From: Akkermansia muciniphila
GTDB lineage: Bacteria > Verrucomicrobiota > Verrucomicrobiia > Limisphaerales > SXTU01
Direction of reading: 5' to 3'
DNA length: 64,000 bases
Assembly (NCBI GenBank): GCA_945874145.1
Contig: CAMCFN010000002.1
Span: forward strand, 62,001 to 126,000
Shown here piece after piece: positions 1 through 64,000 of this stretch (its first letter is position 1; every line of letters starts with the position of its first letter). A program made the position numbers and the translations under genes. The notes under the pieces were generated by a model. It searched no databases and was not told the origin of the DNA. It saw only the letters and a list, made by a program, of their open reading frames with translations.

Positions 1-309
1 CAACTACTCGTGCTGGAGGCGAATTACGATCCCAAGCTGTTGCAGGAGGACACCAAGCGCCCGTGGAGCACCAAGCAGCGCATTCTGAGCCGCCACGGAC
101 ATCTCTCCAACGCGGCGGCGGCAGAGGTGGCAGAGCAGATTGTCACGGGTTCGCTGGCGCGCATTTATCTGGGTCATCTCAGCCGGGATTGCAACCGCCC
201 CGAGCTCGCTCGGACGGCGGTAGGCGGGCGCTTACAGCAGATCGGCGCAACGCACGTGGCCATTGAATCCACGTCGCAGGACGCGCCCAGTCCGACGGTG
301 ATCCTTTGA
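1..309 (+). CDS. MBL-fold metallo-hydrolase, YycJ/WalJ-like (3' part only)
   Basis: The reading frame is open from the first base, so the 5' part of the gene lies outside the window. The visible residues resemble the C-terminal third of YycJ/WalJ-type metallo-beta-lactamase-fold hydrolases: a conserved LEANYD strand, then SRHGHLSN with metal-site type histidines, then [11 protein letters not shown] followed by PELA. Family members are cytoplasmic zinc-dependent phosphodiesterases or nucleases, linked in Firmicutes to DNA repair and cell-wall signalling. The role in this organism is not known. The frame ends at a TGA 37 bases before the next gene. Confidence 0.8.
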
Positions 310-346
310 ACACGAGCGAGCTGTCGGCTGGGGAAAATGCTGACTT

Positions 347-889
347 GTGTCGGCCAGAAGGCCTGCCAGTGTCCCCGTCAGATATGCTCCGATTACCTTC
401 ATTCATAGCTGCGGTAGTTCGGCCGCCGTTCCGATATTGAACTCCTCCGGCGTTGTTCCATCCCTGTCTGAGTCGCCGCGCCTGCTGGTCGTGGACGACA
501 GTGAGTCCATCCGGGTTTTCCTCCGCTATTTCTTCAAAATGGAGGGCATTCCGGTGGAAATCTTCGCCTCTCCACGGCAGGCGTTGGACAGCTTTCGTGC
601 TGCTCCGCAGAACTACTTGGGGCTGCTGACGGACTGCGAGATGCCGGGCATGAGCGGGGTGGAATTGGCCTGCGAAGTGCGGCGGGTGCGGGCGGATGTG
701 CCGATGATCATCTTTTCGACCTCGGTCACGGTGCTGGGAGCCAAGCGCTTCCTGAAGCAGGGGTTTGTGGAGGCGTTGCCCAAGCCGGTGGCTCTGGAGA
801 CGCTGCGGGCCGCAGTGCGGGGCGCGTTGGGGAAGGAATTTGCCGCCGGATCAGCAACGCTTCCGCCCCCTCGGCCAGCGGCGAATTGA
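347..889 (+). CDS. Single-domain response regulator (CheY-like receiver)
   Basis: Encodes 180 residues, mostly one receiver domain from about residue 45 to 165. Visible landmarks are LLVVDDSES (acidic pair), LLTDCEMPGMSG (phospho-acceptor Asp), IIFSTS (conserved Ser/Thr position) and LPKPV (conserved Lys-Pro). No output domain follows, so it probably acts by protein contact or within a phosphorelay. The GTG at 347 gives an N-terminal stretch of about 40 residues with no obvious domain. An in-frame TTG at 437 would give a more typical length, so the start is uncertain. No histidine kinase is adjacent. Its stop lies 59 bases before ribBA. Confidence 0.85.
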   Translation: MSARRPASVPVRYAPITFIHSCGSSAAVPILNSSGVVPSLSESPRLLVVDDSESIRVFLRYFFKMEGIPVEIFASPRQALDSFRAAPQNYLGLLTDCEMPGMSGVELACEVRRVRADVPMIIFSTSVTVLGAKRFLKQGFVEALPKPVALETLRAAVRGALGKEFAAGSATLPPPRPAAN

Positions 890-948
890 ACGCCCATCCG
901 GTTTCCGCATTTGCAACCCCCCACCGCCCGCCTACAGTCTGCGGCGCA

Positions 949-2148
949 ATGAAAGCGGTGTTTGACCCAATCGAAGCTGGCCTGACGGACCTCCAGCGCG
1001 GACGCATGCTCATCGTGGTGGATGACGCGGACCGCGAGAACGAGGGTGATCTCATCATGGCTGCGGAGCACACCACGCCGACGGCGGTGAACTTCATGGC
1101 GCGGTTTGGGCGTGGGCTGATCTGCGTGCCAACGATAGGGGAGCGGCTGAAGCAGTTGGGGGTCGAGCGGATGGTCCTCCAGAACCGCGAGACCTTCAAA
1201 ACGGATTTCCAAGTCAGCGTGGATGCGGCCGCAGGCATCACCACTGGCATCAGCGCGGCGGACCGGGCCAAGACGATTCAGATTATGGCCGATCCGACGG
1301 CCGTGCCGGACGATTTGGTCCAGCCGGGCCATGTTTTTCCGCTGCGGGCAAAGCCGGGCGGGGTGTTGCAACGCGCCGGGCACACGGAGGCGGCGGTGGA
1401 CTTGGTGCGGCTGGCGGGCTGTCGGCCCATCGGCGTGATCTGCGAGATCATGTCTGATGATGGCACGATGGCTCGGCTGCCCGAACTGCGGAAGTTCGCC
1501 CGCAAGCACAAGCTGAAGATTTGCTCCATCGCCGACCTCATCAGTTACAGGCGTTCCCGGGAGAAGCTGGTGGAACTGGTGGAGGTGGTGAAAATGCCCA
1601 CGGACTACGGCGATTTTAACCTGCATCTCTATGTTTCGCGCACGGATGGCCAGCACCACGTCGCCCTCGTGAAGGGTGACGTGCGGGAGCAGTCCGGCGT
1701 GCTGGTCCGCGTCCACAGCGAATGCCTCACAGGCGATGTCTTTGGGTCGCGCCGGTGCGATTGCGGGCCGCAGTTGCATCAGGCCATGAAGCAGGTGTCC
1801 GATGCTGGTTGTGGAGTTATTCTTTACATGCGGCAGGAGGGCCGGGGCATTGGTTTGGGGCCGAAAATCCAAGCTTACAAGCTTCAGGAAAAGGGCTTGG
1901 ACACGGTGGAGGCAAACCAGAAGCTGGGCTTTCCCATGGATCTGCGCGAATACGGCCTGGGCGCGCAGATTCTGTGCGATCTGGGGCTAAAGACGATCCG
2001 GCTCCTGACGAACAATCCCAAGAAGATCGTTGGTCTTGAAGGCTACGGCTTGAAAATTGTGGAGCAAGTGCCCATCCGAGTGTCCCCCAACCCGCACAAC
2101 GCCCGCTATTTGAAGACCAAGCGGGAAAAACTCGGCCATTTGCTTTGA
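949..2148 (+). CDS. ribBA: Bifunctional 3,4-dihydroxy-2-butanone-4-phosphate synthase / GTP cyclohydrolase II
   Basis: A 400-residue fusion that makes both precursors for riboflavin: RibB converts ribulose 5-phosphate to 3,4-dihydroxy-2-butanone 4-phosphate, and RibA opens GTP. The RibB half (about 1-205) has the acidic RENEGD motif near 29-34 and RAGHTEAA near 142-149. The RibA half (about 210-400) has the zinc ligands C259, C270 and C272 in HSECLTGDVFGSRRCDCG and RQEGRG at 295-300. I chose the ATG at 949 because family proteins begin just before the FDPIEAGL segment. An in-frame ATG at 886 would overlap the previous gene. ribH follows 61 bases downstream. No FMN riboswitch was recognised in the 59-base upstream gap. 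Confidence 0.96.
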   Translation: MKAVFDPIEAGLTDLQRGRMLIVVDDADRENEGDLIMAAEHTTPTAVNFMARFGRGLICVPTIGERLKQLGVERMVLQNRETFKTDFQVSVDAAAGITTGISAADRAKTIQIMADPTAVPDDLVQPGHVFPLRAKPGGVLQRAGHTEAAVDLVRLAGCRPIGVICEIMSDDGTMARLPELRKFARKHKLKICSIADLISYRRSREKLVELVEVVKMPTDYGDFNLHLYVSRTDGQHHVALVKGDVREQSGVLVRVHSECLTGDVFGSRRCDCGPQLHQAMKQVSDAGCGVILYMRQEGRGIGLGPKIQAYKLQEKGLDTVEANQKLGFPMDLREYGLGAQILCDLGLKTIRLLTNNPKKIVGLEGYGLKIVEQVPIRVSPNPHNARYLKTKREKLGHLL

Positions 2149-2209
2149 GATGCTGGCCCAAGCGCCAGCGGTCACTTTGAAGTGAGCTCGATTCACTATT
2201 TTATCCTCC

Positions 2210-2701
2210 ATGCTGCAACGCCTTAAAGCTCCTCAACCGCTGCCCAGTGGCGGTCGTTTTGCCATCGTGGCCTCGGAATACAATGCCCGCTTTGTGGAGG
2301 GGATGCTGCGGGCCGCGAAAGCGGAGCTTAAGCTCGCTGGCGCGGCAAAAATCCAAGTGCTGCGGGTGCCGGGGGCCTTTGAGATTCCGGTCGTGGCGGG
2401 CTTGCTGGCGCGGCAACACCCACGCTGGGATGCCGTGATTTGCCTGGGCGTGATCATGCAGGGCGAAACCTCTCATGCGCAGCATGTGGGCGAGGCGGTG
2501 ACGACGGGTTTGATGCACCTCGCCGTGACCACCGGCGTCCCGATGATCCACGAAGTGCTGGTCTTCACCACCGAGGAGCAGGCCCGCGTGCGTTGTTTGA
2601 GCAGGGAGTATAACCGGGGGGCTGAGGCGGCCCAGACCGCGATGAAACTGGCCCGGCTGATGGACAAGGCGGGCTTGGCCGACGACGGCGTTCCGTTTTA
2701 G
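2210..2701 (+). CDS. ribH: 6,7-dimethyl-8-ribityllumazine synthase
   Basis: A 163-residue protein of normal length for the enzyme that condenses 5-amino-6-ribitylamino-uracil with the product of RibB to give lumazine. Visible motifs are PGAFEIPVVAGLL in the substrate-binding region, GVIMQGETSHAQHV containing the expected catalytic histidine, and the late VFTTEEQA segment. It lies directly downstream of ribBA and is probably co-transcribed with it. The GVIMQGET loop differs slightly from the more usual GVIRGET, which I read as lineage divergence. The two preceding genes of the classical operon (ribD, ribE) are not in the window. Confidence 0.95.
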   Translation: MLQRLKAPQPLPSGGRFAIVASEYNARFVEGMLRAAKAELKLAGAAKIQVLRVPGAFEIPVVAGLLARQHPRWDAVICLGVIMQGETSHAQHVGEAVTTGLMHLAVTTGVPMIHEVLVFTTEEQARVRCLSREYNRGAEAAQTAMKLARLMDKAGLADDGVPF

Positions 2702-2794
2702 CGCAAGTTGGGGTTCGCAAACTTGCCCCCGGCGGCTGCGCCATAAGCCGTCCGACTCCCCAGCAATAGGGTGGGTGAAAAGTCGGCCTGCCGC

Positions 2795-2822
2795 TTGACC
2801 CCGAATGTCCGGCCGTTACTCT
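2795..2822 (+). promoter_or_regulatory. Candidate sigma-70-type promoter of the oxidase locus
   Basis: TTGACC at 2795-2800 is followed after 16 bases by TACTCT at 2817-2822, which matches the -10 consensus only in part. It lies in the 183-base gap between ribH and the first gene of the cytochrome oxidase locus, about 60 bases upstream of that gene's ATG. The assignment rests on pattern alone. A short hairpin (gcaagtt/aacttgc, 2703-2725) just after ribH lacks a clear T-run. Confidence 0.3.
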
Positions 2823-2884
2823 CCGTCCACTTTGGCAGCGGCCGATAGGGCCGGTGTCATTTTGGACAAACCTCAAATACGAAC

Positions 2885-3568
2885 ATGAAATCACTGATTC
2901 TCACTCTCACCACCATTGCCTTCGTGGCGGGCTCTGCCTCGGCGGGCGATGTCACCGGCAAGATCTCCCTCAAGGGCACCCCGGCCCCGGAGAAGGACAT
3001 CCCGATGGACCCCGCCTGCGGCAAACTCCATGACGGCAAGAAGGTCACCACCCGCTTCTATGTCACCGATGGGGCCGGCGGATTGGGCGATTGCGTGGTG
3101 TATCTGGAAGGGGCCAAGGGCGGAGCGGTCTCGGACAAGGCGGTGGTGATCGATCAAAAGGGCTGCGAATACCTGCCCTACATCAGCTCGGCTCAGGCCA
3201 AGCAGACCATCCGCGTGTTGAACTCGGACCCTGCGCTCCATAACGTCCACCCCACGCCGTCGGTGGACGGGAACAAGGAGTCGAACAAGGCTCAGTTGCC
3301 CAAGGGTGCCCCGCTGGACTTCACCTTCGAGAAGGCCGAGAAGTTCCTGCGCTTCAAGTGCGACGTGCATCCGTGGATGTTCTCCTACGTGAGCATTTTC
3401 GACCACGGTTTCCACGCCGTGAGCGCCAAGGACGGCTCGTTCAAGATCACCGGCGTGCCGGATGGCAAATACAAGCTCGTCGTCGAACACCGCAAGGGTG
3501 GCAAGGTCGAGAAGGAAATCGAAGTGAAGGGCGGCGCGAAGGCTGACTTCACGATCGAAGCCAAGTAA
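2885..3568 (+). CDS. Secreted cupredoxin-like / carboxypeptidase-regulatory-like protein
   Basis: Encodes 227 residues with an N-terminal signal peptide that ends near ASAGD (about residue 21). The middle contains HNVHPTP (about 120-126) and FKCDVHPWMFSY (about 158-169), which resemble the ligand loops of cupredoxin-like or methylamine-utilisation-type proteins. The last 50 residues look like a carboxypeptidase-regulatory beta-sandwich (DGSFKITGVPDGKYKL). It sits just upstream of heme A synthase and the oxidase subunits. A periplasmic role in copper handling or electron transfer for the oxidase is therefore plausible, but this is inference. A terminator-like hairpin follows it, so it may be expressed at a different level from the genes downstream. 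Confidence 0.75.
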   Translation: MKSLILTLTTIAFVAGSASAGDVTGKISLKGTPAPEKDIPMDPACGKLHDGKKVTTRFYVTDGAGGLGDCVVYLEGAKGGAVSDKAVVIDQKGCEYLPYISSAQAKQTIRVLNSDPALHNVHPTPSVDGNKESNKAQLPKGAPLDFTFEKAEKFLRFKCDVHPWMFSYVSIFDHGFHAVSAKDGSFKITGVPDGKYKLVVEHRKGGKVEKEIEVKGGAKADFTIEAK

Positions 3569-3584
3569 TTCTGTTTTCCTCGTT

Positions 3585-3625
3585 CAGCCGCCGCAGTCTC
3601 AGGGCTGTGGCGGCTGATTCTTTTT
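3585..3625 (+). terminator. Rho-independent terminator after the cupredoxin-like gene
   Basis: A 12-base arm cagccgccgcag (3585-3596) pairs with ctgtggcggctg (3605-3616) across an 8-base loop, with one G-U pair. It is followed by attcttttt. It starts 16 bases after the stop codon of the preceding gene and is followed by about 125 bases before heme A synthase. Confidence 0.75.
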
Positions 3626-3752
3626 GAACCCTTGCTTCCGTCGGAAATGCTCCGGCAGCGATCACAATTATCTGCCTGATTGCGCCTAATCAGACCGGGT
3701 GAAATCGTCGCCCGCGCCTTGAAACTCGCCTTTGGCAACCTATCAATGATCC

Positions 3753-4946
3753 ATGTCGCAGCCCGCTGACAATCCTTGGCTCCATCGCTTCGCCCTGCTG
3801 ACCGCGCTCGCCACGCTGGGGCTGATCGGCATTGGCGGCCTGGTGACCAGCCACGGTGCGGGCATGGCGGTCCCGGACTGGCCGAACAGCTACGGCTACA
3901 ACATGTTCACCTTCCCGGTATCCATGTGGATTGGCGGCATTCTCTACGAGCATTCGCATCGGCTGGCGGGTTCAGTGGTTGGCTTCCTTACGCTGGCGCT
4001 GGCCTTGTGGTTAAACGGCCGACCGGCCGCAAAGTGGCTTCGCTGGGGCGGCTTCATAGTCTTGGCCGTGGGGCTGATGGCCGCCACCAACGCCAGGGTG
4101 AAACTCGACAACGTCCTGTTTCTTTGTGGCACTGGTGTGGCGGGATTGGGGATCAGCTTCCTCTGGCCGCAGCATGAACCGGGCAGCCGCCGGCTCGCCC
4201 AATTTGGCCTGGTGGCCCTTTTGCTGGTCGTGGTGCAAGGCCTGCTGGGCGGGCTGCGAGTGACGGCGATGAAGGATTATCTCGGCATTTTTCATGGCAC
4301 GCTCGCCCAATGCTTTTTTGTGCTGATCTGCGGTCTGGCATTATGCACCAGCCGGTGGTGGAAGCAGGCAATCACTGCCCCGCCGTCCGGAATAGTTCCG
4401 GTTCAGGTGCGCAAGTTCTTGCTGCTGACCACCCTGTTGATTCTTGGCCAGCTCGCGCTGGGAGCCGCGATGCGTCACCAACATGCGGGGCTGGCGATTC
4501 CCGACTTCCCGCTTGCCCACGGTAAAATCTGGCCGGCCACCAACGCAGCGGCCTTGGAGCGTTACAACTCGGCCCGCTTGGACACGCGTGACTTCAAGGC
4601 GATCACTGCCGGGCAAATCCATTTGCACATGACTCACCGAGCCGGGGCGGTGTTGGTCTTCAGTGCCGTGCTGGCTTGTTTCCTCAAGCTGCGCGGCGCG
4701 CTCGGCGCGGACCACCGGTTGACCCGCCTTGCGCGCGGTTGGTTCGCATTGATTTGCGTGCAGGCCGGACTGGGGATTTGGACGGTGCTGAGCAACAAGT
4801 CGGCGGACATCGCCACGCTGCATGTGGTGGTCGGAGCGGTGGCCTTGGTGAAAGGGGCATTGCTTACCCTGCTGGCGAGCGCGATGTTTTCTGCGCGGCC
4901 GATGGCAAGTGAAGTCGCGCGGCCTTTCGTCAGCCAGGCCGGCTGA
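3753..4946 (+). CDS. ctaA: Heme A synthase (COX15/CtaA family)
   Basis: A 397-residue polytopic membrane protein that oxidises the C8 methyl of heme O to the formyl group of heme A, needed by aa3 oxidases. Two homologous halves each carry a histidine cluster: YEHSHRLAG in the first half, then MRHQHAGLAIPDFP and IHLHMTHRAGA in the second. The N-terminal loop GAGMAVPDWPNSYG matches the PDWP signature of the family. It precedes ctaB and the oxidase subunit genes, as expected for a cofactor-assembly gene. The start ATG at 3753 directly precedes a short soluble N-terminus and the first membrane helix. Confidence 0.93.
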   Translation: MSQPADNPWLHRFALLTALATLGLIGIGGLVTSHGAGMAVPDWPNSYGYNMFTFPVSMWIGGILYEHSHRLAGSVVGFLTLALALWLNGRPAAKWLRWGGFIVLAVGLMAATNARVKLDNVLFLCGTGVAGLGISFLWPQHEPGSRRLAQFGLVALLLVVVQGLLGGLRVTAMKDYLGIFHGTLAQCFFVLICGLALCTSRWWKQAITAPPSGIVPVQVRKFLLLTTLLILGQLALGAAMRHQHAGLAIPDFPLAHGKIWPATNAAALERYNSARLDTRDFKAITAGQIHLHMTHRAGAVLVFSAVLACFLKLRGALGADHRLTRLARGWFALICVQAGLGIWTVLSNKSADIATLHVVVGAVALVKGALLTLLASAMFSARPMASEVARPFVSQAG

Positions 4947-5055
4947 TGCGCGCTGGTTTATGATGACGATTAAGCGTGAGACTATGATGCCACGCGACAC
5001 GGTTCGCTCTTGCCCTTGATGCGATTCCGACTCTAAATGGCGTTCTGTTTTATTG

Positions 5056-5964
5056 GTGAAAGCTACCGTTTCAAATCCAGCCGTTGCAGATCGCGTGCCT
5101 GAAAAGGCCCGTGCTAGCGTGCTGCCGGAGTTGTTCAAGGCCCGGCTAACGATGCTCGTGCTGCTCACGACCCTTGTGGGCTTCTATCTCGCGCATCGGG
5201 GGCCAATGAACTGGCTGCTGCTGTGCCACACGCTGCTGGGCACCGGTCTGCTGGCTTGCGGGGCGGCGGCGCTGAACCAATATCTGGAACGCGATTTTGA
5301 CGCGTTGATGGAGCGCACGGTTGGGCGGCCGTTGCCGGCAGGGCTAATCCAGCCGCAAACCGTCGTGGTCCTCGGCGGCGTGGCGTCCGTGACCGGGCTG
5401 CTATGGCTGGCCTTCGGCGCGAATCTGCTCACCGCCGTGTTGGGGGCCGTGACGCTGATCAGCTATTTGTTTATCTACACCCCGCTGAAGCGCAAAACCG
5501 AGCTGAACACCATCATCGGGGCGGTGCCCGGCGCGCTGCCTCCGCTCATGGGATGGACCGCGGCGCGCGGCGACCTCTCGATTGAGGGGTGGGCGCTCTT
5601 TGCGATTCTCTTCTTCTGGCAACTACCGCATTTTCTGGCCATCGCTTGGATGTATCGAGAGGACTACGAGCGGGGCGGGTTCGTAATGTTGCCCTCGGTG
5701 GACCGCGACGGTTCGCGAACGGGACGTTCCGCTGTGAGCCACACGTTGGGTTTGCTGCCGGTTAGCCTCAGCCCATTCATTTTCCATGTATCTGGCGCAC
5801 TTTACTTGTGCGGCGCGCTGGTCTTGGGATTGGTTTTCTTGTGGTGCGCCCTGCGGTTCGCGCGGGAAATGGACCGCCTCAGCGCGCGGCGGCTTTTTTT
5901 CGCCTCCATCCTTTATCTGCCCTTTTTGATGGGGTTGATGGTGTTCGACAAAATCAGGCAGTAA
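5056..5964 (+). CDS. ctaB: Protoheme IX farnesyltransferase (heme O synthase)
   Basis: About 302 residues and multi-spanning, belonging to the UbiA prenyltransferase superfamily. It transfers a farnesyl group to heme B to make heme O, the substrate of CtaA. The family motif NQYLERDFDALMERTVGRPLP carries the first Asp-rich prenyl-diphosphate site, and YTPLKRKTELNTIIGA is the characteristic second cytoplasmic loop. WQLPHFLAIAW and EDYERGGFVMLP are also diagnostic. The start is either the TTG at 5053 or the adjacent GTG at 5056. There is no strong Shine-Dalgarno sequence, so the choice is arbitrary. It lies between ctaA and the subunit I gene. Confidence 0.93.
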   Translation: MKATVSNPAVADRVPEKARASVLPELFKARLTMLVLLTTLVGFYLAHRGPMNWLLLCHTLLGTGLLACGAAALNQYLERDFDALMERTVGRPLPAGLIQPQTVVVLGGVASVTGLLWLAFGANLLTAVLGAVTLISYLFIYTPLKRKTELNTIIGAVPGALPPLMGWTAARGDLSIEGWALFAILFFWQLPHFLAIAWMYREDYERGGFVMLPSVDRDGSRTGRSAVSHTLGLLPVSLSPFIFHVSGALYLCGALVLGLVFLWCALRFAREMDRLSARRLFFASILYLPFLMGLMVFDKIRQ

Positions 5965-6062
5965 ATCGGCAAGCAACGCAAAGCCACCGAGTCCAGAATT
6001 GACATTCACTTCCGCCCCGTTAGACAACACGCTCTCCGCGCGGCGGATACAGTAACCAATCT

Positions 6063-7889
6063 ATGCAGGCCACGACATCCACGCACACTCAAGAGGCTCA
6101 CAGCCACGAGCATCACCACGACCCCGGGTTCCTGCGGTCCTACGTTTTCTCGACCGATCACAAGGTCATCGGCATCCAATACGGCTTCACGGCCCTGGCG
6201 TTCCTCTTCTTCGGATTCCTGCTGATGATGTGCATGCGCTGGCAGATCGCCAAGCCGGGCGTGCCCATCCCGATCGTGGGGGGCCTGCTGGAGTCCATGC
6301 TGGGAGACGTGGCCAAAGGCGGGGTGATGTCGCCTGATCTTTACAACGCCTTCGGGGCCATGCACGGCACCATCATGGTGTTCTTGGCGGTGGTGCCGCT
6401 GGCCTTTGCCGCGTTCGGCAACTACGTGGTGCCGTTGCAAATTGGTGCGGTGGATATGGCCTTCCCCCGGGTGAACATGGCCAGTTACCAGTCGTTCGCG
6501 GCGGGTGGCGTGGTGATGTTCGTGAGCTTCTTCATCCCCGGCGGCGCAGCGCAAGGCGGTTGGACTTCGTATTCGCCGCTGGCATCCGTCATCCCCACCA
6601 ACGGCCAGACCTTCTGGCTGATTGGCATGGTGCTGTTGATCACCTCCTCGCTGCTGGGCGCGGTGAACTTCATCGCCACCGTCATTCAGTTGCGCGCTCC
6701 CGGACTTACGTGGATGCGGATGCCGTTCTTCACCTGGGCGCAGTTCGTCACGGCGTTCATCCTCCTGCTCGCGTTCCCGCCGCTCGAAGCTGCTGGCATC
6801 CTCCAATTGGTGGACAAGGTGTTTGGCTCCAGCTTCTTCCTGCCCTCGGGTTTGGTGGTCTCGGGCAAGCCCTATGACGTCTCTGGTGGCGGAAGCCCGC
6901 TGCTGTGGCAGCACCTGTTCTGGTTCCTTGGCCACCCGGAGGTTTACGTGCTCATCCTGCCGGCGATGGGCGTGATTTCGGAAATCATCGCGTGCAACAC
7001 CCGCAAGCCGCTGTGGGGCTACAAGTCCCTTGTTTACTCGGTGTTGGCCGTGGGTTTTATCAGCTTCATCGTCTGGGCGCATCACATGTATCTCACCGGG
7101 ATGGGGACCAAGATTTCCACCTTCTTCCAGACGACGACGATGATCATCTCGATCCCGTCGGTCATCATCCTCACCTGCTTGTTCATGTCCCTTTGGGGCG
7201 GCTCCATCCGCTTCAATACCCCGATGTTATTCTCGTTGGCTTTCCTCCCGATGTTCGGCATCGGCGGCCTGACGGGTTTGCCGCTGGGCTTCAACTTCAG
7301 CGACCTGCACTTGCACGACTCCTACTACGTCATCGCGCACTTCCACTACGTCGTCGCGCCCGGAACCATTTTCGCCCTCTTCGCGGGCATCTACTTCTGG
7401 TATCCGAAGATGACGGGGCGCTATATGAACGAGACGCTGGGCAAGACCCACTTCTGGCTGTCCTTGATCGGGATGAACCTTGTCTTCATGCCGATGTTCT
7501 TCCAAGGCCTCTATGGCATGAGCCGCCGCATGTCTGACGGTGGGGCCACTTATGCCCTGACCAATCCCGCCAACGAAGGCGTGGTGACGGCGCTCACCTC
7601 CACCGTGATCAAGCTGAACGTTTTCATCACCCACGCTGCCGTGCTGCTCCTCATCGCGCAAATCCCCTTTATCATCAACGTCTTCATGTCCATGTTCAAC
7701 GGCAAGAAGGTCGAGTCCGATAATCCTTGGCAGGCCACGACGCTGGACTGGCAGACGCCGACCCCCCCGCCTCACGGCAACTTCACCAAGGAAATCGTCG
7801 TTTATCGCGGGCCTTACGAATACAGCGTCCCCGGCCACCCGACGGACTTCACTCCGCAGAACACGCCTGACCCGAAGCCGACCAAGTAA
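6063..7889 (+). CDS. ctaD: Cytochrome c oxidase subunit I
   Basis: A 608-residue heme-copper oxidase core subunit that reduces O2 at the heme a3-CuB centre and pumps protons across the membrane. The expected ligands are visible: H101 in MHGTIMVF (heme a), H291/E293/Y295 in HPEVYVLILP (CuB and the cross-linked Tyr), H340/H341 in WAHHMYLTGM (CuB), and H426/H428 in YVIAHFHYVV (heme a3 and heme a). The tyrosine in HPEVY marks it as an A-type oxidase. The N-terminus is rich in histidine (about residues 8-20). There is no fused cytochrome c or subunit III domain. The subunit III gene follows 41 bases later. Confidence 0.97.
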   Translation: MQATTSTHTQEAHSHEHHHDPGFLRSYVFSTDHKVIGIQYGFTALAFLFFGFLLMMCMRWQIAKPGVPIPIVGGLLESMLGDVAKGGVMSPDLYNAFGAMHGTIMVFLAVVPLAFAAFGNYVVPLQIGAVDMAFPRVNMASYQSFAAGGVVMFVSFFIPGGAAQGGWTSYSPLASVIPTNGQTFWLIGMVLLITSSLLGAVNFIATVIQLRAPGLTWMRMPFFTWAQFVTAFILLLAFPPLEAAGILQLVDKVFGSSFFLPSGLVVSGKPYDVSGGGSPLLWQHLFWFLGHPEVYVLILPAMGVISEIIACNTRKPLWGYKSLVYSVLAVGFISFIVWAHHMYLTGMGTKISTFFQTTTMIISIPSVIILTCLFMSLWGGSIRFNTPMLFSLAFLPMFGIGGLTGLPLGFNFSDLHLHDSYYVIAHFHYVVAPGTIFALFAGIYFWYPKMTGRYMNETLGKTHFWLSLIGMNLVFMPMFFQGLYGMSRRMSDGGATYALTNPANEGVVTALTSTVIKLNVFITHAAVLLLIAQIPFIINVFMSMFNGKKVESDNPWQATTLDWQTPTPPPHGNFTKEIVVYRGPYEYSVPGHPTDFTPQNTPDPKPTK

Positions 7890-7930
7890 TTCCTCGCTGT
7901 CAGATCCAATTCTCCATCCCACTTTCTCAC

Positions 7931-8824
7931 ATGGAAATCCCCTACACAGTCAAACCCCGGCCGGACACCGGGCTTTACAACGCCAAGCTGGGCATCTGGC
8001 TCTTCCTTGCCTCGGAAGTCATGCTCTTCGGTGGCTTGTTCTCCGCTTACATCCTGCTGCGCGTCGGTGCGGACCTCTGGCCGCACGGCATGTTGAGCAT
8101 TCCTATCGGCACCTTTAACACCTTCGTGCTGATCTTCTCCTCCGTCACCATCGTGATGTCTTGGGCGTCGCTTAAGCTGGGAAAATTGGCGGACTTCAAG
8201 CTCTACATGGCCCTGACGATTGCCTGCGCCTTCGGCTTCCTCGGCGTGAAGAGCTACGAATATTACGTCAAGTTCACCCACTATGACCTTTGGTTCAAGG
8301 ATGACGCCACGGCGCAGAAGTATTTCGTGGCCGCTTATGGCGAAAAGGGCGAAGCCGATGTCCGGAAGCATTTCGTGGAGCGCTTCCACCTGCAAAACAC
8401 CAAGGCCACCTATGATCCGCACGAGGTGCAGCTGGTCGGCCACATTGAAGGCAATCCGCTTTGCACCACGCTCAAGCGTCTGGCGAAGGAGAAGCAGGAC
8501 AAGATCCTGTTCACTCCGGACCCGAAGTTTGGGAGCCACGATCATCCCAAGGCTATCGAGATTCCATTGAGCGATGTGAAGCGGCTTTCCGCCTACGTCC
8601 CGGCGCACAGCACGTTCTTCGCGATCTATTTCACCATCACCGCTCTGCACGGCTTGCATGTGTTGGGCGGCGCGCTGGTGCTCTGCTACTTCCTTTTCAC
8701 TGCGGACAAGTGGTGGAAGAAGGCACCTGAGCAGTTTGCCAACCGCATTGAGGTTGGCGGCTTGTTCTGGCACTTCGTTGACCTCGTCTGGATCTTCCTG
8801 TTCCCCATCATTTACCTCCTCTGA
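7931..8824 (+). CDS. ctaE: Cytochrome c oxidase subunit III, with a hydrophilic insertion
   Basis: A 297-residue membrane subunit of the aa3 oxidase. The N-terminal half has LGIWLFLASEVMLFGG and further helices to about residue 107. The C-terminal half has FFAIYFTITALHGLHVLGG and FWHFVDLVWIFLFPIIYL, both typical of subunit III. Between them, roughly residues 118-224 form a long charged, soluble stretch (containing KHFVERFHLQ and TPDPKFGSHDHP). Most five-helix bacterial subunit III proteins have only a short loop there. The segment is in frame, uses similar codons and has no frameshift, so it looks like a genuine insertion. Confidence 0.93.
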   Translation: MEIPYTVKPRPDTGLYNAKLGIWLFLASEVMLFGGLFSAYILLRVGADLWPHGMLSIPIGTFNTFVLIFSSVTIVMSWASLKLGKLADFKLYMALTIACAFGFLGVKSYEYYVKFTHYDLWFKDDATAQKYFVAAYGEKGEADVRKHFVERFHLQNTKATYDPHEVQLVGHIEGNPLCTTLKRLAKEKQDKILFTPDPKFGSHDHPKAIEIPLSDVKRLSAYVPAHSTFFAIYFTITALHGLHVLGGALVLCYFLFTADKWWKKAPEQFANRIEVGGLFWHFVDLVWIFLFPIIYLL

Positions 8825-8831
8825 ACTGTTC

Positions 8832-9221
8832 ATGAGCCACGATCACTCTCATTCCCACGGCCCCGGCGAAGCTTGCGGTGGCCATGATCACGACGACCAC
8901 CACTCGCCCGAGGCGATTCATCGCGCGGTCAAAAAATACAAGATGGTGGGGGCGGTCCTGTTCGCGGGCACCGTTCTCACGGTTGCCATGTATTACGTCC
9001 ACATCCCGAGCGTCGCGATCACCATCGCGGTGGCGTTGCTCATCGCGAGCGTGAAGGCCGCTTTTGTGGCCGGCGTGTTCATGCATCTTTCCGACGAGCG
9101 GAAGATGATCTATGGCATTCTGCTCTGCACGGTGTTCTTCCTCATCGGGTTGATGGGATTGACCCTCTGGGCCATGCACGATCCGCCGATGCAGACGCTG
9201 GTTGGTGGCAAGCCCGCTTAA
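8832..9221 (+). CDS. Cytochrome c oxidase subunit IV-like protein
   Basis: Encodes 129 residues. The first 30 are strikingly rich in His and Asp (HDHSHSHG and HDHDDHH), followed by three predicted membrane helices (about 40-60, 65-85 and 95-115). The segment VKAAFVAGVFMHL matches the prokaryotic subunit IV (CtaF/CyoD-like) family. Such subunits stabilise the oxidase core. The His-rich N-terminus could bind copper or another metal, which is inference. I chose the ATG at 8832, 7 bases after the subunit III stop, over upstream in-frame codons because those would overlap ctaE. Confidence 0.85.
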   Translation: MSHDHSHSHGPGEACGGHDHDDHHSPEAIHRAVKKYKMVGAVLFAGTVLTVAMYYVHIPSVAITIAVALLIASVKAAFVAGVFMHLSDERKMIYGILLCTVFFLIGLMGLTLWAMHDPPMQTLVGGKPA

Positions 9222-9225
9222 TGCC

Positions 9226-9432
9226 ATGTCCCTGAAAGCCTTCCACGTTGTGTTCATCACCGCCTCGGTCTTGTTGGCGTTTGGCTTTGGCTGGTTCGAG
9301 CTGAGTCGCTATCAGGACACGCGGGATACGGTGGATTTGTGGCTTGGCTGCGGGTCGTCCGGTGCCGGGATTGGTCTCGTGGCCTACGGCATCTACTTCC
9401 TTAAGAAACTGAAAAACATCAGCTACCTGTGA
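9226..9432 (+). CDS. Small membrane protein in the oxidase locus (68 aa)
   Basis: Encodes 68 residues beginning MSLKAFHVVFITASVL. There are two predicted membrane helices, about residues 5-22 and 44-60, separated by a short loop (ELSRYQDTRDTVD). The ATG at 9226 lies 4 bases after the subunit IV stop, and its stop overlaps the GTG start of the next gene, so translation is probably coupled. I do not recognise the family. Its position among subunit genes suggests an accessory or assembly role in the oxidase. An in-frame GTG at 9202 is possible but would overlap the preceding gene. Confidence 0.7.
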   Translation: MSLKAFHVVFITASVLLAFGFGWFELSRYQDTRDTVDLWLGCGSSGAGIGLVAYGIYFLKKLKNISYL

Positions 9433-9689
9433 ACCGACTGCCCTTATTCGCACTGTTCGCTTTGGTTTTGTTCTTCATGGGCACGGCCGATGCGTCCGCG
9501 TGCGCCGCCTGTTTTGGCAAGTCTGACTCCAAGCTCGCCGAAGGCATGAACGCCGGAATCATGGCGCTCCTGTTCGTCATCACCAGCGTCTTGGCAGCCA
9601 TTGCTTCGTTCTTCGTTTTCATCATCCGGCGCGCTGACACCCACCCCCTTCCGCTTCCCACTGAAACTCTCGAACCCTCGAAAGCCTGA
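9429..9689 (+). CDS. Small membrane protein with CxxC motif in the oxidase locus (86 aa)
   Basis: Encodes 86 residues. A signal-like hydrophobic N-terminus (about 3-22) is followed directly by SACAACFGKSDSKL, which contains a CxxC pair that would lie on the periplasmic face. A second hydrophobic helix spans about 40-65, and the tail is Pro- and Thr-rich. It starts at a GTG that overlaps the preceding stop (GTGA), and the subunit II gene begins 2 bases after its stop. I do not recognise a named family. The CxxC could hold copper or be redox active, in keeping with the oxidase context, but nothing in the sequence proves this. Confidence 0.75.
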   Translation: MNRLPLFALFALVLFFMGTADASACAACFGKSDSKLAEGMNAGIMALLFVITSVLAAIASFFVFIIRRADTHPLPLPTETLEPSKA

Positions 9690-9691
9690 GC

Positions 9692-10513
9692 ATGCAACCG
9701 AATCCGTCTTTCCTCGATCAACTCAAGCAGGGCTTCATGCCCATCCTCGCCTCCGAGCATGGCAAGGACGTGGACCACTTCATCCTCCTCATCCACTGGC
9801 TCATGGCCGCGCTCTTCGTGGGCTGGTTTGGCTACTTCTGCTACACCCTCTTCCGGTTCCGGGCCTCCGCGAACCCCAAGGCGGACTACGTTGGGGCCAA
9901 GGGCAAGCTCGCCAACAACGCTGAGATCGCAGTGGTGATTGTCGAAGCCATTCTGCTGATTGGCTTTGCCATCCCGCTGTGGGCGAAAGCCGTCGAGAAA
10001 TATCCCGCTGACAAGGATGCCACCGTCATCCGCCTGATTGCCGAGCAGTTCTCTTGGCAGGCCCGTTACCCGGGCAAAGACGGTGTTTTTGGCAAGCAGG
10101 AGATGAAGCTGATCAGCGACAAAAATCCCCTGGGCTACGTGGAGAGCGACCCGGCCGGCAAGGATGACGTTAACTCCCCGCCCAAGGACATCCACGTCCC
10201 ACTTCAGCCCGTCAAGCTGGAGGGCCGAGACACCTTCAAGCCCGTCATCATCCACCTCACCTCGAAGGATGTGATTCACTCCTTCAAGGTCACCGCGATG
10301 CGCATGACCCAGGATTGTATTCCTGGCATGAGCATTCCCGTCCATTTCACCCCGACCAAGGTCGGCAAGTTCTCACTCACTTGCGCCCAACTCTGTGGCA
10401 ACGGTCACGCCTCCATGAACGCCATGTTCACCGTGGACACGCCGGAAGAGTTTGAGAAGTGGATCGCTGAAAAGACCTCGAAAGCCGGCGGCGCACCGCA
10501 GAGCTTCGAGTAA
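9692..10513 (+). CDS. ctaC: Cytochrome c oxidase subunit II
   Basis: A 273-residue subunit that accepts electrons from cytochrome c at its CuA centre. Two N-terminal membrane helices (about 30-55 and 78-98) are followed by a periplasmic cupredoxin domain. CuA ligands are visible as H196 (SKDVIHSF) and C231, C235, H239 and M242 (CAQLCGNGHASM). The conserved aromatic segment FSWQARYPG is near residue 120. There is no fused cytochrome c domain and no lipobox. Its position after subunits III and IV, not before subunit I, is less common than the coxB-coxA order of Proteobacteria. A GC-rich hairpin with a T-run follows. Confidence 0.95.
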   Translation: MQPNPSFLDQLKQGFMPILASEHGKDVDHFILLIHWLMAALFVGWFGYFCYTLFRFRASANPKADYVGAKGKLANNAEIAVVIVEAILLIGFAIPLWAKAVEKYPADKDATVIRLIAEQFSWQARYPGKDGVFGKQEMKLISDKNPLGYVESDPAGKDDVNSPPKDIHVPLQPVKLEGRDTFKPVIIHLTSKDVIHSFKVTAMRMTQDCIPGMSIPVHFTPTKVGKFSLTCAQLCGNGHASMNAMFTVDTPEEFEKWIAEKTSKAGGAPQSFE

Positions 10514-10532
10514 CCGGAATCTCCCTTTCACC

Positions 10533-10563
10533 GGGCGCGCGCCGCGAGCGCGCGCCCTTTTTT
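10533..10563 (+). terminator. GC-rich hairpin plus T-run between subunit II and SCO1 genes
   Basis: Arms gggcgcgcg (10533-10541) and cgcgcgccc (10549-10557) pair perfectly over a 7-base loop and are followed at once by six T residues (10558-10563). This is a textbook intrinsic terminator shape. The next gene's apparent GTG start is the very next base, so the structure also covers the space where a ribosome-binding site would be. Confidence 0.75.
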
Positions 10564-11286
10564 GTGCCCATCGAACCTACTGAAGCCACCCGCACACAGT
10601 CCCGCTTCGTCGAGCGGGCGGTATGGGGCGGCATCGTCTTCGTGGTGCTCGCCATCGTGGTGGCCTATGTGCGCGAGCGTCAGCACGCCTCCGCGACAAA
10701 ACCTCCCGTCCTCGCACAGGTTGCTGACTTCGCCCTCACCAACCAGCTAGACCGCCTCGTCCGGCTCGCTGACTTGCGCGGCCAGGTTTGGGTTGCCGAC
10801 ATCATCTTCACCCGCTGTCCCGGCCCCTGTGCCACGATGACCAAGCGCATGAGCGAGCTGCAAGCAGCTCTCCCGCTCAGCGCCCCCGTCAAACTCATCA
10901 CCCTTACCACCGACCCAAGGCACGACACCGCACGCGCCCTTGCCAGCTACGCACAGCGTTTCGGAGCGGACTCGAACCGCTGGCACTTCCTCACCGGCCC
11001 TAAATCCGACCTGGTGAAGCTTGCTGTGGGCAGCCTCAAGCTCACTGTGCTAGACCAAGAGGAGGCCAAGCGCACTTCGCCCAACGACCTCTTCATCCAC
11101 TCCACTATCTTCGTCGTCGTGGACAAGCAAGGCCGCCTGCGTGCCGTCTTCGAGAGTCTCGACAGCGTGTTGAGCGAGGACGAACTCCCCACCGGCGCGA
11201 GCCAGACCAGCAGCACTTGGGAGAAAAGTGTGAAACCCCGCCTACTTGAAACTGTGAACGCGCTACTGCTGGAACCGGACCGATGA
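10564..11286 (+). CDS. SCO1/SenC-family copper chaperone
   Basis: Encodes 240 residues. One N-terminal membrane anchor (about 18-38) is followed by a thioredoxin-fold domain on the periplasmic side. The copper-binding CxxxC is visible in FTRCPGPCATM, and the partner histidine in FIHSTIFVVVD. SCO proteins deliver copper to, or reduce, the CuA site of oxidase subunit II, which is encoded just upstream. The only usable start I find is the GTG at 10564, directly after a hairpin and six Ts. No other ATG, GTG or TTG precedes the membrane helix in frame, and there is no room for a Shine-Dalgarno sequence. Confidence 0.9.
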   Translation: MPIEPTEATRTQSRFVERAVWGGIVFVVLAIVVAYVRERQHASATKPPVLAQVADFALTNQLDRLVRLADLRGQVWVADIIFTRCPGPCATMTKRMSELQAALPLSAPVKLITLTTDPRHDTARALASYAQRFGADSNRWHFLTGPKSDLVKLAVGSLKLTVLDQEEAKRTSPNDLFIHSTIFVVVDKQGRLRAVFESLDSVLSEDELPTGASQTSSTWEKSVKPRLLETVNALLLEPDR

Positions 11287-11427
11287 CGCTGTCACCGCAG
11301 TTGAAGTAGACCGCCTTGAAACCTCAGAGAAACGATGGACACAGAGAAGCCCGACCGGAGGAAGTCCTCCGTGTTCAGCGGGGCTCGCCGGTGTAAACCT
11401 GCTTCTGTAATTTGTCTTTCTTCCCTC

Positions 11428-11509
11428 CAGCTTCACCCCTTTGGGGTGAGGCGGAGCGAAGGCGAGCGTAGCGAGCCGAGCGCAGCCGAACCCCAAAGGG
11501 GTGAAGCTG
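11428..11509. repeat. Long perfect inverted repeat in a 531-base gene-free stretch
   Basis: A 20-base arm at 11428-11447 and its exact reverse complement at 11490-11509 flank a purine-rich centre. Each arm contains its own short palindrome (acccctttggggt), so the unit can fold as one long or two short hairpins. It resembles a REP-type intergenic element. The rest of 11287-11817 holds no gene that I can support. The open frames there are short and overlap the repeat on both strands. Confidence 0.7.
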
Positions 11510-11817
11510 CTCCGCACGCGCAAAACTGGTCGAGGGCGGGCCACGCGCCCGTTCGACGGCACCTTGCAGTTGACGTATTCCTCACATCCTAAACTGGTAA
11601 GCCCTACGATAGGAAATCGCTTTCCGGTCTTGCATGTAAGTTTTGATGCAACCAATCGCATCACCGAATGGCACTTTAGCAGCCGCTGATTCGCATACAT
11701 GCGCACAAACGCTCCTCAGCTCGCTTCACCGTCAGGACCTCCTCGGCGAGCTGGAACAAGGGCGCAGATCGCAACTTTTTGCATTGTTTTCCCGCAGCAC
11801 TCAGTTTGACTCCCTGC

Positions 11818-12864
11818 ATGATTTCATTCGCCCTGTTTCGGCGCGCCGCATTGCTGGCCGCGTGTTCCCTCACCCTTTCCCTGCAAGCCCATCCCGCCGC
11901 CGATGCCATGACGGCAGCGGCCAAGGCCTTCCTCGGCACCCTCAAGCCCGAGCAGAAGACGAAGGCGCACTATACCGACCTGAAGGCCGATGCCCGCCAC
12001 GCCTGGCACTTCATCCCGACCGAGATGGTGAGTTTCGGACGCAAGGGCCTGCCGATGACCGAGATGACCGAGCAGCAGCGCCAGCTCGCCCTCGCCCTCC
12101 TCAAGTCCGCGATGAGCGAACAGGGTTACGGCAAGGCCACCGGCATCATGGGGCTCGAAGCGATTCTCCGCGAACTTGAGAAGGCGGGCAAAGTGGACCG
12201 CAACCCCATTCTCTATTTCGTCAGCATCTACGGCACGCCGGATGCGAAGGGCACCTGGGCGTGGCGTTTCGAGGGCCATCACCTCTCCCTGAGCTTCACG
12301 GTCGTGGACGGCAAGGAAGTCGCCGCCGTCCCCTCCTTCATGGGCACCAACCCCGCCGAAGTCCGCGAAGGCGCGAAGAAAGGTCTCCGCGTGCTGGGCG
12401 TGGAGGAAGACCTCGGTCGTGAACTGGTGAAGTCCCTCAGCGCCGAGCAGCGCACCACCGCCATCTTCGACAAGGTTGCGCCCAAGGACATCATCACCGG
12501 CGCTGACCGGGCCGCCAAGCGCCTCACCCCTCCGGGCATCGCCTACAGCCAGTTGAACGGCGCCCAAAAGGAACAGCTCAAAAAAGTCGTGGCCGAATAC
12601 GCCAACCGCGTCCGCCCGGATGTGGCCAAGAGTGACCTGGCCAAGATCGACAAGGCGGGCTGGGACACCGTCGCCTTCGCGTGGGCCGGCGGTCTGGAAC
12701 GTGGGGATGGCCATTACTACCGCGTGCAGGGCCCGACCTTCCTCCTCGAATACGACAACACGCAGAACAACGCCAACCACGTCCACGCCGTCTGGCGCGA
12801 CTTCACCAACGACTTCGGCGAGGACCTGCTCAAGAAGCACTACGAGCAGGCGCACAAGAAGTAG
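11818..12864 (+). CDS. Secreted DUF3500-domain protein
   Basis: Encodes 348 residues with a signal peptide (ALFRRAALLAACSLTLSL, cleavage probably near QAHP). The body matches the DUF3500 family. Recognisable parts are the early WHFIPTEM...RKGLPMTEMTEQQ region, the central WRFEGHHLSLSFT strand, FMGTNPAEVR, and the late HYYRVQGPTFLLEYDN with NHVHAVWRDF. The function of DUF3500 is unknown. The protein is probably periplasmic or surface-associated. I chose the ATG at 11818 because it precedes the signal peptide directly. A GTG-frame extension to 11779 adds nothing recognisable. A palindromic repeat follows the stop codon. Confidence 0.88.
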   Translation: MISFALFRRAALLAACSLTLSLQAHPAADAMTAAAKAFLGTLKPEQKTKAHYTDLKADARHAWHFIPTEMVSFGRKGLPMTEMTEQQRQLALALLKSAMSEQGYGKATGIMGLEAILRELEKAGKVDRNPILYFVSIYGTPDAKGTWAWRFEGHHLSLSFTVVDGKEVAAVPSFMGTNPAEVREGAKKGLRVLGVEEDLGRELVKSLSAEQRTTAIFDKVAPKDIITGADRAAKRLTPPGIAYSQLNGAQKEQLKKVVAEYANRVRPDVAKSDLAKIDKAGWDTVAFAWAGGLERGDGHYYRVQGPTFLLEYDNTQNNANHVHAVWRDFTNDFGEDLLKKHYEQAHKK

Positions 12865-12887
12865 TCGCGCGGCAGAGCGGCGACTTT

Positions 12888-12991
12888 AGGAGCGCGGGCT
12901 TCAGCCCGCAGAGGCATCGCAAGCCGAGCGGCGTGGCATGGCCGAACCCGCAGGAAGCTCGGACATTTCTGCGGCATGAATGCCGCGCTCC
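12888..12991. repeat. REP-like paired palindromes
   Basis: One hairpin (gcgggcttcagcccgc, about 12893-12908) and a second (gcggcatgaatgccgc, 12971-12986) stand about 60 bases apart. Their outer bases, ggagcgcgg and ccgcgctcc, are complementary, so the pair forms a larger inverted repeat. A 21-base stretch of the second hairpin (12968-12988) recurs exactly at 45110-45130. Confidence 0.7.
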
Positions 12992-13053
12992 CAGTGACGG
13001 CCGCGACATCCGCCTGAAGGATGTGCAGGGCACGCCATCAAGGACATCCTCGC

Positions 13054-13069
13054 GTAGCGCCGGCGCTAC
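13054..13069. repeat. Perfect 16-base palindrome at the toxin 3' end
   Basis: The sequence gtagcgccggcgctac is its own reverse complement. It covers the stop codon of the minus-strand PemK/MazF-like gene. It may act as a weak terminator or belong to the REP-like family seen nearby. There is no T-run. Confidence 0.5.
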
Positions 13070-13404
13070 AGCCCGAACAGTGTCCGAAGACGTTGCTGGA
13101 CTTGGGTCTGGACACCCGGCGTGAGGACGCCCATCTGCCTTTGGATAATCGCGGTGGACACCGTGACCATCCGGTGAAGCCGCAGCGTGGAACGCACGCG
13201 CAATCCCGTGGCGGCGAAGTCCAGCGTACCCGGCGTCAGCAGAATATCCGTCGGCTCAAGCGTCGGCGGGACTGTGCTGGTGATGAAGGCGAGCACTACA
13301 TGGCGATGCACGCCAACCGCTCCAGTGAGGCAAACAGCGGGGCGCACCTTCTGACCGGAGAGGTCATCGAACGGAAACGGAACCAGAACGACTCTAAACT
13401 GCAT
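13066..13404 (-). CDS. PemK/MazF-family toxin (putative mRNA interferase)
   Basis: Encodes 112 residues, the usual length for MazF-type toxins. The N-terminal strand and loop VVLVPFPFDDLSGQKVRPAV contains the family pattern of an initial hydrophobic strand, a short loop, then KxRPAV. The later TSTVPPTLEPTDILL and STLRLHRMVTVS match the core beta-barrel of the family. Members cleave mRNA as endoribonucleases. Its start overlaps the 3' end of the upstream 79-residue gene by 11 bases, which is typical of antitoxin-toxin operons. I infer the toxin function from the family. A degenerate, inactive copy cannot be excluded. Confidence 0.8.
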   Translation of the reverse strand: MQFRVVLVPFPFDDLSGQKVRPAVCLTGAVGVHRHVVLAFITSTVPPTLEPTDILLTPGTLDFAATGLRVRSTLRLHRMVTVSTAIIQRQMGVLTPGVQTQVQQRLRTLFGL

Positions 13405-13633
13405 CGCGGAAGGCTTCGCCGTCCTTCAGGGTGTAGATGTCCTCCGCCGGGTCGGCGAGGAAGGCAAAGGCGTCGCTGGCAGCCGTTGCGCGCAGCCAAG
13501 TTTCTTCGGACTCTGGTTCTGCGGCAGCGGGCAGCACCGTCACCATCAGTGCGGCGTGGGCGGGAAGGTTAAACGGCTCGTCGAGGACAATCTTCTCCCC
13601 GTCGTAGTGTGCTTGGAGCGCCACGGTAGGCAT
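13394..13633 (-). CDS. Putative antitoxin partner of the PemK/MazF-like toxin
   Basis: Encodes 79 residues directly upstream of the toxin gene on the minus strand, overlapping it by 11 bases. The N-terminus, HYDGEKIVLDEPFNLPAHAALMVTVLP, resembles small antitoxin-like proteins with a short beta-rich DNA-binding or dimerisation domain. The acidic C-terminal part (SEETWLRATAAS, LADPAEDIYTL) would be the toxin-wrapping segment. The stop codon follows GEAFRDAV. Gene order and overlap support the assignment more than the sequence does. Confidence 0.7.
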   Translation of the reverse strand: MPTVALQAHYDGEKIVLDEPFNLPAHAALMVTVLPAAAEPESEETWLRATAASDAFAFLADPAEDIYTLKDGEAFRDAV

Positions 13634-13743
13634 TGGGGGGAGAATACGCGCTTCACGAATCAGGGCAAGCGTGCGGTGGCCGCGACTTCCGCCTGACGGA
13701 GGTGCATGGGCGCGTCATCCGGGAGTGCTGGCCTAGCCAGACC

Positions 13744-14163
13744 TCACTTCAAAACCAGTTCCCTTGAGTTGATTTTGTAGCCAACCAAAACGGCTTTCTC
13801 GCCTTCCATCTCGAAGGTGAAGGTCTCCCGTCCCGTCCCGTGCTCAAAGGTCGTTTCCTGAACCAGCGCCACAGTGGTCGTCAGGTTGAAGGTCCGAACA
13901 TTGAACCCTTTGTTCGCCGTGGTTGTGACCTTGCCGAGTTTGCGCAGCACTGCTTCCTCCAGTTCCACGAACTGCTTCTCCTTGGTGGCTCCTTTCAGTT
14001 TGGTGTGACTGGCGGAGTATATCTCTGTGAGCTTGCTGTCATTATAGAGCTTGTGGAACTCCGCCACGCTCTGCTCGGCGGCCTTCTTGCCGTTGAACAT
14101 TCCACCGCAGCCAGTGGCGAGCAGTGCGAAACCAAGAACCAAATTTGTGATGATGGTTCGCAT
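13744..14163 (-). CDS. Hypothetical lipoprotein (DUF4019/DUF3887-like size)
   Basis: Encodes 139 residues beginning MRTIITNLVLGFALLATGC, a signal peptide ending in a lipobox-like cysteine (A at -3 is tolerated but not ideal). The mature part contains AEFHKLYNDSKLTEIYSASH and a C-terminal beta-rich segment ending NSRELVLK. The mixture of a short helical start and a beta sheet resembles small NTF2-like or DUF4019-type lipoproteins, but I cannot name the family with confidence. I chose the ATG at 14163 because upstream in-frame codons would run back into the Fn3 gene. It lies 23 bases downstream of that gene's stop. Confidence 0.7.
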   Translation of the reverse strand: MRTIITNLVLGFALLATGCGGMFNGKKAAEQSVAEFHKLYNDSKLTEIYSASHTKLKGATKEKQFVELEEAVLRKLGKVTTTANKGFNVRTFNLTTTVALVQETTFEHGTGRETFTFEMEGEKAVLVGYKINSRELVLK

Positions 14164-14186
14164 GGATAATGCGTAGTTCAGCCCCC

Positions 14187-14756
14187 TCACGGCACCCGCT
14201 TCACCGCCGGGTCGCTCCAGGGGCTTTTGATTTTCTTGGGGCCGAGGGCACGCACGCGCACCCAGATTTTGCTGCCGCTGGGCAGGCCGGTGAGCGAGGT
14301 CCGGGACGCGCTGGAGGTTTCCGCGAACGCCCAACTCGTGCTGGTGACGGGGTCGGCGCTGGTCTGCACTTCGTAGCCCTTGGCCTTGGGCACGGGGTCC
14401 CAGACGAGGTCCAACTCGCCTTCCTCATCGCCAGCGGTGGAGGAGAGGTTGCCCGGCGCGGGGAGGGAGGTGGTCGGGGTCTTGGGCGCGCGGTTGCTCA
14501 TGCCGGCGCTTTCGATTTTGGCGGTGTCGCCGAGGGTGGTTTCCTCCACGTAGTTGGCCAGCGAGTTCATCGCGGCATTGGCGGCGTCCTCGGCGGTGCC
14601 GAGGTTGGTGGTGGCGGTCTTGGCGGCCTGCTGCGCGGTCTGCTGCGCGTTGAAGGCGCTCTCCAGCGCGGTGGCCTTGGTCGAGATGACGGTCAGGGCC
14701 GGACTGGGCGTGGTGAAGTTCGCGTTGCCGGTCATCTCGGTGACGACTTGCCGCAT
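14187..14756 (-). CDS. Fibronectin type III domain protein; true start probably ATA at 14816
   Basis: The first ATG gives 189 residues. A helical Ala-rich region (AFNAQQTAQQAAKTATTNL) is followed by an Fn3 domain (LVWDPVPKAKGYEVQTSAD ... WVRVRALGPKK) and the C-terminal SPWSDPAVKR. The frame continues upstream of the ATG for 20 codons, and the extension reads KIKLDLQSYTVPDKIQF, which looks like ordinary protein leading smoothly into MRQVV. The extension begins at an ATA (14816-14814) with AAAGG four bases before it, and an in-frame TGA lies 8 codons further up. No ATG, GTG or TTG is available there. It may be a rare AUA start, a mutated start or a sequencing error. It shares its orientation with the lipoprotein gene downstream. 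Confidence 0.75.
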   Translation of the reverse strand: MRQVVTEMTGNANFTTPSPALTVISTKATALESAFNAQQTAQQAAKTATTNLGTAEDAANAAMNSLANYVEETTLGDTAKIESAGMSNRAPKTPTTSLPAPGNLSSTAGDEEGELDLVWDPVPKAKGYEVQTSADPVTSTSWAFAETSSASRTSLTGLPSGSKIWVRVRALGPKKIKSPWSDPAVKRVP

Positions 14757-14837
14757 GAACTGGATTTTGTCGGGAACGGTGTAGCTTTGGAGGTCGAGTT
14801 TGATTTTGTTCGCTATGTTACCTTTCCAGCTCTCGCT

Positions 14838-15137
14838 TCAGTTTTGGGGACGGGCCTTTACTACGCCTGCCAAAAAAGTTTGCAAGGGGTTTCTGGACTT
14901 TGCGTTGCGGGCGATGGCGTTGACGAATTCGGTGCCGAACGAAGCAAACCCCAGCATGCGATTGGCTGACCCGGCGACCGGTTTGACAGATTCCGCGACG
15001 GGCTTGAGTGACACGGTTCCGAGCGTGACTAACACAGCCTTAAAAAAGACCAAGTGCGCGGCAGAAATGACTAACACAGGGGCTGTGTCAGTGATTTCCG
15101 GGGGTGTGTCAGGCTTTTTTGGACGGGGATTACTCAA
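14838..15137 (-). CDS. Uncertain ORF upstream of the Fn3 gene (99 aa)
   Basis: A 99-residue open frame on the minus strand that ends with a TGA at 14840-14838, in the same frame as the Fn3 gene. Its composition is repetitive (DTAPVLVISAAH, KPVAESVKPVAGS), and the DNA carries short repeats (gactaacacag twice, gtgtca several times). A plus-strand frame (14800-15150) is equally open, so coding is not proven. I recognise no domain. I list it because, if real, it would be the first gene of the Fn3-lipoprotein cluster. Confidence 0.3.
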   Translation of the reverse strand: MSNPRPKKPDTPPEITDTAPVLVISAAHLVFFKAVLVTLGTVSLKPVAESVKPVAGSANRMLGFASFGTEFVNAIARNAKSRNPLQTFLAGVVKARPQN

Positions 15138-15201
15138 AGCAGCGGCTTGATAATGAAGGAGTTACGTCAAAAATTGGCGGAATTCTGCATTAACCGCCCT
15201 T

Positions 15202-15361
15202 GGAGCGCCGGCTTCCAGCCGGCTTAACTCGTCCATGCCAACGCAAACGTGCGTTTGGCCGTGCGCATGGGCTGGGCACGGAAGGGTGAACACGAAGATC
15301 CCTAGCGATGGCATGGCTTTCGTCCTGGCCACGTCGTAAGCCGGCTGGAAGCCGGCGCTCC
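15202..15361. repeat. Perfect 25-base inverted repeat with internal palindromes
   Basis: The arm at 15202-15226 is exactly reverse-complementary to 15337-15361. Each arm contains the hairpin gccggcttccagccggc. The 110 bases between the arms hold no gene that I can support. It belongs to the same general REP-like class as 12888-12991 and 45040-45131, but the sequence family is different. It lies in the 363-base gap between the uncertain ORF (14838-15137) and the SMP-30-like gene. Confidence 0.7.
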
Positions 15362-15500
15362 GTCAACGGCCTCGTCCCGGCTAAACCCCAGCTCCTTCTG
15401 GCAAGCTGCGGGCTGACACTGGCTTTGCCTGCAAACAGCGGAATGCCATGTTTTCCGCTTGCCGCGCCCGCGATTGACGGTCAAACACCTCGCAGAACGC

Positions 15501-16475
15501 ATGAAAAAGCTCAATCACTGGACACTCACGTTGCTCGGCTTCGCCCTGCTCGGTCTCAAAGCCCACTCGCAGGACATGCCGCTCTCGATGCTGCTCATCG
15601 AGGGCGAGGGCTGGAAGCTCGTCTCCGAAGGCCACGGCTTCACGGACGCGCCGTGCGCGGATGACAAGGGGAATTTCTACTTCAGCGACATGCGCAGCAC
15701 GCCGCCCGCGATCTGGAAGGTCGCACCGGACGGGACGAAGTCGAAGCTCCTCGAAGGCACGTCGTGCAGCGGGTTGAAGTGGGGGCCGGACGGACGGCTC
15801 TACGCGTGCGTGGGCAAGGACAAGCAGCTCGTGGCGTTCGAGCTGCCCAGCGGCAAGAAGTCCGTCGTGGCCGAGGACGTGCAGCCGAATGACTTGGTGG
15901 TCACGCACAAGGGGCACGTTTACTTCACCGAGACGGGCAAGAAGCAAATCACCTTCGTGAACCCGAAGACCGGCGAGAAGCGGGCAGTGGACACGGGCAT
16001 CACCGCGCCGAACGGCATCACGGTGTCGCCGGACCAGGGGACGCTCGCGGTGTCGGACTCGGCGGGCGTGCATGTGTGGGCGTTGCGCATCGAGGCCGAC
16101 GGCAGCCTCACGCACAAGGAGCCTTACATGACGCTCCGCACGGAAGTGGACGTGAACGCGAAAAGCCCCGACGGCCGCTCGCCCATTTACAAGACGCGCA
16201 GCTCCGGCGACGGCATGACGAGCGACCGGCAGGGCCGTTACTACGTGGCGAGCGCAGTGGGCGTGCAGGTGTTTGACCCGACGGGCCGCATGAGCGGCGT
16301 GCTGCCCAAGCCGACGGGCAAGTTCATGACGAGCTGCGGCTTCGGCGGACCGAACATGGACGTGCTTTATGTGACCTGCGCGGACCAGGTGTTCGCGCGC
16401 AAGACGAAGGCGAACGGCAACCTGTTCTTCCTCCCGCCGCCGAAAGACCCGCCACCGGCGGCGAAGAAGAAGTAG
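15501..16475 (+). CDS. Secreted SMP-30/gluconolactonase-like protein
   Basis: Encodes 324 residues with a signal peptide (about 1-22, ending HSQD). The rest is a six-bladed propeller of the SMP-30/LRE type. Visible repeats include FTDAPCADDKGNFYFSD, GLKWGPDGRLYACVG, QPNDLVVTHKGHVYFTE and APNGITVSPDQGTLAVSD, with the Asn and Asp residues that bind the divalent metal in this family. Family members hydrolyse lactones or act as sugar-binding propellers. The substrate here is unknown. The ATG at 15501 is chosen because it starts the signal peptide. The zeta-like gene follows after 17 bases. Confidence 0.88.
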   Translation: MKKLNHWTLTLLGFALLGLKAHSQDMPLSMLLIEGEGWKLVSEGHGFTDAPCADDKGNFYFSDMRSTPPAIWKVAPDGTKSKLLEGTSCSGLKWGPDGRLYACVGKDKQLVAFELPSGKKSVVAEDVQPNDLVVTHKGHVYFTETGKKQITFVNPKTGEKRAVDTGITAPNGITVSPDQGTLAVSDSAGVHVWALRIEADGSLTHKEPYMTLRTEVDVNAKSPDGRSPIYKTRSSGDGMTSDRQGRYYVASAVGVQVFDPTGRMSGVLPKPTGKFMTSCGFGGPNMDVLYVTCADQVFARKTKANGNLFFLPPPKDPPPAAKKK

Positions 16476-16492
16476 GTCGAACCGCCCGCCTC

Positions 16493-17059
16493 ATGTCTGC
16501 CGCGCGAACGCCCATCTTGCACCTCATCGCAGGCTGCAACGGTGCGGGAAAGACAACCTTCGCCCGCGAGTTCCTGCCGAGAGAAGCGCGCTGCCTGAAC
16601 TTCCTCAACGCGGACCTCATCGCACAGGGCATCTCCCCGCTCGCCACTGAGGCGGGCGCCATTCGTGCTGCCCGGCTGCTGCTCACCGAAGTCTGTGTCT
16701 TGATTCGCCGGAAGGAAACTTTCGCTCTGGAAAGCACGTTGAGCGGGCGCACTTACCTGCATCTGCTGCGCGAAACGAAGCACCACGGCTACCGCATTCA
16801 CCTGCATTATCTCTGGCTGCCAACGGTGGCCTTGGCCATCGCGCGCGTTCGTGAGCGAGTAAAGAAAGGTGGTCATCGGGTGCCAGTGACGGACATTCGC
16901 CGACGCTTCCACCGCAGCCAGAGGCACTTCATCGAGGGCTACGCGCCGCTCGCCGATTTCTGGGCCGTGTGGGACAACCGCGGGCATCCGCCCGTGCCGC
17001 TAGTGAATTCGGAGACTTGTCCGCTCTCCGAACTGCCCGCTATGCTCGGCCTGAAATGA
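16493..17059 (+). CDS. Zeta-toxin-like P-loop kinase
   Basis: Encodes 188 residues. A Walker A motif GCNGAGKTTF near 14-23 is followed by LNADLIAQGISP (about 37-48), FALESTLSGRTYL (about 83-95), and the Arg-rich lid IARVRERVKKGGHRVP and IRRRFHRSQ. This layout matches the zeta-toxin / UDP-N-acetylglucosamine kinase-like group of small P-loop enzymes. Typical zeta toxins phosphorylate cell-wall precursors, but many chromosomal homologues have no proven toxicity. The stop codon overlaps the start of a 73-residue gene by 4 bases (ATGA), so the two are translationally coupled. Confidence 0.82.
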   Translation: MSAARTPILHLIAGCNGAGKTTFAREFLPREARCLNFLNADLIAQGISPLATEAGAIRAARLLLTEVCVLIRRKETFALESTLSGRTYLHLLRETKHHGYRIHLHYLWLPTVALAIARVRERVKKGGHRVPVTDIRRRFHRSQRHFIEGYAPLADFWAVWDNRGHPPVPLVNSETCPLSELPAMLGLK

Positions 17060-17277
17060 AACAACCCAGCGAACAGTTCCAGCGGGAGTTTCTCGCGCCC
17101 GCCATGCGGGCCTTTCGCCGTGTCGCCAAGAAGCTCCGTGAGGAGAATGCCCGCCTCGGCCTGCCCCTCGTTGTCGGCATCGGCAACCGCGTGGTCTATG
17201 TCCCCGTCAAGCCGGCTCGCAAACCAACCCGGAAGAAATCTCCGACCGTGACCGCCACCAAAATCTCCAAGCCATGA
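17056..17277 (+). CDS. Small basic protein coupled to the zeta-like kinase (73 aa)
   Basis: Encodes 73 residues. The first half is amphipathic helical (EFLAPAMRAFRRVAKKLREE), the middle is a short beta segment (LPLVVGIGNRVVYVPV), and the tail is Lys/Arg/Pro-rich (KPARKPTRKKSP). It starts with ATG overlapping the kinase stop and ends with TGA overlapping the esterase ATG. It could be the antitoxin or a regulator of the kinase, but it follows rather than precedes the kinase gene and does not resemble a classical epsilon antitoxin. I recognise no family. Confidence 0.65.
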   Translation: MKQPSEQFQREFLAPAMRAFRRVAKKLREENARLGLPLVVGIGNRVVYVPVKPARKPTRKKSPTVTATKISKP

Positions 17278-18173
17278 AACCCCTCCTCACTCCCCTGCTC
17301 TGCCTCGCGCTCGTCGGTCCGATCTTCGCCGCCGAGAAGAAGGAACCCTCGCCCGACGACCCATACAAAAAGCTCACGCCCGACTCCGAGGAGCAGCCCG
17401 GCGTCCCGAAAGGCACCCTCACCGAGCACGAATGGAACGACAGCAAGATTTTTCCCGGCACGGTGCGGAAGTATTCCGTTTACGTCCCGAAGCAATACGA
17501 CGGCAAGACGCCCGCGTGCGTTTACGTCTCGCAGGACGGCGTGCTCTACAAGGCCCCGACGGTCTTCGACAACCTCATCCACAAGAAGGAAATGCCCGTG
17601 ACCATCGGCATCTTCGTCCGACCCGGCACCAAGCCGCTCAAGCCCGGCGAAGTCGCGCCGAAGCGCCCGGATGGTCGGCCCGCGCCCGCCTCCAATCGCA
17701 GCTTCGAATACGACAGCTTGGGCGACCAATACGCGCGTTTCCTGCTGGAGGAAATTCTCCCCGAGGTCGGCAAGAAGTTTAACCTCACCAAAGACCCCGA
17801 GCAGCGCTGCATCGCCGGCAGCAGCAGCGGCGGCATCTGCGCGTGGACGGTCTGCTGGGAACGGCCCAACGAGTTCCGCAAGTGCTTCACCACCGTCGGC
17901 AGCTTCACTAACATTCGCGGCGGCAACAAGTATCCCGAGCTGATCCACAGCACGGGGAAGAAACCCATCCGCATCTTCCAGCAGGACGGCAGCAACGACA
18001 TCGTGAACCAGTTCGGCTCGTGGCCCGAGGCGAACAAGGCGATGGCCGCCGCGCTGAAGGAAAAAGGCTACGACCACAAGTTCGTCTTCGGCGAGGGCGT
18101 CCACAGCGGCAACCACGGCACGCAGCTCTTCCCCGAGGCGATGCGGTGGATGTGGCGTGACTGGAAGAAGTAA
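17274..18173 (+). CDS. Secreted esterase of the enterochelin-esterase/antigen 85 fold
   Basis: Encodes 299 residues with a signal peptide (LLTPLLCLALVGPIFA, about 4-19). The alpha/beta-hydrolase core has the nucleophile elbow GSSSGG in CIAGSSSGGICAW, a preceding YDSLGDQYARFLLEEILPEV, and the late catalytic-histidine region GVHSGNHGTQLFPEAMRW. This matches PF00756-type esterases, which cleave sugar or siderophore esters. The substrate is unknown. The ATG overlaps the preceding small gene's stop by 4 bases, which suggests co-expression with the zeta-like kinase, an unusual partnership. A palindromic element follows the stop. Confidence 0.88.
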   Translation: MKPLLTPLLCLALVGPIFAAEKKEPSPDDPYKKLTPDSEEQPGVPKGTLTEHEWNDSKIFPGTVRKYSVYVPKQYDGKTPACVYVSQDGVLYKAPTVFDNLIHKKEMPVTIGIFVRPGTKPLKPGEVAPKRPDGRPAPASNRSFEYDSLGDQYARFLLEEILPEVGKKFNLTKDPEQRCIAGSSSGGICAWTVCWERPNEFRKCFTTVGSFTNIRGGNKYPELIHSTGKKPIRIFQQDGSNDIVNQFGSWPEANKAMAAALKEKGYDHKFVFGEGVHSGNHGTQLFPEAMRWMWRDWKK

Positions 18174-18180
18174 GCCGCCC

Positions 18181-18213
18181 GTAGAGGGGGGCAAGAGTGG
18201 CCCCCTTACGGCG
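18181..18213. repeat. Imperfect palindrome between convergent genes
   Basis: The arms gtagaggggggc and ggcccccttac pair imperfectly around aagagt. It sits between the convergent esterase and oxidoreductase genes and could serve as a bidirectional terminator. Its core, caagagtggcc plus cttac, resembles the right arm of the inverted repeat at 49046-49109 (caagagtgtcc plus cttac). They may be one dispersed family. Confidence 0.45.
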
Positions 18214-18227
18214 CATCCCACTGGTGG

Positions 18228-19403
18228 CTAGGCCCGCACCCACCGCTTCGTCCGGCTACTCCGCAGGATCGCTTCGCAGAGCTTCACCTCGTGGTGTCCG
18301 TCCGCCGCCGTGGCGAAAAGTGCAGGTGTCTTCCGGCCGCTGGCGATGTGTTCGTAAACAGCGCGGTAGTGCATTTTGTGGCTATCGGGGAAACCTTCGG
18401 GGTGGCCGCCGGGATAATCAGTGAAGCCCACGACATCCTCGCTGAAGCCAGCCGTGGCGCGCTGGAGAATCTGGTTCGGCTCGTCGCGGCGACCGACGAG
18501 GATTTCGTTTGGCTGCTGGAGATCCCAGCTCACACTGCCCTTCGTTCCGTAGATGCCGAGGGCGAGGCTGCACTTCCAGCCAGCGGCAACTTGTGAAATG
18601 GAGGCGTTGGCGTGGGTGCCATTCACGAAGCCGTGCTCCGCCTTGCCAAATTTTAGCAGCACACTGCCAAAATCTTCGGTGTCCACCTTGTAGGGCTGCA
18701 TCGTTTTGGGATCCACCTTGGCGAAGGTTTGCACCTGCCCACGCGGGCGGAAGCGGGTCTTGTGAAAGGTCTCCAAGTGCGCGAACACAGCCTCCGTCTT
18801 TGCCCCGAGGATAAACGTGACGGCGTCAATCCAGTGCGTCCCAATGTCGCCGACCGCGCGGAGCTTGCCCCCTTCACTGGCGAGGAGTCGCCAGTTGTAA
18901 TCAGTCGCCTGAAGCAGCCAGTCCTGAAAGAAATGGCCCTGAACGTGGATGATCTGGCCCAAGTCGCCGCGTTGAACCAAGGCCCGCATCTGGAGCACGG
19001 CGGGGAAGAACCGGCACATGTAATTCACCGCGAAGACGGGAGCGCCAGCCCGCTGCGTAGCCGCGACGACTTTTCTGGTTTCCTGAGCCGTCATGCCGAG
19101 GGGCTTTTCGCAGACCACATGTTTGCCTGCGGCGAGGGCGGCGAGGGATTGCTCGACGTGGACCTTGTTCGGCGAGGTGATGTGGACCACGTCCACGTTT
19201 GGCGAGCGATACAGGGCGCGGTAGTCGTAGTCGCCGTAAACCTCGGGAATGCCCCACTGCTGGGCGCACGCGGTCGCGGACCGGGTCGAGCCACATATCG
19301 CCGTGACCTGCACGCCCAGGCGTTTGAGGGCCTCGATATGCACAGGGCCAATGAAACCGGTGCCGATGACGCCGGCCCGAAGTTGGTGCAACGGAATGCT
19401 CAT
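18228..19403 (-). CDS. Gfo/Idh/MocA-family NAD(P)-dependent oxidoreductase
   Basis: Encodes 391 residues with a Rossmann domain at the N-terminus (AGVIGTGFIGPVHIEAL near 10-26), the family motif EKPLG near residue 98, and a C-terminal alpha/beta substrate domain. GDIGTHWIDAVTFILG (about 182-197) contains the conserved Asp and His used in catalysis. Such enzymes oxidise or epimerise sugars, inositols or related polyols. The substrate cannot be read from the sequence. No signal peptide is seen, so it is probably cytoplasmic. It is transcribed divergently from the TerC gene, with 122 bases between the two starts. Confidence 0.92.
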   Translation of the reverse strand: MSIPLHQLRAGVIGTGFIGPVHIEALKRLGVQVTAICGSTRSATACAQQWGIPEVYGDYDYRALYRSPNVDVVHITSPNKVHVEQSLAALAAGKHVVCEKPLGMTAQETRKVVAATQRAGAPVFAVNYMCRFFPAVLQMRALVQRGDLGQIIHVQGHFFQDWLLQATDYNWRLLASEGGKLRAVGDIGTHWIDAVTFILGAKTEAVFAHLETFHKTRFRPRGQVQTFAKVDPKTMQPYKVDTEDFGSVLLKFGKAEHGFVNGTHANASISQVAAGWKCSLALGIYGTKGSVSWDLQQPNEILVGRRDEPNQILQRATAGFSEDVVGFTDYPGGHPEGFPDSHKMHYRAVYEHIASGRKTPALFATAADGHHEVKLCEAILRSSRTKRWVRA

Positions 19404-19525
19404 GGCCCCAGCGTGCCGGAATCAACTGCCAAGGCAAGCTGCGCCGCCACGCGGAACACGAGCTTTTCCCGGCGGTGCGTTACGTGTTTGCAAAAGCCCG
19501 GTCAGTGACTATTTTGCCCGCCGCT

Positions 19526-20275
19526 ATGGAATGGATTTCCGACCCGCAAATCTGGATTAGCCTCTTCACGCTCACACTGTTGGAGATCGTGCTGGGGATA
19601 GACAACCTCATCTTCATCTCGATCCTCAGCGGCAAACTACCGGCGGAACAGCAGGCAAAGGCCCGCCGCGTCGGACTGTCGCTCGCACTGATTACCCGCA
19701 TCCTCCTGCTCTGCTCGCTGGCCTGGCTGGTGTCACTAGACAAACCTTTCTGGCAGGCGCGGCTCTGGAGCTGGGACATCGCCATCTCAGGCAAGGATCT
19801 CATTCTCCTGCTGGGCGGCTTGTTCCTGATTGGCAAGAGCACCAAGGAAATCCACGAGAAACTTGAAGGCGAGGATGGCTCGGTGACCAATCACCTCGCG
19901 CCCACTTTTGTAAGCGTCATCATCCAAATCTTGCTGATCGACATCGTCTTCTCGCTGGATTCAGTCATCACCGCCGTCGGCATGGTCAAGCAAATCGGCA
20001 TCATGATTACCGCCGTCATTCTGGCGATGATCGTGATGCTCCTCTTCGTGGAGCAGATCAGCCGTTTCGTGGACCGGCATCCGACCATCAAGATGCTGGC
20101 GCTGTCCTTCCTGATCCTCATCGGCACCATGCTCGTGGCGGAGGGTTGCCATCAGCACGTGAACAAAGGCTACATCTATTTCGCCATGGCATTCAGCGTG
20201 GGCGTGGAGATGCTTAACATCCGCTTTCGAACCAGAAAATCCACCAACGTGGATTTACACCAACCCTACCGCTAA
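19526..20275 (+). CDS. TerC-family integral membrane protein
   Basis: Encodes 249 residues with about seven predicted membrane helices. The two diagnostic acidic motifs are present: LEIVLGIDNLIFISIL near the N-terminus (about 15-30) and IDIVFSLDSVITAVGM at about 138-153. TerC-family proteins are linked to tellurite resistance and, in several bacteria, to manganese export that metallates secreted proteins. The ATG at 19526 places the first helix at a normal distance. An upstream in-frame start (19475) would add 17 residues without recognisable signal. There is no ter operon around it. Confidence 0.92.
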   Translation: MEWISDPQIWISLFTLTLLEIVLGIDNLIFISILSGKLPAEQQAKARRVGLSLALITRILLLCSLAWLVSLDKPFWQARLWSWDIAISGKDLILLLGGLFLIGKSTKEIHEKLEGEDGSVTNHLAPTFVSVIIQILLIDIVFSLDSVITAVGMVKQIGIMITAVILAMIVMLLFVEQISRFVDRHPTIKMLALSFLILIGTMLVAEGCHQHVNKGYIYFAMAFSVGVEMLNIRFRTRKSTNVDLHQPYR

Positions 20276-20365
20276 CGGGAACTTTGCTGACGCCTATCAT
20301 GAGCGGCACTCCGTGCCGTTCACCTGATTGATGGTTTACCGGCCCGAACCTGCACGTTTGCAAGT

Positions 20366-21691
20366 TCAAGGTGCCCCGCCGACACGTTCCGCACGCCAGT
20401 AGTCTGGCAGATTCGTTTTCGTCTCGCGCAGGATTTCTAGAATTGCCCGGCGGCTGTCCGGCGCGAGGCCGGCGAACTCCGCCGAGGTGTCCTCCCCAGT
20501 GAGAATTTCATGGAGGCGCCGCAGGAGGTGCTCCCGCATCGGCTTGGGTAGCAGGTCAAAAGCCTCGGAATAAATGAGGAAGCTGCACGGATATTTGAAC
20601 AGGCGCGCTTCCAGATCGAACTGGCGGAAGGACCGCCCACGCCGGTCTTGCGGACCGAGGGCGGCAAAGTAGTCTGCGAATCCTGATGTTCCCTTGATTT
20701 TGGATTTCAGCGGGGTCTCCTCGATAAAGAGCAAATACTTGAGGAAACCCTCTGCCATGCTGCGCAGGTAACGGATGTGTTGATAACGGCTCATCGCCAT
20801 CTGGGTCTCGTAGTGCAAGCGCGTGACGAAGTTGTGAAAATGCGACTCGTGTTCCAGCACCATCAGCGCCACGAGGTCGCTGTGCGGTGCAGCGTAGCCT
20901 TCCAAATCCACGAGTTTCTTCAAACTGGTGAGGTTTCCAAGGTAGTTCGGTTTTTCCTCCGCTTTCTGGAAAGCTGCCTTGCCCACGAGATTCCCTCGGT
21001 GGGTGGTTTTTCCGTGCGTGCCAGTGACATACCAGCCACCCCAGCGATCTTCCAGAAGAGTGCGGTGGTTCACCTCGGAAACCCCGGTGATCAAATCAAT
21101 GATCCCCTGCTCGTCCGTCTTGAACGAGCGGATGAGATGCCCGGGCACGCCCATGGTCTTGGCGGATGCGTGGCACTCGAGGCACTGGTTGTTGCGCACA
21201 AACTTCGGGCGGGCCGTGTCGGCTTGTTCCAGTGTGTAAAAAACCCCTCCAAGTTTCGCGTCCACCTCGCTAATTTCCAGCACGGGAGCCCCGGGAATCC
21301 AGCCGATGTAAACCTCGTCATTGAAAAACAGCGCCCTCGGCGTGGAAGGAGCGATGCGCTCACGCTGAAGCGAGGTCTTCGAGAACACCAATGTCTGCGA
21401 CTTCGGCGAGATGCCCAACGCCTCCAGCAGCGAGTCACGCCAGCCGCCCGACTGGGGATCAAACTTCAGTTTAATCTCCCCCCGATCCATGCGCGTCTGC
21501 AACCGGGCGATCGGGCCGGTGGATGGCGTCTTATTATAGCTGATGGTGTCCTCCTCAAACGGCACCATGTGCGTCGCTCCTTGGAAATCCGATTGTGCCA
21601 CCGCCCAGATCGGCCATGCAACCAGCACCCCCACGATCCGACGATCACCCGCCACCAAGCCACGGATCCAATTCAGCAAGTTGTGGTTCAT
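20366..21691 (-). CDS. Secreted mono-heme cytochrome-like protein of unknown function
   Basis: Encodes 441 residues. A hydrophobic N-terminus (GVLVAWPIWAVAQS, about 21-34) looks like an export signal. A single heme-binding CxxCH occurs in NNQCLECHASAKTMGVPGH near residue 175. The region around it (HLIRSFKTDEQG, EVNHRTLLEDRWGGWYVTGTHG) resembles conserved hypothetical proteins annotated as cytochrome c domain proteins. The C-terminal 200 residues are helical and contain several His-rich segments (LEHESHFHNFVTRLHYETQ). I cannot assign a reaction. It is flanked by TerC and an unknown secreted protein. Confidence 0.65.
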   Translation of the reverse strand: MNHNLLNWIRGLVAGDRRIVGVLVAWPIWAVAQSDFQGATHMVPFEEDTISYNKTPSTGPIARLQTRMDRGEIKLKFDPQSGGWRDSLLEALGISPKSQTLVFSKTSLQRERIAPSTPRALFFNDEVYIGWIPGAPVLEISEVDAKLGGVFYTLEQADTARPKFVRNNQCLECHASAKTMGVPGHLIRSFKTDEQGIIDLITGVSEVNHRTLLEDRWGGWYVTGTHGKTTHRGNLVGKAAFQKAEEKPNYLGNLTSLKKLVDLEGYAAPHSDLVALMVLEHESHFHNFVTRLHYETQMAMSRYQHIRYLRSMAEGFLKYLLFIEETPLKSKIKGTSGFADYFAALGPQDRRGRSFRQFDLEARLFKYPCSFLIYSEAFDLLPKPMREHLLRRLHEILTGEDTSAEFAGLAPDSRRAILEILRETKTNLPDYWRAERVGGAP

Positions 21692-21826
21692 GCCGTGAAT
21701 AGACTTGATCCAGTCGCGTAAAGATTCGCCGATATTGGCTTGGGCTAAACAAGGATTGTCACACAGACAAAGGCGGAGGCCGGAGTGACGGGGGAAACCG
21801 CTCTGTCCTAGCAGCAGGGCGGGAAC

Positions 21827-22765
21827 CTAAGGCGTCCGCACTGCAGAGGAGGCGGGGGCCACCGGAGGCGGCGGCAGCTTGGCCGGCATCAAATCGTCCG
21901 GCTTGGGCACTCGCACCGCTCCGACCACGCTGATCAAACCATCGTCGTCCGTCTTCAATCCTGGACGGGCACGCGTCGGTTCCGATGCTTCGTAAGTGAC
22001 CCGGATACGCACTTCCCCGTTGGGGTTGATGATCGTGTGCGTAAACAAACGCGGACCAGTTTGATGCAGCACATGCAGATTGCTGAGGCGGTCCAGCCGG
22101 GTCTGCGGCCGATCCGCTGCATTGGCCCGCCCCAGACTGATTTGCTGAAGGATGTTCTCCCGCGCATCGGTCACGCTCACATAAAACCGCAAACGATGCT
22201 GCGTGCTGGTGAGCTGTTGCAGCGTGTATTTGCGGAACTCCGCCTCTTGACCAGCCTCCGTCGCCCGCCAGCCAAACTCCTGTTCCCACAACTTGGAGCC
22301 AGGGACGATTTCGAAGATTACCGGCTTGGACAGCAGCGGAGCCCGGGCACCAGGATACTTCATTGAGGCCACAAGCTTGAAGCGGCCAGGCCGGGACAGA
22401 TCAAAACACGGAGCGATGTCCACCCGCGCCTTGGCGGTCAAGGTGTTGTTGACCGTAAAGGCTTCCGAGATGACAACCGGCTTGCTGCGGGCCAGCTGGG
22501 GCCCATCGCCCTGCGCATTGACCACGGCGGACACCGTCACGTCCAGCCAGTCATCCTCCGGGCGCAGCGTAATGGGTTGGCCGGACAAATTATACACGCT
22601 GATCTCCAGCTCCATTGTTTCGCGCGGCAGGTATCGATCCTGCGCGAGCGTCAATTCGATATTTACCGGAGAGCGCGGACCAACGCCCGCCTTCCCAAGA
22701 AAAGGCTGGGCGATCAGGTGCGGAATGGTCCCGCACGTCAGCCACAGCATCAGGAGGAAACGCAT
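21827..22765 (-). CDS. Hypothetical secreted beta-rich protein
   Basis: Encodes 312 residues from the ATG at 22765, which begins a signal peptide (RFLLMLWLTCGTIPHLIAQ). The mature protein has alternating beta-strand-like stretches (VNIELTLAQDRYLPRETMELEISVYN is split by prolines), which suggests immunoglobulin-like domains. The C-terminus is Pro-rich (KLPPPPVAPASS). I recognise no catalytic motif. A longer frame to 23032 is open but runs through the tRNA-Leu gene, so I rejected it. The gene lies 59 bases downstream of that tRNA on the same strand. Confidence 0.65.
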   Translation of the reverse strand: MRFLLMLWLTCGTIPHLIAQPFLGKAGVGPRSPVNIELTLAQDRYLPRETMELEISVYNLSGQPITLRPEDDWLDVTVSAVVNAQGDGPQLARSKPVVISEAFTVNNTLTAKARVDIAPCFDLSRPGRFKLVASMKYPGARAPLLSKPVIFEIVPGSKLWEQEFGWRATEAGQEAEFRKYTLQQLTSTQHRLRFYVSVTDARENILQQISLGRANAADRPQTRLDRLSNLHVLHQTGPRLFTHTIINPNGEVRIRVTYEASEPTRARPGLKTDDDGLISVVGAVRVPKPDDLMPAKLPPPPVAPASSAVRTP

Positions 22766-22824
22766 GGTGGCAATGTATGGAAGCTGCCGACGTAGGCAAG
22801 CGACAATCCTTTGCTCGCTTGGTT

Positions 22825-22911
22825 TGGTGCCGACGGAGGGGGTCGAACCCACACTCCCGTTAGGGAACAAGATTTTGAGTCTAGCGCGTCTGCCAATTCC
22901 GCCACGTCGGC
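22825..22911 (-). tRNA. tRNA-Leu, anticodon CAA
   Basis: Read on the minus strand, the gene begins GCCGACGTGGCGGAATTGG and ends in an encoded CCA. The acceptor stem pairs GCCGACG with CGTCGGC. The D-arm has GGCAGACGC, the anticodon region is GACTCAAAATC with anticodon CAA (reads UUG), there is a long variable arm typical of leucine tRNAs (TTGTTCCCTAACGGGAG), and the T-loop is GGTTCGACCCC. The length is 87 bases including CCA. It is transcribed away from the DUF1501 gene. Confidence 0.93.
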
Positions 22912-22924
22912 CCAAGACCGTCCT

Positions 22925-22954
22925 TAGATACCCGATGCCCACTCCGGAACGCAA
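22925..22954 (-). promoter_or_regulatory. Candidate promoter of tRNA-Leu
   Basis: On the minus strand TTGCGT (22954-22949) is followed after 18 bases by TATCTA (22930-22925), 13 bases before the first base of the tRNA. It is a moderate match to a sigma-70 promoter and rests on spacing and position only. Confidence 0.35.
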
Positions 22955-23057
22955 CCTCGTTTCCACTTTTGGCCCCGCTCGCACGAATGCGTTGAAGGCG
23001 TTCAGGAATGGGGCTATGCATAAACCAGCCACTCACAGCTCCGTTCTGGACAACTCA

Positions 23058-24503
<1,446 letters not shown>

Positions 24504-24507
24504 GGCA

Positions 24508-26376
24508 TTATGGAATGACCATGTCCGCCACCGTGCGGTTGGCCGGAATGAACGGCAGCACGTGTTCGGTGTAAGGCGTGATGATGTCGAGGAGGTAGGG
24601 TTCCTTTGAGTCGAGCATCCGTTGCATGGCCGCGCGGAGGTCCTTCTTAAACATCACACGCTCGCACGGGACGTTGAAGCCCTTGGCCAACTGGACATAG
24701 TCGGGGTAGATGGCTTTCCGGTTCTCGGGATCCCCGAGGTAGGTGTGGCCACGATTACCGTCGTAGAACTTGTCCTCCCACTGCACCACCATGCCGAGGT
24801 GCTGGTTGTTCAGGATGATGGCCTTGGCGGCAATCTTCTCAATGTGGGCAGTGGCCAGCTCCTGCACGTTCATCAGGAAGGAGCCGTCGCCGTCAATGTC
24901 CACCACCTGCTTCTGCGGGCAGGCGACCTTTGCGCCCAGCGCGGCCGGATAGCCGTAGCCCATTGCGCCGAGGCCGGCACTGGTAAGGAACTGGCGCGGC
25001 CAGGTGTATTTGAACCACTGGCCGGCCCACATCTGGTGCTGGCCCACGCCGGTGGTGATGATGGCGTCGCCGCCGGTCAGTTCGTAAAGCAGCTCGATGG
25101 CGTATTGCGGGAGGATGATCTCTTTCTCCTTGCCCGCGAGGTGGTCCTTCATGTGCTGGGAGGTCAGCACCTCTTCATTGACTTGATAGCGGAAGGGAGC
25201 GCGAGCTTTCCATTCGGCGCACTGAGTCAGCCAGCCGGAATACTGCTTGGCCAACGGACGTTTGCGGAGCATTTCGTTCAGTTTTCCAAGGGCGAACTTG
25301 ATGTCGCTGACGATGGGCAAGTTGGCGGGCTTGTTCTTGTTGATCTCGGACGGGTCAATGTCGATGTGGACGATGGTCCCGCGCTCGCAGAACTTGTCCA
25401 CCTTGCCGGTCACGCGATCATCGAAGCGCACGCCCAGCGCGAGCAGCAAGTCCGCGCCGGGCTTCACGGGGACCATCGGGTCGTTGAAGGACGCACGCTT
25501 TTGGAACTCGCCGCTGACGGCCCAGTTCGCGGCGGCGGAACCGTGCATGCCCAACCAACGGAGGGACAGCTCATGCGTCTCCGGGAACGCGCCGCAGCCC
25601 ATGATCGTGCTGGTGACGGGGATCTGCGTCAGCTCGGCGAACTCGCGGAGTTCCTCCGAGGCATTGCCGCTGATCACGCCGCCGCCGATGTAGAGCACGG
25701 GGCGTTCGGACTTCTCCAGCAGACCGATGATTTCGTTGAGTGCGATGTCGCTGGCGCGCTTGTCCGGATTGTAGCCGCGAATGTTGATTTCCTTTGGGAA
25801 GACGGGCTGGGCTTTGGACTGCTGGATGTTCTTGGGCACGTCCACGATCACCGGGCCGGGCCGGCCGGACTGGGCGATGTAAAACGCCTCCTTGATGATG
25901 CGCGGGATGTCGTTGATGTCCGTGACAAGGTAGGAATGCTTCACGATCGGCAAAGTCATGCCGAAGAAGTCGGTCTCCTGAAACGCGCCCTTGCCGATCA
26001 TCGCCTGCGGCACCTGCCCCGTGATGGCAATCAGCGGAATGGAATCCATGTAGGCATCCGCGATGCCCGAGATGAGATTGGTCGCACCGGGGCCGGAAGT
26101 GGCCATGCAGACGCCAGCCCGACCGGTCGCACGCGCATAACCCTCCGCCATGAAGACGCCGCCCTGCTCGTGGCGCGGCAGAATGGTCCGAATCTTCGAC
26201 CGGGTGAGTGCCTGATGGAATTCCATGCTGGCCCCACCGGGATAGGCGAAGATGGTGTCCACGCCCTCGCGTTCGAGACATTTGATGAGGATTTCACTCC
26301 CCATCATGGCGGGGCCGATTTCGGCCTTCTCGGTGGCGGGCGGCTTGGACTCGGTGGTTTCCGTTGCTTTGCTCAT
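24508..26376 (-). CDS. ilvB: Acetolactate synthase, large (catalytic) subunit
   Basis: Encodes 622 residues. It condenses two pyruvates, or pyruvate plus 2-oxobutyrate, in the first shared step of valine, leucine and isoleucine synthesis. Thiamine-diphosphate features are the [15 protein letters not shown] segment near 45-59 and the cofactor-binding GDGSF ... NNQHLG region near 496-527. The first 20 residues are Thr/Glu/Pro-rich and not part of the fold. I chose the ATG at 26376. The longer frame to 26475 would run through the attenuator hairpin. No ilvN gene for the regulatory subunit is adjacent. Downstream it converges with the DUF1501 gene (4 bases between the two stops). Confidence 0.96.
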
Positions 26377-26415
26377 GGCTTGCTTTTGGTTTTTGGCTGG
26401 CGGCGCGTGGCGAAC

Positions 26416-26447
26416 AAAAAACCCACGACTGCTGCCAGCCGTGGGTT
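26416..26447 (-). terminator. Attenuator-type intrinsic terminator upstream of ilvB
   Basis: On the minus strand, AACCCACGGCTG (26447-26436) pairs with CAGTCGTGGGTT (26431-26420) around a GCAG tetraloop. That is 12 base pairs with one G-U pair. Six Ts (26421-26416) follow. It lies between the 15-residue valine leader (stop at 26463) and the ilvB start (26376), so it would stop transcription before ilvB unless an alternative fold forms. Confidence 0.82.
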
Positions 26448-26462
26448 CTTGTCGAAATTCGC

Positions 26463-26510
26463 TTACGCCCGACAAGCTCCCCCGGCGTCGCCGACTACGA
26501 CGACTACCAT
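26463..26510 (-). CDS. Valine-rich leader peptide of ilvB (15 aa)
   Basis: Reads ATG then five successive valine codons (GTA GTC GTC GTA GTC), then GDAGGACRA and a TAA stop. A run of the end-product amino acid directly upstream of an intrinsic terminator and a branched-chain biosynthesis gene is the classic mark of an attenuation leader. The stop codon lies 15 bases before the terminator stem. No strong Shine-Dalgarno is visible (upstream bases are gtaaaacaagttctgccc). It was found by eye because it is too short for ordinary gene calling. No peptide evidence exists. Confidence 0.75.
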
Positions 26511-26547
26511 GGGCAGAACTTGTTTTACCGGGCCAAACATCAATCCG

Positions 26548-26576
26548 ACGCTAGTAATAGCGAAAAGGCCGGTCAA
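26548..26576 (-). promoter_or_regulatory. Candidate promoter of the ilvB leader
   Basis: On the minus strand TTGACC (26576-26571) precedes TAGCGT (26553-26548) with a 17-base spacer. The -35 is good and the -10 is weak. Transcription would begin near 26541, about 30 bases before the leader peptide ATG. The remaining bases to 26769 hold nothing else that I can support. Confidence 0.4.
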
Positions 26577-26769
26577 GCGTGGATTCGAGCGCTCGCAGAC
26601 GGGCCTGCCCAATGGGAGAGATAAGGCTTTCCCCAACTCCACCAGTCTGGCTCTATCTGCGGGCCGAAGCGGGAGGAGCAGGAATCGAAGTGGGATTACA
26701 GGCTGAAGGCGATGCCGGACGCTGCGGGAATGCCACTTTTCCGTCCTGCTCTCCCATCTGTTTACAAAC

Positions 26770-28002
26770 ATGAGCACATCTGCCACACCGACCCCTGCCC
26801 TGCCCATCGTCATTCTCAAGCCCCGTGAAGCCGACCGCGTCGTCGCCGGCCATCCGTGGATTTACGCGGGATCGGTGATGTATGCCGCTCCCACGATCAA
26901 GGACGGCGATCTCGTCGAACTGCGCGATCATCGGAAACACTGGCTGGGCGTAGGCCTGTTCAATTCGCAGTCCAAAATCCAAGTCCGGCTGCTCACGCCG
27001 GAACACGTCGAGGTCAACCTAGCCTTCTTCGAGGAGCGCATCCGTGCCGCACTGGCCTTGCGCCAGCGCCACTTCCCCGGTGCCACTTCCTTTCGCGTCG
27101 TCAATGCCGAGAGCGATTTTCTCAGCGGCCTCATCGTGGACAAATACGAGGACGTGCTGGTGGTGCAGACCTCCGCGCTCGGAATGGACCAGCGCAAGCC
27201 GCTCATCGTGGCGGCGCTGAAGACCATCTTCCAGCCGCGCACCATCGTCGAGCGCAACGAGATGGCTTCGCGCAAGTTTGAAGGGCTCCCGGATGCGAAT
27301 GGCATTCTCGAAGGCCAGCTCGACGGACCGGTGACGGTCAACCTCAACGGCCTCAAGTTCGAGACCGACCTGAGCGCCGGCCACAAGACCGGGCTCTATC
27401 TCGATCAGCAGGCCAATTACCAGCGGACGGCGGAACTGATCGCGCTGAATCCGAATGCCAGCGTGTTGGATTGCTTCAGCTTCCTCGGCGGATTTGCCCT
27501 CCACGCGGGCCGCGCCGGTGCCGCACGGGTGCATGGGCTTGACCAGAGCGCGGACGCCATCGCCGCCGCCACGCGCAATGCCGCTGCCAACGGCCTCGCG
27601 GAGAAATGCACCTTCGAGCAGGCAAACGTCTTCGACTGGCTCAAAAGCCAAACCGCCGTCGCCCCCCACGAGAAGCTCGTGCCCAAGTTCGACGCCGTCA
27701 TCCTCGACCCGCCTTCCTTCACCCGGAACCGCGGCTCCGTGCCGGATGCGTTGCGCGGCTACAAGGAAATCCACCTCCGCGCGCTCAAGCTTCTCAAGCC
27801 GGGCGGCCTGCTGGCCACCTTCTGCTGCTCGCACCATGTGGACAGCGCGACCTTCCAAGATGTGATTCTCTCCGCCGCGTTCGACACGCGCCGCGTGCTC
27901 CGCCGGGTGGCCACCTTCGGCCAGTCACCAGATCATCCGGTTATCCCGAGCATTCCTGAGACCGAGTATCTCAAGGGCTTTGCCTTTGAAGTCGTGCGGT
28001 AG
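26770..28002 (+). CDS. RlmI-like 23S rRNA (cytosine-C5) methyltransferase
   Basis: Encodes 410 residues. An N-terminal PUA-like RNA-binding domain (about 10-85; AGHPWIYAGSV) is followed by a linker with NGLKFETDLSAGHKTGLYLDQ (about 198-218) that marks the RlmI/YwbD family, then a Rossmann methyltransferase domain with motif I SVLDCFSFLGGFALHAG and catalytic-type motif DPPSFTRNRG. Family members methylate C1962 of 23S rRNA in E. coli numbering. The ATG at 26770 starts 9 residues before the first strand. It is divergent from ilvB and convergent with the EF-hand membrane protein gene. Confidence 0.9.
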   Translation: MSTSATPTPALPIVILKPREADRVVAGHPWIYAGSVMYAAPTIKDGDLVELRDHRKHWLGVGLFNSQSKIQVRLLTPEHVEVNLAFFEERIRAALALRQRHFPGATSFRVVNAESDFLSGLIVDKYEDVLVVQTSALGMDQRKPLIVAALKTIFQPRTIVERNEMASRKFEGLPDANGILEGQLDGPVTVNLNGLKFETDLSAGHKTGLYLDQQANYQRTAELIALNPNASVLDCFSFLGGFALHAGRAGAARVHGLDQSADAIAAATRNAAANGLAEKCTFEQANVFDWLKSQTAVAPHEKLVPKFDAVILDPPSFTRNRGSVPDALRGYKEIHLRALKLLKPGGLLATFCCSHHVDSATFQDVILSAAFDTRRVLRRVATFGQSPDHPVIPSIPETEYLKGFAFEVVR

Positions 28003-28010
28003 CTGGCAGC

Positions 28011-28041
28011 AAAAAGCCGCGCCCGGATTCCCGGACGCGGC
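28011..28041 (-). terminator. Intrinsic terminator after the EF-hand protein gene
   Basis: On the minus strand an 11-base arm (28041-28031) pairs with 28026-28016 around gaat, with one mismatch or wobble, and is followed by five Ts (28015-28011). It ends transcription of the gene whose stop lies at 28063 and also sits just past the stop of the convergent methyltransferase gene. Confidence 0.75.
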
Positions 28042-28062
28042 CATGCAAATTGCAGCGCAGGG

Positions 28063-30327
28063 CTACTTCGCTGGCGCGTTGGTGGAAGTCACCGTTGCGG
28101 CTGCCTTGGCGGCGGCGTCTTTGGACTCCTGCGCCTTGGCATGGTCCTTGTCCCGCTGAATTTGAGCGGCGGACAAGGAACCCACCATCCCATCCGTCAG
28201 CCGGTAGATGACGCCAAAGTGATTTAGCAGGCTCACAACAAAACAAACCAGCACGATGAAAAGCCCGAGCTTCGGCAGCGCCGTGGGCACTTCCGGGTAT
28301 TTGACCGCAAACGAGGGCTGGGCCCCGAGCGGCAGCGAGGCCGTCTCCGTCAATCGCCCACCGAACGGCACGTTCATCTTCACGCGCCCGTTGATGGCCC
28401 AACCGTTGGCGTCCAGAATGGGGCCAAGGTTCCGCTGGCGAAGCTTGAGCCAGGCAATGAGCATCGAGGGCGTGGAGATCAGCAACACAATGCCGCTGAT
28501 AGCCAGACACACCTGCCAGAATGGCAGGGTGAGGATACCCGCAAGATACCCGGCCAGCGTTGCAAACAATGTGCCGATGGCGCCGAACGCAACACCCAAG
28601 GCCGCCACCGTGCCGACATCCATTTTCTTCTGCTCTGGCTTGGCTTTGTCCGCATTGGCGGCGGTCGTGGCCGCCGCCCCGATCTTCGCATCGGAGGCGG
28701 CTTCCGCCGCAGCGGCGCGTTTCGCCACTTGCTCCTCGATCAGACGCACGAGCTTCTTGTAGGGAGCCCAAAACGCCTGGCCGATGCTGATGGGATTTTC
28801 AATGACCTTGGTGACCGTGGCATCCCAGTCGCGACCCTTTCGATCGTAGAAAATGCCGTTGCGCCCGGTCATCAGGAAGTCCGAATCACCCCCGGTGAAG
28901 GCGGCGGCAATCATCATTTTCTCCCCACTCGGTCGGGTGCAATCACAGTATGCGAGATAGGTTTTGGCCATGCCCGCCAGCGCGGCGTGCTTGCCCGCAT
29001 CCGCCACGGGCACACACAGATTGCAACTGCGGCCATCGAGATACAACGTGCCCAACTGGAACACCGCCTTGCGCTCGCGGGAGTAGAAATCCTCAAAGGA
29101 AACGAAGTTGACCAGGAGCTGCCGGAGGTCGCGTTGCAGCCGGGCCAGTTTCTCGACTCCGGCAATGGAATTGGCTTCGGCCTCGAGGGCTTTGTCCTTG
29201 GCAATCAACGCGGTGAGGGTCTCCTTGCCTTTGCCCGCGAGAACTTCGCGGACCCGGGGCAGGCCCAGCTTTTCCACCGCCCCACCAGCCTTGGCTCCGA
29301 GCCAAGCTTCGTAGGCGGAGAGCTTGCTGGAGACTGCGGCCCAGTCGGCTTCCGTGAGGCTCGGTTGGTCACCAAGCAACGGTTGGACCACGACCGCGTT
29401 GAATTTTGCGAGCGCAGCGGCCCACGCCGGGTTCACCCCGTCGCGCAGCGGCAGTGATTTACCAGCGGCAATGGATGCGATGGGGAAACCAGAAACTTCT
29501 GTTGCGCCGCTGGACATCTCCTTCGTGGCGAGCAAAACGTATTCGGCTTCGGAACGGTTCACTGCCGCAAGCGCACGCGGATCGAAGGCGGCCAGCCGGC
29601 AGCGGGTGAAGAAATCATCCCCCTTGCCCTTCACGGCTTTGAAAGCGCCCAAGGCATCGGCGGTCTTGTCGCCGAGGGGCAGGATGTTGGCGGCGTCGGT
29701 TTCCGACTTCTTTACCCACTCGGAGTAAGCCGCCACTTCAGTGAAGAACTGATCCACCTTGGCCTGCGACACGCCGGGCCGCGCGCTGCGGTCATTCTCG
29801 GCGCCCAGACAGGCGATGATGTCGGCAATGACCGCCTTGGTGGCGGCATCTTCGGCTGCTTCAGCGGGGATGATGCCATCGCCGTTGAACTGGGTCTGCG
29901 CAAAAATCTTCGCCGTGTCCGAGGCCTCGTCCACGGAAATGCTGGGGGCCTCCTTCTTCCCGAGGTTCAACAAGATCTGCTTGGCGGAGGCCAGCAGGGC
30001 CTTGCCCTCCGGGTGCGAATCATTGATCGCGCTCAATTCGAGCTGCTCGCTGCGATGCAGGAACACGTCGGGATTCTTCACCACCGAGCAGCCCCACTTC
30101 ACTGCGGCAAGGATCTCCGGGACACGGATGCGGCCGTCCTTGTCGAGGTCGAGGAGGTCGAGCGTCTTCGGGTCGAGTTCAAGCCCGCGTGTAGGGCAGC
30201 TGAGCGCGGCCCAAAGCTTTTGGTCGAGCTGCGGCAGGTTGATCAGGTCAGCGCCAGTTTCGAAGCGGACCTGATCAAAACCGCCAGCGCGGAAAAATTT
30301 CCAGGTGTGCTTGGGAGTATCGCTCAT
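28063..30327 (-). CDS. Large membrane protein with an EF-hand-like motif, function unknown
   Basis: Encodes 754 residues. Near the N-terminus DLLDLDKDGRIRVPEI (about 58-73) fits a canonical EF-hand loop (D, D, D, G, I, E), and a second degenerate acidic loop (QFNGDGIIPAEAA) lies near 148-160. Most of the protein is soluble and helical. The C-terminal third has three or four hydrophobic segments (GVAFGAIGTLFATLAGYLAGIL as two parts, LFIVLVCFVVSLLNHFG) and a charged Ala-rich tail. CxxC (CNLC) and CDC occur near the centre. I do not recognise the family. I took the ATG at 30327 over 30351. Confidence 0.72.
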   Translation of the reverse strand: MSDTPKHTWKFFRAGGFDQVRFETGADLINLPQLDQKLWAALSCPTRGLELDPKTLDLLDLDKDGRIRVPEILAAVKWGCSVVKNPDVFLHRSEQLELSAINDSHPEGKALLASAKQILLNLGKKEAPSISVDEASDTAKIFAQTQFNGDGIIPAEAAEDAATKAVIADIIACLGAENDRSARPGVSQAKVDQFFTEVAAYSEWVKKSETDAANILPLGDKTADALGAFKAVKGKGDDFFTRCRLAAFDPRALAAVNRSEAEYVLLATKEMSSGATEVSGFPIASIAAGKSLPLRDGVNPAWAAALAKFNAVVVQPLLGDQPSLTEADWAAVSSKLSAYEAWLGAKAGGAVEKLGLPRVREVLAGKGKETLTALIAKDKALEAEANSIAGVEKLARLQRDLRQLLVNFVSFEDFYSRERKAVFQLGTLYLDGRSCNLCVPVADAGKHAALAGMAKTYLAYCDCTRPSGEKMMIAAAFTGGDSDFLMTGRNGIFYDRKGRDWDATVTKVIENPISIGQAFWAPYKKLVRLIEEQVAKRAAAAEAASDAKIGAAATTAANADKAKPEQKKMDVGTVAALGVAFGAIGTLFATLAGYLAGILTLPFWQVCLAISGIVLLISTPSMLIAWLKLRQRNLGPILDANGWAINGRVKMNVPFGGRLTETASLPLGAQPSFAVKYPEVPTALPKLGLFIVLVCFVVSLLNHFGVIYRLTDGMVGSLSAAQIQRDKDHAKAQESKDAAAKAAATVTSTNAPAK

Positions 30328-30628
30328 ATTGGGTGTAGTGCGTTGAAGCATGAACAGACAGCGCCAGCCAACCGGTTGGCACGGGATTGTCCGTCAGACA
30401 AACGTCCCGCCCTTGTAAGCCGAGCCGGCCCAACCCGCAAGCAGTTCTCCTCCGCTGAAAATGACTGAGCGGATAACTGGGCCCGACCCGGGGCGCAGCC
30501 TTCAGGCCGCTTCAGCGTTCGATCAGACGATGGCAAAACGATCCGCCAAGGCGCTCGGACAGTGAAGCGACGTAAACGTCGCGCATCCACCGGCTTGTCT
30601 TCGAGGGCCGTGTGATGCGGCACCAAAT
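30328..30628. other. Intergenic stretch with no recognised gene (301 bases)
   Basis: It separates the EF-hand protein gene from the tricorn-like protease gene, both on the minus strand. Short open frames on both strands lack start context and family features. A small hairpin gcgacgtaaacgtcgc (30565-30580) lies near the end of the protease gene but has no T-run. The promoter of the EF-hand gene must lie here, though I cannot mark it. Confidence 0.5.
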
Positions 30629-33600
30629 TTACTTGGTCTCCGCCTTCTTCGTGGGCAGGAGCATTTCGATGGCCTTGTCCAACTGCACGTCGCGGCCCGC
30701 CAGCCAGTCCTCGGGAGTGAGCCAGAGGCGCACATCGGGCTGCTCGCCGTTGTTCTCCATGTTTGTGCCGTCCATGCGGAAGACGCCGCCCTGCGGCATG
30801 CGCGCGCCCGTGCCGTCCGTCAGGCGCATGGCCCAGGTCCAGATGACATAGCCGGGCGTGGGCATGCCCACGATCTTCGCGATGCCGCGCTGGCGCATGG
30901 CGTAGGGAAACATCTCACCGTTCGAGTAGCTGTGTTCGTTCATCAGCACGATGACGGGTTTCTCCCACGAGCGGTTCGGGGCCGCCTCCGGGCCCTCGTC
31001 GCGGGGGCGATACCAGCCGTGTTGCTTGCGCTCCAGCCAGTCAATCAGGGTGTCCGAGATGTTCCCGCCGCGATTGAAGCGCACGTCGATGATCATGCCC
31101 TGTTTGCCGCTCATGTATTCGTAGGCCTCGCGCTCGAAGCGGGTCTGATTTTCCCCGCCCATCGCACTGATGTGCAGATAACCCAGCTTGCCGCCCGTCT
31201 GAGCCTCCACGTATTTGCGGAGGCGTTCCGTGCGGTTCAGGTATTGGAGGTTGTCCCATTCGGCAGCGGTGAGAACTTTGTATTTCACCTTCCGCGCGCC
31301 ATCCTTCTTGGGCTCCTTGTTAACTAGGAATTCAAACTCGCGGTCCTGTCGGTCGTTGATGATCTGGTAGAGCTTTTCGTTCAAGGAAACTTCCTGTCCG
31401 TTGATGGCAAGCACGTGATCCCCCGCCTTGATCTGGGTCTGCTTGTAGGAACCCGGAGCCCCCACGGGCACCGCCGCCACCCGGAGGCCCGGTCCGGCGT
31501 GCGTGTAGTCAAAAACGAAACCCAAATGCGGCGTGACCGGCTCCGGCACACTCCCGGCGGCGGCCGAAACCTCACTGTGCGATGACTCCAGCTCGCCAAT
31601 CATCATGCCCAGCACGGTGGAGAAGTCATCGTGCGTGTCCACCGCTTCCAGCAGCGGCTCGTAGCGTTTGCGGATGCCTTCCCAATCCCGGCCGTGGAAG
31701 TTGGGATCGTAGAAGTTGTGCTGGTAGCTGCGCCAAAACTGTGTGAAGGCCGCCTTGCGCTCGGCCTTCACATCGCGATCGAAGTCGGCGGTGAAGGTGA
31801 TTTTCTCCGGCCCCTTGGCGTCGCCGAGCTTAAGCTTCCAGGTGTCGCCACTTTGCATGTAGAGCGCGGCCTTGCTCTCGGGCAGCACGCGCAACCCCAC
31901 CTTGCCCCCACCCGTGGTCACGCGTTTGGTCTCCTTGCCGTCGTAGCTCACGGTCCACACGTCGCCCTCCGACATGAAGGCGATGGTGCCATCCGTGGTG
32001 ACGGTCAAATCGGCCGCCGGATTCTGCGAGGCCAGCTTGCGAATGCGCCGGTGGATGTCCTCGAAATCAATCTCGACCTTCACCTTTTCCTTGGGCTTTT
32101 CAAACTTCACATCGGTGTCCGTGGTGCGCACGGCTTCCGGTTGCAGCGGCAGGACGTAAAGCCCGGTGCCCTCGCGATCACTCTGGAAGAAGAGGTGTTT
32201 GCCATCCGGCGACCATCTGGGCTGACTGTGCTGCGAGTTGAGCCGCGTCACGTTGTGCGCCTCGCCACCGCCGGAGGGGACCACCCAGATGTTCCAGGCG
32301 CGGTTCTCGCCCTTGCGGGTGTAGGCGATCCATTTCATGTCCGGCGACCACGCAAAATCACCGCCACCCGAGACTTGCCAGTGCGTGCCGGGCACGTGGA
32401 CGACCCGCTTCACCACCCCGTCGGCAAGATGCAACGTGAACAGCCCGCCGTCCTTGCCCGCGACCCAAAACGCGAGGTGCTGGCCATCCGGGCAGAGCGA
32501 GAGATGGGTGACATTTTCATCGCGCGGCCAGAGGGGCTTCACCGCCAGGGAAGCTAGATCCAGTTCGTAGATGCGTGTGTTGAATTCCCGGTCCGACGTG
32601 AAATAAAGTTTCTTGCCGTCCCGCGACCAGATGAAGTCCGAATCGTCACCCACCCAGTCCGTCAGCCGCCGGGCAAACTCTTCGCTGCGACCCGCCACGC
32701 CTTTGGTCTTCTCCGTGGACACGGTCCAGATGTCACCCCGCAAGCCGAAGGCCAGGACCTTACCGTCCGGCGACAACTCCGCCTCGTTGGAGCCCGAAGA
32801 CAGCTTCTCCCGCCGCCGCGTGGTTTGCTTCTCATCGGCGCTCACCACGAGTTTGATCTTCGCCGGGGTTTTGCCCCCCGCCTTGAGCAGGTAGAGATCT
32901 GGCCCGTATTCGAAGGCGATGTCGCCCGATTTGCCGGCGACGCTGGGCCAGCGGACCGCGCCGCCGGTGAACTGGGTGAGCTGACGCCCCTTCCCATCCA
33001 ACTCATAAATCCAAAGGTTGGGCGTGCGGGCAGGGTTGTCCGCGACCTTGCCGATGGGCTCGTTCAGCTTGCTGGCCGAGGGCGTGACCTCGCCGAACGT
33101 CACGGTGAGCAGGCGCTTGCCGTCGGGCAGGAACTGCGTCCAGAGATGCTGGCGGTCGTCGTTGGTGAGCGGCTTGCGGCGGCCATCGGCGGCATTGATG
33201 ATCCATATCTGAGCCGCCGCCGCGCCGACGTAGCGCGGGCGGGTCCAAGGGAAACCATAGCGGCCATAGACCACCGTCTTCCCGTCGGGCGAAAAGCTCG
33301 GGTAGTTCATCTGCGCATAATCCTCGCACAACCGCCCCGTCCCCAGAGTCTTCAAGTCCACGGTGTAGAGCGCAAAGTTCGGAGCTTCGCGCCGCGCGGC
33401 AAAGACGAGCTGCTTCCCGTCCGGGCTCCAGCCACCCGCCAACTCGGCCCCACCGTGCCAGGTGATTTGCTGCGCCGGGCCACCCTCCGAGGGCACCACA
33501 AAAATATCCCAGCCACCGTTGCGTTTGCTGGAGAAGGCAACCCACTTGCCGTCCGGCGAAAAGACCGGGTAGGCATCGGACTCAACATGCGAAGCCAGGA

Positions 33601-33796
33601 CGGAAGCCCGACCACCCTCGCTTTGCGCGACCCACACATCACCGCGATATACAAAGGCGAGCCGCTTGCCATCAGGACTCAGCGCCGGCTGCCGCGCGCC
33701 AATGACCGGCTGGGGCGTGGGAGCGGTGAGTTGGGCGGAGGCGGAGGCAGCGAACAGCGCAACGAAAGCGCAGGCGGACAAGGCGCGGAGTTTCAT
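30629..33796 (-). CDS. Tricorn-like protease (TolB propellers, PDZ, S41 core)
   Basis: Encodes 1055 residues with a signal peptide (KLRALSACAFVALFAASASA). Two TolB-type beta-propellers (about 40-320 and 330-640) repeat the pattern SPDGK with a following hydrophobic strand. Then comes a helical linker, a PDZ domain (GLRVAAVPVGAPGSYKQTQ and AGDHVLAINGQEVS, about 790-850) and an S41-type serine protease core, where NEHSYSNGEMFPYAMR carries the likely catalytic serine and FNRGGNISDTLIDWL is conserved. Tricorn trims peptides produced by the proteasome or other proteases. Here export to the periplasm is likely. The ATG at 33796 fits the signal peptide. An in-frame start at 33805 is also possible. 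Confidence 0.9.
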   Translation of the reverse strand: MKLRALSACAFVALFAASASAQLTAPTPQPVIGARQPALSPDGKRLAFVYRGDVWVAQSEGGRASVLASHVESDAYPVFSPDGKWVAFSSKRNGGWDIFVVPSEGGPAQQITWHGGAELAGGWSPDGKQLVFAARREAPNFALYTVDLKTLGTGRLCEDYAQMNYPSFSPDGKTVVYGRYGFPWTRPRYVGAAAAQIWIINAADGRRKPLTNDDRQHLWTQFLPDGKRLLTVTFGEVTPSASKLNEPIGKVADNPARTPNLWIYELDGKGRQLTQFTGGAVRWPSVAGKSGDIAFEYGPDLYLLKAGGKTPAKIKLVVSADEKQTTRRREKLSSGSNEAELSPDGKVLAFGLRGDIWTVSTEKTKGVAGRSEEFARRLTDWVGDDSDFIWSRDGKKLYFTSDREFNTRIYELDLASLAVKPLWPRDENVTHLSLCPDGQHLAFWVAGKDGGLFTLHLADGVVKRVVHVPGTHWQVSGGGDFAWSPDMKWIAYTRKGENRAWNIWVVPSGGGEAHNVTRLNSQHSQPRWSPDGKHLFFQSDREGTGLYVLPLQPEAVRTTDTDVKFEKPKEKVKVEIDFEDIHRRIRKLASQNPAADLTVTTDGTIAFMSEGDVWTVSYDGKETKRVTTGGGKVGLRVLPESKAALYMQSGDTWKLKLGDAKGPEKITFTADFDRDVKAERKAAFTQFWRSYQHNFYDPNFHGRDWEGIRKRYEPLLEAVDTHDDFSTVLGMMIGELESSHSEVSAAAGSVPEPVTPHLGFVFDYTHAGPGLRVAAVPVGAPGSYKQTQIKAGDHVLAINGQEVSLNEKLYQIINDRQDREFEFLVNKEPKKDGARKVKYKVLTAAEWDNLQYLNRTERLRKYVEAQTGGKLGYLHISAMGGENQTRFEREAYEYMSGKQGMIIDVRFNRGGNISDTLIDWLERKQHGWYRPRDEGPEAAPNRSWEKPVIVLMNEHSYSNGEMFPYAMRQRGIAKIVGMPTPGYVIWTWAMRLTDGTGARMPQGGVFRMDGTNMENNGEQPDVRLWLTPEDWLAGRDVQLDKAIEMLLPTKKAETK

Positions 33797-33900
33797 GGGC
33801 AGCATTTGATTTCGGCAGACTGTAAAGCCGACGGCGGGACTGAGGGAAGCTTCAGTTCGGAACGACTCGGGACGAGTGCATCTTGGCAGCGTCAGGTTCT

Positions 33901-34296
33901 TCAGAGCCAATGCTTGCCGAGGGTGACGATCAGTTGGTCGCCAGCCTTCTCCAAACGCACCGTGAAATTTGGAGCCATTCCCCGTTCCGTCGCCATACTT
34001 GGCACGCGCCCCATTAGCACGCCAACGGTCGTGCTATCTGCGTTGAAGAGGAAGACGTTGGTGCGGCTGGGGTAAAACGGAACAGGAGTCGCGTCAGTCA
34101 ACTTGATGCGTGTCTGCATGAACGCACGTCGGGAATAATCCAAAGCCACCGTTTCCGTCAGCTGCTGGTCAGCGGGGAAGGGAAAACGTCGTTCCCACGA
34201 ATTGAAGTCGTCCCAAAACACGACCGATAGCGGTAGCCCCACGAAAACGATTACGACCGGGGAAAGCAGAAGACTCCACCTCAACCACCGTGGCAT
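33901..34296 (-). CDS. Small hypothetical membrane-anchored protein (131 aa)
   Basis: Encodes 131 residues with one N-terminal membrane helix (LRWSLLLSPVVIVFVGLPL, about 5-23) and a soluble rest that ends VTLGKHWL. The soluble part is a mix of short strands (TRIKLTDATPVPFYPSRTN). No motif identifies a family. It lies between the tricorn-like and HupE genes on the same strand, 104 bases upstream of the tricorn-like start and 60 downstream of the HupE stop. It has a standard ATG and codon use like its neighbours, so I consider it probably real. Confidence 0.5.
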   Translation of the reverse strand: MPRWLRWSLLLSPVVIVFVGLPLSVVFWDDFNSWERRFPFPADQQLTETVALDYSRRAFMQTRIKLTDATPVPFYPSRTNVFLFNADSTTVGVLMGRVPSMATERGMAPNFTVRLEKAGDQLIVTLGKHWL

Positions 34297-34356
34297 TCAG
34301 CGCACTGGCTTCGTTCGTGTTGTTATCTGATTGCCGCTTGAAGGCTTGGCATACTG

Positions 34357-35613
34357 TTAGGAGGCCAGCAACCGCTCCACGGTCCACACCAAGCCAGCGA
34401 GGGCGATCAGGCAGCACGCCGGCCGGCGCACCCACGGGCCATACCAAGACCGGCCTTGGCACCACTTCGTTACGCCGAACGCGAGCGTAATCACGGCCAA
34501 CTGCCCCAGCTCTACGCCGAAGTTGAACGAAAGCAGCGCCGTGCCAATCTGATCGCGCGGCAAACCCACTTCGCTCAACACCCCGGCAAAGCCCATGCCG
34601 TGAATCAGCCCAAAGCCAAACACCGCCGCCCAGCGCCACGGCGAGACTTCTGACCGGAACAGGTTCTCAATCGCCACTACCGCAATGGACAGGGCGATGA
34701 TCGGTTCCACCACCCGCCCCGGCAGCGCGAAGATGCCAAGCACCGCCAGCGCCAGCGTGATGGAATGTGCCAGCGTGAACGCCGTCACCTGCCAGAGCAG
34801 TGGCTTGAGTTTCGGACTAAGAAGGAACAACCCCAGCACGAACAGGATGTGATCCAAGCCCTTCGGCAGGATGTGCGTGAAGCCGAGTTCGATGAACTGA
34901 GTGGCCGTTGTGCCACGCAAATGGGACGGCTCCAGTTTGTCTGCACCAGGGAGGCGCGGGGAGGCTTCCGTGGCACGGGTGTCCTCTTGGAACGCATCGA
35001 GATCAATAACCATCGACTGGCGCGAAGCGACGAGTTGCAGCACGGGCGCGACGTCCTTGCCCCGATGGAAAAGCACTTCAAACAAGGCCGCGAAGCCAAA
35101 CGCATCATAAAGCGACAGCGACAGCTCAAGCTGCTTTGCCGTGGCCGGAACCTCCCAGCGCAGCGTAAGCGGAAGTGGAGCGGGGCGGACTTCTCCGGGG
35201 CGCTCCTCAGTGGTCAGAACTAGCGGGGCGGGCGGCCAGTTTGAAAGCGTGCCGCGCACCGGGGCATTGGTATCCAAGTTGAAACGCACGCGGGACTGCA
35301 CGTAATCCGCGATGCGGACAGCGGCGGCGCGGCACTCGGCTTCAGTCATCAGCACGACCTGATCATTGGTGCGCCCCACAATGAACTGGAGCAGGTCGGG
35401 CTGGTTTAGCTGGAAGGTGAGCGTGAGTGAATTGGTCGCCAACTGGGCGTCCACCCGCGTCACGGAGGTGGTGTGGGCAAAAGCTGGACGGACGAGCCAC
35501 AAGCAAAGCAGCAAGCCACATAACAGTGGCCGGTGGCTCGGAAGTTCAACGCGAGTCCGAGGGCTCGCAGGGGCGGGCAGGTGGCTCACCCGACCTTGGA
35601 CTCGTGCTCCCAT
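34357..35613 (-). CDS. HupE/UreJ-family membrane protein
   Basis: Encodes 418 residues. After a signal-like stretch (about 30-46, ending FAHTT) there is a periplasmic domain of about 180 residues, then six membrane helices. The diagnostic HupE/UreJ-2 segment is FIELGFTHILPKGLDHILFVLG near 243-264, followed by FTLAHSITLALA and GFGLIHGMGFAGVLSE. Family members are nickel or cobalt permeases tied to hydrogenase or urease, but many versions with a large N-terminal domain occur with no such enzyme. None is present in this window. It starts 4 bases after the coiled-coil protein gene, so the two probably form one operon. Confidence 0.85.
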   Translation of the reverse strand: MGARVQGRVSHLPAPASPRTRVELPSHRPLLCGLLLCLWLVRPAFAHTTSVTRVDAQLATNSLTLTFQLNQPDLLQFIVGRTNDQVVLMTEAECRAAAVRIADYVQSRVRFNLDTNAPVRGTLSNWPPAPLVLTTEERPGEVRPAPLPLTLRWEVPATAKQLELSLSLYDAFGFAALFEVLFHRGKDVAPVLQLVASRQSMVIDLDAFQEDTRATEASPRLPGADKLEPSHLRGTTATQFIELGFTHILPKGLDHILFVLGLFLLSPKLKPLLWQVTAFTLAHSITLALAVLGIFALPGRVVEPIIALSIAVVAIENLFRSEVSPWRWAAVFGFGLIHGMGFAGVLSEVGLPRDQIGTALLSFNFGVELGQLAVITLAFGVTKWCQGRSWYGPWVRRPACCLIALAGLVWTVERLLAS

Positions 35614-35616
35614 CCG

Positions 35617-38600
35617 TCACTTCTTCCGGGAGCGTGCGGCGGAGTCGGAGAGGTTCTTGAGATACTGCTCGACGAGCGGGCTGTATTCCTCAGGCGCGCG
35701 CTCGGTCTGGCTTTGCATGAGCGCATTGCGGTCGCGGGCAGGCAGGCCGAGGAAACCGCTGGTGCCCTTGGCTTCACGGGTCTTGCCGTCGGTGCCGCCT
35801 TCGCCGTTCCAGTTGCCCTGCTTGCCGTCGCCCTGGCCTTCCTTGCTGCCGGGCTGCGGAGAATTCTGGCCGGGGCCTTTCGCCTGTCCTTTGCCCTGTT
35901 GCTGGCTCTCGCCCTGTCCCTGCTGACCTTGACCCTGCTGCGCCATTTGCTGACCCACTCCTTCTTGAGCCAGCGCGAGCGCGGCGGCTGCCTGGGCCAG
36001 CGCCTGCTGCGCGGCCTCAGCGTTTTGCTGGGCGGGTTGAGCCTTCCCGGCTTCCGCTTGGGCGGCAGCTTGAGTGAGCGCTTCCTGTGCCTTCTGCAAA
36101 GCTTGCTGCGCCTGTTGCGGAAGTGGTCCCGCCTCGCCGGCCGCCAGCGGGGCAATCGTTTGAGCGGCGGAATCGAGCGGCTGGGCGGCTTGCTGCGCGG
36201 CCTGCTGTGAGGCGAGCGTCTCGGTCATGGCCTTCACGTCGGACTGCTGCTTGGCGAGTTGGGGCAGCGATGCTTGGGGCTTGCCAGCTTGCGGCGTGCC
36301 TTGCGGCTGACCATCGGCGGGCTGGCCGTCCGCTGGCTTTCCATCAGCCGGTTTGCCATCAGCCGGTTTGCCATCCGCTGGCTTGCCATCTGCGGGTTTG
36401 CCTTCCGCCGGTTGGCCGTCGGGCTTGGGAGGCGCACCCTTGGGTTGCTCACCTGCGGGTTGTCCCGCTTCAGCCTGAGCGGCTTCCTTCAAGCCCTTCT
36501 CCGCCTTGGCCATCTCACCCACGGCACCCTTGAGGTCGTTCTGGCCGAGCTTTTCAGCGGCCTTATCGGCCGCCTGCTTGGCTTCAGCGACGGGCTTGGA
36601 CTGGGGCTGGGCTTTGGCTTTCTCACCCAGTGCGGCGGCGATTTCCTGCTGCTTCTGCTTGAGCATCTCCTGAAGGCCAGCGGGCTGGTCGAGCTTGGCC
36701 AAAGCTTCATTCACCTGCTTCTGCGCGGCGGCCACCGCTTCCGAGGCCTTCGCCAACTGCGGGGTGTTCTTCGGTTCTGGCTGGCCGAGTTCCTGGGCAA
36801 GTTGCTGCTTCTTTTGGTCCACGGCGTTCTTGGCAGCCTGAAGATTGGCCATCGCCTTGGCTTGATCGGGACGAGCGGCGGCGGCGTCTGGTTTGTCCAA
36901 GTCGGCCTTGGCATCCGCCATGTTTTCCTTGGCGGCCCCCAGATCGGAAGCGGCTTCGGGCGAAAGGTTTTTCGCCTCGGCTTGAGCGGCTTCCGTCTTG
37001 GCAGCCAAGTCGCCTTGCTCTTTGGCGGTCTGGGGAGCGGGCTTGTTGTCCGGCTTCTCGGCGGCCTTGGCAGTGTCCATCGCGACCTTTTGCTGGTCTT
37101 GCATGAGCTGGCCGATTTCCTTGCCCAGCTTGTCGAGCTTGGCCAAATCCTCCTTGGCCTTTTCGAGCTTGGCGATTTGGGAATCGATCTGCTGCGCGGC
37201 CTTGTCGAGCGCATCCTTCGCAGCCTGCTGCGCCATCGGGGCATTGGCCTTGTTCTCCAAGGCCTGCTGGGATTTCTCCATCTGACGGGCAGCCTCGCCC
37301 AAGGTCTTGGCCGCTTCCGGCGCGTTCGCAGCAGCATCTTGCTGAGTCTTTTGCGTCTCCGCCTTCACGGACTCCTGCTTGGCTGCTGGCTCGCCAAGCA
37401 ACTCGGGCTTCTTCTCAGCCGCAGCGGCCTTTTCGGCCTTAGCAGCGTCCTCCTTGACCAGTTCTTGCTTCTGGGCGAGCTCCTCGACCTTCTTCTTGAG
37501 TTCTTTCAACTCCGCCACCTTGTCCTGCGGCTTCTGTTGCCGGGCTTCGGCAAGCGCGATCTGCTGCTCCAAGGTTGTCTTGGCCTCCTGCATCTTGGCG
37601 AGGGCCTGCTGCTGCTTCTCGGCTGCGGGAGGCTCGTCTTGAGCGCGCCGGGCCGGCTGCTGGTCCTGAAGCATAGCCCGGGCTTCCTGCTGCTTTTCCA
37701 CGGCCGCCTTGAGTTCCTCGGCCGCCTTGGGAGCAGCCTTTTGGACGTCCTCACGGATGGTGTCGGTCTTGTCCACGACCTCGGCCTGCTTGCGTTCCGC
37801 CTCGGCGGCCTCGGTCTTCTCCGCCTTGGGCTTAGAGGCTTCCTTGGTCTGCTCATTGACCTGCTTCTGCTGCTCGATGGCTTTCTCCAGATCCCGCACG
37901 GCCTGCCGCATCACTTCGAGGTTGTCGCGAGCGGGCATGAGCAGCTTGGCCAAGTCTTGGAAAACATCGCGCGCACGCTTCTCGTTGCCGGCGGCGGAAA
38001 GCAAGTTGGCCGACTTCAAGTCGCCAGTGGCCGAAACCAGCGTCGCGGCGAGCCGGGTTTCCTCGGCCTTGGTCAAGGCAATGCGCGGCCGTTCCGCCGC
38101 CGGTCCATCCATGGCAGCAACGACCTTCTCCAGCTTGGTCAGGACGATCTTGGCCTCGTCCCCGATGGTGTTCTGCTCAGTCTCTTGAAGCTGCAGTGCG
38201 ACTTGGTGGGCCGTCTCGGTGCGACGGGCGTCGCGCCCCTTGGTGAGCGTGGCCAGACCGACGGCTTCCTTGAGGTTGTCTCCCTGCCGACGGGCGAGCG
38301 CAGCAAAACGCGAAGCAATCTCCTGCAAAACCTGCTGGCGCTGGTATTCAAGGAGCAGGGCGCGGAGCTGGACGGTTACGTTCTTCTGGCCGGCGAACGC
38401 ATCAAGGGCGCTGCGCCTTTGGGCATCGGCATCCGAGGTGGTGCGGCTCTGCTGGAGGAGCGTGACGACGCGGGCGATTTCCGTGTCGCTCAGTTTGCCC
38501 AGCACGCCTCGAATGGCCTTGAGCACCGCGACATCGTCGCCTTCCAAGCCGTTGCGCTCGTATTCCTCGATGACCGCGCTGAGCTGGCTGCCGACGCGCG

Positions 38601-38739
38601 AGGTGGTGGCCTTGATCTGCTCCTGCCGCAGCTCCTGCTGAAGAATCTTGTCGCCTCTGGTCGTAAGATCAGCGCGGACCGAGGTGGTGAGCAAGCCAAA
38701 GGCGGAAACCGCCAGGACAAGAAGGGCTTTACTGTTCAT
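35617..38739 (-). CDS. 1040-residue secreted coiled-coil protein rich in Ala, Gln and Lys
   Basis: Encodes 1040 residues from the ATG at 38739, which begins a signal peptide (NSKALLVLAVSAFGLLTTSVRA). Most of the protein is heptad-like helix (KLEKAKEDLAKLDKLGKEIG, EQIALAEARQQKPQDKVAEL), interrupted by Pro-rich linkers. A pentapeptide array (KPADG) of about eight units lies near residues 775-812. The last 30 residues (EYSPLVEQYLKNLSDSAARS) are less repetitive and resemble a short C-terminal domain seen in other PVC coiled-coil proteins. No enzymatic motif is present. It may be a scaffold in the periplasm or on the surface. The HupE-like gene follows after 3 bases. Confidence 0.75.
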   Translation of the reverse strand: MNSKALLVLAVSAFGLLTTSVRADLTTRGDKILQQELRQEQIKATTSRVGSQLSAVIEEYERNGLEGDDVAVLKAIRGVLGKLSDTEIARVVTLLQQSRTTSDADAQRRSALDAFAGQKNVTVQLRALLLEYQRQQVLQEIASRFAALARRQGDNLKEAVGLATLTKGRDARRTETAHQVALQLQETEQNTIGDEAKIVLTKLEKVVAAMDGPAAERPRIALTKAEETRLAATLVSATGDLKSANLLSAAGNEKRARDVFQDLAKLLMPARDNLEVMRQAVRDLEKAIEQQKQVNEQTKEASKPKAEKTEAAEAERKQAEVVDKTDTIREDVQKAAPKAAEELKAAVEKQQEARAMLQDQQPARRAQDEPPAAEKQQQALAKMQEAKTTLEQQIALAEARQQKPQDKVAELKELKKKVEELAQKQELVKEDAAKAEKAAAAEKKPELLGEPAAKQESVKAETQKTQQDAAANAPEAAKTLGEAARQMEKSQQALENKANAPMAQQAAKDALDKAAQQIDSQIAKLEKAKEDLAKLDKLGKEIGQLMQDQQKVAMDTAKAAEKPDNKPAPQTAKEQGDLAAKTEAAQAEAKNLSPEAASDLGAAKENMADAKADLDKPDAAAARPDQAKAMANLQAAKNAVDQKKQQLAQELGQPEPKNTPQLAKASEAVAAAQKQVNEALAKLDQPAGLQEMLKQKQQEIAAALGEKAKAQPQSKPVAEAKQAADKAAEKLGQNDLKGAVGEMAKAEKGLKEAAQAEAGQPAGEQPKGAPPKPDGQPAEGKPADGKPADGKPADGKPADGKPADGQPADGQPQGTPQAGKPQASLPQLAKQQSDVKAMTETLASQQAAQQAAQPLDSAAQTIAPLAAGEAGPLPQQAQQALQKAQEALTQAAAQAEAGKAQPAQQNAEAAQQALAQAAAALALAQEGVGQQMAQQGQGQQGQGESQQQGKGQAKGPGQNSPQPGSKEGQGDGKQGNWNGEGGTDGKTREAKGTSGFLGLPARDRNALMQSQTERAPEEYSPLVEQYLKNLSDSAARSRKK
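36310..36420 (-). repeat. Tandem 15-base repeat coding for KPADG units
   Basis: About eight 15-base units, imperfect at third codon positions, encode QPAEG, five KPADG, QPADG and a final QPQG. The copies differ mostly by synonymous changes, which suggests selection on the protein instead of recent expansion. The array links two coiled-coil blocks of the large secreted protein. Confidence 0.75.
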
Positions 38740-38861
38740 TTTTGTGGAGTGTCGGAACGACCCAATACGACCAGCGTCGCGAACGTTATCAGAAGGCACA
38801 GACGGCGCGTGTCGGGAGGGGGATTCAAGCTAAATTCCGGTGGGTGAAGTCGCGCGCAGCC

Positions 38862-41291
38862 TCACCGCACCAACTGGAACTCCGGCAGCATCAGCACAGC
38901 CCAAAGCAGATCCTGCACCCCCTGCCCCGTCGGCTTCTCGCCGAGGACTTCGCGGGCGAGCGTCAGTTCGGCCGCAGTCGGGACGCGGGCCAGGGCGAAC
39001 TGGTAGAGCCATTGCGTCAGCGCGTCGCTGTTCGGCCACTGCTTCGCGAGCACGCGGGCGGCGCCTTGCTCCAAGCGAGTAGCCAGCGTCTGGCCGTTGT
39101 TGAGATCGATCGCCTCAAGCGTGTTCAACTCGTTCGGACGCACGCTGACGATTTGCTCCCGGTGCGGACGGCCCAGCGCGCGCATGAGGAAATCGTTCTT
39201 GAGCAGCGAGGCGCGAACCATTGGCTGCGTGGCGGTGGCGGCCTGCGCAAGTTGCGTGGCGAGCTGTTTGCCGACCTTCACGTTCCACAACGCTGAGTTC
39301 GCGACCTCGACTACTGCGCCTCCGGCTTCCGGCGCGCTCTTGAACTTGCCCTTGGCATCCGGCGGCGATTTCAGCGTCTCCCATGTCACATCGGTGCCAA
39401 TGGTGACAGTCTCACCGTCAGGGAGTGTGATGCGCGCCTCGAAGATGACGCCGGCCGGGTTCGGGCCGGTGCCGCCGTTCTTGGCAACGAGCACGATGTC
39501 GTTCGCACCAGCCTTCAGCTTCGTTTCCAAGGGGATGGCCTCGGGGTTCTCCCAGTTGTCACCGGACGCAACCTGTGCGCCGTTGACGTAGAGCTTGAAC
39601 TCATTGTCCGCCGTGGCGACCGCACCGGCGCGGAGCGGCGCGGACTTGAGGGTGAACTTCTTGCGCGCGGTGAAGGTTTCGCCAGCCTTCGCGTTGCCAG
39701 CGTCAGCATGGCCCCAAATCCAGTGCGCGGTGAGCTTCATCGCGTTGATCACCTCGGAGCTGGCCCGACCACGCACGACTTGCGCATCGAAGCGCGTCGG
39801 GGCCGAAACGGTGATTTGCCACACGGCATCCACGAACTGCTCGGCGGTGAGGCGCTTGGCGCGCGGCCCGGCGTAGGTGTAGCCGTGCTCGTCGGCGTCC
39901 TTGCCCAAAACCTGCGCATGCGACTGGTAGGCAGCCGACGTGGCGATGAGTTCGAGTGTCTTCTTTAGGTCGAACTTGTTGTCGGCGAGATGTGAGGCGA
40001 GGAAGTCGAGCAAGTCGTGATTCCACGGCTCGCTCTGCATCGCATCGGTGGGATGCACGATGCCGCGGCCCATCAGACGGTGCCAGAAGCGGTTCACGAT
40101 GGTGCGGGTGAAGCGGCCGTTCTCCGGGTGAGTCATCAGCGCGGCGAGCTGCTTGAGACGCTCGGGCTGCGACGCCTTCGCATCCACCTGCCCCAGTTCG
40201 GGGAAGAGCCAGCTCGCCTGCGCGGTCTTGCCCACGGGCTTGTCGCAGCGGTGAATCTCCATCTTGCCCGTCGAGTAAATCGCCGCGAGACCGTAGGCCT
40301 CCTCCAGTTTCCAGCGGTCAATGAAGCTGTCGTGGCACGACGCGCACTTGAGGTTGATGCCGAGGAAGCTTTGCCCGACCGACTGCGCGAACTGAATCTC
40401 CGTGGTCGCGCCCGCGCTGACGTCGCCACGCCACTTGATGCCGGCGGCGAAGCCCTCGCTTTCAGGCGTGTAGGCAATCAGCTCGCGCGCGAACTGGTCG
40501 TAGGGCTTGTTGTCCGCGAGCGCGCGGTAAAGCCACTTGGTGATTTGCTTGCGCCCGCCGGTGATGAAGCCGGTGCCGGAATAGTCGTTGCGGAGGAGGT
40601 CGTTCCAGAACGTCAGCCAGTGCTCGGCGTAAGCGGTGTCGTTGGCGATCAGGTCGCGCACGAGCTTGGCGCGCTTGTTCGGAGACTTGTCGGTCAGGAA
40701 CTTCGCGAGCGCCTCCGGTTCAGGCAACAGGCCGAGGAGGTCGAGGTGCGCGCGGCGGGCAAAGGTGGCGTCGTCAATCGGCTGGGGCGTGGCAGCCTTC
40801 CGCTTCGCGAGGTCGGCGTCGAGGATGCGGTCAATGGGGTTCGTGCGACCCGCCAAAACCGGTGGTAGCGTGGGACGGCGCGGCTTGAGCGGCGGTTCGT
40901 AAGCGGGTTTCTTGAAGGCGAAGCCCTCTTCCCAAGGCGCGCCGGCATCAATCCAGTCGCGCAGCAGCTTCACCTTCTCCGGCGAAAGGCGCGCGCCCTT
41001 GGGCGGCATCTGCTTGTCGGGGTCTTTGCTCGTGATGACCTCGATGAGCGGGGACTTCGCGGCGTTGCCGGGGAGGACGGCCTTGCCGCTCTCGCCCCCC
41101 GTGAGCAGCGACGCGCGGTCGTTCATGCTGAAGCTGCCCTTCTTCTTGTCGCCCGTGTGGCATTCGCCGCAGTGCTCGCGGAGAATGGGGACGATTTGGT
41201 GGGAGAAATCCACCTTCGCGACTGCGGCCCCAGCGCAATGGACCAAAACCAACGCTGCCACAAAGGGAACGAGCCTAAACTTAGACGACAT
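38862..41291 (-). CDS. Secreted cytochrome c / DUF1549-DUF1553 protein (PSCyt1, PSD1)
   Basis: Encodes 809 residues. After a signal peptide (about 1-22) comes a planctomycete-type cytochrome c domain with CGECH (HCGECHTGDKKKGSF, about 38-52) and MPPKGARLSPEK. The DUF1549 block contains FARRAHLDLLGLLPEPEAL (about 165-183) and a second CxxCH, CASCH, near 310. A lectin or galactose-binding-like insertion (about 520-660; KLYVNGAQVASGDNWENPEA) precedes the DUF1553 segment FLMRALGRPHREQIVS. Such proteins usually form a pair with DUF1501 in PVC bacteria and are thought to act on polysaccharides. Function is unproven. The ATG at 41291 is chosen for the signal peptide. Confidence 0.87.
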   Translation of the reverse strand: MSSKFRLVPFVAALVLVHCAGAAVAKVDFSHQIVPILREHCGECHTGDKKKGSFSMNDRASLLTGGESGKAVLPGNAAKSPLIEVITSKDPDKQMPPKGARLSPEKVKLLRDWIDAGAPWEEGFAFKKPAYEPPLKPRRPTLPPVLAGRTNPIDRILDADLAKRKAATPQPIDDATFARRAHLDLLGLLPEPEALAKFLTDKSPNKRAKLVRDLIANDTAYAEHWLTFWNDLLRNDYSGTGFITGGRKQITKWLYRALADNKPYDQFARELIAYTPESEGFAAGIKWRGDVSAGATTEIQFAQSVGQSFLGINLKCASCHDSFIDRWKLEEAYGLAAIYSTGKMEIHRCDKPVGKTAQASWLFPELGQVDAKASQPERLKQLAALMTHPENGRFTRTIVNRFWHRLMGRGIVHPTDAMQSEPWNHDLLDFLASHLADNKFDLKKTLELIATSAAYQSHAQVLGKDADEHGYTYAGPRAKRLTAEQFVDAVWQITVSAPTRFDAQVVRGRASSEVINAMKLTAHWIWGHADAGNAKAGETFTARKKFTLKSAPLRAGAVATADNEFKLYVNGAQVASGDNWENPEAIPLETKLKAGANDIVLVAKNGGTGPNPAGVIFEARITLPDGETVTIGTDVTWETLKSPPDAKGKFKSAPEAGGAVVEVANSALWNVKVGKQLATQLAQAATATQPMVRASLLKNDFLMRALGRPHREQIVSVRPNELNTLEAIDLNNGQTLATRLEQGAARVLAKQWPNSDALTQWLYQFALARVPTAAELTLAREVLGEKPTGQGVQDLLWAVLMLPEFQLVR

Positions 41292-41407
41292 GAGAGAGAT
41301 CATCGGAAATTTCTGGCGGGGAGGCAAGGCGGTTGACTTCACCACCACCACCCACTGCAACCAACTGTTCCGGGTTCGCATCTGGTTTAATTTCCTTGTC
41401 CGTGTTG

Positions 41408-41671
41408 TTATCCGTGTATGGCGGCCAGCTTGAAGACCAAGGATGATGCGCCTCCGAAGAAGAGGATACCAGAACAGCGCGTGCAGAAGGTGTTTAGAGC
41501 GGCCTGCTCGCCCTGGCCCAGAGCGTAAAGAGTGGAACCGATTCCCCCTGCCACTGGAGGGCCCTCGGGGACGGCCGCGCACTGGCTGACACCGTTTGCG
41601 AGAACTCCACAGCCCATGCCGGCCAAACCGGGGAGCAACCTTCCGAAATGGTCGATGATGAGTAGCCTCAT
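41408..41671 (-). CDS. Uncertain small Gly/Cys-rich ORF (87 aa)
   Basis: An 87-residue open frame with an ATG at 41671 and four Cys residues (GCGV, QCAAV, FCTRC). It contains GMGCGVLANGVSQCAAVPEG. No family is recognised, and the region is not clearly coding by third-base bias. It is kept only because it sits in a gap between two same-strand genes. Treat it as tentative. Confidence 0.25.
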   Translation of the reverse strand: MRLLIIDHFGRLLPGLAGMGCGVLANGVSQCAAVPEGPPVAGGIGSTLYALGQGEQAALNTFCTRCSGILFFGGASSLVFKLAAIHG

Positions 41672-41795
41672 TGCGGCAGGCTAAACAGCGCGTTGGACGA
41701 TGGCAAAGACGGGCCAAATGGATCGGTCAACAGGGGCTCTCCATGGGAAAGGCGAAGGCTTCCGGCGAGCCCGTTCGGCCTGAACCAAGCAGTCG

Positions 41796-42662
41796 TCACT
41801 GGGCGTTGTAGAAGCACAGCCAAGAGCCGATGCGGGACCCGAGGTTTATCTGGCTCTCGTTATACCAACTGACGTGGCCATCCTCGAACAGGAAGCTTCC
41901 GCCCTGCATTTTACCGTCACCCTGCCGATGACTCGTAGTAAATACCGACGCGGATTGGCCGGCCATTGCCCCGACGCCATTGATGGTCACCTTCACTGCG
42001 GTGGGGGTGTAAGGCCGCCCCGTTCCAGTTGTAGGCGAAGTGGTAGTCCCCTGAATCTGAAGCATGTCCCCAACGACGGGACCATCCCGATACGCGCTGT
42101 CCAGCCGGGTGCGTGTCAACCAATTGGGCACATTGCCGCTGCCGTAGGTAACCCGGCCAGCCACCTGCGCCGCCGTCCGTCCGACCAGATAGAAATAGCC
42201 GGACAGTTCCTCGTGGGCCACGATCGGGTTGCCGTAATTGGCCCCGAGGGTCGGTTGCGTAACCAACCGATCGTATGCCCGATGATACTCTCCAGTGGGA
42301 CAGTAGAGCGGACTGTTCTTGGCGCTCGAAGCAGCCGTGGAAACAGGGATCAAGTAGCTCTGATACAAGCGCAAAACTGACGGGCCGATCCAACTCTCAT
42401 CCCGGCCGTAGGTGGTCGCGCCGATGACGTCGGACCCCGGCGGAAACTTGTTATCATGATCACCTGCGTAAGTATTAATCGAGACGCCCCACTGCTTGAG
42501 GTTGCTCGTGCACAACGCCTTGTTGGCCGAGTTCTTGGCCTTGGCCAGCGAGGGCAACAACATCCCCGCCAGAATCGCGATGATGGCGATGACGACCAGC
42601 AGTTCAATCAGGGTGAAAGCCGAACGAGGCTCCAAGCGATCTGTGGATACATGAGTGGTCAT
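41796..42662 (-). CDS. Type II secretion-like pseudopilin (prepilin-type signal)
   Basis: Encodes 288 residues with a prepilin peptidase site and hydrophobic helix: [19 protein letters not shown] near 14-32, with Phe at +1 and Glu at +5. The following [19 protein letters not shown] and [19 protein letters not shown] are typical of the large pseudopilin-like family in Verrucomicrobia and Planctomycetes. The C-terminal region has [11 protein letters not shown], the usual DGHV-type motif. It lies 81 bases downstream of the anti-sigma-like gene on the same strand. I take the ATG at 42662, because an in-frame start at 42698 would only add residues before the leader. Confidence 0.88.
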
Positions 42663-42743
42663 GGTGGCGCGCTTTGGTGAACTCGCCGACATTAGCACAA
42701 GCCTCCTCTCCGTCTAGGCCGAAACCATCTCCCAGAAAGCGGC

Positions 42744-44423
42744 TCACGGCCGGCCCACCTCGTAGTAGCGGCGCAATTCCGCCGCGCTGAACGCCCGGGC
42801 AGCCAACAGAAACTCGTCCATCGCCCCGAAGAAGCCGTAGTTCACGCCTTGCCGAGCCTCGGCCTCGGTGGGGCTGAGATTGCCGAGGGACAGGTGCGTG
42901 AGGGCCAGTGTTTGGCCGGGCAAGACCTTGTGCCGCGCAACGGGCAGGCCGTTGACAAACTGGGTCAACACCCCGGCCGCACCATCCTGGACCGCCGCCA
43001 GACAAAGCCATTGACCGTGTCGTTCCGGAGTCACCAACGCGGGGGCCAGATGCGTATCCCACTGCGGCGGCCCGGAACCAGCGCTGCGCTGCAAGTTGAA
43101 GGCAAGCTGACCGTTTGACTTGAGCAGCCAATGCAGCGCTCGCGCTTCAGACACATTCGTTTCAGCCGGGCTCGGTGAAGCCTCGCTGGCCACCAGGGCC
43201 GTCTCGGGCTGCGACAGGGCATCCACGCGCACCCACGCCAGCAGCGTCAACGAGGTGAAGGTGCCCGGCAAACGGGCCAGCACGCGCTGCCCGCGCCCGC
43301 GAAATTCCAGCGCCGCCTTCCCCGGCCAGCGTCCCTGCGTCCAGCGCGCCCCGATGATCTGGCCATCGCTGCCATGACGAACGCGGTTGCTCACCGAAGC
43401 ATCGAAGCCCGACTGGTCTTCGAAATTGAAGTGGATGCGCGTGGCCGGATCGCGATCCAGATCATCCGCCACCGCGCGCCAGGCGGCCCGGAGTCGGGAT
43501 GCCTCCAGTTGTTCGCGTTCCCGGACCCGCTCCATCGCCGGAAAGTCCTCCGGCCGAAACGGGGTCTCCATCAAGCCAGTGTCATCGAGCCGACGCGCTT
43601 CTTTGGCGGCAATCTGGCTGGTCAGGAGTTCCCCGGTCCGGCTTACCACCACCTTGCCTTCGAGCGCATGCACCTCCTGCTCACCGGCTTCGCTCACCTT
43701 CACGCCGAAAGAATTGCCCTGGTTCACCACGGTCAATCCCGGCGTCAGCAGCCGGAAGCTCCTGGCCTGTTCCCCCAGTTCGCAAGCCACTTTGCCCATG
43801 AGCAGGAACGCCTCATTGGGCGAGCGCAGTTCGATTTGGGCGGGCCCTTCCACAAACAACCGGGCCCCGGAAAACAGATCAATCTGCACCGTGCCCAACG
43901 CCACCCGGACCCAGCCCGCAGACAACTCCGCGCCTTCCTGCCGCTCCGGCTCACCATCAGACCACGCCACCTCGACGACGTGTGACAGCACCGCCACGGC
44001 GGGTGATTGAAGCGCACTGCCATCGGCGAAGGGAGCCGGTGGGACTGTGGGCGTTGCCGGGTTGTTGACCTGCTGCAACACCAGCAGAACCACGCCCGCC
44101 ACGACCGCAAATCCCGCCACCGCCCACCAAGGATTCCACGTGCGTCGCCGCGTCGGCGTAGGCATCTGCGCCAGCCGCGCCATGATGGAATCCTCCAAGC
44201 CCGGCGCGTCCTCATGTCCGCCCATCGCCTCTTCCAGCAAGGGCCAGCGCGGCTCGGCGGACTGCGCGGCGCGCACGTAGCCGTGCATCTGAATCTCTTC
44301 CACAAACTCGCGGCGAAAGGCAGCGTCCGAGCGCAGGCGACCCAGCAGCTCATCCCGGCGGGCAGGCTGCAGCTCGGCATTCCGAAGCCACGCGGCCACG
44401 AGATCTTGGAGATCCTTTTCCAT
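42744..44423 (-). CDS. FecR/LamG-domain protein, putative anti-sigma factor
   Basis: Encodes 559 residues. A soluble N-terminal region with the look of an anti-sigma domain (LQDLVAAWLRNAEL, about 4-17) is followed by a single membrane helix (WWAVAGFAVVAGVVLLVL, about 98-115). After that comes a FecR-like periplasmic domain (LSAGWVRVALGTVQIDLFSG ... LLTPGLTVVNQGNSFGVKV) and a concanavalin-like LamG domain to the C-terminus (LTLLAWVRVDALS, GAMDEFLLAARAFSAAEL). The start ATG overlaps the sigma factor stop by one base (TGATG). This suggests it senses a periplasmic signal and holds the sigma factor, an inference from architecture and coupling. Confidence 0.85.
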   Translation of the reverse strand: MEKDLQDLVAAWLRNAELQPARRDELLGRLRSDAAFRREFVEEIQMHGYVRAAQSAEPRWPLLEEAMGGHEDAPGLEDSIMARLAQMPTPTRRRTWNPWWAVAGFAVVAGVVLLVLQQVNNPATPTVPPAPFADGSALQSPAVAVLSHVVEVAWSDGEPERQEGAELSAGWVRVALGTVQIDLFSGARLFVEGPAQIELRSPNEAFLLMGKVACELGEQARSFRLLTPGLTVVNQGNSFGVKVSEAGEQEVHALEGKVVVSRTGELLTSQIAAKEARRLDDTGLMETPFRPEDFPAMERVREREQLEASRLRAAWRAVADDLDRDPATRIHFNFEDQSGFDASVSNRVRHGSDGQIIGARWTQGRWPGKAALEFRGRGQRVLARLPGTFTSLTLLAWVRVDALSQPETALVASEASPSPAETNVSEARALHWLLKSNGQLAFNLQRSAGSGPPQWDTHLAPALVTPERHGQWLCLAAVQDGAAGVLTQFVNGLPVARHKVLPGQTLALTHLSLGNLSPTEAEARQGVNYGFFGAMDEFLLAARAFSAAELRRYYEVGRP

Positions 44424-44983
44424 CACGCGGCTGTGCGCTGCATGCACTCACGCAGCAGCTTGTGCGCGCGATGGTTCGTGACGTAAACGACGGCGACGGA
44501 GGATTCCATCGCCGCCGCGAGCGCCTGCGCCTTCTGCCCTTCCAGCCCGCCCTGGATGATGCGGCGCATCTTGTCCGGCAGCTTGCCGATGCAGTGGAGC
44601 AACCGGGCGAGCTGCTCGTCCTCCACCGCCAATGAAGCCTTTTCCAAGTCCGCCTCAACCACTTCGCTGACCTCGGACCGGAACCGCTCCATCACGTTCT
44701 CGCGGCGCATCCGGGTGCGGAAATACATCTTCACCTTGTTGCGCGCGATGCCACGGATCCATGCGCCGAAGTCATCGCCCTTGCGGTAGGAGCCCAGCGC
44801 CTCAAACGCCGCGAGGAACACGTCCTGCGCGAGATCGTCCACGTCATCGAGATGGTAGAGTTGGCTGGCGATGAATCCGCGCACGCCCAGGCCGTATTCG
44901 CGGACGATGTGGCGGAAGCCATCGCGATGCCCGGCGAGCACTTCGTCGATCGCAGCGTGCAGCGCTTCGATGTCGTGGTTCAT
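44423..44983 (-). CDS. ECF-type RNA polymerase sigma factor
   Basis: Encodes 186 residues. Region 2 is visible in FRHIVREYGLGVRGFIASQL ... LDDVDDLAQDVFLAAFEAL (about 25-70) with the -10-binding WIRGIARNKVKMYFR (about 84-98). Region 4 is in the last 60 residues (LARLLHCIGKLPDKMRRIIQ). It resembles the Rhodopirellula/Verrucomicrobium family of ECF factors. The stop shares one base with the start of the FecR/LamG gene. The ATG at 44983 is preferred to 45010 because it starts at the conserved helical segment. The promoter it recognises is unknown. Confidence 0.9.
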   Translation of the reverse strand: MNHDIEALHAAIDEVLAGHRDGFRHIVREYGLGVRGFIASQLYHLDDVDDLAQDVFLAAFEALGSYRKGDDFGAWIRGIARNKVKMYFRTRMRRENVMERFRSEVSEVVEADLEKASLAVEDEQLARLLHCIGKLPDKMRRIIQGGLEGQKAQALAAAMESSVAVVYVTNHRAHKLLRECMQRTAA

Positions 44984-45039
44984 TCGGGGAGAGTGTGCCA
45001 CAGGGCGCAAAAACTTACACGCGGCAAAGTGGGTGAAGG

Positions 45040-45131
45040 ATCGCGGCCTTCACGCCGCAGACGGCGACGAATGCCAAATTGTATTCGAGCCTCATCAGAA
45101 GACTTCAGTTCTGCGGCATGAATGCCGCGCC
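45040..45131. repeat. REP-like paired palindromes upstream of the sigma factor gene
   Basis: One hairpin (gcggccttcacgccgc, 45043-45058) and a second (gcggcatgaatgccgc, 45113-45128) lie about 55 bases apart. The second matches 12968-12988 over 21 bases. The element fills the gap between the sigma factor start and the 3' end of the YdjY-like gene. Confidence 0.7.
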
Positions 45132-45133
45132 CC

Positions 45134-45886
45134 TCACCTCCCCTGCCCCGCCGGAGGCTTCGCCGTGGGCCCTAGCGTGATACTCACCTCCACCACCGTG
45201 TCCAGCGGCGGCACGTCACGCTGGTGCACGACCCAGGTGTCATCCGCGTCGCGATTGGGGCGGGGGTGGTTGAAGACCGCATCGGGATCGGTGATGAGCG
45301 CGACCAGCGAGCCTTCCGTCTGCGCGACGAACTTGCCCTGCCACAGCCGCGACCCGGTGAAGGTGAACGGTCCCGGGCTCATCGGCTCCTTCGCACGCTT
45401 GTTGAAGACCAACGCCTCAATGCGCTTCCGCTGCAACTTGCCGGCCTGCTTCCACGATACTTCCATCAACACCGGCTCCCCCGGCAAGGGCGGATTGCGC
45501 TCGCCCTGCACCTGGGTGATGGGCCCGCCAGCGGGTGCATTCGTGAGCGGCACGGCCTGCATGCCCTTCGCCCCGAGCAACAGCATCGCCACCTGCAAGT
45601 GCTGCGGCTCAATGTCCGTGGTCAGCAGGCTTTCGTGTGCCTTGCCCGCCGTGGTGACGAGCAGATACTCAATCGGACCGTTCGTCATGTTCAGCTTGGC
45701 CGGGAAGGAAACTCGCCGCGCCTCCCGCTCCAGCTTCACGCCGCCGACTTGGAAGATGCCCGGAGAAACCTCGCGGATGCTCGACGGTGGAACGGGCTTC
45801 GGCTCCGCCGATCTGGGCGGCTGCTGTGCCCAAGCGGAAGCCACGAGCATCAACATCAGGAGTGAGATTCGGAGCGGATGGTTCAT
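45134..45886 (-). CDS. YdjY-domain secreted protein
   Basis: Encodes 250 residues with a signal peptide (LRISLLMLMLVASAWAQ, about 5-21). The core (REVSPGIFQVGGVKLEREAR, VSFPAKLNMTNGPIEYLLVT, HESLLTTDIEPQHLQVAMLLLG) matches the YdjY domain family, whose function is unknown. In E. coli, ydjY lies in a putative oxidoreductase locus. The C-terminal part (WQGKFVAQTEGSLVALITDPDA) also belongs to the family. It is transcribed divergently from the M28 peptidase gene, with 180 bases between the two starts. Confidence 0.85.
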   Translation of the reverse strand: MNHPLRISLLMLMLVASAWAQQPPRSAEPKPVPPSSIREVSPGIFQVGGVKLEREARRVSFPAKLNMTNGPIEYLLVTTAGKAHESLLTTDIEPQHLQVAMLLLGAKGMQAVPLTNAPAGGPITQVQGERNPPLPGEPVLMEVSWKQAGKLQRKRIEALVFNKRAKEPMSPGPFTFTGSRLWQGKFVAQTEGSLVALITDPDAVFNHPRPNRDADDTWVVHQRDVPPLDTVVEVSITLGPTAKPPAGQGR

Positions 45887-46066
45887 CGGTCGAAGGCCGC
45901 CAAGCTACGCAGCCCGACGCCGAACGCGAGCGTTTCCTCCGTGGAGCGCTGGCCTCCGGTCCGGCGTGGTTGGCTCGGTTCGCTGAGCACCCCGGGTCGG
46001 ATACCGGCGCTCCAGCGTTGCGCTTCGCTCAAGCTCGTTTCACCATTCCGCCCAGTTCATACGTCC

Positions 46067-49036
46067 ATGTCTGCCATGCGCATTAGTCTCTGCCTGTTCC
46101 TCGTCGCGTTCACCGTCGCGCTTCAACCCTCGCGTGCCCAAGAAACCGCCAAGGAAGCCCAGTTTCTCACCAACACCCGTCAACTCATCTACGAGGGCCG
46201 GCGCAGCGGTGAAAGCTACTTCTCCGCCGACGGCAAGTTCATGGTCTTCCAGAGCGAGCGCGAAGCGGACAACCCGTTCTACCAAATCTACCTGCTGAAC
46301 CTGGAGACCGGCGACGTGAACCGCGTCTCCCCCGGCACCGGCAAAACCACCTGCGCCTTCCTCCGCCCCGGCAGCGATGACGTGCTCTTCGCCAGCACCC
46401 ACACCGACCCCGAGGCGAAGACCAAGCAAAAGACCGAGTTCGAAATCCGCGCCTCCGGCAAGTCCCGCCGCTATGCGTGGGATTACGACGACCGCATGGA
46501 AATCTTCGTGTCCAAGCGCGACGGCTCAAACATCCGCCGGCTCACGGACGCGCCCGGCTACGACGCCGAGGGCAGCTACTCACCGGACGGCAAGCTCATC
46601 GTCTTCTGCTCTCTGCGCCACGCCTACACCGGCACACTCTCGCCCGAGGACAAGAAGAAGCTCGAAGTGGACACGGCCTACTTCGGCGACATCTACCTGA
46701 TGAACGCCGACGGCTCGAATGTCCGCCGCCTCACCAGCACGCCCGGCTACGACGGCGGCCCGTTCTTCTCCCCCGACGGCCAGCGCGTCATCTGGCGGCG
46801 CTTCAACGAGAAGGGCGACACCGCCGACGTTTACACCATGAAGCTCGACGGCTCCGACGTGCGCCGCCTCACCGACTTCGGCGCGATGTCCTGGGCGCCC
46901 TATTTCCACTCGTCCGGCCAATACGTCATCTACACGGCGAACAAGCACGGCTTCGCAAACTTCGAACTGTTCCTCGTGGACGCCCTCGGTGCGAAGGAAC
47001 CCGTGCGTGTGACTTACACCGACGGCTTCGACGGCCTGCCCGTCTTCTCGCCCGACGGCAAGAAGCTCGCGTGGACGAGCGGCCGCACGCCGGAGAAGAA
47101 CTCGCAGGTCTTCATGGCGGATTGGAATCACACGGCGGCGCTGGCGGCGCTGGCACAAGCGCCGAAGCGGAGCGGGGCGAGTAATCCGCCTTCAGTATCC
47201 AGTGTTCAGTCCAAGGCCGCGACGACACAGCCCGCAGCCCGCAGCCCGCAGCCCGCAGCGCCGCCCAAAAGCTTCACGTCCGAAATCAAATCTGCCGACC
47301 TGCAAGCCCAAGTCGGCTTCCTTGCCAGCGAGGCCCTCGAAGGCCGCCTCACTGGCACGCCCGGCGCCCAGCAGGCCGCCACCTTCATCGCCGATTACTT
47401 TAAGTCCGTAGGTCTCCAACCCCTGTCCGGCGCAAAGGACTTCTTCCAGCCCTTCGAGTTCAGCTCCGGCGTGCGCGTGCTGACGAATCAAAACTCCGCC
47501 ACGCTTCACGCCGCCGCCGCGCCCGCGACGCTCGCCCTCGACAAGGATTTCCGCCCGCTCGCCTTCACGGCCAACGGCACCGTGGAGGGCGACGTTGTCT
47601 TCGCCGGCTACGGTCTCTCCGTGCCCGGCAAAATGGGCGAAGGCTACGACTCCTACGCCGGCCTCGACGTGTCGAACAAGGTCGTGCTCGTCCTGCGCTA
47701 CGTGCCGGAGGAGGCCGAACCCAAGCGTCGGCAGGAACTGAACCGCTACGCCGGCCTGCGCTACAAGGCCCTCATCGCCCGCAATCGCGGTGCCAAGGCC
47801 CTGCTCGTCGTCACCGGGCCGACCTCGCCGAACGCGGGCGAGCTGGCCCGGCTCACCTTCGAGAGCGGCGCGAGCCACAGCGGCATCGTCTGCGCCAGCA
47901 TCGCCGGCGACGTGGCGGCGAAGATGTTCACTGCCGCCGGCAAGGACTTGAAGAAGACCCAGGCTGCGCTCGACAAGGAAGACCCGCATGCGGAAGGAGC
48001 CTTCCTCCTCAAGAACGTCGCCGTGAAACTTACCACGGCCGTCGAGCATGTGAAGAAATCCGACCGCAATGTCCTCGCGCACATCCCGCCCGTGGGCACG
48101 AAAGAGTATGTCATCGTCGGCGCGCACTACGACCATCTCGGACACGGCGAGACCGGCGGCTTCGCGCGCAAGGACGAGGAAGGCAAGGTCCACCCCGGCG
48201 CAGACGACAACGCCAGCGGCACCGCCGCGCTGCTCGAACTCGCAGGTGCGTTCGCCGAGGAAGCCGCGCGCAAATCGACCGGCGTGCGGCGCGGCATCCT
48301 CTTCGCCGCGTGGTCCGGTGAGGAAGTCGGCTTGATCGGCTCTTCGCACTTCGCCGAGAAGCCGCCGCTCCCGCTCTCGAACGTGGTTGCCTACGTGAAC
48401 TTCGACATGGTCGGCCGGCTACGGGACAACAAGCTGAGCCTCCAGGGCATCGGCTCCTCGCCCGCCTGGCGGAAGCTCATCGAGAAGCGGAACGTCGCCG
48501 CCGGCTTCAACCTCACCTTGCAGGAAGACCCCTATCTGCCGACCGACACCACGCCGTTCTACCCGAAGAACGTGCCCGTCATCGCCTTCTTCACCGGCAG
48601 CCACGAGGAGTATCACCGCCCCGCCGACAAGCCCGACACGCTCAACTACGAAGGCTTGGAACGCATCGCGAAGTTTGCCCGCGCCCTCATCACCGACCTC
48701 GCCTCAGGTGCCGAGCGCCCGGCCTACGCGAAGGTCGAGAAGAAGGACGGCGGCGGCGGACGCGAGCAACTCCGCGCCTACCTCGGCACCATCCCCGACT
48801 ACGCGCAGGAAGTGGCCGGTGTGAAACTGAGCGGCACGCGTGGCGGCAGCCCTGCCGACAAGGCCGGGCTGAAAGGCGGCGACATCATCGTGGAATTTGC
48901 CGGCCAGAAGATCGCCAACATCTACGACTACACCTACGCCATCGAGGCCGTGAAGATCGGCCAACCCGTCAAGATTGTCGTCCTCCGCGACGGCAAGCGC
49001 GTGGAACTGACCGCAACGCCGGAAGTGCGAAAGTGA
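46067..49036 (+). CDS. TolB-propeller / M28 aminopeptidase / PDZ fusion protein
   Basis: Encodes 989 residues with a signal peptide (MRISLCLFLVAFTVAL). A TolB-like propeller (about 30-360) has repeats such as FSADGKFMVFQSEREA and YSPDGKLIVFCSLRH. An Ala/Pro/Ser linker (about 375-405) follows. The M28 zinc peptidase domain has an internal PA insertion and the expected ligands in GAHYDHLGHG, HPGADDNASGTAALLE, WSGEEVGLIGS and VNFDMVGRL. A C-terminal PDZ domain (SPADKAGLKGGDIIVEFAGQ) ends the protein. It probably removes N-terminal residues from peptides in the periplasm. The start is the ATG at 46067 or 46076. An in-frame extension to 45878 lacks signal features. Confidence 0.92.
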   Translation: MSAMRISLCLFLVAFTVALQPSRAQETAKEAQFLTNTRQLIYEGRRSGESYFSADGKFMVFQSEREADNPFYQIYLLNLETGDVNRVSPGTGKTTCAFLRPGSDDVLFASTHTDPEAKTKQKTEFEIRASGKSRRYAWDYDDRMEIFVSKRDGSNIRRLTDAPGYDAEGSYSPDGKLIVFCSLRHAYTGTLSPEDKKKLEVDTAYFGDIYLMNADGSNVRRLTSTPGYDGGPFFSPDGQRVIWRRFNEKGDTADVYTMKLDGSDVRRLTDFGAMSWAPYFHSSGQYVIYTANKHGFANFELFLVDALGAKEPVRVTYTDGFDGLPVFSPDGKKLAWTSGRTPEKNSQVFMADWNHTAALAALAQAPKRSGASNPPSVSSVQSKAATTQPAARSPQPAAPPKSFTSEIKSADLQAQVGFLASEALEGRLTGTPGAQQAATFIADYFKSVGLQPLSGAKDFFQPFEFSSGVRVLTNQNSATLHAAAAPATLALDKDFRPLAFTANGTVEGDVVFAGYGLSVPGKMGEGYDSYAGLDVSNKVVLVLRYVPEEAEPKRRQELNRYAGLRYKALIARNRGAKALLVVTGPTSPNAGELARLTFESGASHSGIVCASIAGDVAAKMFTAAGKDLKKTQAALDKEDPHAEGAFLLKNVAVKLTTAVEHVKKSDRNVLAHIPPVGTKEYVIVGAHYDHLGHGETGGFARKDEEGKVHPGADDNASGTAALLELAGAFAEEAARKSTGVRRGILFAAWSGEEVGLIGSSHFAEKPPLPLSNVVAYVNFDMVGRLRDNKLSLQGIGSSPAWRKLIEKRNVAAGFNLTLQEDPYLPTDTTPFYPKNVPVIAFFTGSHEEYHRPADKPDTLNYEGLERIAKFARALITDLASGAERPAYAKVEKKDGGGGREQLRAYLGTIPDYAQEVAGVKLSGTRGGSPADKAGLKGGDIIVEFAGQKIANIYDYTYAIEAVKIGQPVKIVVLRDGKRVELTATPEVRK

Positions 49037-49045
49037 GCGTGACGG

Positions 49046-49109
49046 GGACACTCTTGTCCCCGAGTCCGAGAGCGAAGCAAGCAGCGGCTCACGGCGGACA
49101 AGAGTGTCC
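49046..49109. repeat. 14-base inverted repeat downstream of the M28 gene
   Basis: ggacactcttgtcc (49046-49059) and ggacaagagtgtcc (49096-49109) are exact reverse complements separated by 36 bases. It lies 9 bases after the stop codon and may act as a REP element or terminator. The same core, caagagtg plus cc, appears at 18192. Confidence 0.6.
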
Positions 49110-49171
49110 ATCTTACCGACTGCCAGCGGGCGCTTGCATTGCCGGCACCCGCTCCCCACCGTATCGCCGCC

Positions 49172-50728
49172 ATGCGCGACGTTTCAGCCAGCAGCCAGCC
49201 GACGCCCGAGGAATTCCAACGACGCCTCAATGACTTGATGCGCAACCTCCAAGTGCCGCCGCCGTCCACCAGCGGCGCGCAGTCGGGCTTCGACCGCAGC
49301 GCGGAATCGCCTTCCGGCGATGCGACGGAACCCGTGCTCCAGTTCGAGCGTAAGCCGCGCGACGTCAAGGCGCACCTCGACCGCTTCGTCATCCAGCAGG
49401 ACGAGGCGAAGAAAGTCCTCAGCGTCGCGCTCTGCGACCACTACCACGCCGTGCAGGCCGCGCTCGCGGGCAAGGCGATGCCCAACTACACCAAGCAGAA
49501 CATCATCCTGCTCGGTCCCACGGGCGTCGGCAAAACCTACCTCGTTCGCAGCATGGCAGACCTGATTGGCGTGCCGTTTGTGAAGGCGGACGCGACCAAG
49601 TTCAGCGAGACCGGCTACGTGGGCGGCGACGTGGAGGACATCGTCCGCGAGCTGGTGCGCCGCGCGGACGGCAACATCGCCCGTGCCCAGCACGGCATCA
49701 TCTACATTGACGAGATCGACAAGCTCGCCAGCGCGACGAACTCCTCCGGGCGCGACGTGAGCGGGCGCGGGGTTCAGACCAACCTCCTCAAGCTCATGGA
49801 GGAAACCGAGGTGCCCGCGCGCTCGCCACAGGACATGGCCGCGCAGATTCAAGCGATGATGGAGACGCAGCGCGGCGGGAAGAAAGGTCCCGCCACCATC
49901 AACACCAAGCACATCCTATTCGTCGTCAGCGGCGCGTTCGACGGGCTGGACAAAATTGTCCGCAAGCGCCTGCGCGAGGCGACCATCGGCTTCGCCGCCA
50001 AGCCCCATTCCGCCGCCGACGCCATCAGCGTGCTGGGCGACACGCAGACGCGCGACTTCATTGATTTCGGCTTCGAGCCGGAGTTCATCGGCCGCCTGCC
50101 GGTGCGCGTCGTCTGCCAGCCGCTCGCGGTGAACGACCTGTTCCACATTCTCAAGACCAGCGAGGGCAGCATCATCCGCCAATACGAGCAGGACTTCGCT
50201 GCGTATGGCATCGAAGTGCTCTTCCACGACGACGGCCTGCGGCGCATCGCCGAGCGCGCGGGCGAGGAGCGAACCGGCGCGCGCGGCCTTATGACCGTGA
50301 GCGAGCGCGTGTTGCGCGACTTCAAGTTCGAGCTGCCCAGCACCCATGTGAAACGCTTCGTCGTGACGCGCGAACTGGTGGACCAACCCGCCGCCGGGCT
50401 GAAGCAGCTCCTCGCCGAGCACGCCAACGAGGAGCGAGTGGTCATGAGGCAACTCGTCCACGACTACGGCGAGCGCTTCGCCAAGGAACATTTCCTCACC
50501 CTGCGTTTCACCGACGCCGCAGCGGACGCGCTCATCGCCGAGGCGCTGGAAAAGCAGCTCTCCGTGCGCGATCTCTGCGGCCAGAAGTTCAAGGACTTTC
50601 AATTTGGCCTGAAACTCATCGCCGGCAACACGGGCCGGAAAGAGTTCACCCTTGACGCCGACGCCGTGGCCGCGCCGGAGAACGTCCTGAGCGAGTGGGT
50701 GGTGGCTAGCTACCGGAAGGAGAGCTGA
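49172..50728 (+). CDS. ClpX-like AAA+ unfoldase without an N-terminal zinc-binding domain
   Basis: Encodes 518 residues. AAA+ features are complete: GPTGVGKT (115-122), the pore loop GYVG (148-151), IIYIDEID (176-183), and the ClpP-docking-type IGF (272-274) in REATIGFAAKP. The small-domain motif RTGARGL is near 375-381. The N-terminal 60 residues contain no cysteines, so the four-Cys zinc-binding domain of typical ClpX is absent. About 120 extra residues follow the small domain. No clpP gene is adjacent. It could be a second, specialised ClpX or the sole ClpX of the lineage, which the window cannot tell. The ATG at 49172 is preferred over the upstream GTG-frame start. Confidence 0.88.
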   Translation: MRDVSASSQPTPEEFQRRLNDLMRNLQVPPPSTSGAQSGFDRSAESPSGDATEPVLQFERKPRDVKAHLDRFVIQQDEAKKVLSVALCDHYHAVQAALAGKAMPNYTKQNIILLGPTGVGKTYLVRSMADLIGVPFVKADATKFSETGYVGGDVEDIVRELVRRADGNIARAQHGIIYIDEIDKLASATNSSGRDVSGRGVQTNLLKLMEETEVPARSPQDMAAQIQAMMETQRGGKKGPATINTKHILFVVSGAFDGLDKIVRKRLREATIGFAAKPHSAADAISVLGDTQTRDFIDFGFEPEFIGRLPVRVVCQPLAVNDLFHILKTSEGSIIRQYEQDFAAYGIEVLFHDDGLRRIAERAGEERTGARGLMTVSERVLRDFKFELPSTHVKRFVVTRELVDQPAAGLKQLLAEHANEERVVMRQLVHDYGERFAKEHFLTLRFTDAAADALIAEALEKQLSVRDLCGQKFKDFQFGLKLIAGNTGRKEFTLDADAVAAPENVLSEWVVASYRKES

Positions 50729-50853
50729 AAGTGGTGCGTGGCTGACCGCAGTGCATCGTTGGTCGAACCGTCTCACACAGCGACGGAGACGTCTTTCAGC
50801 ACCATACCGATTCCCAGCGAGGCTGATCGATTTCTGACGTGCCGCGCTCGGGG

Positions 50854-50984
50854 CCTTCTCCCTTCCGCGGCGGTGGGGAGAAGGTGGCCGCAGGCCGGAT
50901 GAGGGGTGCAGCCACCCTCGCCGACGCACGCACCCCCTCACCCCGGCCCTCTCCCCTTGCTCCGCGCAAAGGGAGAGGGAGCCA
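50854..50984. repeat. GC-rich stem-loop repeat in a 340-base gene-free stretch
   Basis: Contains ccttctccc ... gggagaagg (about 50854-50884) and a second set of arms built on ccctctcccc and gggagaggg (about 50949-50982), separated by gccggatgaggggtgc and accccctcaccccggc. The pattern resembles widely dispersed bacterial intergenic repeats of the ctctccc / gggagag type. No gene is seen from 50729 to 51068. Confidence 0.65.
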
Positions 50985-51068
50985 GAGCACGGCACAGTCT
51001 TTTGAGCCGTTGATTTAGCGACAAAAAGCGCTTCAGTCGCGCCGTTGCTTCGGCCACTCTCAGCCATC

Positions 51069-52799
51069 ATGAATTTGCTGCCCTTCTCAAATTTGCCCGC
51101 CCACTCGTCGCGCACCTTTGTGCCTGCGCAAATCGATCTCGGCGTTTGGAGCCAGATCGCGCCGCTCTTCGACCAACTCGATGCCCGCGCAGCGCAGTGC
51201 CAAACCGTCAGTAACTTCGAGCGGTGGATTTTGGACCAAGGCGAACTCGCCGCCGCGCTCGATCAGGAAGGCAGCCAGCGTTACATCGCGATGACCTGCC
51301 ACACGGACAGCACCGAGGCGGAACAGGCTTACCTGCAATTCGTCGAGCAGATCGAGCCGGCGTTGAAGCCACGGCAATTCAACTTGGCGAAGCTCTATCT
51401 GGCCCACCCTCTCCGCCGACAGCTTGACCCGCGTCGCTACGAAGTGCTTGACCGCGACACGGCGCTGCGGGTCGAACTGTTCCGGGAGGAGAATATTCCC
51501 CTCGAAACGGAGGAGTCCAAGTTGGCCCAGCAATTCCAGAAGCTCTCCGGCTCGCTCACCGTGAACTTTCGCGGAGAGGAGAAGACGCTGGTGCAGATGG
51601 GCCGCTACCTGGAAGAGCCCGACCGCGCGTTGCGCGAGGAGACGTGGCAGCTTGTGGCGCAGCGCCGCGCGCAGGAGGCGGACAAGTTTGAAGATAATTT
51701 CGAGGCGCTGCTGGGGCTGCGCGAACGGATCGCCCGCAACGCCGGCTTCCCGAACTACCTCGCCTACGCTTTCCGCGCGAAGGGCCGCTTCGACTACACG
51801 CCTGAGGATTGCGTCAAGTTCCACACTGCCGTGGAGACAGAGATCATGCCGGTGGTGCGCTTGCTGCAAGCCGAGCGCAAACGCCAGCTTGGCGTCAGCT
51901 CGCTCCGCCCGTGGGACGCTGCCGTGGACCCGCTTAACCGCGCGCCGCTGCGCCCGTTCACCGAAGTGGAAGACATGGTCACGCGCACGCAACGCGTCTT
52001 CGACAAGCTGGATGCCGGGCTCGCCGGCGGGTTTGCCCAGATGCGCGATTTGAAGCTGCTGGACCTCGCGAACCGCAAGGGGAAAGCCCCCGGTGGCTAT
52101 CAGGCCACGCTCGCTGAGGCAAGGCTGCCCTTCATCTTCATGAACTCCGTGGGCCTCCAGCGCGACGTGGAAACCATGCTGCATGAGGCCGGCCACGCCT
52201 TCCACACGCTGGCGGCCAAGGGCGAGGATCTCTACGGGTATCGCAGCGCACCGATTGAGTTTTGCGAAGTCGCCTCCATGGCGATGGAACTCCTGGGCAA
52301 CCAGCATCTGGAGGAGTTTTACTCATCGACGGATGCGAATCGCGCGCGCAAGACGCATCTGGAAGGCATCATTGGCTTCTTCCCGTGGATGGCCACGGTG
52401 GACGCATTCCAACACTGGATTTACAGCCATCCCGGCCATACGCGGGACGAGCGCCGCGCTGCGTTCCTCGGCTTGATGGATCGCTTCGGAGGTGATGTGG
52501 ACTGGAGCGGACACGAGACGGCCCGCGCAAACCACTGGCATCGCCAACTGCACATCTTCATCCACCCGTTCTACTACGTGGAATACGGCATCGCACAACT
52601 GGGCGCGTTGCAAGTCTGGGCAAACTCGCATCGTGATCCCGTCAAAGCGCTGGGCGATTACCAAGCCGGGCTGGCGCTTGGGGGCTCGCGGCCGCTGCCG
52701 GAACTGTTCGCTACCGCTGGCTGCCGCTTCGACTTCAGCGATGAGACGGTGCGACCCCTCGTCGCGTTGGTGCGAAGCGAGCTGGCGAAGCTCGGTTGA
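51069..52799 (+). CDS. M3-family metallopeptidase (oligoendopeptidase F-like)
   Basis: Encodes 576 residues. A long helical N-terminal region is followed by the catalytic M3 domain with the zinc motif HEAGH (in MLHEAGHAFHTLA, near 374-386) and the third ligand Glu in FCEVASMAMELLG, about 25 residues later. The later IGFFPWMATVDAFQHWIYSHPGH and HPFYYVEYGIAQLGALQVW fit the family. It probably cleaves small peptides in the cytoplasm, since no signal peptide is visible. I chose the ATG at 51069 because the longer frame has no homologous look. The PHP-domain gene begins at a TTG that overlaps its stop. Confidence 0.92.
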   Translation: MNLLPFSNLPAHSSRTFVPAQIDLGVWSQIAPLFDQLDARAAQCQTVSNFERWILDQGELAAALDQEGSQRYIAMTCHTDSTEAEQAYLQFVEQIEPALKPRQFNLAKLYLAHPLRRQLDPRRYEVLDRDTALRVELFREENIPLETEESKLAQQFQKLSGSLTVNFRGEEKTLVQMGRYLEEPDRALREETWQLVAQRRAQEADKFEDNFEALLGLRERIARNAGFPNYLAYAFRAKGRFDYTPEDCVKFHTAVETEIMPVVRLLQAERKRQLGVSSLRPWDAAVDPLNRAPLRPFTEVEDMVTRTQRVFDKLDAGLAGGFAQMRDLKLLDLANRKGKAPGGYQATLAEARLPFIFMNSVGLQRDVETMLHEAGHAFHTLAAKGEDLYGYRSAPIEFCEVASMAMELLGNQHLEEFYSSTDANRARKTHLEGIIGFFPWMATVDAFQHWIYSHPGHTRDERRAAFLGLMDRFGGDVDWSGHETARANHWHRQLHIFIHPFYYVEYGIAQLGALQVWANSHRDPVKALGDYQAGLALGGSRPLPELFATAGCRFDFSDETVRPLVALVRSELAKLG

Positions 52800-54895
52800 G
52801 CGCGCCATTGCCGAGCTGGCCAAAGTTGCCTAGGCTGCGCGAAGTGTTTCGCCCTTTCGCCTTCCTCTTCTGCGGGGCATTGCTGCTCTTGGCGGCCAAG
52901 CCCCTTTGTGCCCAAGGGCGGCTGATCGATGGAGCGCGCTATCACCTCGGCACCGAAGGCTTTCCCGAATGGCAGGAGTTTGTCGGCCAGAAACCGCACG
53001 GGCGGACCCTGACGATTCACTTCCAAGCCCAGCGAAACGCGACCGAGCACACCCTGCTGCTCCGTCAGCGCGATGTGAAGCACGGCTGGCAGGTGCATCT
53101 CAACGGCCGACGGCTGGGCAACCTCGTCACGCAGGAAACCCCGCTCGTCCACGCGCTCCCCGTGCCGCCGGGTGTGCTACAAGACGGCACCAACTCGCTG
53201 GCCATCCTGCCACCCGCCGCCGTGGACGACATTGTGGTCGAGGAGTTTAGACTCGTGCCGACCCCGCTGGGGGAAACCTTGTCGCATGCCACCTTGGAAC
53301 TGCGCGTTACAGAGCTGGGCACGACAGTCCCTCTGCCCTGCCGGTTGACGATTGTGGACGCAGCCGGCGGACTGGCGCCGCTGCAACCAGCCACCACGAA
53401 CCAAACGGAGCTCGCTGCGCGGCCGGGGGTGCTCTACTCGCGCGATGGTTCCGCCCGCGTGGGTTTGTTGCCCGGCAATTACACGGTCTTCGCCTCGCGC
53501 GGCTTTGAGTATTCGGTCGTCACGCAAGGCGTGAGCGTAGCCTTGGGCCAGACGCAGTCGCTGGCGTTCTCGCTGCGCCGAGCGGTGCCCACGCACGGCT
53601 GGATTGCGGCTGACACACACATTCACACGCTCACGCGGAGCCGGCACGGCGATGCGACGGAAGATGAGCGAATGCTCACGATTGCTGGCGAAGGCATCGA
53701 ACTGGCCGTGGCCACCGACCACAACCACCACGCCGACTACACCGAGGCCGCGCTGCGCACGCGAACCAGCGACCGGTTCACGTCCGTCATCGGCAACGAG
53801 GTGACGACCAAGGCTGGACACTTTAATGCCTTTCCCATTCACGCCGACAGCACGGCGCCCGACTTTACCGCGACGAACTGGAGCGCGCTGCTCAAGGGCA
53901 TCCGCGCCACGCCAGGCGTGCAAGTGATCACGCTGAATCATCCGCGCGATCTGCACAGCGGATTCATCCCGCTGGGGCCCGCGAATTTCAACCCCGTGTC
54001 CGGGGCGGCCTTGCGCGGGCAGGACTTCAGCTTTGACGGGCTGGAAGTCATCACCTCCGCCGCGATGCAATCTGACATCCGGTTGCTGTTTCAAGATTGG
54101 TTCGCGTTGCTGAACCACGGCCACCGGGTCACGGCGCTGGCGGCAAGCGACACGCACGACGTGAGCCGGTTCATCCTCGGTCAGGGCCGGACTTACGTGA
54201 AATGTGCCGATACCAACGTGGCCGGCATCAATGTGACCGAGGCCTGCCGAAGCCTGCGCGAAGGGCGGGCGCTGGTGAGCTTTGGCCTCCTCGCCAACCT
54301 CCTGGTAAATGAGCGGTTCGACGTCGGCGATCTCGCACTGCGGGGAGAACGCGGCGTGACCGCAGTCGTGACAGTGCTCGGTCCCGCGTGGGTGCAGGCG
54401 GACCGGGTGGAACTGTTTGCCAATGGCCTCAAAGTAGCGGAACAGAAAATCATTTCGTCTGCGGAAGTCACCAAGGCTCGAGTCACCTTCCGACTGCCGG
54501 CGTTGAGGCATGATGCGTATCTGGTGGCGATTGCCAGTGGGCCGGGAGTGACGGCCCCATTCTGGGAGACGCCGCGCCCTTATCAGCCCACCTCAAAGGT
54601 CTTCACTCCGCGCGTGCTGGGTGCCACCAATCCCGTGTGGGTGGACGCGGACGGAGATGGCAAGTTTACGGCGGCCCGCAGCTATGCGGAGCAACTCGTG
54701 AAGCGCCATGGAACGGTCGCCGCGAAGCTGTTTCCCGCACTGGCAAACTTTGACCAAGCAGTCGCCGTGCAAGTGGCCAGCCTCTGCCACGCGGCGGGAA
54801 AGGACTTGCGCGCCATCGAGTTTGTCCACGCGTTGCGCAATGCCGCGCCGACCGTGCAACGCGGCTGGATGACCTACGCGGGAACGGTGCCGTAA
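52796..54895 (+). CDS. PHP-domain (CehA/McbA-like) secreted metallohydrolase
   Basis: Encodes 699 residues from a TTG overlapping the previous stop (TTGA). A signal-like helix (about 20-40; FLFCGALLLLAAKPLCAQ) is followed by a beta-rich region (about 40-265) and a PHP metal-binding domain. Motif pieces are ADTHIHTLT (near 273-281), DHNHH, GNEVT, LNHPRD and ASDTHD, which supply the His and Asp ligands. Related CehA/McbA enzymes hydrolyse carbamate or ester bonds, but the natural substrate of most secreted family members is unknown. A C-terminal domain (NPVWVDADGDGKFTAARSYA) completes it. Confidence 0.87.
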   Translation: MSAPLPSWPKLPRLREVFRPFAFLFCGALLLLAAKPLCAQGRLIDGARYHLGTEGFPEWQEFVGQKPHGRTLTIHFQAQRNATEHTLLLRQRDVKHGWQVHLNGRRLGNLVTQETPLVHALPVPPGVLQDGTNSLAILPPAAVDDIVVEEFRLVPTPLGETLSHATLELRVTELGTTVPLPCRLTIVDAAGGLAPLQPATTNQTELAARPGVLYSRDGSARVGLLPGNYTVFASRGFEYSVVTQGVSVALGQTQSLAFSLRRAVPTHGWIAADTHIHTLTRSRHGDATEDERMLTIAGEGIELAVATDHNHHADYTEAALRTRTSDRFTSVIGNEVTTKAGHFNAFPIHADSTAPDFTATNWSALLKGIRATPGVQVITLNHPRDLHSGFIPLGPANFNPVSGAALRGQDFSFDGLEVITSAAMQSDIRLLFQDWFALLNHGHRVTALAASDTHDVSRFILGQGRTYVKCADTNVAGINVTEACRSLREGRALVSFGLLANLLVNERFDVGDLALRGERGVTAVVTVLGPAWVQADRVELFANGLKVAEQKIISSAEVTKARVTFRLPALRHDAYLVAIASGPGVTAPFWETPRPYQPTSKVFTPRVLGATNPVWVDADGDGKFTAARSYAEQLVKRHGTVAAKLFPALANFDQAVAVQVASLCHAAGKDLRAIEFVHALRNAAPTVQRGWMTYAGTVP

Positions 54896-54903
54896 ACAAA
54901 GCC

Positions 54904-55818
54904 TCACTTCACCGGTGTCAGCAGGCCGCGCACCTGCATCCATTCCTCGGCGCGCTTGGGCCAGGTAGTGACGGCGTGCTGGCTCGGGCGCAGCCCGTAA
55001 CCGTGGCCACCAGTCGGGTAGAGGTGGATTTCGGATGGCACCTTGGCGGTCTTGAGCGCGAGGTAGTAAAAGAGCGCCGATTCAACCCGCACGCCGTCAT
55101 CCTGCGTCATGGCGAGGAAGGTTGGCGGCGTGTTCGGTGTGATGGGCAGCTCCGGGGACACCTTGTCCCCTTGCTCCTTCACGGTGAGGTAAGCGGGGTA
55201 AATCAACACCGCGAAGTCCGGTCGGCAGCTCACCTGGTCAGCCGCATCCACCGGCTCATAACTCCGTTTGTCGAAGTTGTTGCACGCCGCCGCCGCCAGA
55301 TGGCCGCCCGCAGAAAAGCCCAGAATGCCAATCCGCTTTGGGTCCAGCCCCCACTCCGTTGCGCGGGTGCGGACCAATCCCACCGCGCGCTGGGCGTCCT
55401 GCAAGGCGGCCGTGTGCTTTTCCAAGCCGGGCCGCTTGGGCACACGGTATTTCAGCAGCACCCCGGTGACGCCGATGGAATTCAGCCAATCACAGATCTC
55501 GGAGCCTTCGAGGTCGTAGGCGAGAATGTTGTAACCACCACCAGGGCAAATGATGACGGAGGCACCTGTGTCTTTGTCTTTCGCCGGGCGATACACCGTA
55601 AGGGTGGGCTTTGAAACGTTCCCCAGACGGATGACAGATTTGCCCTGAACGGTCCCGCTCTTCGGCCCCGAGGTGTCCTTCTCCTCACCGATTCCGCCTT
55701 TCTCACCGGGGACTGCGTTGGGCCAGAGCGGAATCGGAGCCGCCGGAGCGGCGGAGGTTCGGTGGGGCATGACAAGCAAAGCGATGAGTGGAAGAACTGC
55801 CAGCGAAGCGGATCTCAT
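54904..55818 (-). CDS. Secreted alpha/beta-hydrolase (BD-FAE/acetylesterase-like)
   Basis: Encodes 304 residues with a signal peptide (about 1-25, ending TSAAPAAP). The fold is visible in VIICPGGGYNILAYDLEG (oxyanion region), GFSAGGHLA (nucleophile Ser in GxSxG), and the C-terminal YPTGGHGYGL with the catalytic His. IPLWPNAVPGEKGG at the N-terminus is characteristic of the carbohydrate acetylesterase or feruloyl-esterase-like group. It may remove acyl groups from plant or algal polysaccharides. The ATG at 55818 is preferred, because the longer frame to 55896 would put residues before the signal. It converges with the PHP gene. Confidence 0.87.
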   Translation of the reverse strand: MRSASLAVLPLIALLVMPHRTSAAPAAPIPLWPNAVPGEKGGIGEEKDTSGPKSGTVQGKSVIRLGNVSKPTLTVYRPAKDKDTGASVIICPGGGYNILAYDLEGSEICDWLNSIGVTGVLLKYRVPKRPGLEKHTAALQDAQRAVGLVRTRATEWGLDPKRIGILGFSAGGHLAAAACNNFDKRSYEPVDAADQVSCRPDFAVLIYPAYLTVKEQGDKVSPELPITPNTPPTFLAMTQDDGVRVESALFYYLALKTAKVPSEIHLYPTGGHGYGLRPSQHAVTTWPKRAEEWMQVRGLLTPVK

Positions 55819-55944
55819 GGCGGCGATGAAACCACGGAACGGAACGGGCGCAAGATTAAGATTGGGCTGCGCCGCTGCCATCGGCTGCGAAAGCACTGAA
55901 TTGACATCGCTGGCCCATGCGTCTTTCTACCCGCTGAAATTTGC

Positions 55945-57273
55945 ATGAACACCAACTTGCTTGCCTCCGCCGCGCTGGCCGCCCTCTGCTCCCTCCCCTG
56001 CACTGCTGCCGAGTGGCCGCAATGGCGCGGGCCGGCTGGCCAAGGCCATGCCACGGCCACCGGCCTGCCCGCCACTTGGAGCGAGACCAGCAATGTCGCG
56101 TGGAAGACCGAACTCCCCGGCCGGGGCTGGTCTTCGCCGGTCATTGACGGAAAGCAAATCTGGCTGACCACGGCCCTCGAGACGCCCGCCAAAAAGGAGG
56201 ACGCAGAGCGTCGGCTCAAGGGCAACACCGGCAATCAGCCGCTGAACCTGCTGGCCCAGGTCGAACTGCGCGCCCTGTGCGTGGATCGCGATTCCGGCAA
56301 GCTCACGCAGAACATCCTGCTGCTCACCGTGCGCGATCCGCAGTGGGTTCACGCGCTGAACAGCTACGCCTCCTGCACCCCGTTCATCGAGGACAACCGG
56401 CTGTATTGCCATTTCGGCGCGCTCGGCAACGCGTGCCTCGACACCCGCACCGGCAAGGTGCTGTGGACCAACACGGCGTTGGCGGTCATGCACGAGAACG
56501 GTCCCGGCAGCTCCCCGGTTATCTGGAAGGATCTGATGATTTTCCACCTCGACGGCAGCGACGAGCAATTCATTGCGGCACTCGACAAGCACACCGGCAA
56601 GCTCGCGTGGAAGACGACGCGCGCCGGGGAAATGAACTCCAACCCCCAGCTCAAGAAATCCTACGGCACGCCGCTCGTCCTCAACATCAAAGGGAAGGAG
56701 CAATTGATTTCACCGGGTTCGGACTGGCTTTACAGCTACGATGAGAAGGGCCGCGAGCTGTGGCGCGTGAAGTATGGCCTGCTGGGCTTTTCCATCACGC
56801 CGCGCCCAGTGGCGGGGCTTGGCATGATCTTCATGAGCACCGGGTTCATGAAGGCGGAGATTCTGGGCATTCGCTATCAGGGCCTAGACAAGCCGGAGAT
56901 CGCTTGGCGCTACAACAAGGGCGCCCCGACCATGCCTTCGCCACTGCTGGTGGGTGGTGACCTCTATTTCGTGAACGACGGCGGCATCTTCACCTGCCTT
57001 GATGCGCAAACCGGGGCGGAGATCTACCGCGAACGGCTGGGGGGCAACTACAGCGCCTCGCCGACCTTTGCCGACGGCCGAATCTATGTTCACAGCCGCG
57101 AAGGGCTCACCACCGTCATCAAGCCGGGCCGCAAGTTTGAAGTGCTGGAGAAGAACCAGCTTCCGGGAAAAATCTTCGCCTCGCTCGCCGTGGCCGACCG
57201 GGCTTTGTTTCTCCGCACGGACACGGGGCTGTATCGCCTCGAACACAAGCCCGGCAAACAGGCCGCGCGGTGA
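55945..57273 (+). CDS. PQQ-like beta-propeller secreted protein
   Basis: Encodes 442 residues with a signal peptide (ASAALAALCSLPCTAAEW). The remainder repeats the propeller pattern seen in WPQWRGPAGQGHATATGLPA, RLYCHFGALGNACLDTRTGKVLW and DLYFVNDGGIFTCLDAQTG, each with the Trp-docking and DTRTGK/DAQTG turns of PQQ-type or BamB-like propellers. In PVC bacteria this family is abundant and lacks PQQ-binding catalytic residues. The likely role is protein or polysaccharide binding, but this is not proven. It is divergent from the esterase gene and convergent with tsaD. Confidence 0.88.
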   Translation: MNTNLLASAALAALCSLPCTAAEWPQWRGPAGQGHATATGLPATWSETSNVAWKTELPGRGWSSPVIDGKQIWLTTALETPAKKEDAERRLKGNTGNQPLNLLAQVELRALCVDRDSGKLTQNILLLTVRDPQWVHALNSYASCTPFIEDNRLYCHFGALGNACLDTRTGKVLWTNTALAVMHENGPGSSPVIWKDLMIFHLDGSDEQFIAALDKHTGKLAWKTTRAGEMNSNPQLKKSYGTPLVLNIKGKEQLISPGSDWLYSYDEKGRELWRVKYGLLGFSITPRPVAGLGMIFMSTGFMKAEILGIRYQGLDKPEIAWRYNKGAPTMPSPLLVGGDLYFVNDGGIFTCLDAQTGAEIYRERLGGNYSASPTFADGRIYVHSREGLTTVIKPGRKFEVLEKNQLPGKIFASLAVADRALFLRTDTGLYRLEHKPGKQAAR

Positions 57274-57291
57274 AGCGGCGCAAACGGGGAT

Positions 57292-58407
57292 TCACATTCC
57301 CGGCACCCGACTGGGCGCAATTGGCCAGCTAGGCTTCACCTCTTCGTCCAGCGAAGAGGGGGGAAGATGATGCTTAAGCTTTCGTTCAGCCAGAATGCCG
57401 ACCATCGCGGCGTTGTCGGTGCAAAGGGATTTGTCGGCCAACCGCAGGAGCAGGCCTTGTTCAGCGCACGACTCGGCCAGCTGTCTGCGCAAGGCGCGAT
57501 TGCAAGTAACCCCACCGGATGCGGTCACACAGGCTACGCCCAGCCGCTTGGCCGCCCGCACGGTTTTCGTCACGAGCACATCAACAATCGCGGCCCGCAC
57601 ACTGGCGCACAAATCCCGCACCCGATCCGGGTCATCGAGGATGAACGGCTGATCGCGCAGGAAATAGCGAACGGAAGTTTTCAAGCCGCTGAAGCTGAAA
57701 TCATGGTGAAGCTCCCGGAGCATCGGACGCGGGAAGTCGAAGGCGCGCGGATCTCCCTGCTCGGCCAAGGCATCTAGTTTCGGTCCGCCGGGATAGGGCA
57801 GCCCCATGAGCTTGGCGACCTTGTCAAAACACTCCCCGGCCGCGTCGTCCACGGTGTTGCCCAGCAGGTGGTGCTTCAGTTCAGCTTCCACGAAGACCAG
57901 CATCGTGTGGCCGCCGCTGACAATGAGGGAGACGTTGGGTTGGAAACGGGAGAAGTCCGCCCGCAGTAGGGACGTCTGGGCGATTCCAGGCTGTCCGCCC
58001 GCTGCTTCAGGGGCGATCCAAGGCGAGTAGAGATGCGCCTCGTGATGATGAATGCCAAAGAATGGCTTGCGCAGCGCAAAGGCCATCGCCTGCGCAGCGC
58101 GGGCTCCGATCATCAAGGCCTGCGGCAGGCCGGGCCCCGTGGTGGCTGCGATGGCGTCAAATTGCGCCAACGCTAAAGCGGACTGGCCAGCACCAACTGA
58201 CTCGGGAGCCCCACTTGCCGTCCTCAGCGCGGCCCGCGCGATGGGGAGGAGGTTGCGCAGATGTTCGCGGGTGGCCAGCTCCGGAACGACTCCGCCATAT
58301 TCAGCATGGAGTTTGATCTGTGATGCAACGCCGTTCGCCAAAACGAAACCATTGTGAACGACGGCCACGCTGGTTTCATCGCAGGATGATTCGAGGGCGA
58401 GGAGCAC
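57292..58407 (-). CDS. tsaD: tRNA N6-adenosine threonylcarbamoyltransferase
   Basis: Encodes 371 residues. It completes the t6A modification of ANN-reading tRNAs by transferring the threonylcarbamoyl group made by TsaC. The metal-binding HHEAH (H121 and H125 in GIHHHEAHLYS) and the ATP-binding ASGGVTCNRAL (about 314-324) are typical. MLLALESSCDETSVAV is the expected N-terminus, so the start is firm. An insertion between the two lobes (WIAPEAAGGQPGIAQTSL) is somewhat long. The gene starts 5 bases after the ctpA stop and is the last gene in the minus-strand cluster. Confidence 0.96.
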   Translation of the reverse strand: MLLALESSCDETSVAVVHNGFVLANGVASQIKLHAEYGGVVPELATREHLRNLLPIARAALRTASGAPESVGAGQSALALAQFDAIAATTGPGLPQALMIGARAAQAMAFALRKPFFGIHHHEAHLYSPWIAPEAAGGQPGIAQTSLLRADFSRFQPNVSLIVSGGHTMLVFVEAELKHHLLGNTVDDAAGECFDKVAKLMGLPYPGGPKLDALAEQGDPRAFDFPRPMLRELHHDFSFSGLKTSVRYFLRDQPFILDDPDRVRDLCASVRAAIVDVLVTKTVRAAKRLGVACVTASGGVTCNRALRRQLAESCAEQGLLLRLADKSLCTDNAAMVGILAERKLKHHLPPSSLDEEVKPSWPIAPSRVPGM

Positions 58408-58412
58408 CGCGC

Positions 58413-59759
58413 CTACTTCTTGACTGGTTCAGCGGCATTCTGCGCCGCCACCTTGCCCAGCGGCTTGCCCTGCTTGTCATAGAGGAGGATGCCCTTGAGC
58501 ATGTCCGTGGCGCGATCGAGTTGGGGATCTTTCGCGTTTTTGACCAACTCTCGCTCCTTCTCGTCGAGGGCATCGAGCGGCGCGCCGGCGCGCTTGATGG
58601 CCAGATGGCGCTCCTCGTCGGCCGACATGGGAACGATGACATCCGGCGTGATGCCCTTGCCATGGATAACCTTGTGGCTGGGCGTGTAATACTTCGCCGT
58701 CGTCAGCCGCAGCGCGGAGCCATCGGAGAGTGGCAGGATGCTTTGCACGGAGCCTTTGCCAAACGTCTGCTCCCCCAGCACCACCGCGCGCTTCAAGTCT
58801 TGCAAGCAGCCAGCCACAATTTCCGAAGCGCTGGCGCTGCCGCCGTTCACCAGGATGACCACCGGCAATTGTAGCCGGGCCTTCACGCCAGAGGCGTTGT
58901 ATTGCGCCCGATCGGCAGCTTGCCGGGCTTCGGTGGAGACTACCAGTTGGCCGCGCGGCAGAAACTTCTCGGACACTTTGACGGCCTGATCGAGCAGGCC
59001 GCCCGGGTTGTCGCGCAGGTCAAAGAGCAGGCCCTTCATGCCGGCCTTCTCCATCTTCACGAGCGCGGCCTCCATCTCGGAACTCGTCTTCTCGCCGAAC
59101 TGCCGCATCCGCAGGTAGCCAATCTTGTTTTCATCCAAGACGAACTCGCCGCGACCGTTGAGGTCCCGGACGCTCGAAACGCTGATGACTGCCCGTGTGA
59201 TTTTGACCTCGAGCTCCTGCTCTGTGGCCGGACGGAAAATCGTGACCGTCACCTCGGTTCCCGGCTTGCCCCGGAGGCGGCGCACGGCGTCATCAATAGT
59301 GAACTTCTCAGTGGATTGCCCGCTGATCTTCGTAATGCGGTCGCCGATAATAATGCCCGCCCGGCTGGCCGGAGTGTCCTCCATGGTTTCGGAGACGGTG
59401 AGGGTAACTCCCTTGCCGGCATTGGTGCGGACCCCAATAACAATGCCCACGCCGCCAAAGGCCCCTTCCGTGTCCTTGCGCATGTCCTCATATTTGCGGG
59501 CCTCCATGAACTCGCTGTGGGGATCGAGGGAATTCACCATGCCCTTGAGCGCCGAGTGAATGAGCTGCTGGTAAGTCACCTTGCCCCCGTCCACATAATG
59601 CTGCCGGATGGTTTCCAGCACGCGGGTGAACAGCTCGATGTTCTCGTAGGCGTTCTCCTTCGCCGCAGTTTCCGCCTGCGTGAGATAAAGGCGCGTGCCA
59701 AACAGGAGGTTCAGACCGAGCACGACGACCAGCAGGCTGAGGAAGAAACGTCGTTTCAT
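58413..59759 (-). CDS. ctpA: C-terminal processing protease (S41 family)
   Basis: Encodes 448 residues. A membrane anchor or signal (KRRFFLSLLVVVLGLNLLFG) is followed by a helical region and a PDZ domain (about 95-180; TPASRAGIIIGDRITKISGQ). The S41 core has NGGSASASEIVAGCL with the catalytic Ser and GEQTFGKGSVQSILP with the catalytic Lys. It removes C-terminal tails of exported proteins. It belongs to the cluster of mogA, ispD and tsaD on the minus strand. The ATG at 59759 fits the anchor, and a frame to 59804 is not needed. Confidence 0.92.
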   Translation of the reverse strand: MKRRFFLSLLVVVLGLNLLFGTRLYLTQAETAAKENAYENIELFTRVLETIRQHYVDGGKVTYQQLIHSALKGMVNSLDPHSEFMEARKYEDMRKDTEGAFGGVGIVIGVRTNAGKGVTLTVSETMEDTPASRAGIIIGDRITKISGQSTEKFTIDDAVRRLRGKPGTEVTVTIFRPATEQELEVKITRAVISVSSVRDLNGRGEFVLDENKIGYLRMRQFGEKTSSEMEAALVKMEKAGMKGLLFDLRDNPGGLLDQAVKVSEKFLPRGQLVVSTEARQAADRAQYNASGVKARLQLPVVILVNGGSASASEIVAGCLQDLKRAVVLGEQTFGKGSVQSILPLSDGSALRLTTAKYYTPSHKVIHGKGITPDVIVPMSADEERHLAIKRAGAPLDALDEKERELVKNAKDPQLDRATDMLKGILLYDKQGKPLGKVAAQNAAEPVKK

Positions 59760-59847
59760 AATGCGTGTGGCGCTGACAGTAAAAGCCGTTGGCGGGGTTG
59801 GCAAGTGAGGGCTTTCCCGCAGCGCTAGGATGGACTGGCCGACCGTC

Positions 59848-60567
59848 TCAGCCGTTCATTCTTTCCAGCAACAGGCTCAGATAAGGCAGATCCGCCGGTG
59901 AAGTCGCCTTCGGATTCGGCTCTTTGCTCTCCACGAGTGCCACCAACTGGCCAATCAATTCACAGGCTGCCGTGTCATCCGTCACCAACTTCCCCTGCTC
60001 CCGCACCGCCGTCAGCGCCCGGCGGATGACCTCCATCCGGAACGCCTGCGGTGTCTGCACCGCCCAAAGTCGTGAGCGATCGATATGCTTCGCCACCCGC
60101 GTCCCGCCGTCGGATTCCTTGATAGTGTCCGTCACTCGCTGCGCGGCCACCGCTGCTCCGGTCGCCCGTGTCGCCGCGATGGTGGCTGCAATCACGGCCA
60201 AACTTGTGCAAGGCCGCGCCCCATCTTGGATTGCGACGATTTCGCAGTCCGCCGAAACCGCCTGCAATCCATTCCAGACCGAGTCCTGTCGCTCCTTGCC
60301 GCCGATGGCCAGCCGGTAGGGCTTTTTAAAACCAAACTCCTTCGCCAGTTGGTGAAACTCCGCCTGCATCCCATCGCGCACCACAATCACCAGTTCGCTG
60401 ATGCACTCGACCGCGTCGAACCGTCCCCACGTGTGCGCCACGATGGGCCGCCCGGCGACTTCGAGGAACAGCTTGTCCACGCCCGGCCCCATGCGCGTGC
60501 CGGAGCCGGCGGCGACGATGACGGCGGCGACGTTGGCAGCTTTGGAACTGGCGATTGGTGTGTCCAC
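59848..60567 (-). CDS. ispD: 2-C-methyl-D-erythritol 4-phosphate cytidylyltransferase
   Basis: Encodes 239 residues. It transfers CMP from CTP to methylerythritol phosphate in the non-mevalonate isoprenoid pathway. The nucleotide-binding VAAVIVAAGSGTRMGPG (about 13-29), QDGARP (near 114-119) and VTDDTAACELIGQ (about 197-209) are present. A short N-terminal tail (MDTPIASSKA) precedes the first strand. No ispF gene follows. It is 88 bases upstream of ctpA and 62 bases downstream of the mog gene. Confidence 0.94.
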   Translation of the reverse strand: MDTPIASSKAANVAAVIVAAGSGTRMGPGVDKLFLEVAGRPIVAHTWGRFDAVECISELVIVVRDGMQAEFHQLAKEFGFKKPYRLAIGGKERQDSVWNGLQAVSADCEIVAIQDGARPCTSLAVIAATIAATRATGAAVAAQRVTDTIKESDGGTRVAKHIDRSRLWAVQTPQAFRMEVIRRALTAVREQGKLVTDDTAACELIGQLVALVESKEPNPKATSPADLPYLSLLLERMNG

Positions 60568-60629
60568 AGCCTAGTCAGATTAGATACGACTCCCGCAACG
60601 TGCAACTCAGCGACTGGAAACCTACGCCC

Positions 60630-61112
60630 TCAGCAGCTCGTCGGCACTTCCTGCAACACCTCGATGCAGTGGGGAATCGCGCCGACCACGAAGCTCAGGC
60701 ATTCCACCGCACCACTGGGCTTGCCCGGCAGGCAGACGACCAGCGTCTGGTCCACGACGGCCGCGAGGTTGCGGGAGAGAATCGCGTTCTTCGTAATCTT
60801 CAAGGACTCCATCCGCATCGCCTCACCAAAGCCCGGCAGCTCGCGGATCGCAATCTCGCGCACCGCTTCCGGGGTCACGTCCCGCAGCGCCACCCCCGTG
60901 CCGCCGGTGGTGAGCACCAGCGAGCAGCCGCGCGCGGCATGCTCGCGGATGGCGCGCTGGATATCCCGCTTCTCGTCGGGCACAAGCGCATCTGCCAAGA
61001 ACTTCCAGCCATAGCCCTCAGCTGCCTTGCGCAAGGCCGGCCCACCAAGGTCGTCGTAAAGCCCCTTTGAGGCGCGGTCTGAAATCGTGATGATGCCAAC
61101 TTGAATTTGCAT
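60630..61112 (-). CDS. Molybdopterin adenylyltransferase / MoaB-Mog family protein
   Basis: Encodes 160 residues. The family motifs LVLTTGGTGVALRDVTPEAV (about 66-85), LPGFGEAMRM and LVVCLPGKPSGAVEC (about 127-141) are intact. Members adenylylate molybdopterin before molybdenum insertion. No other molybdenum cofactor gene is in the window. The ATG at 61112 directly precedes the first strand (IQVGIITISDRAS). It appears to be the first gene of the minus-strand cluster. Confidence 0.92.
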   Translation of the reverse strand: MQIQVGIITISDRASKGLYDDLGGPALRKAAEGYGWKFLADALVPDEKRDIQRAIREHAARGCSLVLTTGGTGVALRDVTPEAVREIAIRELPGFGEAMRMESLKITKNAILSRNLAAVVDQTLVVCLPGKPSGAVECLSFVVGAIPHCIEVLQEVPTSC

Positions 61113-61239
61113 GGGTAAGTGTTAGCGCAAATCCGTCGCGACGCAAAGCCGCGTGTGCCGACTCAAGCTGGGACCAGCGTTAGGCGTTTGACAGTGTTTA
61201 GCGTGAACCCTAGTGTGCGCCCCACTTGCCCCGACCAGC

Positions 61240-61659
61240 ATGAACGCGCCAGACGCTGCAATCCCCGTTATGCCTGAGGGCACGGTCATCTACATCGTAG
61301 ATGACAACCCATTGCTGGGAGAGATTACCCGCCAGCTGATCGAGTCCGCTGGATACGAGACGCGGTTATTCGAGCAAGGCCTGCCCGCTCGGGATGAATT
61401 GCTGGCCACCGATCACCCCCCGGTTGTGCTGGTTACAGATTACGACATTGGCGACATCACCGGGCTGAACCTGATCGGCGAAATCCGCACCAAACTGCCG
61501 CTGCTCAAGACCCTGCTGGTGAGCGGCACCGCCCAGCCCTCTGTAATCGCCCAACACCCCATCCAGCCCGATCATTTCCTGGCCAAGCCCTTTCGCGCCG
61601 ACGATCTCATCGGTGCCGTGGACCGCCTCGTGGCGCAGTCACGCAACGGTGCCGTTTGA
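61240..61659 (+). CDS. Single-domain response regulator (CheY-like receiver)
   Basis: Encodes 139 residues from the ATG at 61240. A single receiver domain contains VIYIVDDNPLLG (acidic pair), LVTDYDIGDITG (phospho-acceptor Asp), LLVSGTA (conserved Ser) and HFLAKPFRADDL (conserved Lys-Pro). No output domain or adjacent kinase is present. It is divergent from the mog gene and 33 bases upstream of uvrB. Whether it is linked to either is not known. Confidence 0.85.
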   Translation: MNAPDAAIPVMPEGTVIYIVDDNPLLGEITRQLIESAGYETRLFEQGLPARDELLATDHPPVVLVTDYDIGDITGLNLIGEIRTKLPLLKTLLVSGTAQPSVIAQHPIQPDHFLAKPFRADDLIGAVDRLVAQSRNGAV

Positions 61660-61692
61660 CTCGGTTCGGTCTCCTTCTTACCGTCTGCGCTG

Positions 61693-63744
61693 ATGTTTGA
61701 ACTCGTCGCGCCCTATTCTCCTGCGGGCGATCAGCCGCAGGCCATCGAGAAGCTGACGGCGGGCGTGCAGGCCGGAGCGAAGCATCAGGTCCTCCTCGGC
61801 GTCACCGGCTCCGGCAAGACCTACACCATCGCCAACGTCATCCAGCAGATTCAGCGGCCCACGCTCGTCATCTCGCACAACAAGACCCTCGCTGCCCAGC
61901 TCTACGCCGAGTTCAAGTCCTTCTTCCCCAAGAACGCCGTCGAATACTTCGTCAGCTACTTCGACTACTACCAGCCCGAGGCCTACATCCCGCGCAGCGA
62001 CACGTTCATCGAGAAGGATTCGAGTCGGAACGACGAGATTGAGCGCCTGCGCCTCTCGACGATGAGTTCCCTCTTCGCGCGTCGCGACGTCATCGTGGTC
62101 GCCAGCGTCTCCTGCATCTACGGCATCGGCAGCAAAGAGGACTACGAGGCGATGGTCATCCCGTTGCGCGTTGGCCTGGCCTTCGCGCGGGAACAACTTT
62201 TGTCGCGGCTCGTGGACATCCAATACACGCGCAACGACATCGCCTTCGAGCGCGCGCAGTTCCGCGTGCGCGGCGACACGCTCGAACTCCGCCCCGGCTA
62301 CACCGAGGACGGCCTACGCATCGAGTTCTTCGGCGACGAGATTGACCGCATCACGCGCTTCGAGCCGCTCACCGGCGAAGTCTTGGAACAGCTTCAAGCC
62401 GTCGTCATCTACCCCGGCAAACAATTCGTCACCACGAACGAAAAGCTCAAGGCCGCCCTCCTCACCATCCGCGCGGAACTCGGTGACCGCATCGCGTGGT
62501 TCGAGAAGCACGGCAAGCTCCTCGAAGCCCAACGCATCAAGATGCGCACCGAATACGACCTCGAGATGATGGAGGAGATGGGCGTCTGCTCCGGCATCGA
62601 GAACTACTCGCGCCACATCGCCCAGCGCCCGCCCGGCTCGCGCCCGACCACGCTGATTGACTTCATGCCGCACGATTTTCTCCTAGTGATGGACGAATCG
62701 CATGTGAGCGTGCCGCAGATTGGTGGGATGTATGCCGGCGACCGCTCGCGCAAGGAAGTGCTCGTCGAGCACGGCTTCCGCCTGCCCAGCGCCCTCGACA
62801 ACCGGCCGCTGGACTGGCTCGAATTCCAGTCGCTCCAAAAGCAAACCATCTACGTCAGCGCCACACCCGCCCCGCGCGAGATGCAGTGGGCTGGCAGCAA
62901 AGTGGTCGAACTCGTCGTCCGCCCCACCGGCCTCATTGACCCGACCATCACGCTCAAACCGCTCAAGGGTCAGATTGACGACCTCATCGAGGAATGCCGC
63001 AAGCGCGTCGAACTGAAGGAACGCGTCCTAGTCACCACCCTCACCAAGCGCACCGCTGAGGAACTCACCGACTACCTCCGCGACATCGGCATCAACGTCC
63101 GTTACCTCCACAGCGAGGTGGACGCGCTCGAACGCGTCGAAATCATTCGCGGCCTGCGCAAAGGCCAGTTCGACGTCCTCGTCGGCATCAACCTCCTCCG
63201 CGAAGGCCTCGACCTGCCGGAAGTTTCCCTCGTCGCCATCCTCGACGCCGACAAGGAAGGCTTCCTCCGCAGCGAGACCAGCCTCATCCAGACCGCCGGT
63301 CGCGCCGCGCGCCACCTCAATGGCGAAGTCATCCTCTACGCCGACGTGAAGACGAAGAGCATCCAGCGCTTCCTCGCCGTCTGCGAATACCGGCGCAAGA
63401 AGCAAGTCGCCTACAACACCGCGCACGGCATCACCCCCCGCAGCGTCACGCGCGTGATGGAGGAAAGCCTCTCCTCGCAGAAAGAGCTGCGCGATGTCGC
63501 CACCGGGATGCTGAACGAAGCCGCTGGCGACTTCGACGTGACCGAAACCATCCGCGAGCTGGAAGGGCAGATGATTGAAGCCTCGAACAACTTGGAGTTC
63601 GAGAAGGCCGCGCTCTACCGCGACCAAATTAACGAGCTGAAGCGCATGGCCGGCGGCGAAGCCCCGGCCCGCCAAATGACCTACAGCAAGAAGCCCGCGA
63701 AGTCCCGCAAGACCGGCCAGCCCACTTGGACCCCGAGGATCTAA
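61693..63744 (+). CDS. uvrB: UvrABC excinuclease subunit B
   Basis: Encodes 683 residues. It verifies DNA damage and loads UvrC during nucleotide excision repair. The Walker [10 protein letters not shown] (about 35-43), the damage-probing hairpin in [36 protein letters not shown], the helicase motif [12 protein letters not shown], and a C-terminal UVR motif are all present ([18 protein letters not shown]). The start ATG at 61693 agrees with family N-termini ([17 protein letters not shown]). The tail after the UVR motif is basic and short ([14 protein letters not shown]). Confidence 0.97.
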
Positions 63745-63890
63745 CACAAGGACCCAAGGGCGCGACGACGCCAAGTCCGGAGGCATGAGATAGCGTTGAG
63801 GCTTTCATCCCAAATTGTGCCTGCTCCGCGTCTTTGCGGCCTCGCGCCTTTGCGTTGAAATCTCTCCCTGCTTCACGGCACGCTCTGCCC

Positions 63891-64000
63891 GTGACTTCCT
63901 CGGGCACACGCATCCTCCGCTGGCTGGCAGCCCCGTCTCTCTTCATCGCCGGCTGCGCCTGCCTGTCACTGAGTTCCTGCTCTACCGTAGAGCGCACCGT
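63891..64000 (+). CDS. 5' end of a probable lipoprotein gene (truncated)
   Basis: A GTG at 63891 opens a frame that runs off the window after 36 codons. The residues (RILRWLAAPSLFIAGCAC then SLSSCSTVERT) look like a lipoprotein signal with a lipobox Cys. Two Cys lie close together, so the lipidated residue is not certain. The rest of the protein lies beyond the window, so no function can be given. The 146 bases between uvrB and this start hold no gene that I can see. Confidence 0.5.
   Translation, partial: MTSSGTRILRWLAAPSLFIAGCACLSLSSCSTVERT

Follow-up and report, generated by a model that had tools for sequence, protein, structure and literature searches.

The ilvB gene in this stretch of DNA is very probably controlled by a classical ribosome-mediated transcription attenuator. 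In the window (the whole 64-kb stretch that was analysed), the element lies on the minus strand ahead of ilvB, which encodes the large subunit of acetolactate synthase (24508-26376, minus strand, 622 amino acids; TIGR00118, 675.1 bits with a cut-off of 538.35). A first-pass annotation had proposed attenuation of this kind, and its elements were all found on the minus strand by direct reading: a TTGACC box, five valine codons, a hairpin with a GCAG loop, six Ts, and the ilvB start. The conserved leader, the terminator, and the alternative pairings described below also bear out the proposed mechanism. The reading frame, its codon run, the alternative pairings, and their conservation across the window's order are established by the sequence. 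From these, we infer that the leader is translated, that termination is regulated, that valine is the signal, and where exactly transcription starts.

We begin with the leader frame. It runs from an ATG at 26540 to a stop codon at 26465-26463 (26463-26540, minus strand; 25 codons plus the stop). The frame had initially been read as 15 codons from ATG 26510, but this internal ATG is present in just 2 of 65 aligned rows, and the conserved start is the one ten codons upstream. (The alignment, A1, comprises the window and 64 of 78 leaders from related loci; the other 14 were dropped as more than 85% identical.) At the ilvB loci of the order, the leader typically begins M(F/L)..xRQV.. and has a conserved end, CR. 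Two features of these leaders argue that they are translated. First, of the 191 alignment gaps in the leader columns, all but one (in L072), or 190, are multiples of three nucleotides long, as a translated frame would show. Second, GTA makes up 28.9% of the valine codons in the leaders versus 2.3% of those in ilvB.

The putative regulatory codons are five consecutive valine codons, GTA GTC GTC GTA GTC (26493-26507, minus strand; identified from the sequence and the alignment). Valine accounts for 27.1% of leader residues versus 7.3% of the residues of IlvB, and a run of five valine codons did not arise in any of 2000 dinucleotide shuffles of 26377-26700. Might the attenuator respond to branched-chain amino acids generally (valine together with leucine or isoleucine), instead of to valine alone? 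Leucine makes up 8.9% of leader residues, isoleucine or leucine occurs within or beside the run in some leaders (L008, L010, and L012), and the E. coli leader, IvbL, also carries leucine codons. Against this, 64 of the 65 rows have at least three valine codons inside the 14 codons ahead of segment 2 (a pairing segment that we describe next), and leuA has its own leucine-rich leader. We consider general sensing to be unlikely, although it is the alternative that we take most seriously.

We then examined how the leader RNA could pair. Judging from the sequence, its segments are arranged as 1:2, 2:3, and 3:4 hairpins, which is the textbook attenuator design. (All of these features are on the minus strand.) The 3:4 hairpin is the predicted intrinsic terminator (26416-26447; identified from its fold and its conservation). 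By direct reading, its 12-bp stem has the arms AACCCACGGCTG (26447-26436) and CAGTCGTGGGTT (26431-26420), its loop is GCAG (26435-26432), and the six Ts are at 26421-26416. Segment 2 (GCCGGGGG...CTTGTCG, 26470-26486) has segment 1 and segment 3 as alternative partners. Segment 3 (CGACAAG..CCCACGGC, 26438-26454) could pair with segment 2, which gives the antiterminator, or, via CCCACGGC, with segment 4, which gives the terminator. In these models the two structures are mutually exclusive. In general form, the antiterminator pairs GCCGnnGG with CCCACGGC and CTTGTCG with CGACAAG. Both halves had been noticed in the first-pass annotation. The complementarity of GCCGGGGG to CCCACGGC, with one mismatch, is as claimed, but GCCGGGGG lies at 26486-26479 instead of 26484-26491; and CTTGTCG (26476-26470) does pair with CGACAAG (26454-26448), but it makes up the top of that antiterminator instead of forming a hairpin of its own. 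The 1:2 hairpin would act as an anti-antiterminator. It is formed by an early segment resembling CGACAAG, which imitates segment 3 and pairs with CTTGTCG, plus an inner GTCG:CGAC pairing. The window's own 1:2 pairing is shifted: segment 1 (ACAAGTTC, 26516-26523) pairs with GAGCTTGT, in the part of segment 2 at 26479-26472.

Among the 65 sequences of A1, all three pairings are conserved well beyond what is seen if the partners are slid relative to each other. The terminator is paired in 98.1% of cells (30.5-50.8% when slid), the antiterminator in 81.2% (30.5-54.7% when slid), and the 1:2 hairpin in 78.2% (35.4-51.6% when slid). The 1:2 hairpin also covaries: 11 of its 13 pairs are changed on both sides, and its covariation score was reached by none of 500 shuffles. 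In the antiterminator, one pair is switched from C-G to U-A in 10 sequences, and two shuffle measures are unremarkable (271 of 500 shuffles reached its number of doubly changed pairs and 186 of 500 reached its pair types). By itself, the RNAalifold consensus contained the terminator only, with no alternative hairpins predicted. The leader RNA has a predicted folding energy of -65.7 kcal/mol, whereas 200 shuffles averaged -40.8 (z = -7.1) and none did as well; the predicted fold also supports the 1:2 hairpin. The isolated 60-nt stretch of the window that contains segments 2 and 3 folds into the antiterminator, so together with the conserved 2:3 pairing, the earlier suggestion that an antiterminator is possible holds up.

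These features suggest the following mechanism. Transcription would start at the leader AUG (26540) or a few bases ahead of it, and a ribosome would load on an RNA with almost no 5' untranslated region. In a shortage of Val-tRNA, this ribosome would stall on the five valine codons, two of which are the rare GUA. Segment 1 could then not hold segment 2, so the 2:3 antiterminator would form and RNA polymerase would read into ilvB. With plenty of Val-tRNA, it would instead reach the stop codon and mask segment 2, the 3:4 hairpin would form, and transcription would end at the T run. If there is no ribosome, then 1:2 would form, and termination would again be the outcome. The spacing fits this scheme: the stop codon lies 13-21 nt from the terminator stem (median 15, 78 loci), so that, as modelled, a terminating ribosome would mask segment 2 but spare the terminator. 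When the footprint of a ribosome at the stop codon was blocked, the terminator was still the computed fold. For a nascent RNA that ends ahead of the 3' arm of the terminator, the computed fold was 2:3 if the bases that a ribosome on the valine codons would cover were blocked and 1:2 without a ribosome. Once the leader is complete, its equilibrium fold retains the terminator even when these bases are blocked (-41.1 kcal/mol). Since the terminator is favoured with or without the block, antitermination would have to rest on co-transcriptional timing, which is usual for attenuators.

Next, we considered the promoter. The -35 box of the predicted promoter, TTGACC (26571-26576, minus strand), was read directly, and TTGAC is present in all 79 upstream regions (the window and 78 loci). 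The predicted -10 box, TAGCGT (26548-26553, minus strand), is 17 nt from the -35 box and 7 nt ahead of the leader ATG. A simple consensus scan reported no promoter at the element; TAGCGT matches TATAAT at 3 of 6 positions. In 73 of the 79 regions, the hexamer 16-18 nt past TTGAC fits the pattern NANNNT. In 68 of 78, the first suitable start codon is 6-11 nt past the -10 hexamer. (In several regions, including the window, the script picked an alternative TTG or GTG start; the window's ATG lies 7 nt past the hexamer.) Taken as a whole, from promoter to start codon, the pattern was found in 71 of 78 regions versus 11 of 3900 shuffles. Since the promoter abuts the leader ATG, the transcript is predicted to start at the ATG or a few nucleotides away, and the leader RNA is probably leaderless or nearly so. 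At the ilvB start, among the 56 loci whose match begins at ATG, none had a Shine-Dalgarno-like tetramer ahead of it.

This layout resembles that of trpL from Sinorhizobium meliloti, in which the 5' end of the leader RNA is the leader ATG, according to PMC7298713. (That system is from another phylum and concerns tryptophan.) In S. meliloti, the terminated RNA and the peptide (rnTrpL and peTrpL) act in trans, and the terminated RNA or the peptide could do so here as well. Like rnTrpL (PMC7298713), the terminated RNA predicted here would have its 5' end at the ATG, and the end of the peptide (CR) is conserved. However, the pairing of the segment 2 RNA accounts for the conserved peptide end, and an additional role in trans seems very improbable.

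The element could also be a ligand-binding riboswitch, a T-box, or a ppGpp-type element, with the small frame being incidental. A conserved RNA structure is indeed present, and a ppGpp riboswitch is described as controlling ilvB in some bacteria (PMC10272879). But with Rfam 15, no family reached its gathering score at the element or in 16 related loci. (The sole match within the 64-kb window is a distant tRNA gene, at 22828-22911 on the minus strand.) The best weak match at the element is itself an attenuator, His_leader (RF00514), at 21.2 bits, which is under the cut-off of 49. Furthermore, a valine run with enriched GTA codons and in-frame gaps would not be expected of an aptamer. We view a riboswitch or T-box as very improbable.

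A valine run due to chance beside an ordinary terminator, as might be suggested by the consensus scan having reported neither promoter nor terminator, has a negligible probability, given the order-wide conservation of both leader and alternative pairings, the covariation of 1:2, the shuffles of 26377-26700 (some terminator-like hairpin in 497 of 2000 but a VVVV leader adjoining a terminator in 0 of 2000), and the lack of a co-directional gene upstream. The upstream neighbour is a divergent rRNA methyltransferase-like gene (26770-28002, plus strand; from the list of open reading frames and a profile match), so the terminator serves no preceding gene. Some of the T run can be drawn into the stem, and this may explain how the scan missed the hairpin. 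(The plus strand also has a 694-codon open frame, 24622-26706, antisense to ilvB and the leader; this is probably an effect of base composition.)

To see how widespread the attenuator is, we picked ilvB loci by the similarity of the IlvB protein alone. These were the best 80 of 399 stretches that encode it, at 71-93% identity. In 78 of the 80, with no threshold applied, a reading frame ends just ahead of a hairpin and T run upstream of ilvB. With a threshold of at least four valines and a run of at least two, 75 of the 80 have a valine-rich leader and terminator. Of the five failures, three are weaker (L040, L047, and L066), L057 lacks a terminator, and L032 is cut by the end of the contig; L032 still carries the element, as it matches our RNA model at 93.5 bits. 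This model, R1, has 136 positions, and it matched 219 of 245 genomes of the order (including some of those used to build it), 124 of the 129 better genomes, and 108 of 115 sampled genera. Whether relatives share the leader and hairpin had been set beforehand as a test of the attenuator, and the proposal came through it, both by locus (75 of 80) and by genome (219 of 245). By the order we mean that of the window; relatives titled Limisphaerales, Pedosphaera, or Verrucomicrobia subdivision 3 span more than one order in the NCBI taxonomy. (L010, L011, L019, and others are titled Klebsiella pneumoniae, Akkermansia muciniphila, or Proteobacteria, and look mislabelled: their ilvB and leader resemble those of the window's order.) R1 also has a second match in the window's own genome (G000:C23:9546-9728, 29.6 bits), which by eye is an ordinary terminator behind an oxidoreductase-like frame.

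We also searched outside the order. In an even draw of 387 genomes from the phylum, of which 348 have an ilvB match at E ≤ 1e-100, R1 matched 26 genomes at E ≤ 0.1. Two of these are within the order; the other 24, of 385 genomes outside it, do not exceed the approximately 38 expected if the E-values hold. We inspected 17 of 18 weak loci outside the order, and all but two (L142 and L154) looked like chance matches or like the ends of genes with their terminators. These two have a branched-chain-rich frame. The one in L142 (385-541, genome G323) is a valine-containing frame with a CCCACGG hairpin, away from ilvB; by eye it precedes a methyltransferase-like frame and then a homoserine dehydrogenase-like frame, and it is perhaps a relic or another attenuator. 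The element in L154 (1440-1660, genome G120) was found to precede ilvB. In the order that G120 belongs to, a leader with a Val/Leu/Ile run and a terminator precede ilvB at 9 of 14 loci (L316 has just 61 nt of upstream DNA). These leaders (L154, L313, L314, L317, L318, and L320-L323) differ in sequence from the window's. Among 28 ilvB upstream regions from other orders of the class, we found no convincing leader: two of them, L103 and L112, have enough valines, and on inspection both are the ends of upstream frames. Another 60 ilvB upstream regions from outside the order included four that passed a test for Val/Ile/Leu runs, of which three look real and come from one family, a third lineage (L255, L263, and L269), with leaders of the form (I/H)LVxVxSPAxxxVG and a hairpin and T run ahead of ilvB. 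Going by sequence, attenuator-like ilvB leaders recur in the phylum with differing sequences, and the conserved valine form is that of the window's order.

Attenuators of this kind are already known. One of the closest is that of E. coli, which lies ahead of the same gene and also has a valine-run leader (VVVVRVVVVVGNAP in the comparison of the leaders; IvbL is MTTSMLNAKLLPTAPSAAVVVVRVVVVVGNAP) and a GC-rich hairpin with a T run. The first-pass annotation had contrasted the window's valine-only run with E. coli; this contrast fails, as the leader of E. coli ilvBN, IvbL, is itself a valine-run peptide, and so a valine run is not unusual for ilvB. R1 matches E. coli ivbL weakly, on the right strand and in the right place (22.7 bits, E = 0.00026 for 5 kb). 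The likeness is one of design, though: the terminator and flanks are different, and the E. coli leader has 32 codons.

Other ilvB attenuators are compared here by their published descriptions. In Corynebacterium glutamicum, the ilvBNC attenuator is described as having an antiantiterminator, an antiterminator, and a terminator, and it is discussed as a leaderless mRNA (PMC11857589, PMC10272879). Its branched-chain leader, IlvL (MTIIRLVVVTARRLP; the ilvB-II motif), follows the same three-state logic, but it is from another phylum, its leader and RNA sequences are different, and it has a run of three valines. The Leptospira ilvB motif and the ilvB-OMG motif are likewise predicted uORF attenuators ahead of ilvB, and the Leptospira leaders are all reported to have at least three consecutive valine codons (PMC10272879). 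The same paper, from 2023, proposes that ilvB is often under uORF attenuation. Similar ilvB leaders have been described in Actinobacteria, and the regulation of an attenuator-like ilvB leader in Streptomyces coelicolor reportedly survived codon substitutions (PMC1262725). As for phyla, a 2010 survey gives leader-peptide attenuation as known from Proteobacteria and Actinobacteria and adds the Firmicutes (PMC2965389). Among the open-access papers listed by our searches, none is on such attenuation in Verrucomicrobiota, judging by titles and the beginnings of abstracts; an earlier mention may exist. Ribosome-mediated attenuation is thus a known kind of regulation, represented by ivbL of E. coli and ilvL of C. 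glutamicum; as far as could be searched, what is new is the lineage, the depth of conservation, and a partner attenuator at leuA.

The partner came to light through a weak match to R1: it is a leuA leader, MNHSLNLHLILALPRSAAVGL*, with a terminator after it (L161 1692-1831, the same locus as L164). A leuA match at E ≤ 1e-100 is present in 26 of 58 genomes of the order. (In the window's own genome, which is 82% complete, we found no leuA of that kind.) At 24 of the 26 loci (among L164-L189), a leader with 4-11 leucines adjoins a terminator. By eye, the leader is near VNRNLNLxLLLNALLLGxAAVGF*. Of the two that fail, L185 is a gene fragment, and L172 has a leader and hairpin by eye. A stricter script kept 18 of the 26 loci, and 17 of those form alignment A2, without L181. 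(L190, a second leuA fragment, was left out.) The promoter is present in 17 of the 18 loci, and in 14 of those 17 the start codon is 6-9 nt past the -10 box. In the 17 sequences of A2, the putative antiterminator is paired in 98.0% of cells (31.4-63.3% when slid) and the terminator in 93.6% (35.8-58.4% when slid); there are too few base changes among these 17 sequences to test covariation.

Taking ilvB and leuA together, we lean towards the view that this order controls its branched-chain pathway through two leaderless sensors, with an attenuator on ilvB responding to valine and one on leuA responding to leucine. For each of them, the promoter would end about 7 nt ahead of the leader start codon, and ribosomes would enter at the 5' end without a Shine-Dalgarno sequence. 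Elsewhere in the phylum, comparable ilvB leaders with other sequences would have arisen or been retained. In Verrucomicrobiota, this probable attenuation is deeply conserved and spans two genes of one pathway, and the near-leaderless layout would offer a natural test of the coupling between translation from a 5'-terminal start codon and transcription.

As controls, we looked at trpE and hisG from the same order. A frame with at least two of the cognate residues, adjoining a terminator-like hairpin, was found for 1 of 30 loci in each case. The hisG match (L238) was not convincing. The trpE match (L207, within 500 nt upstream of trpE) encodes MPDWVWGWRWGLGMS* and has a weak hairpin, and it could be a real tryptophan leader.
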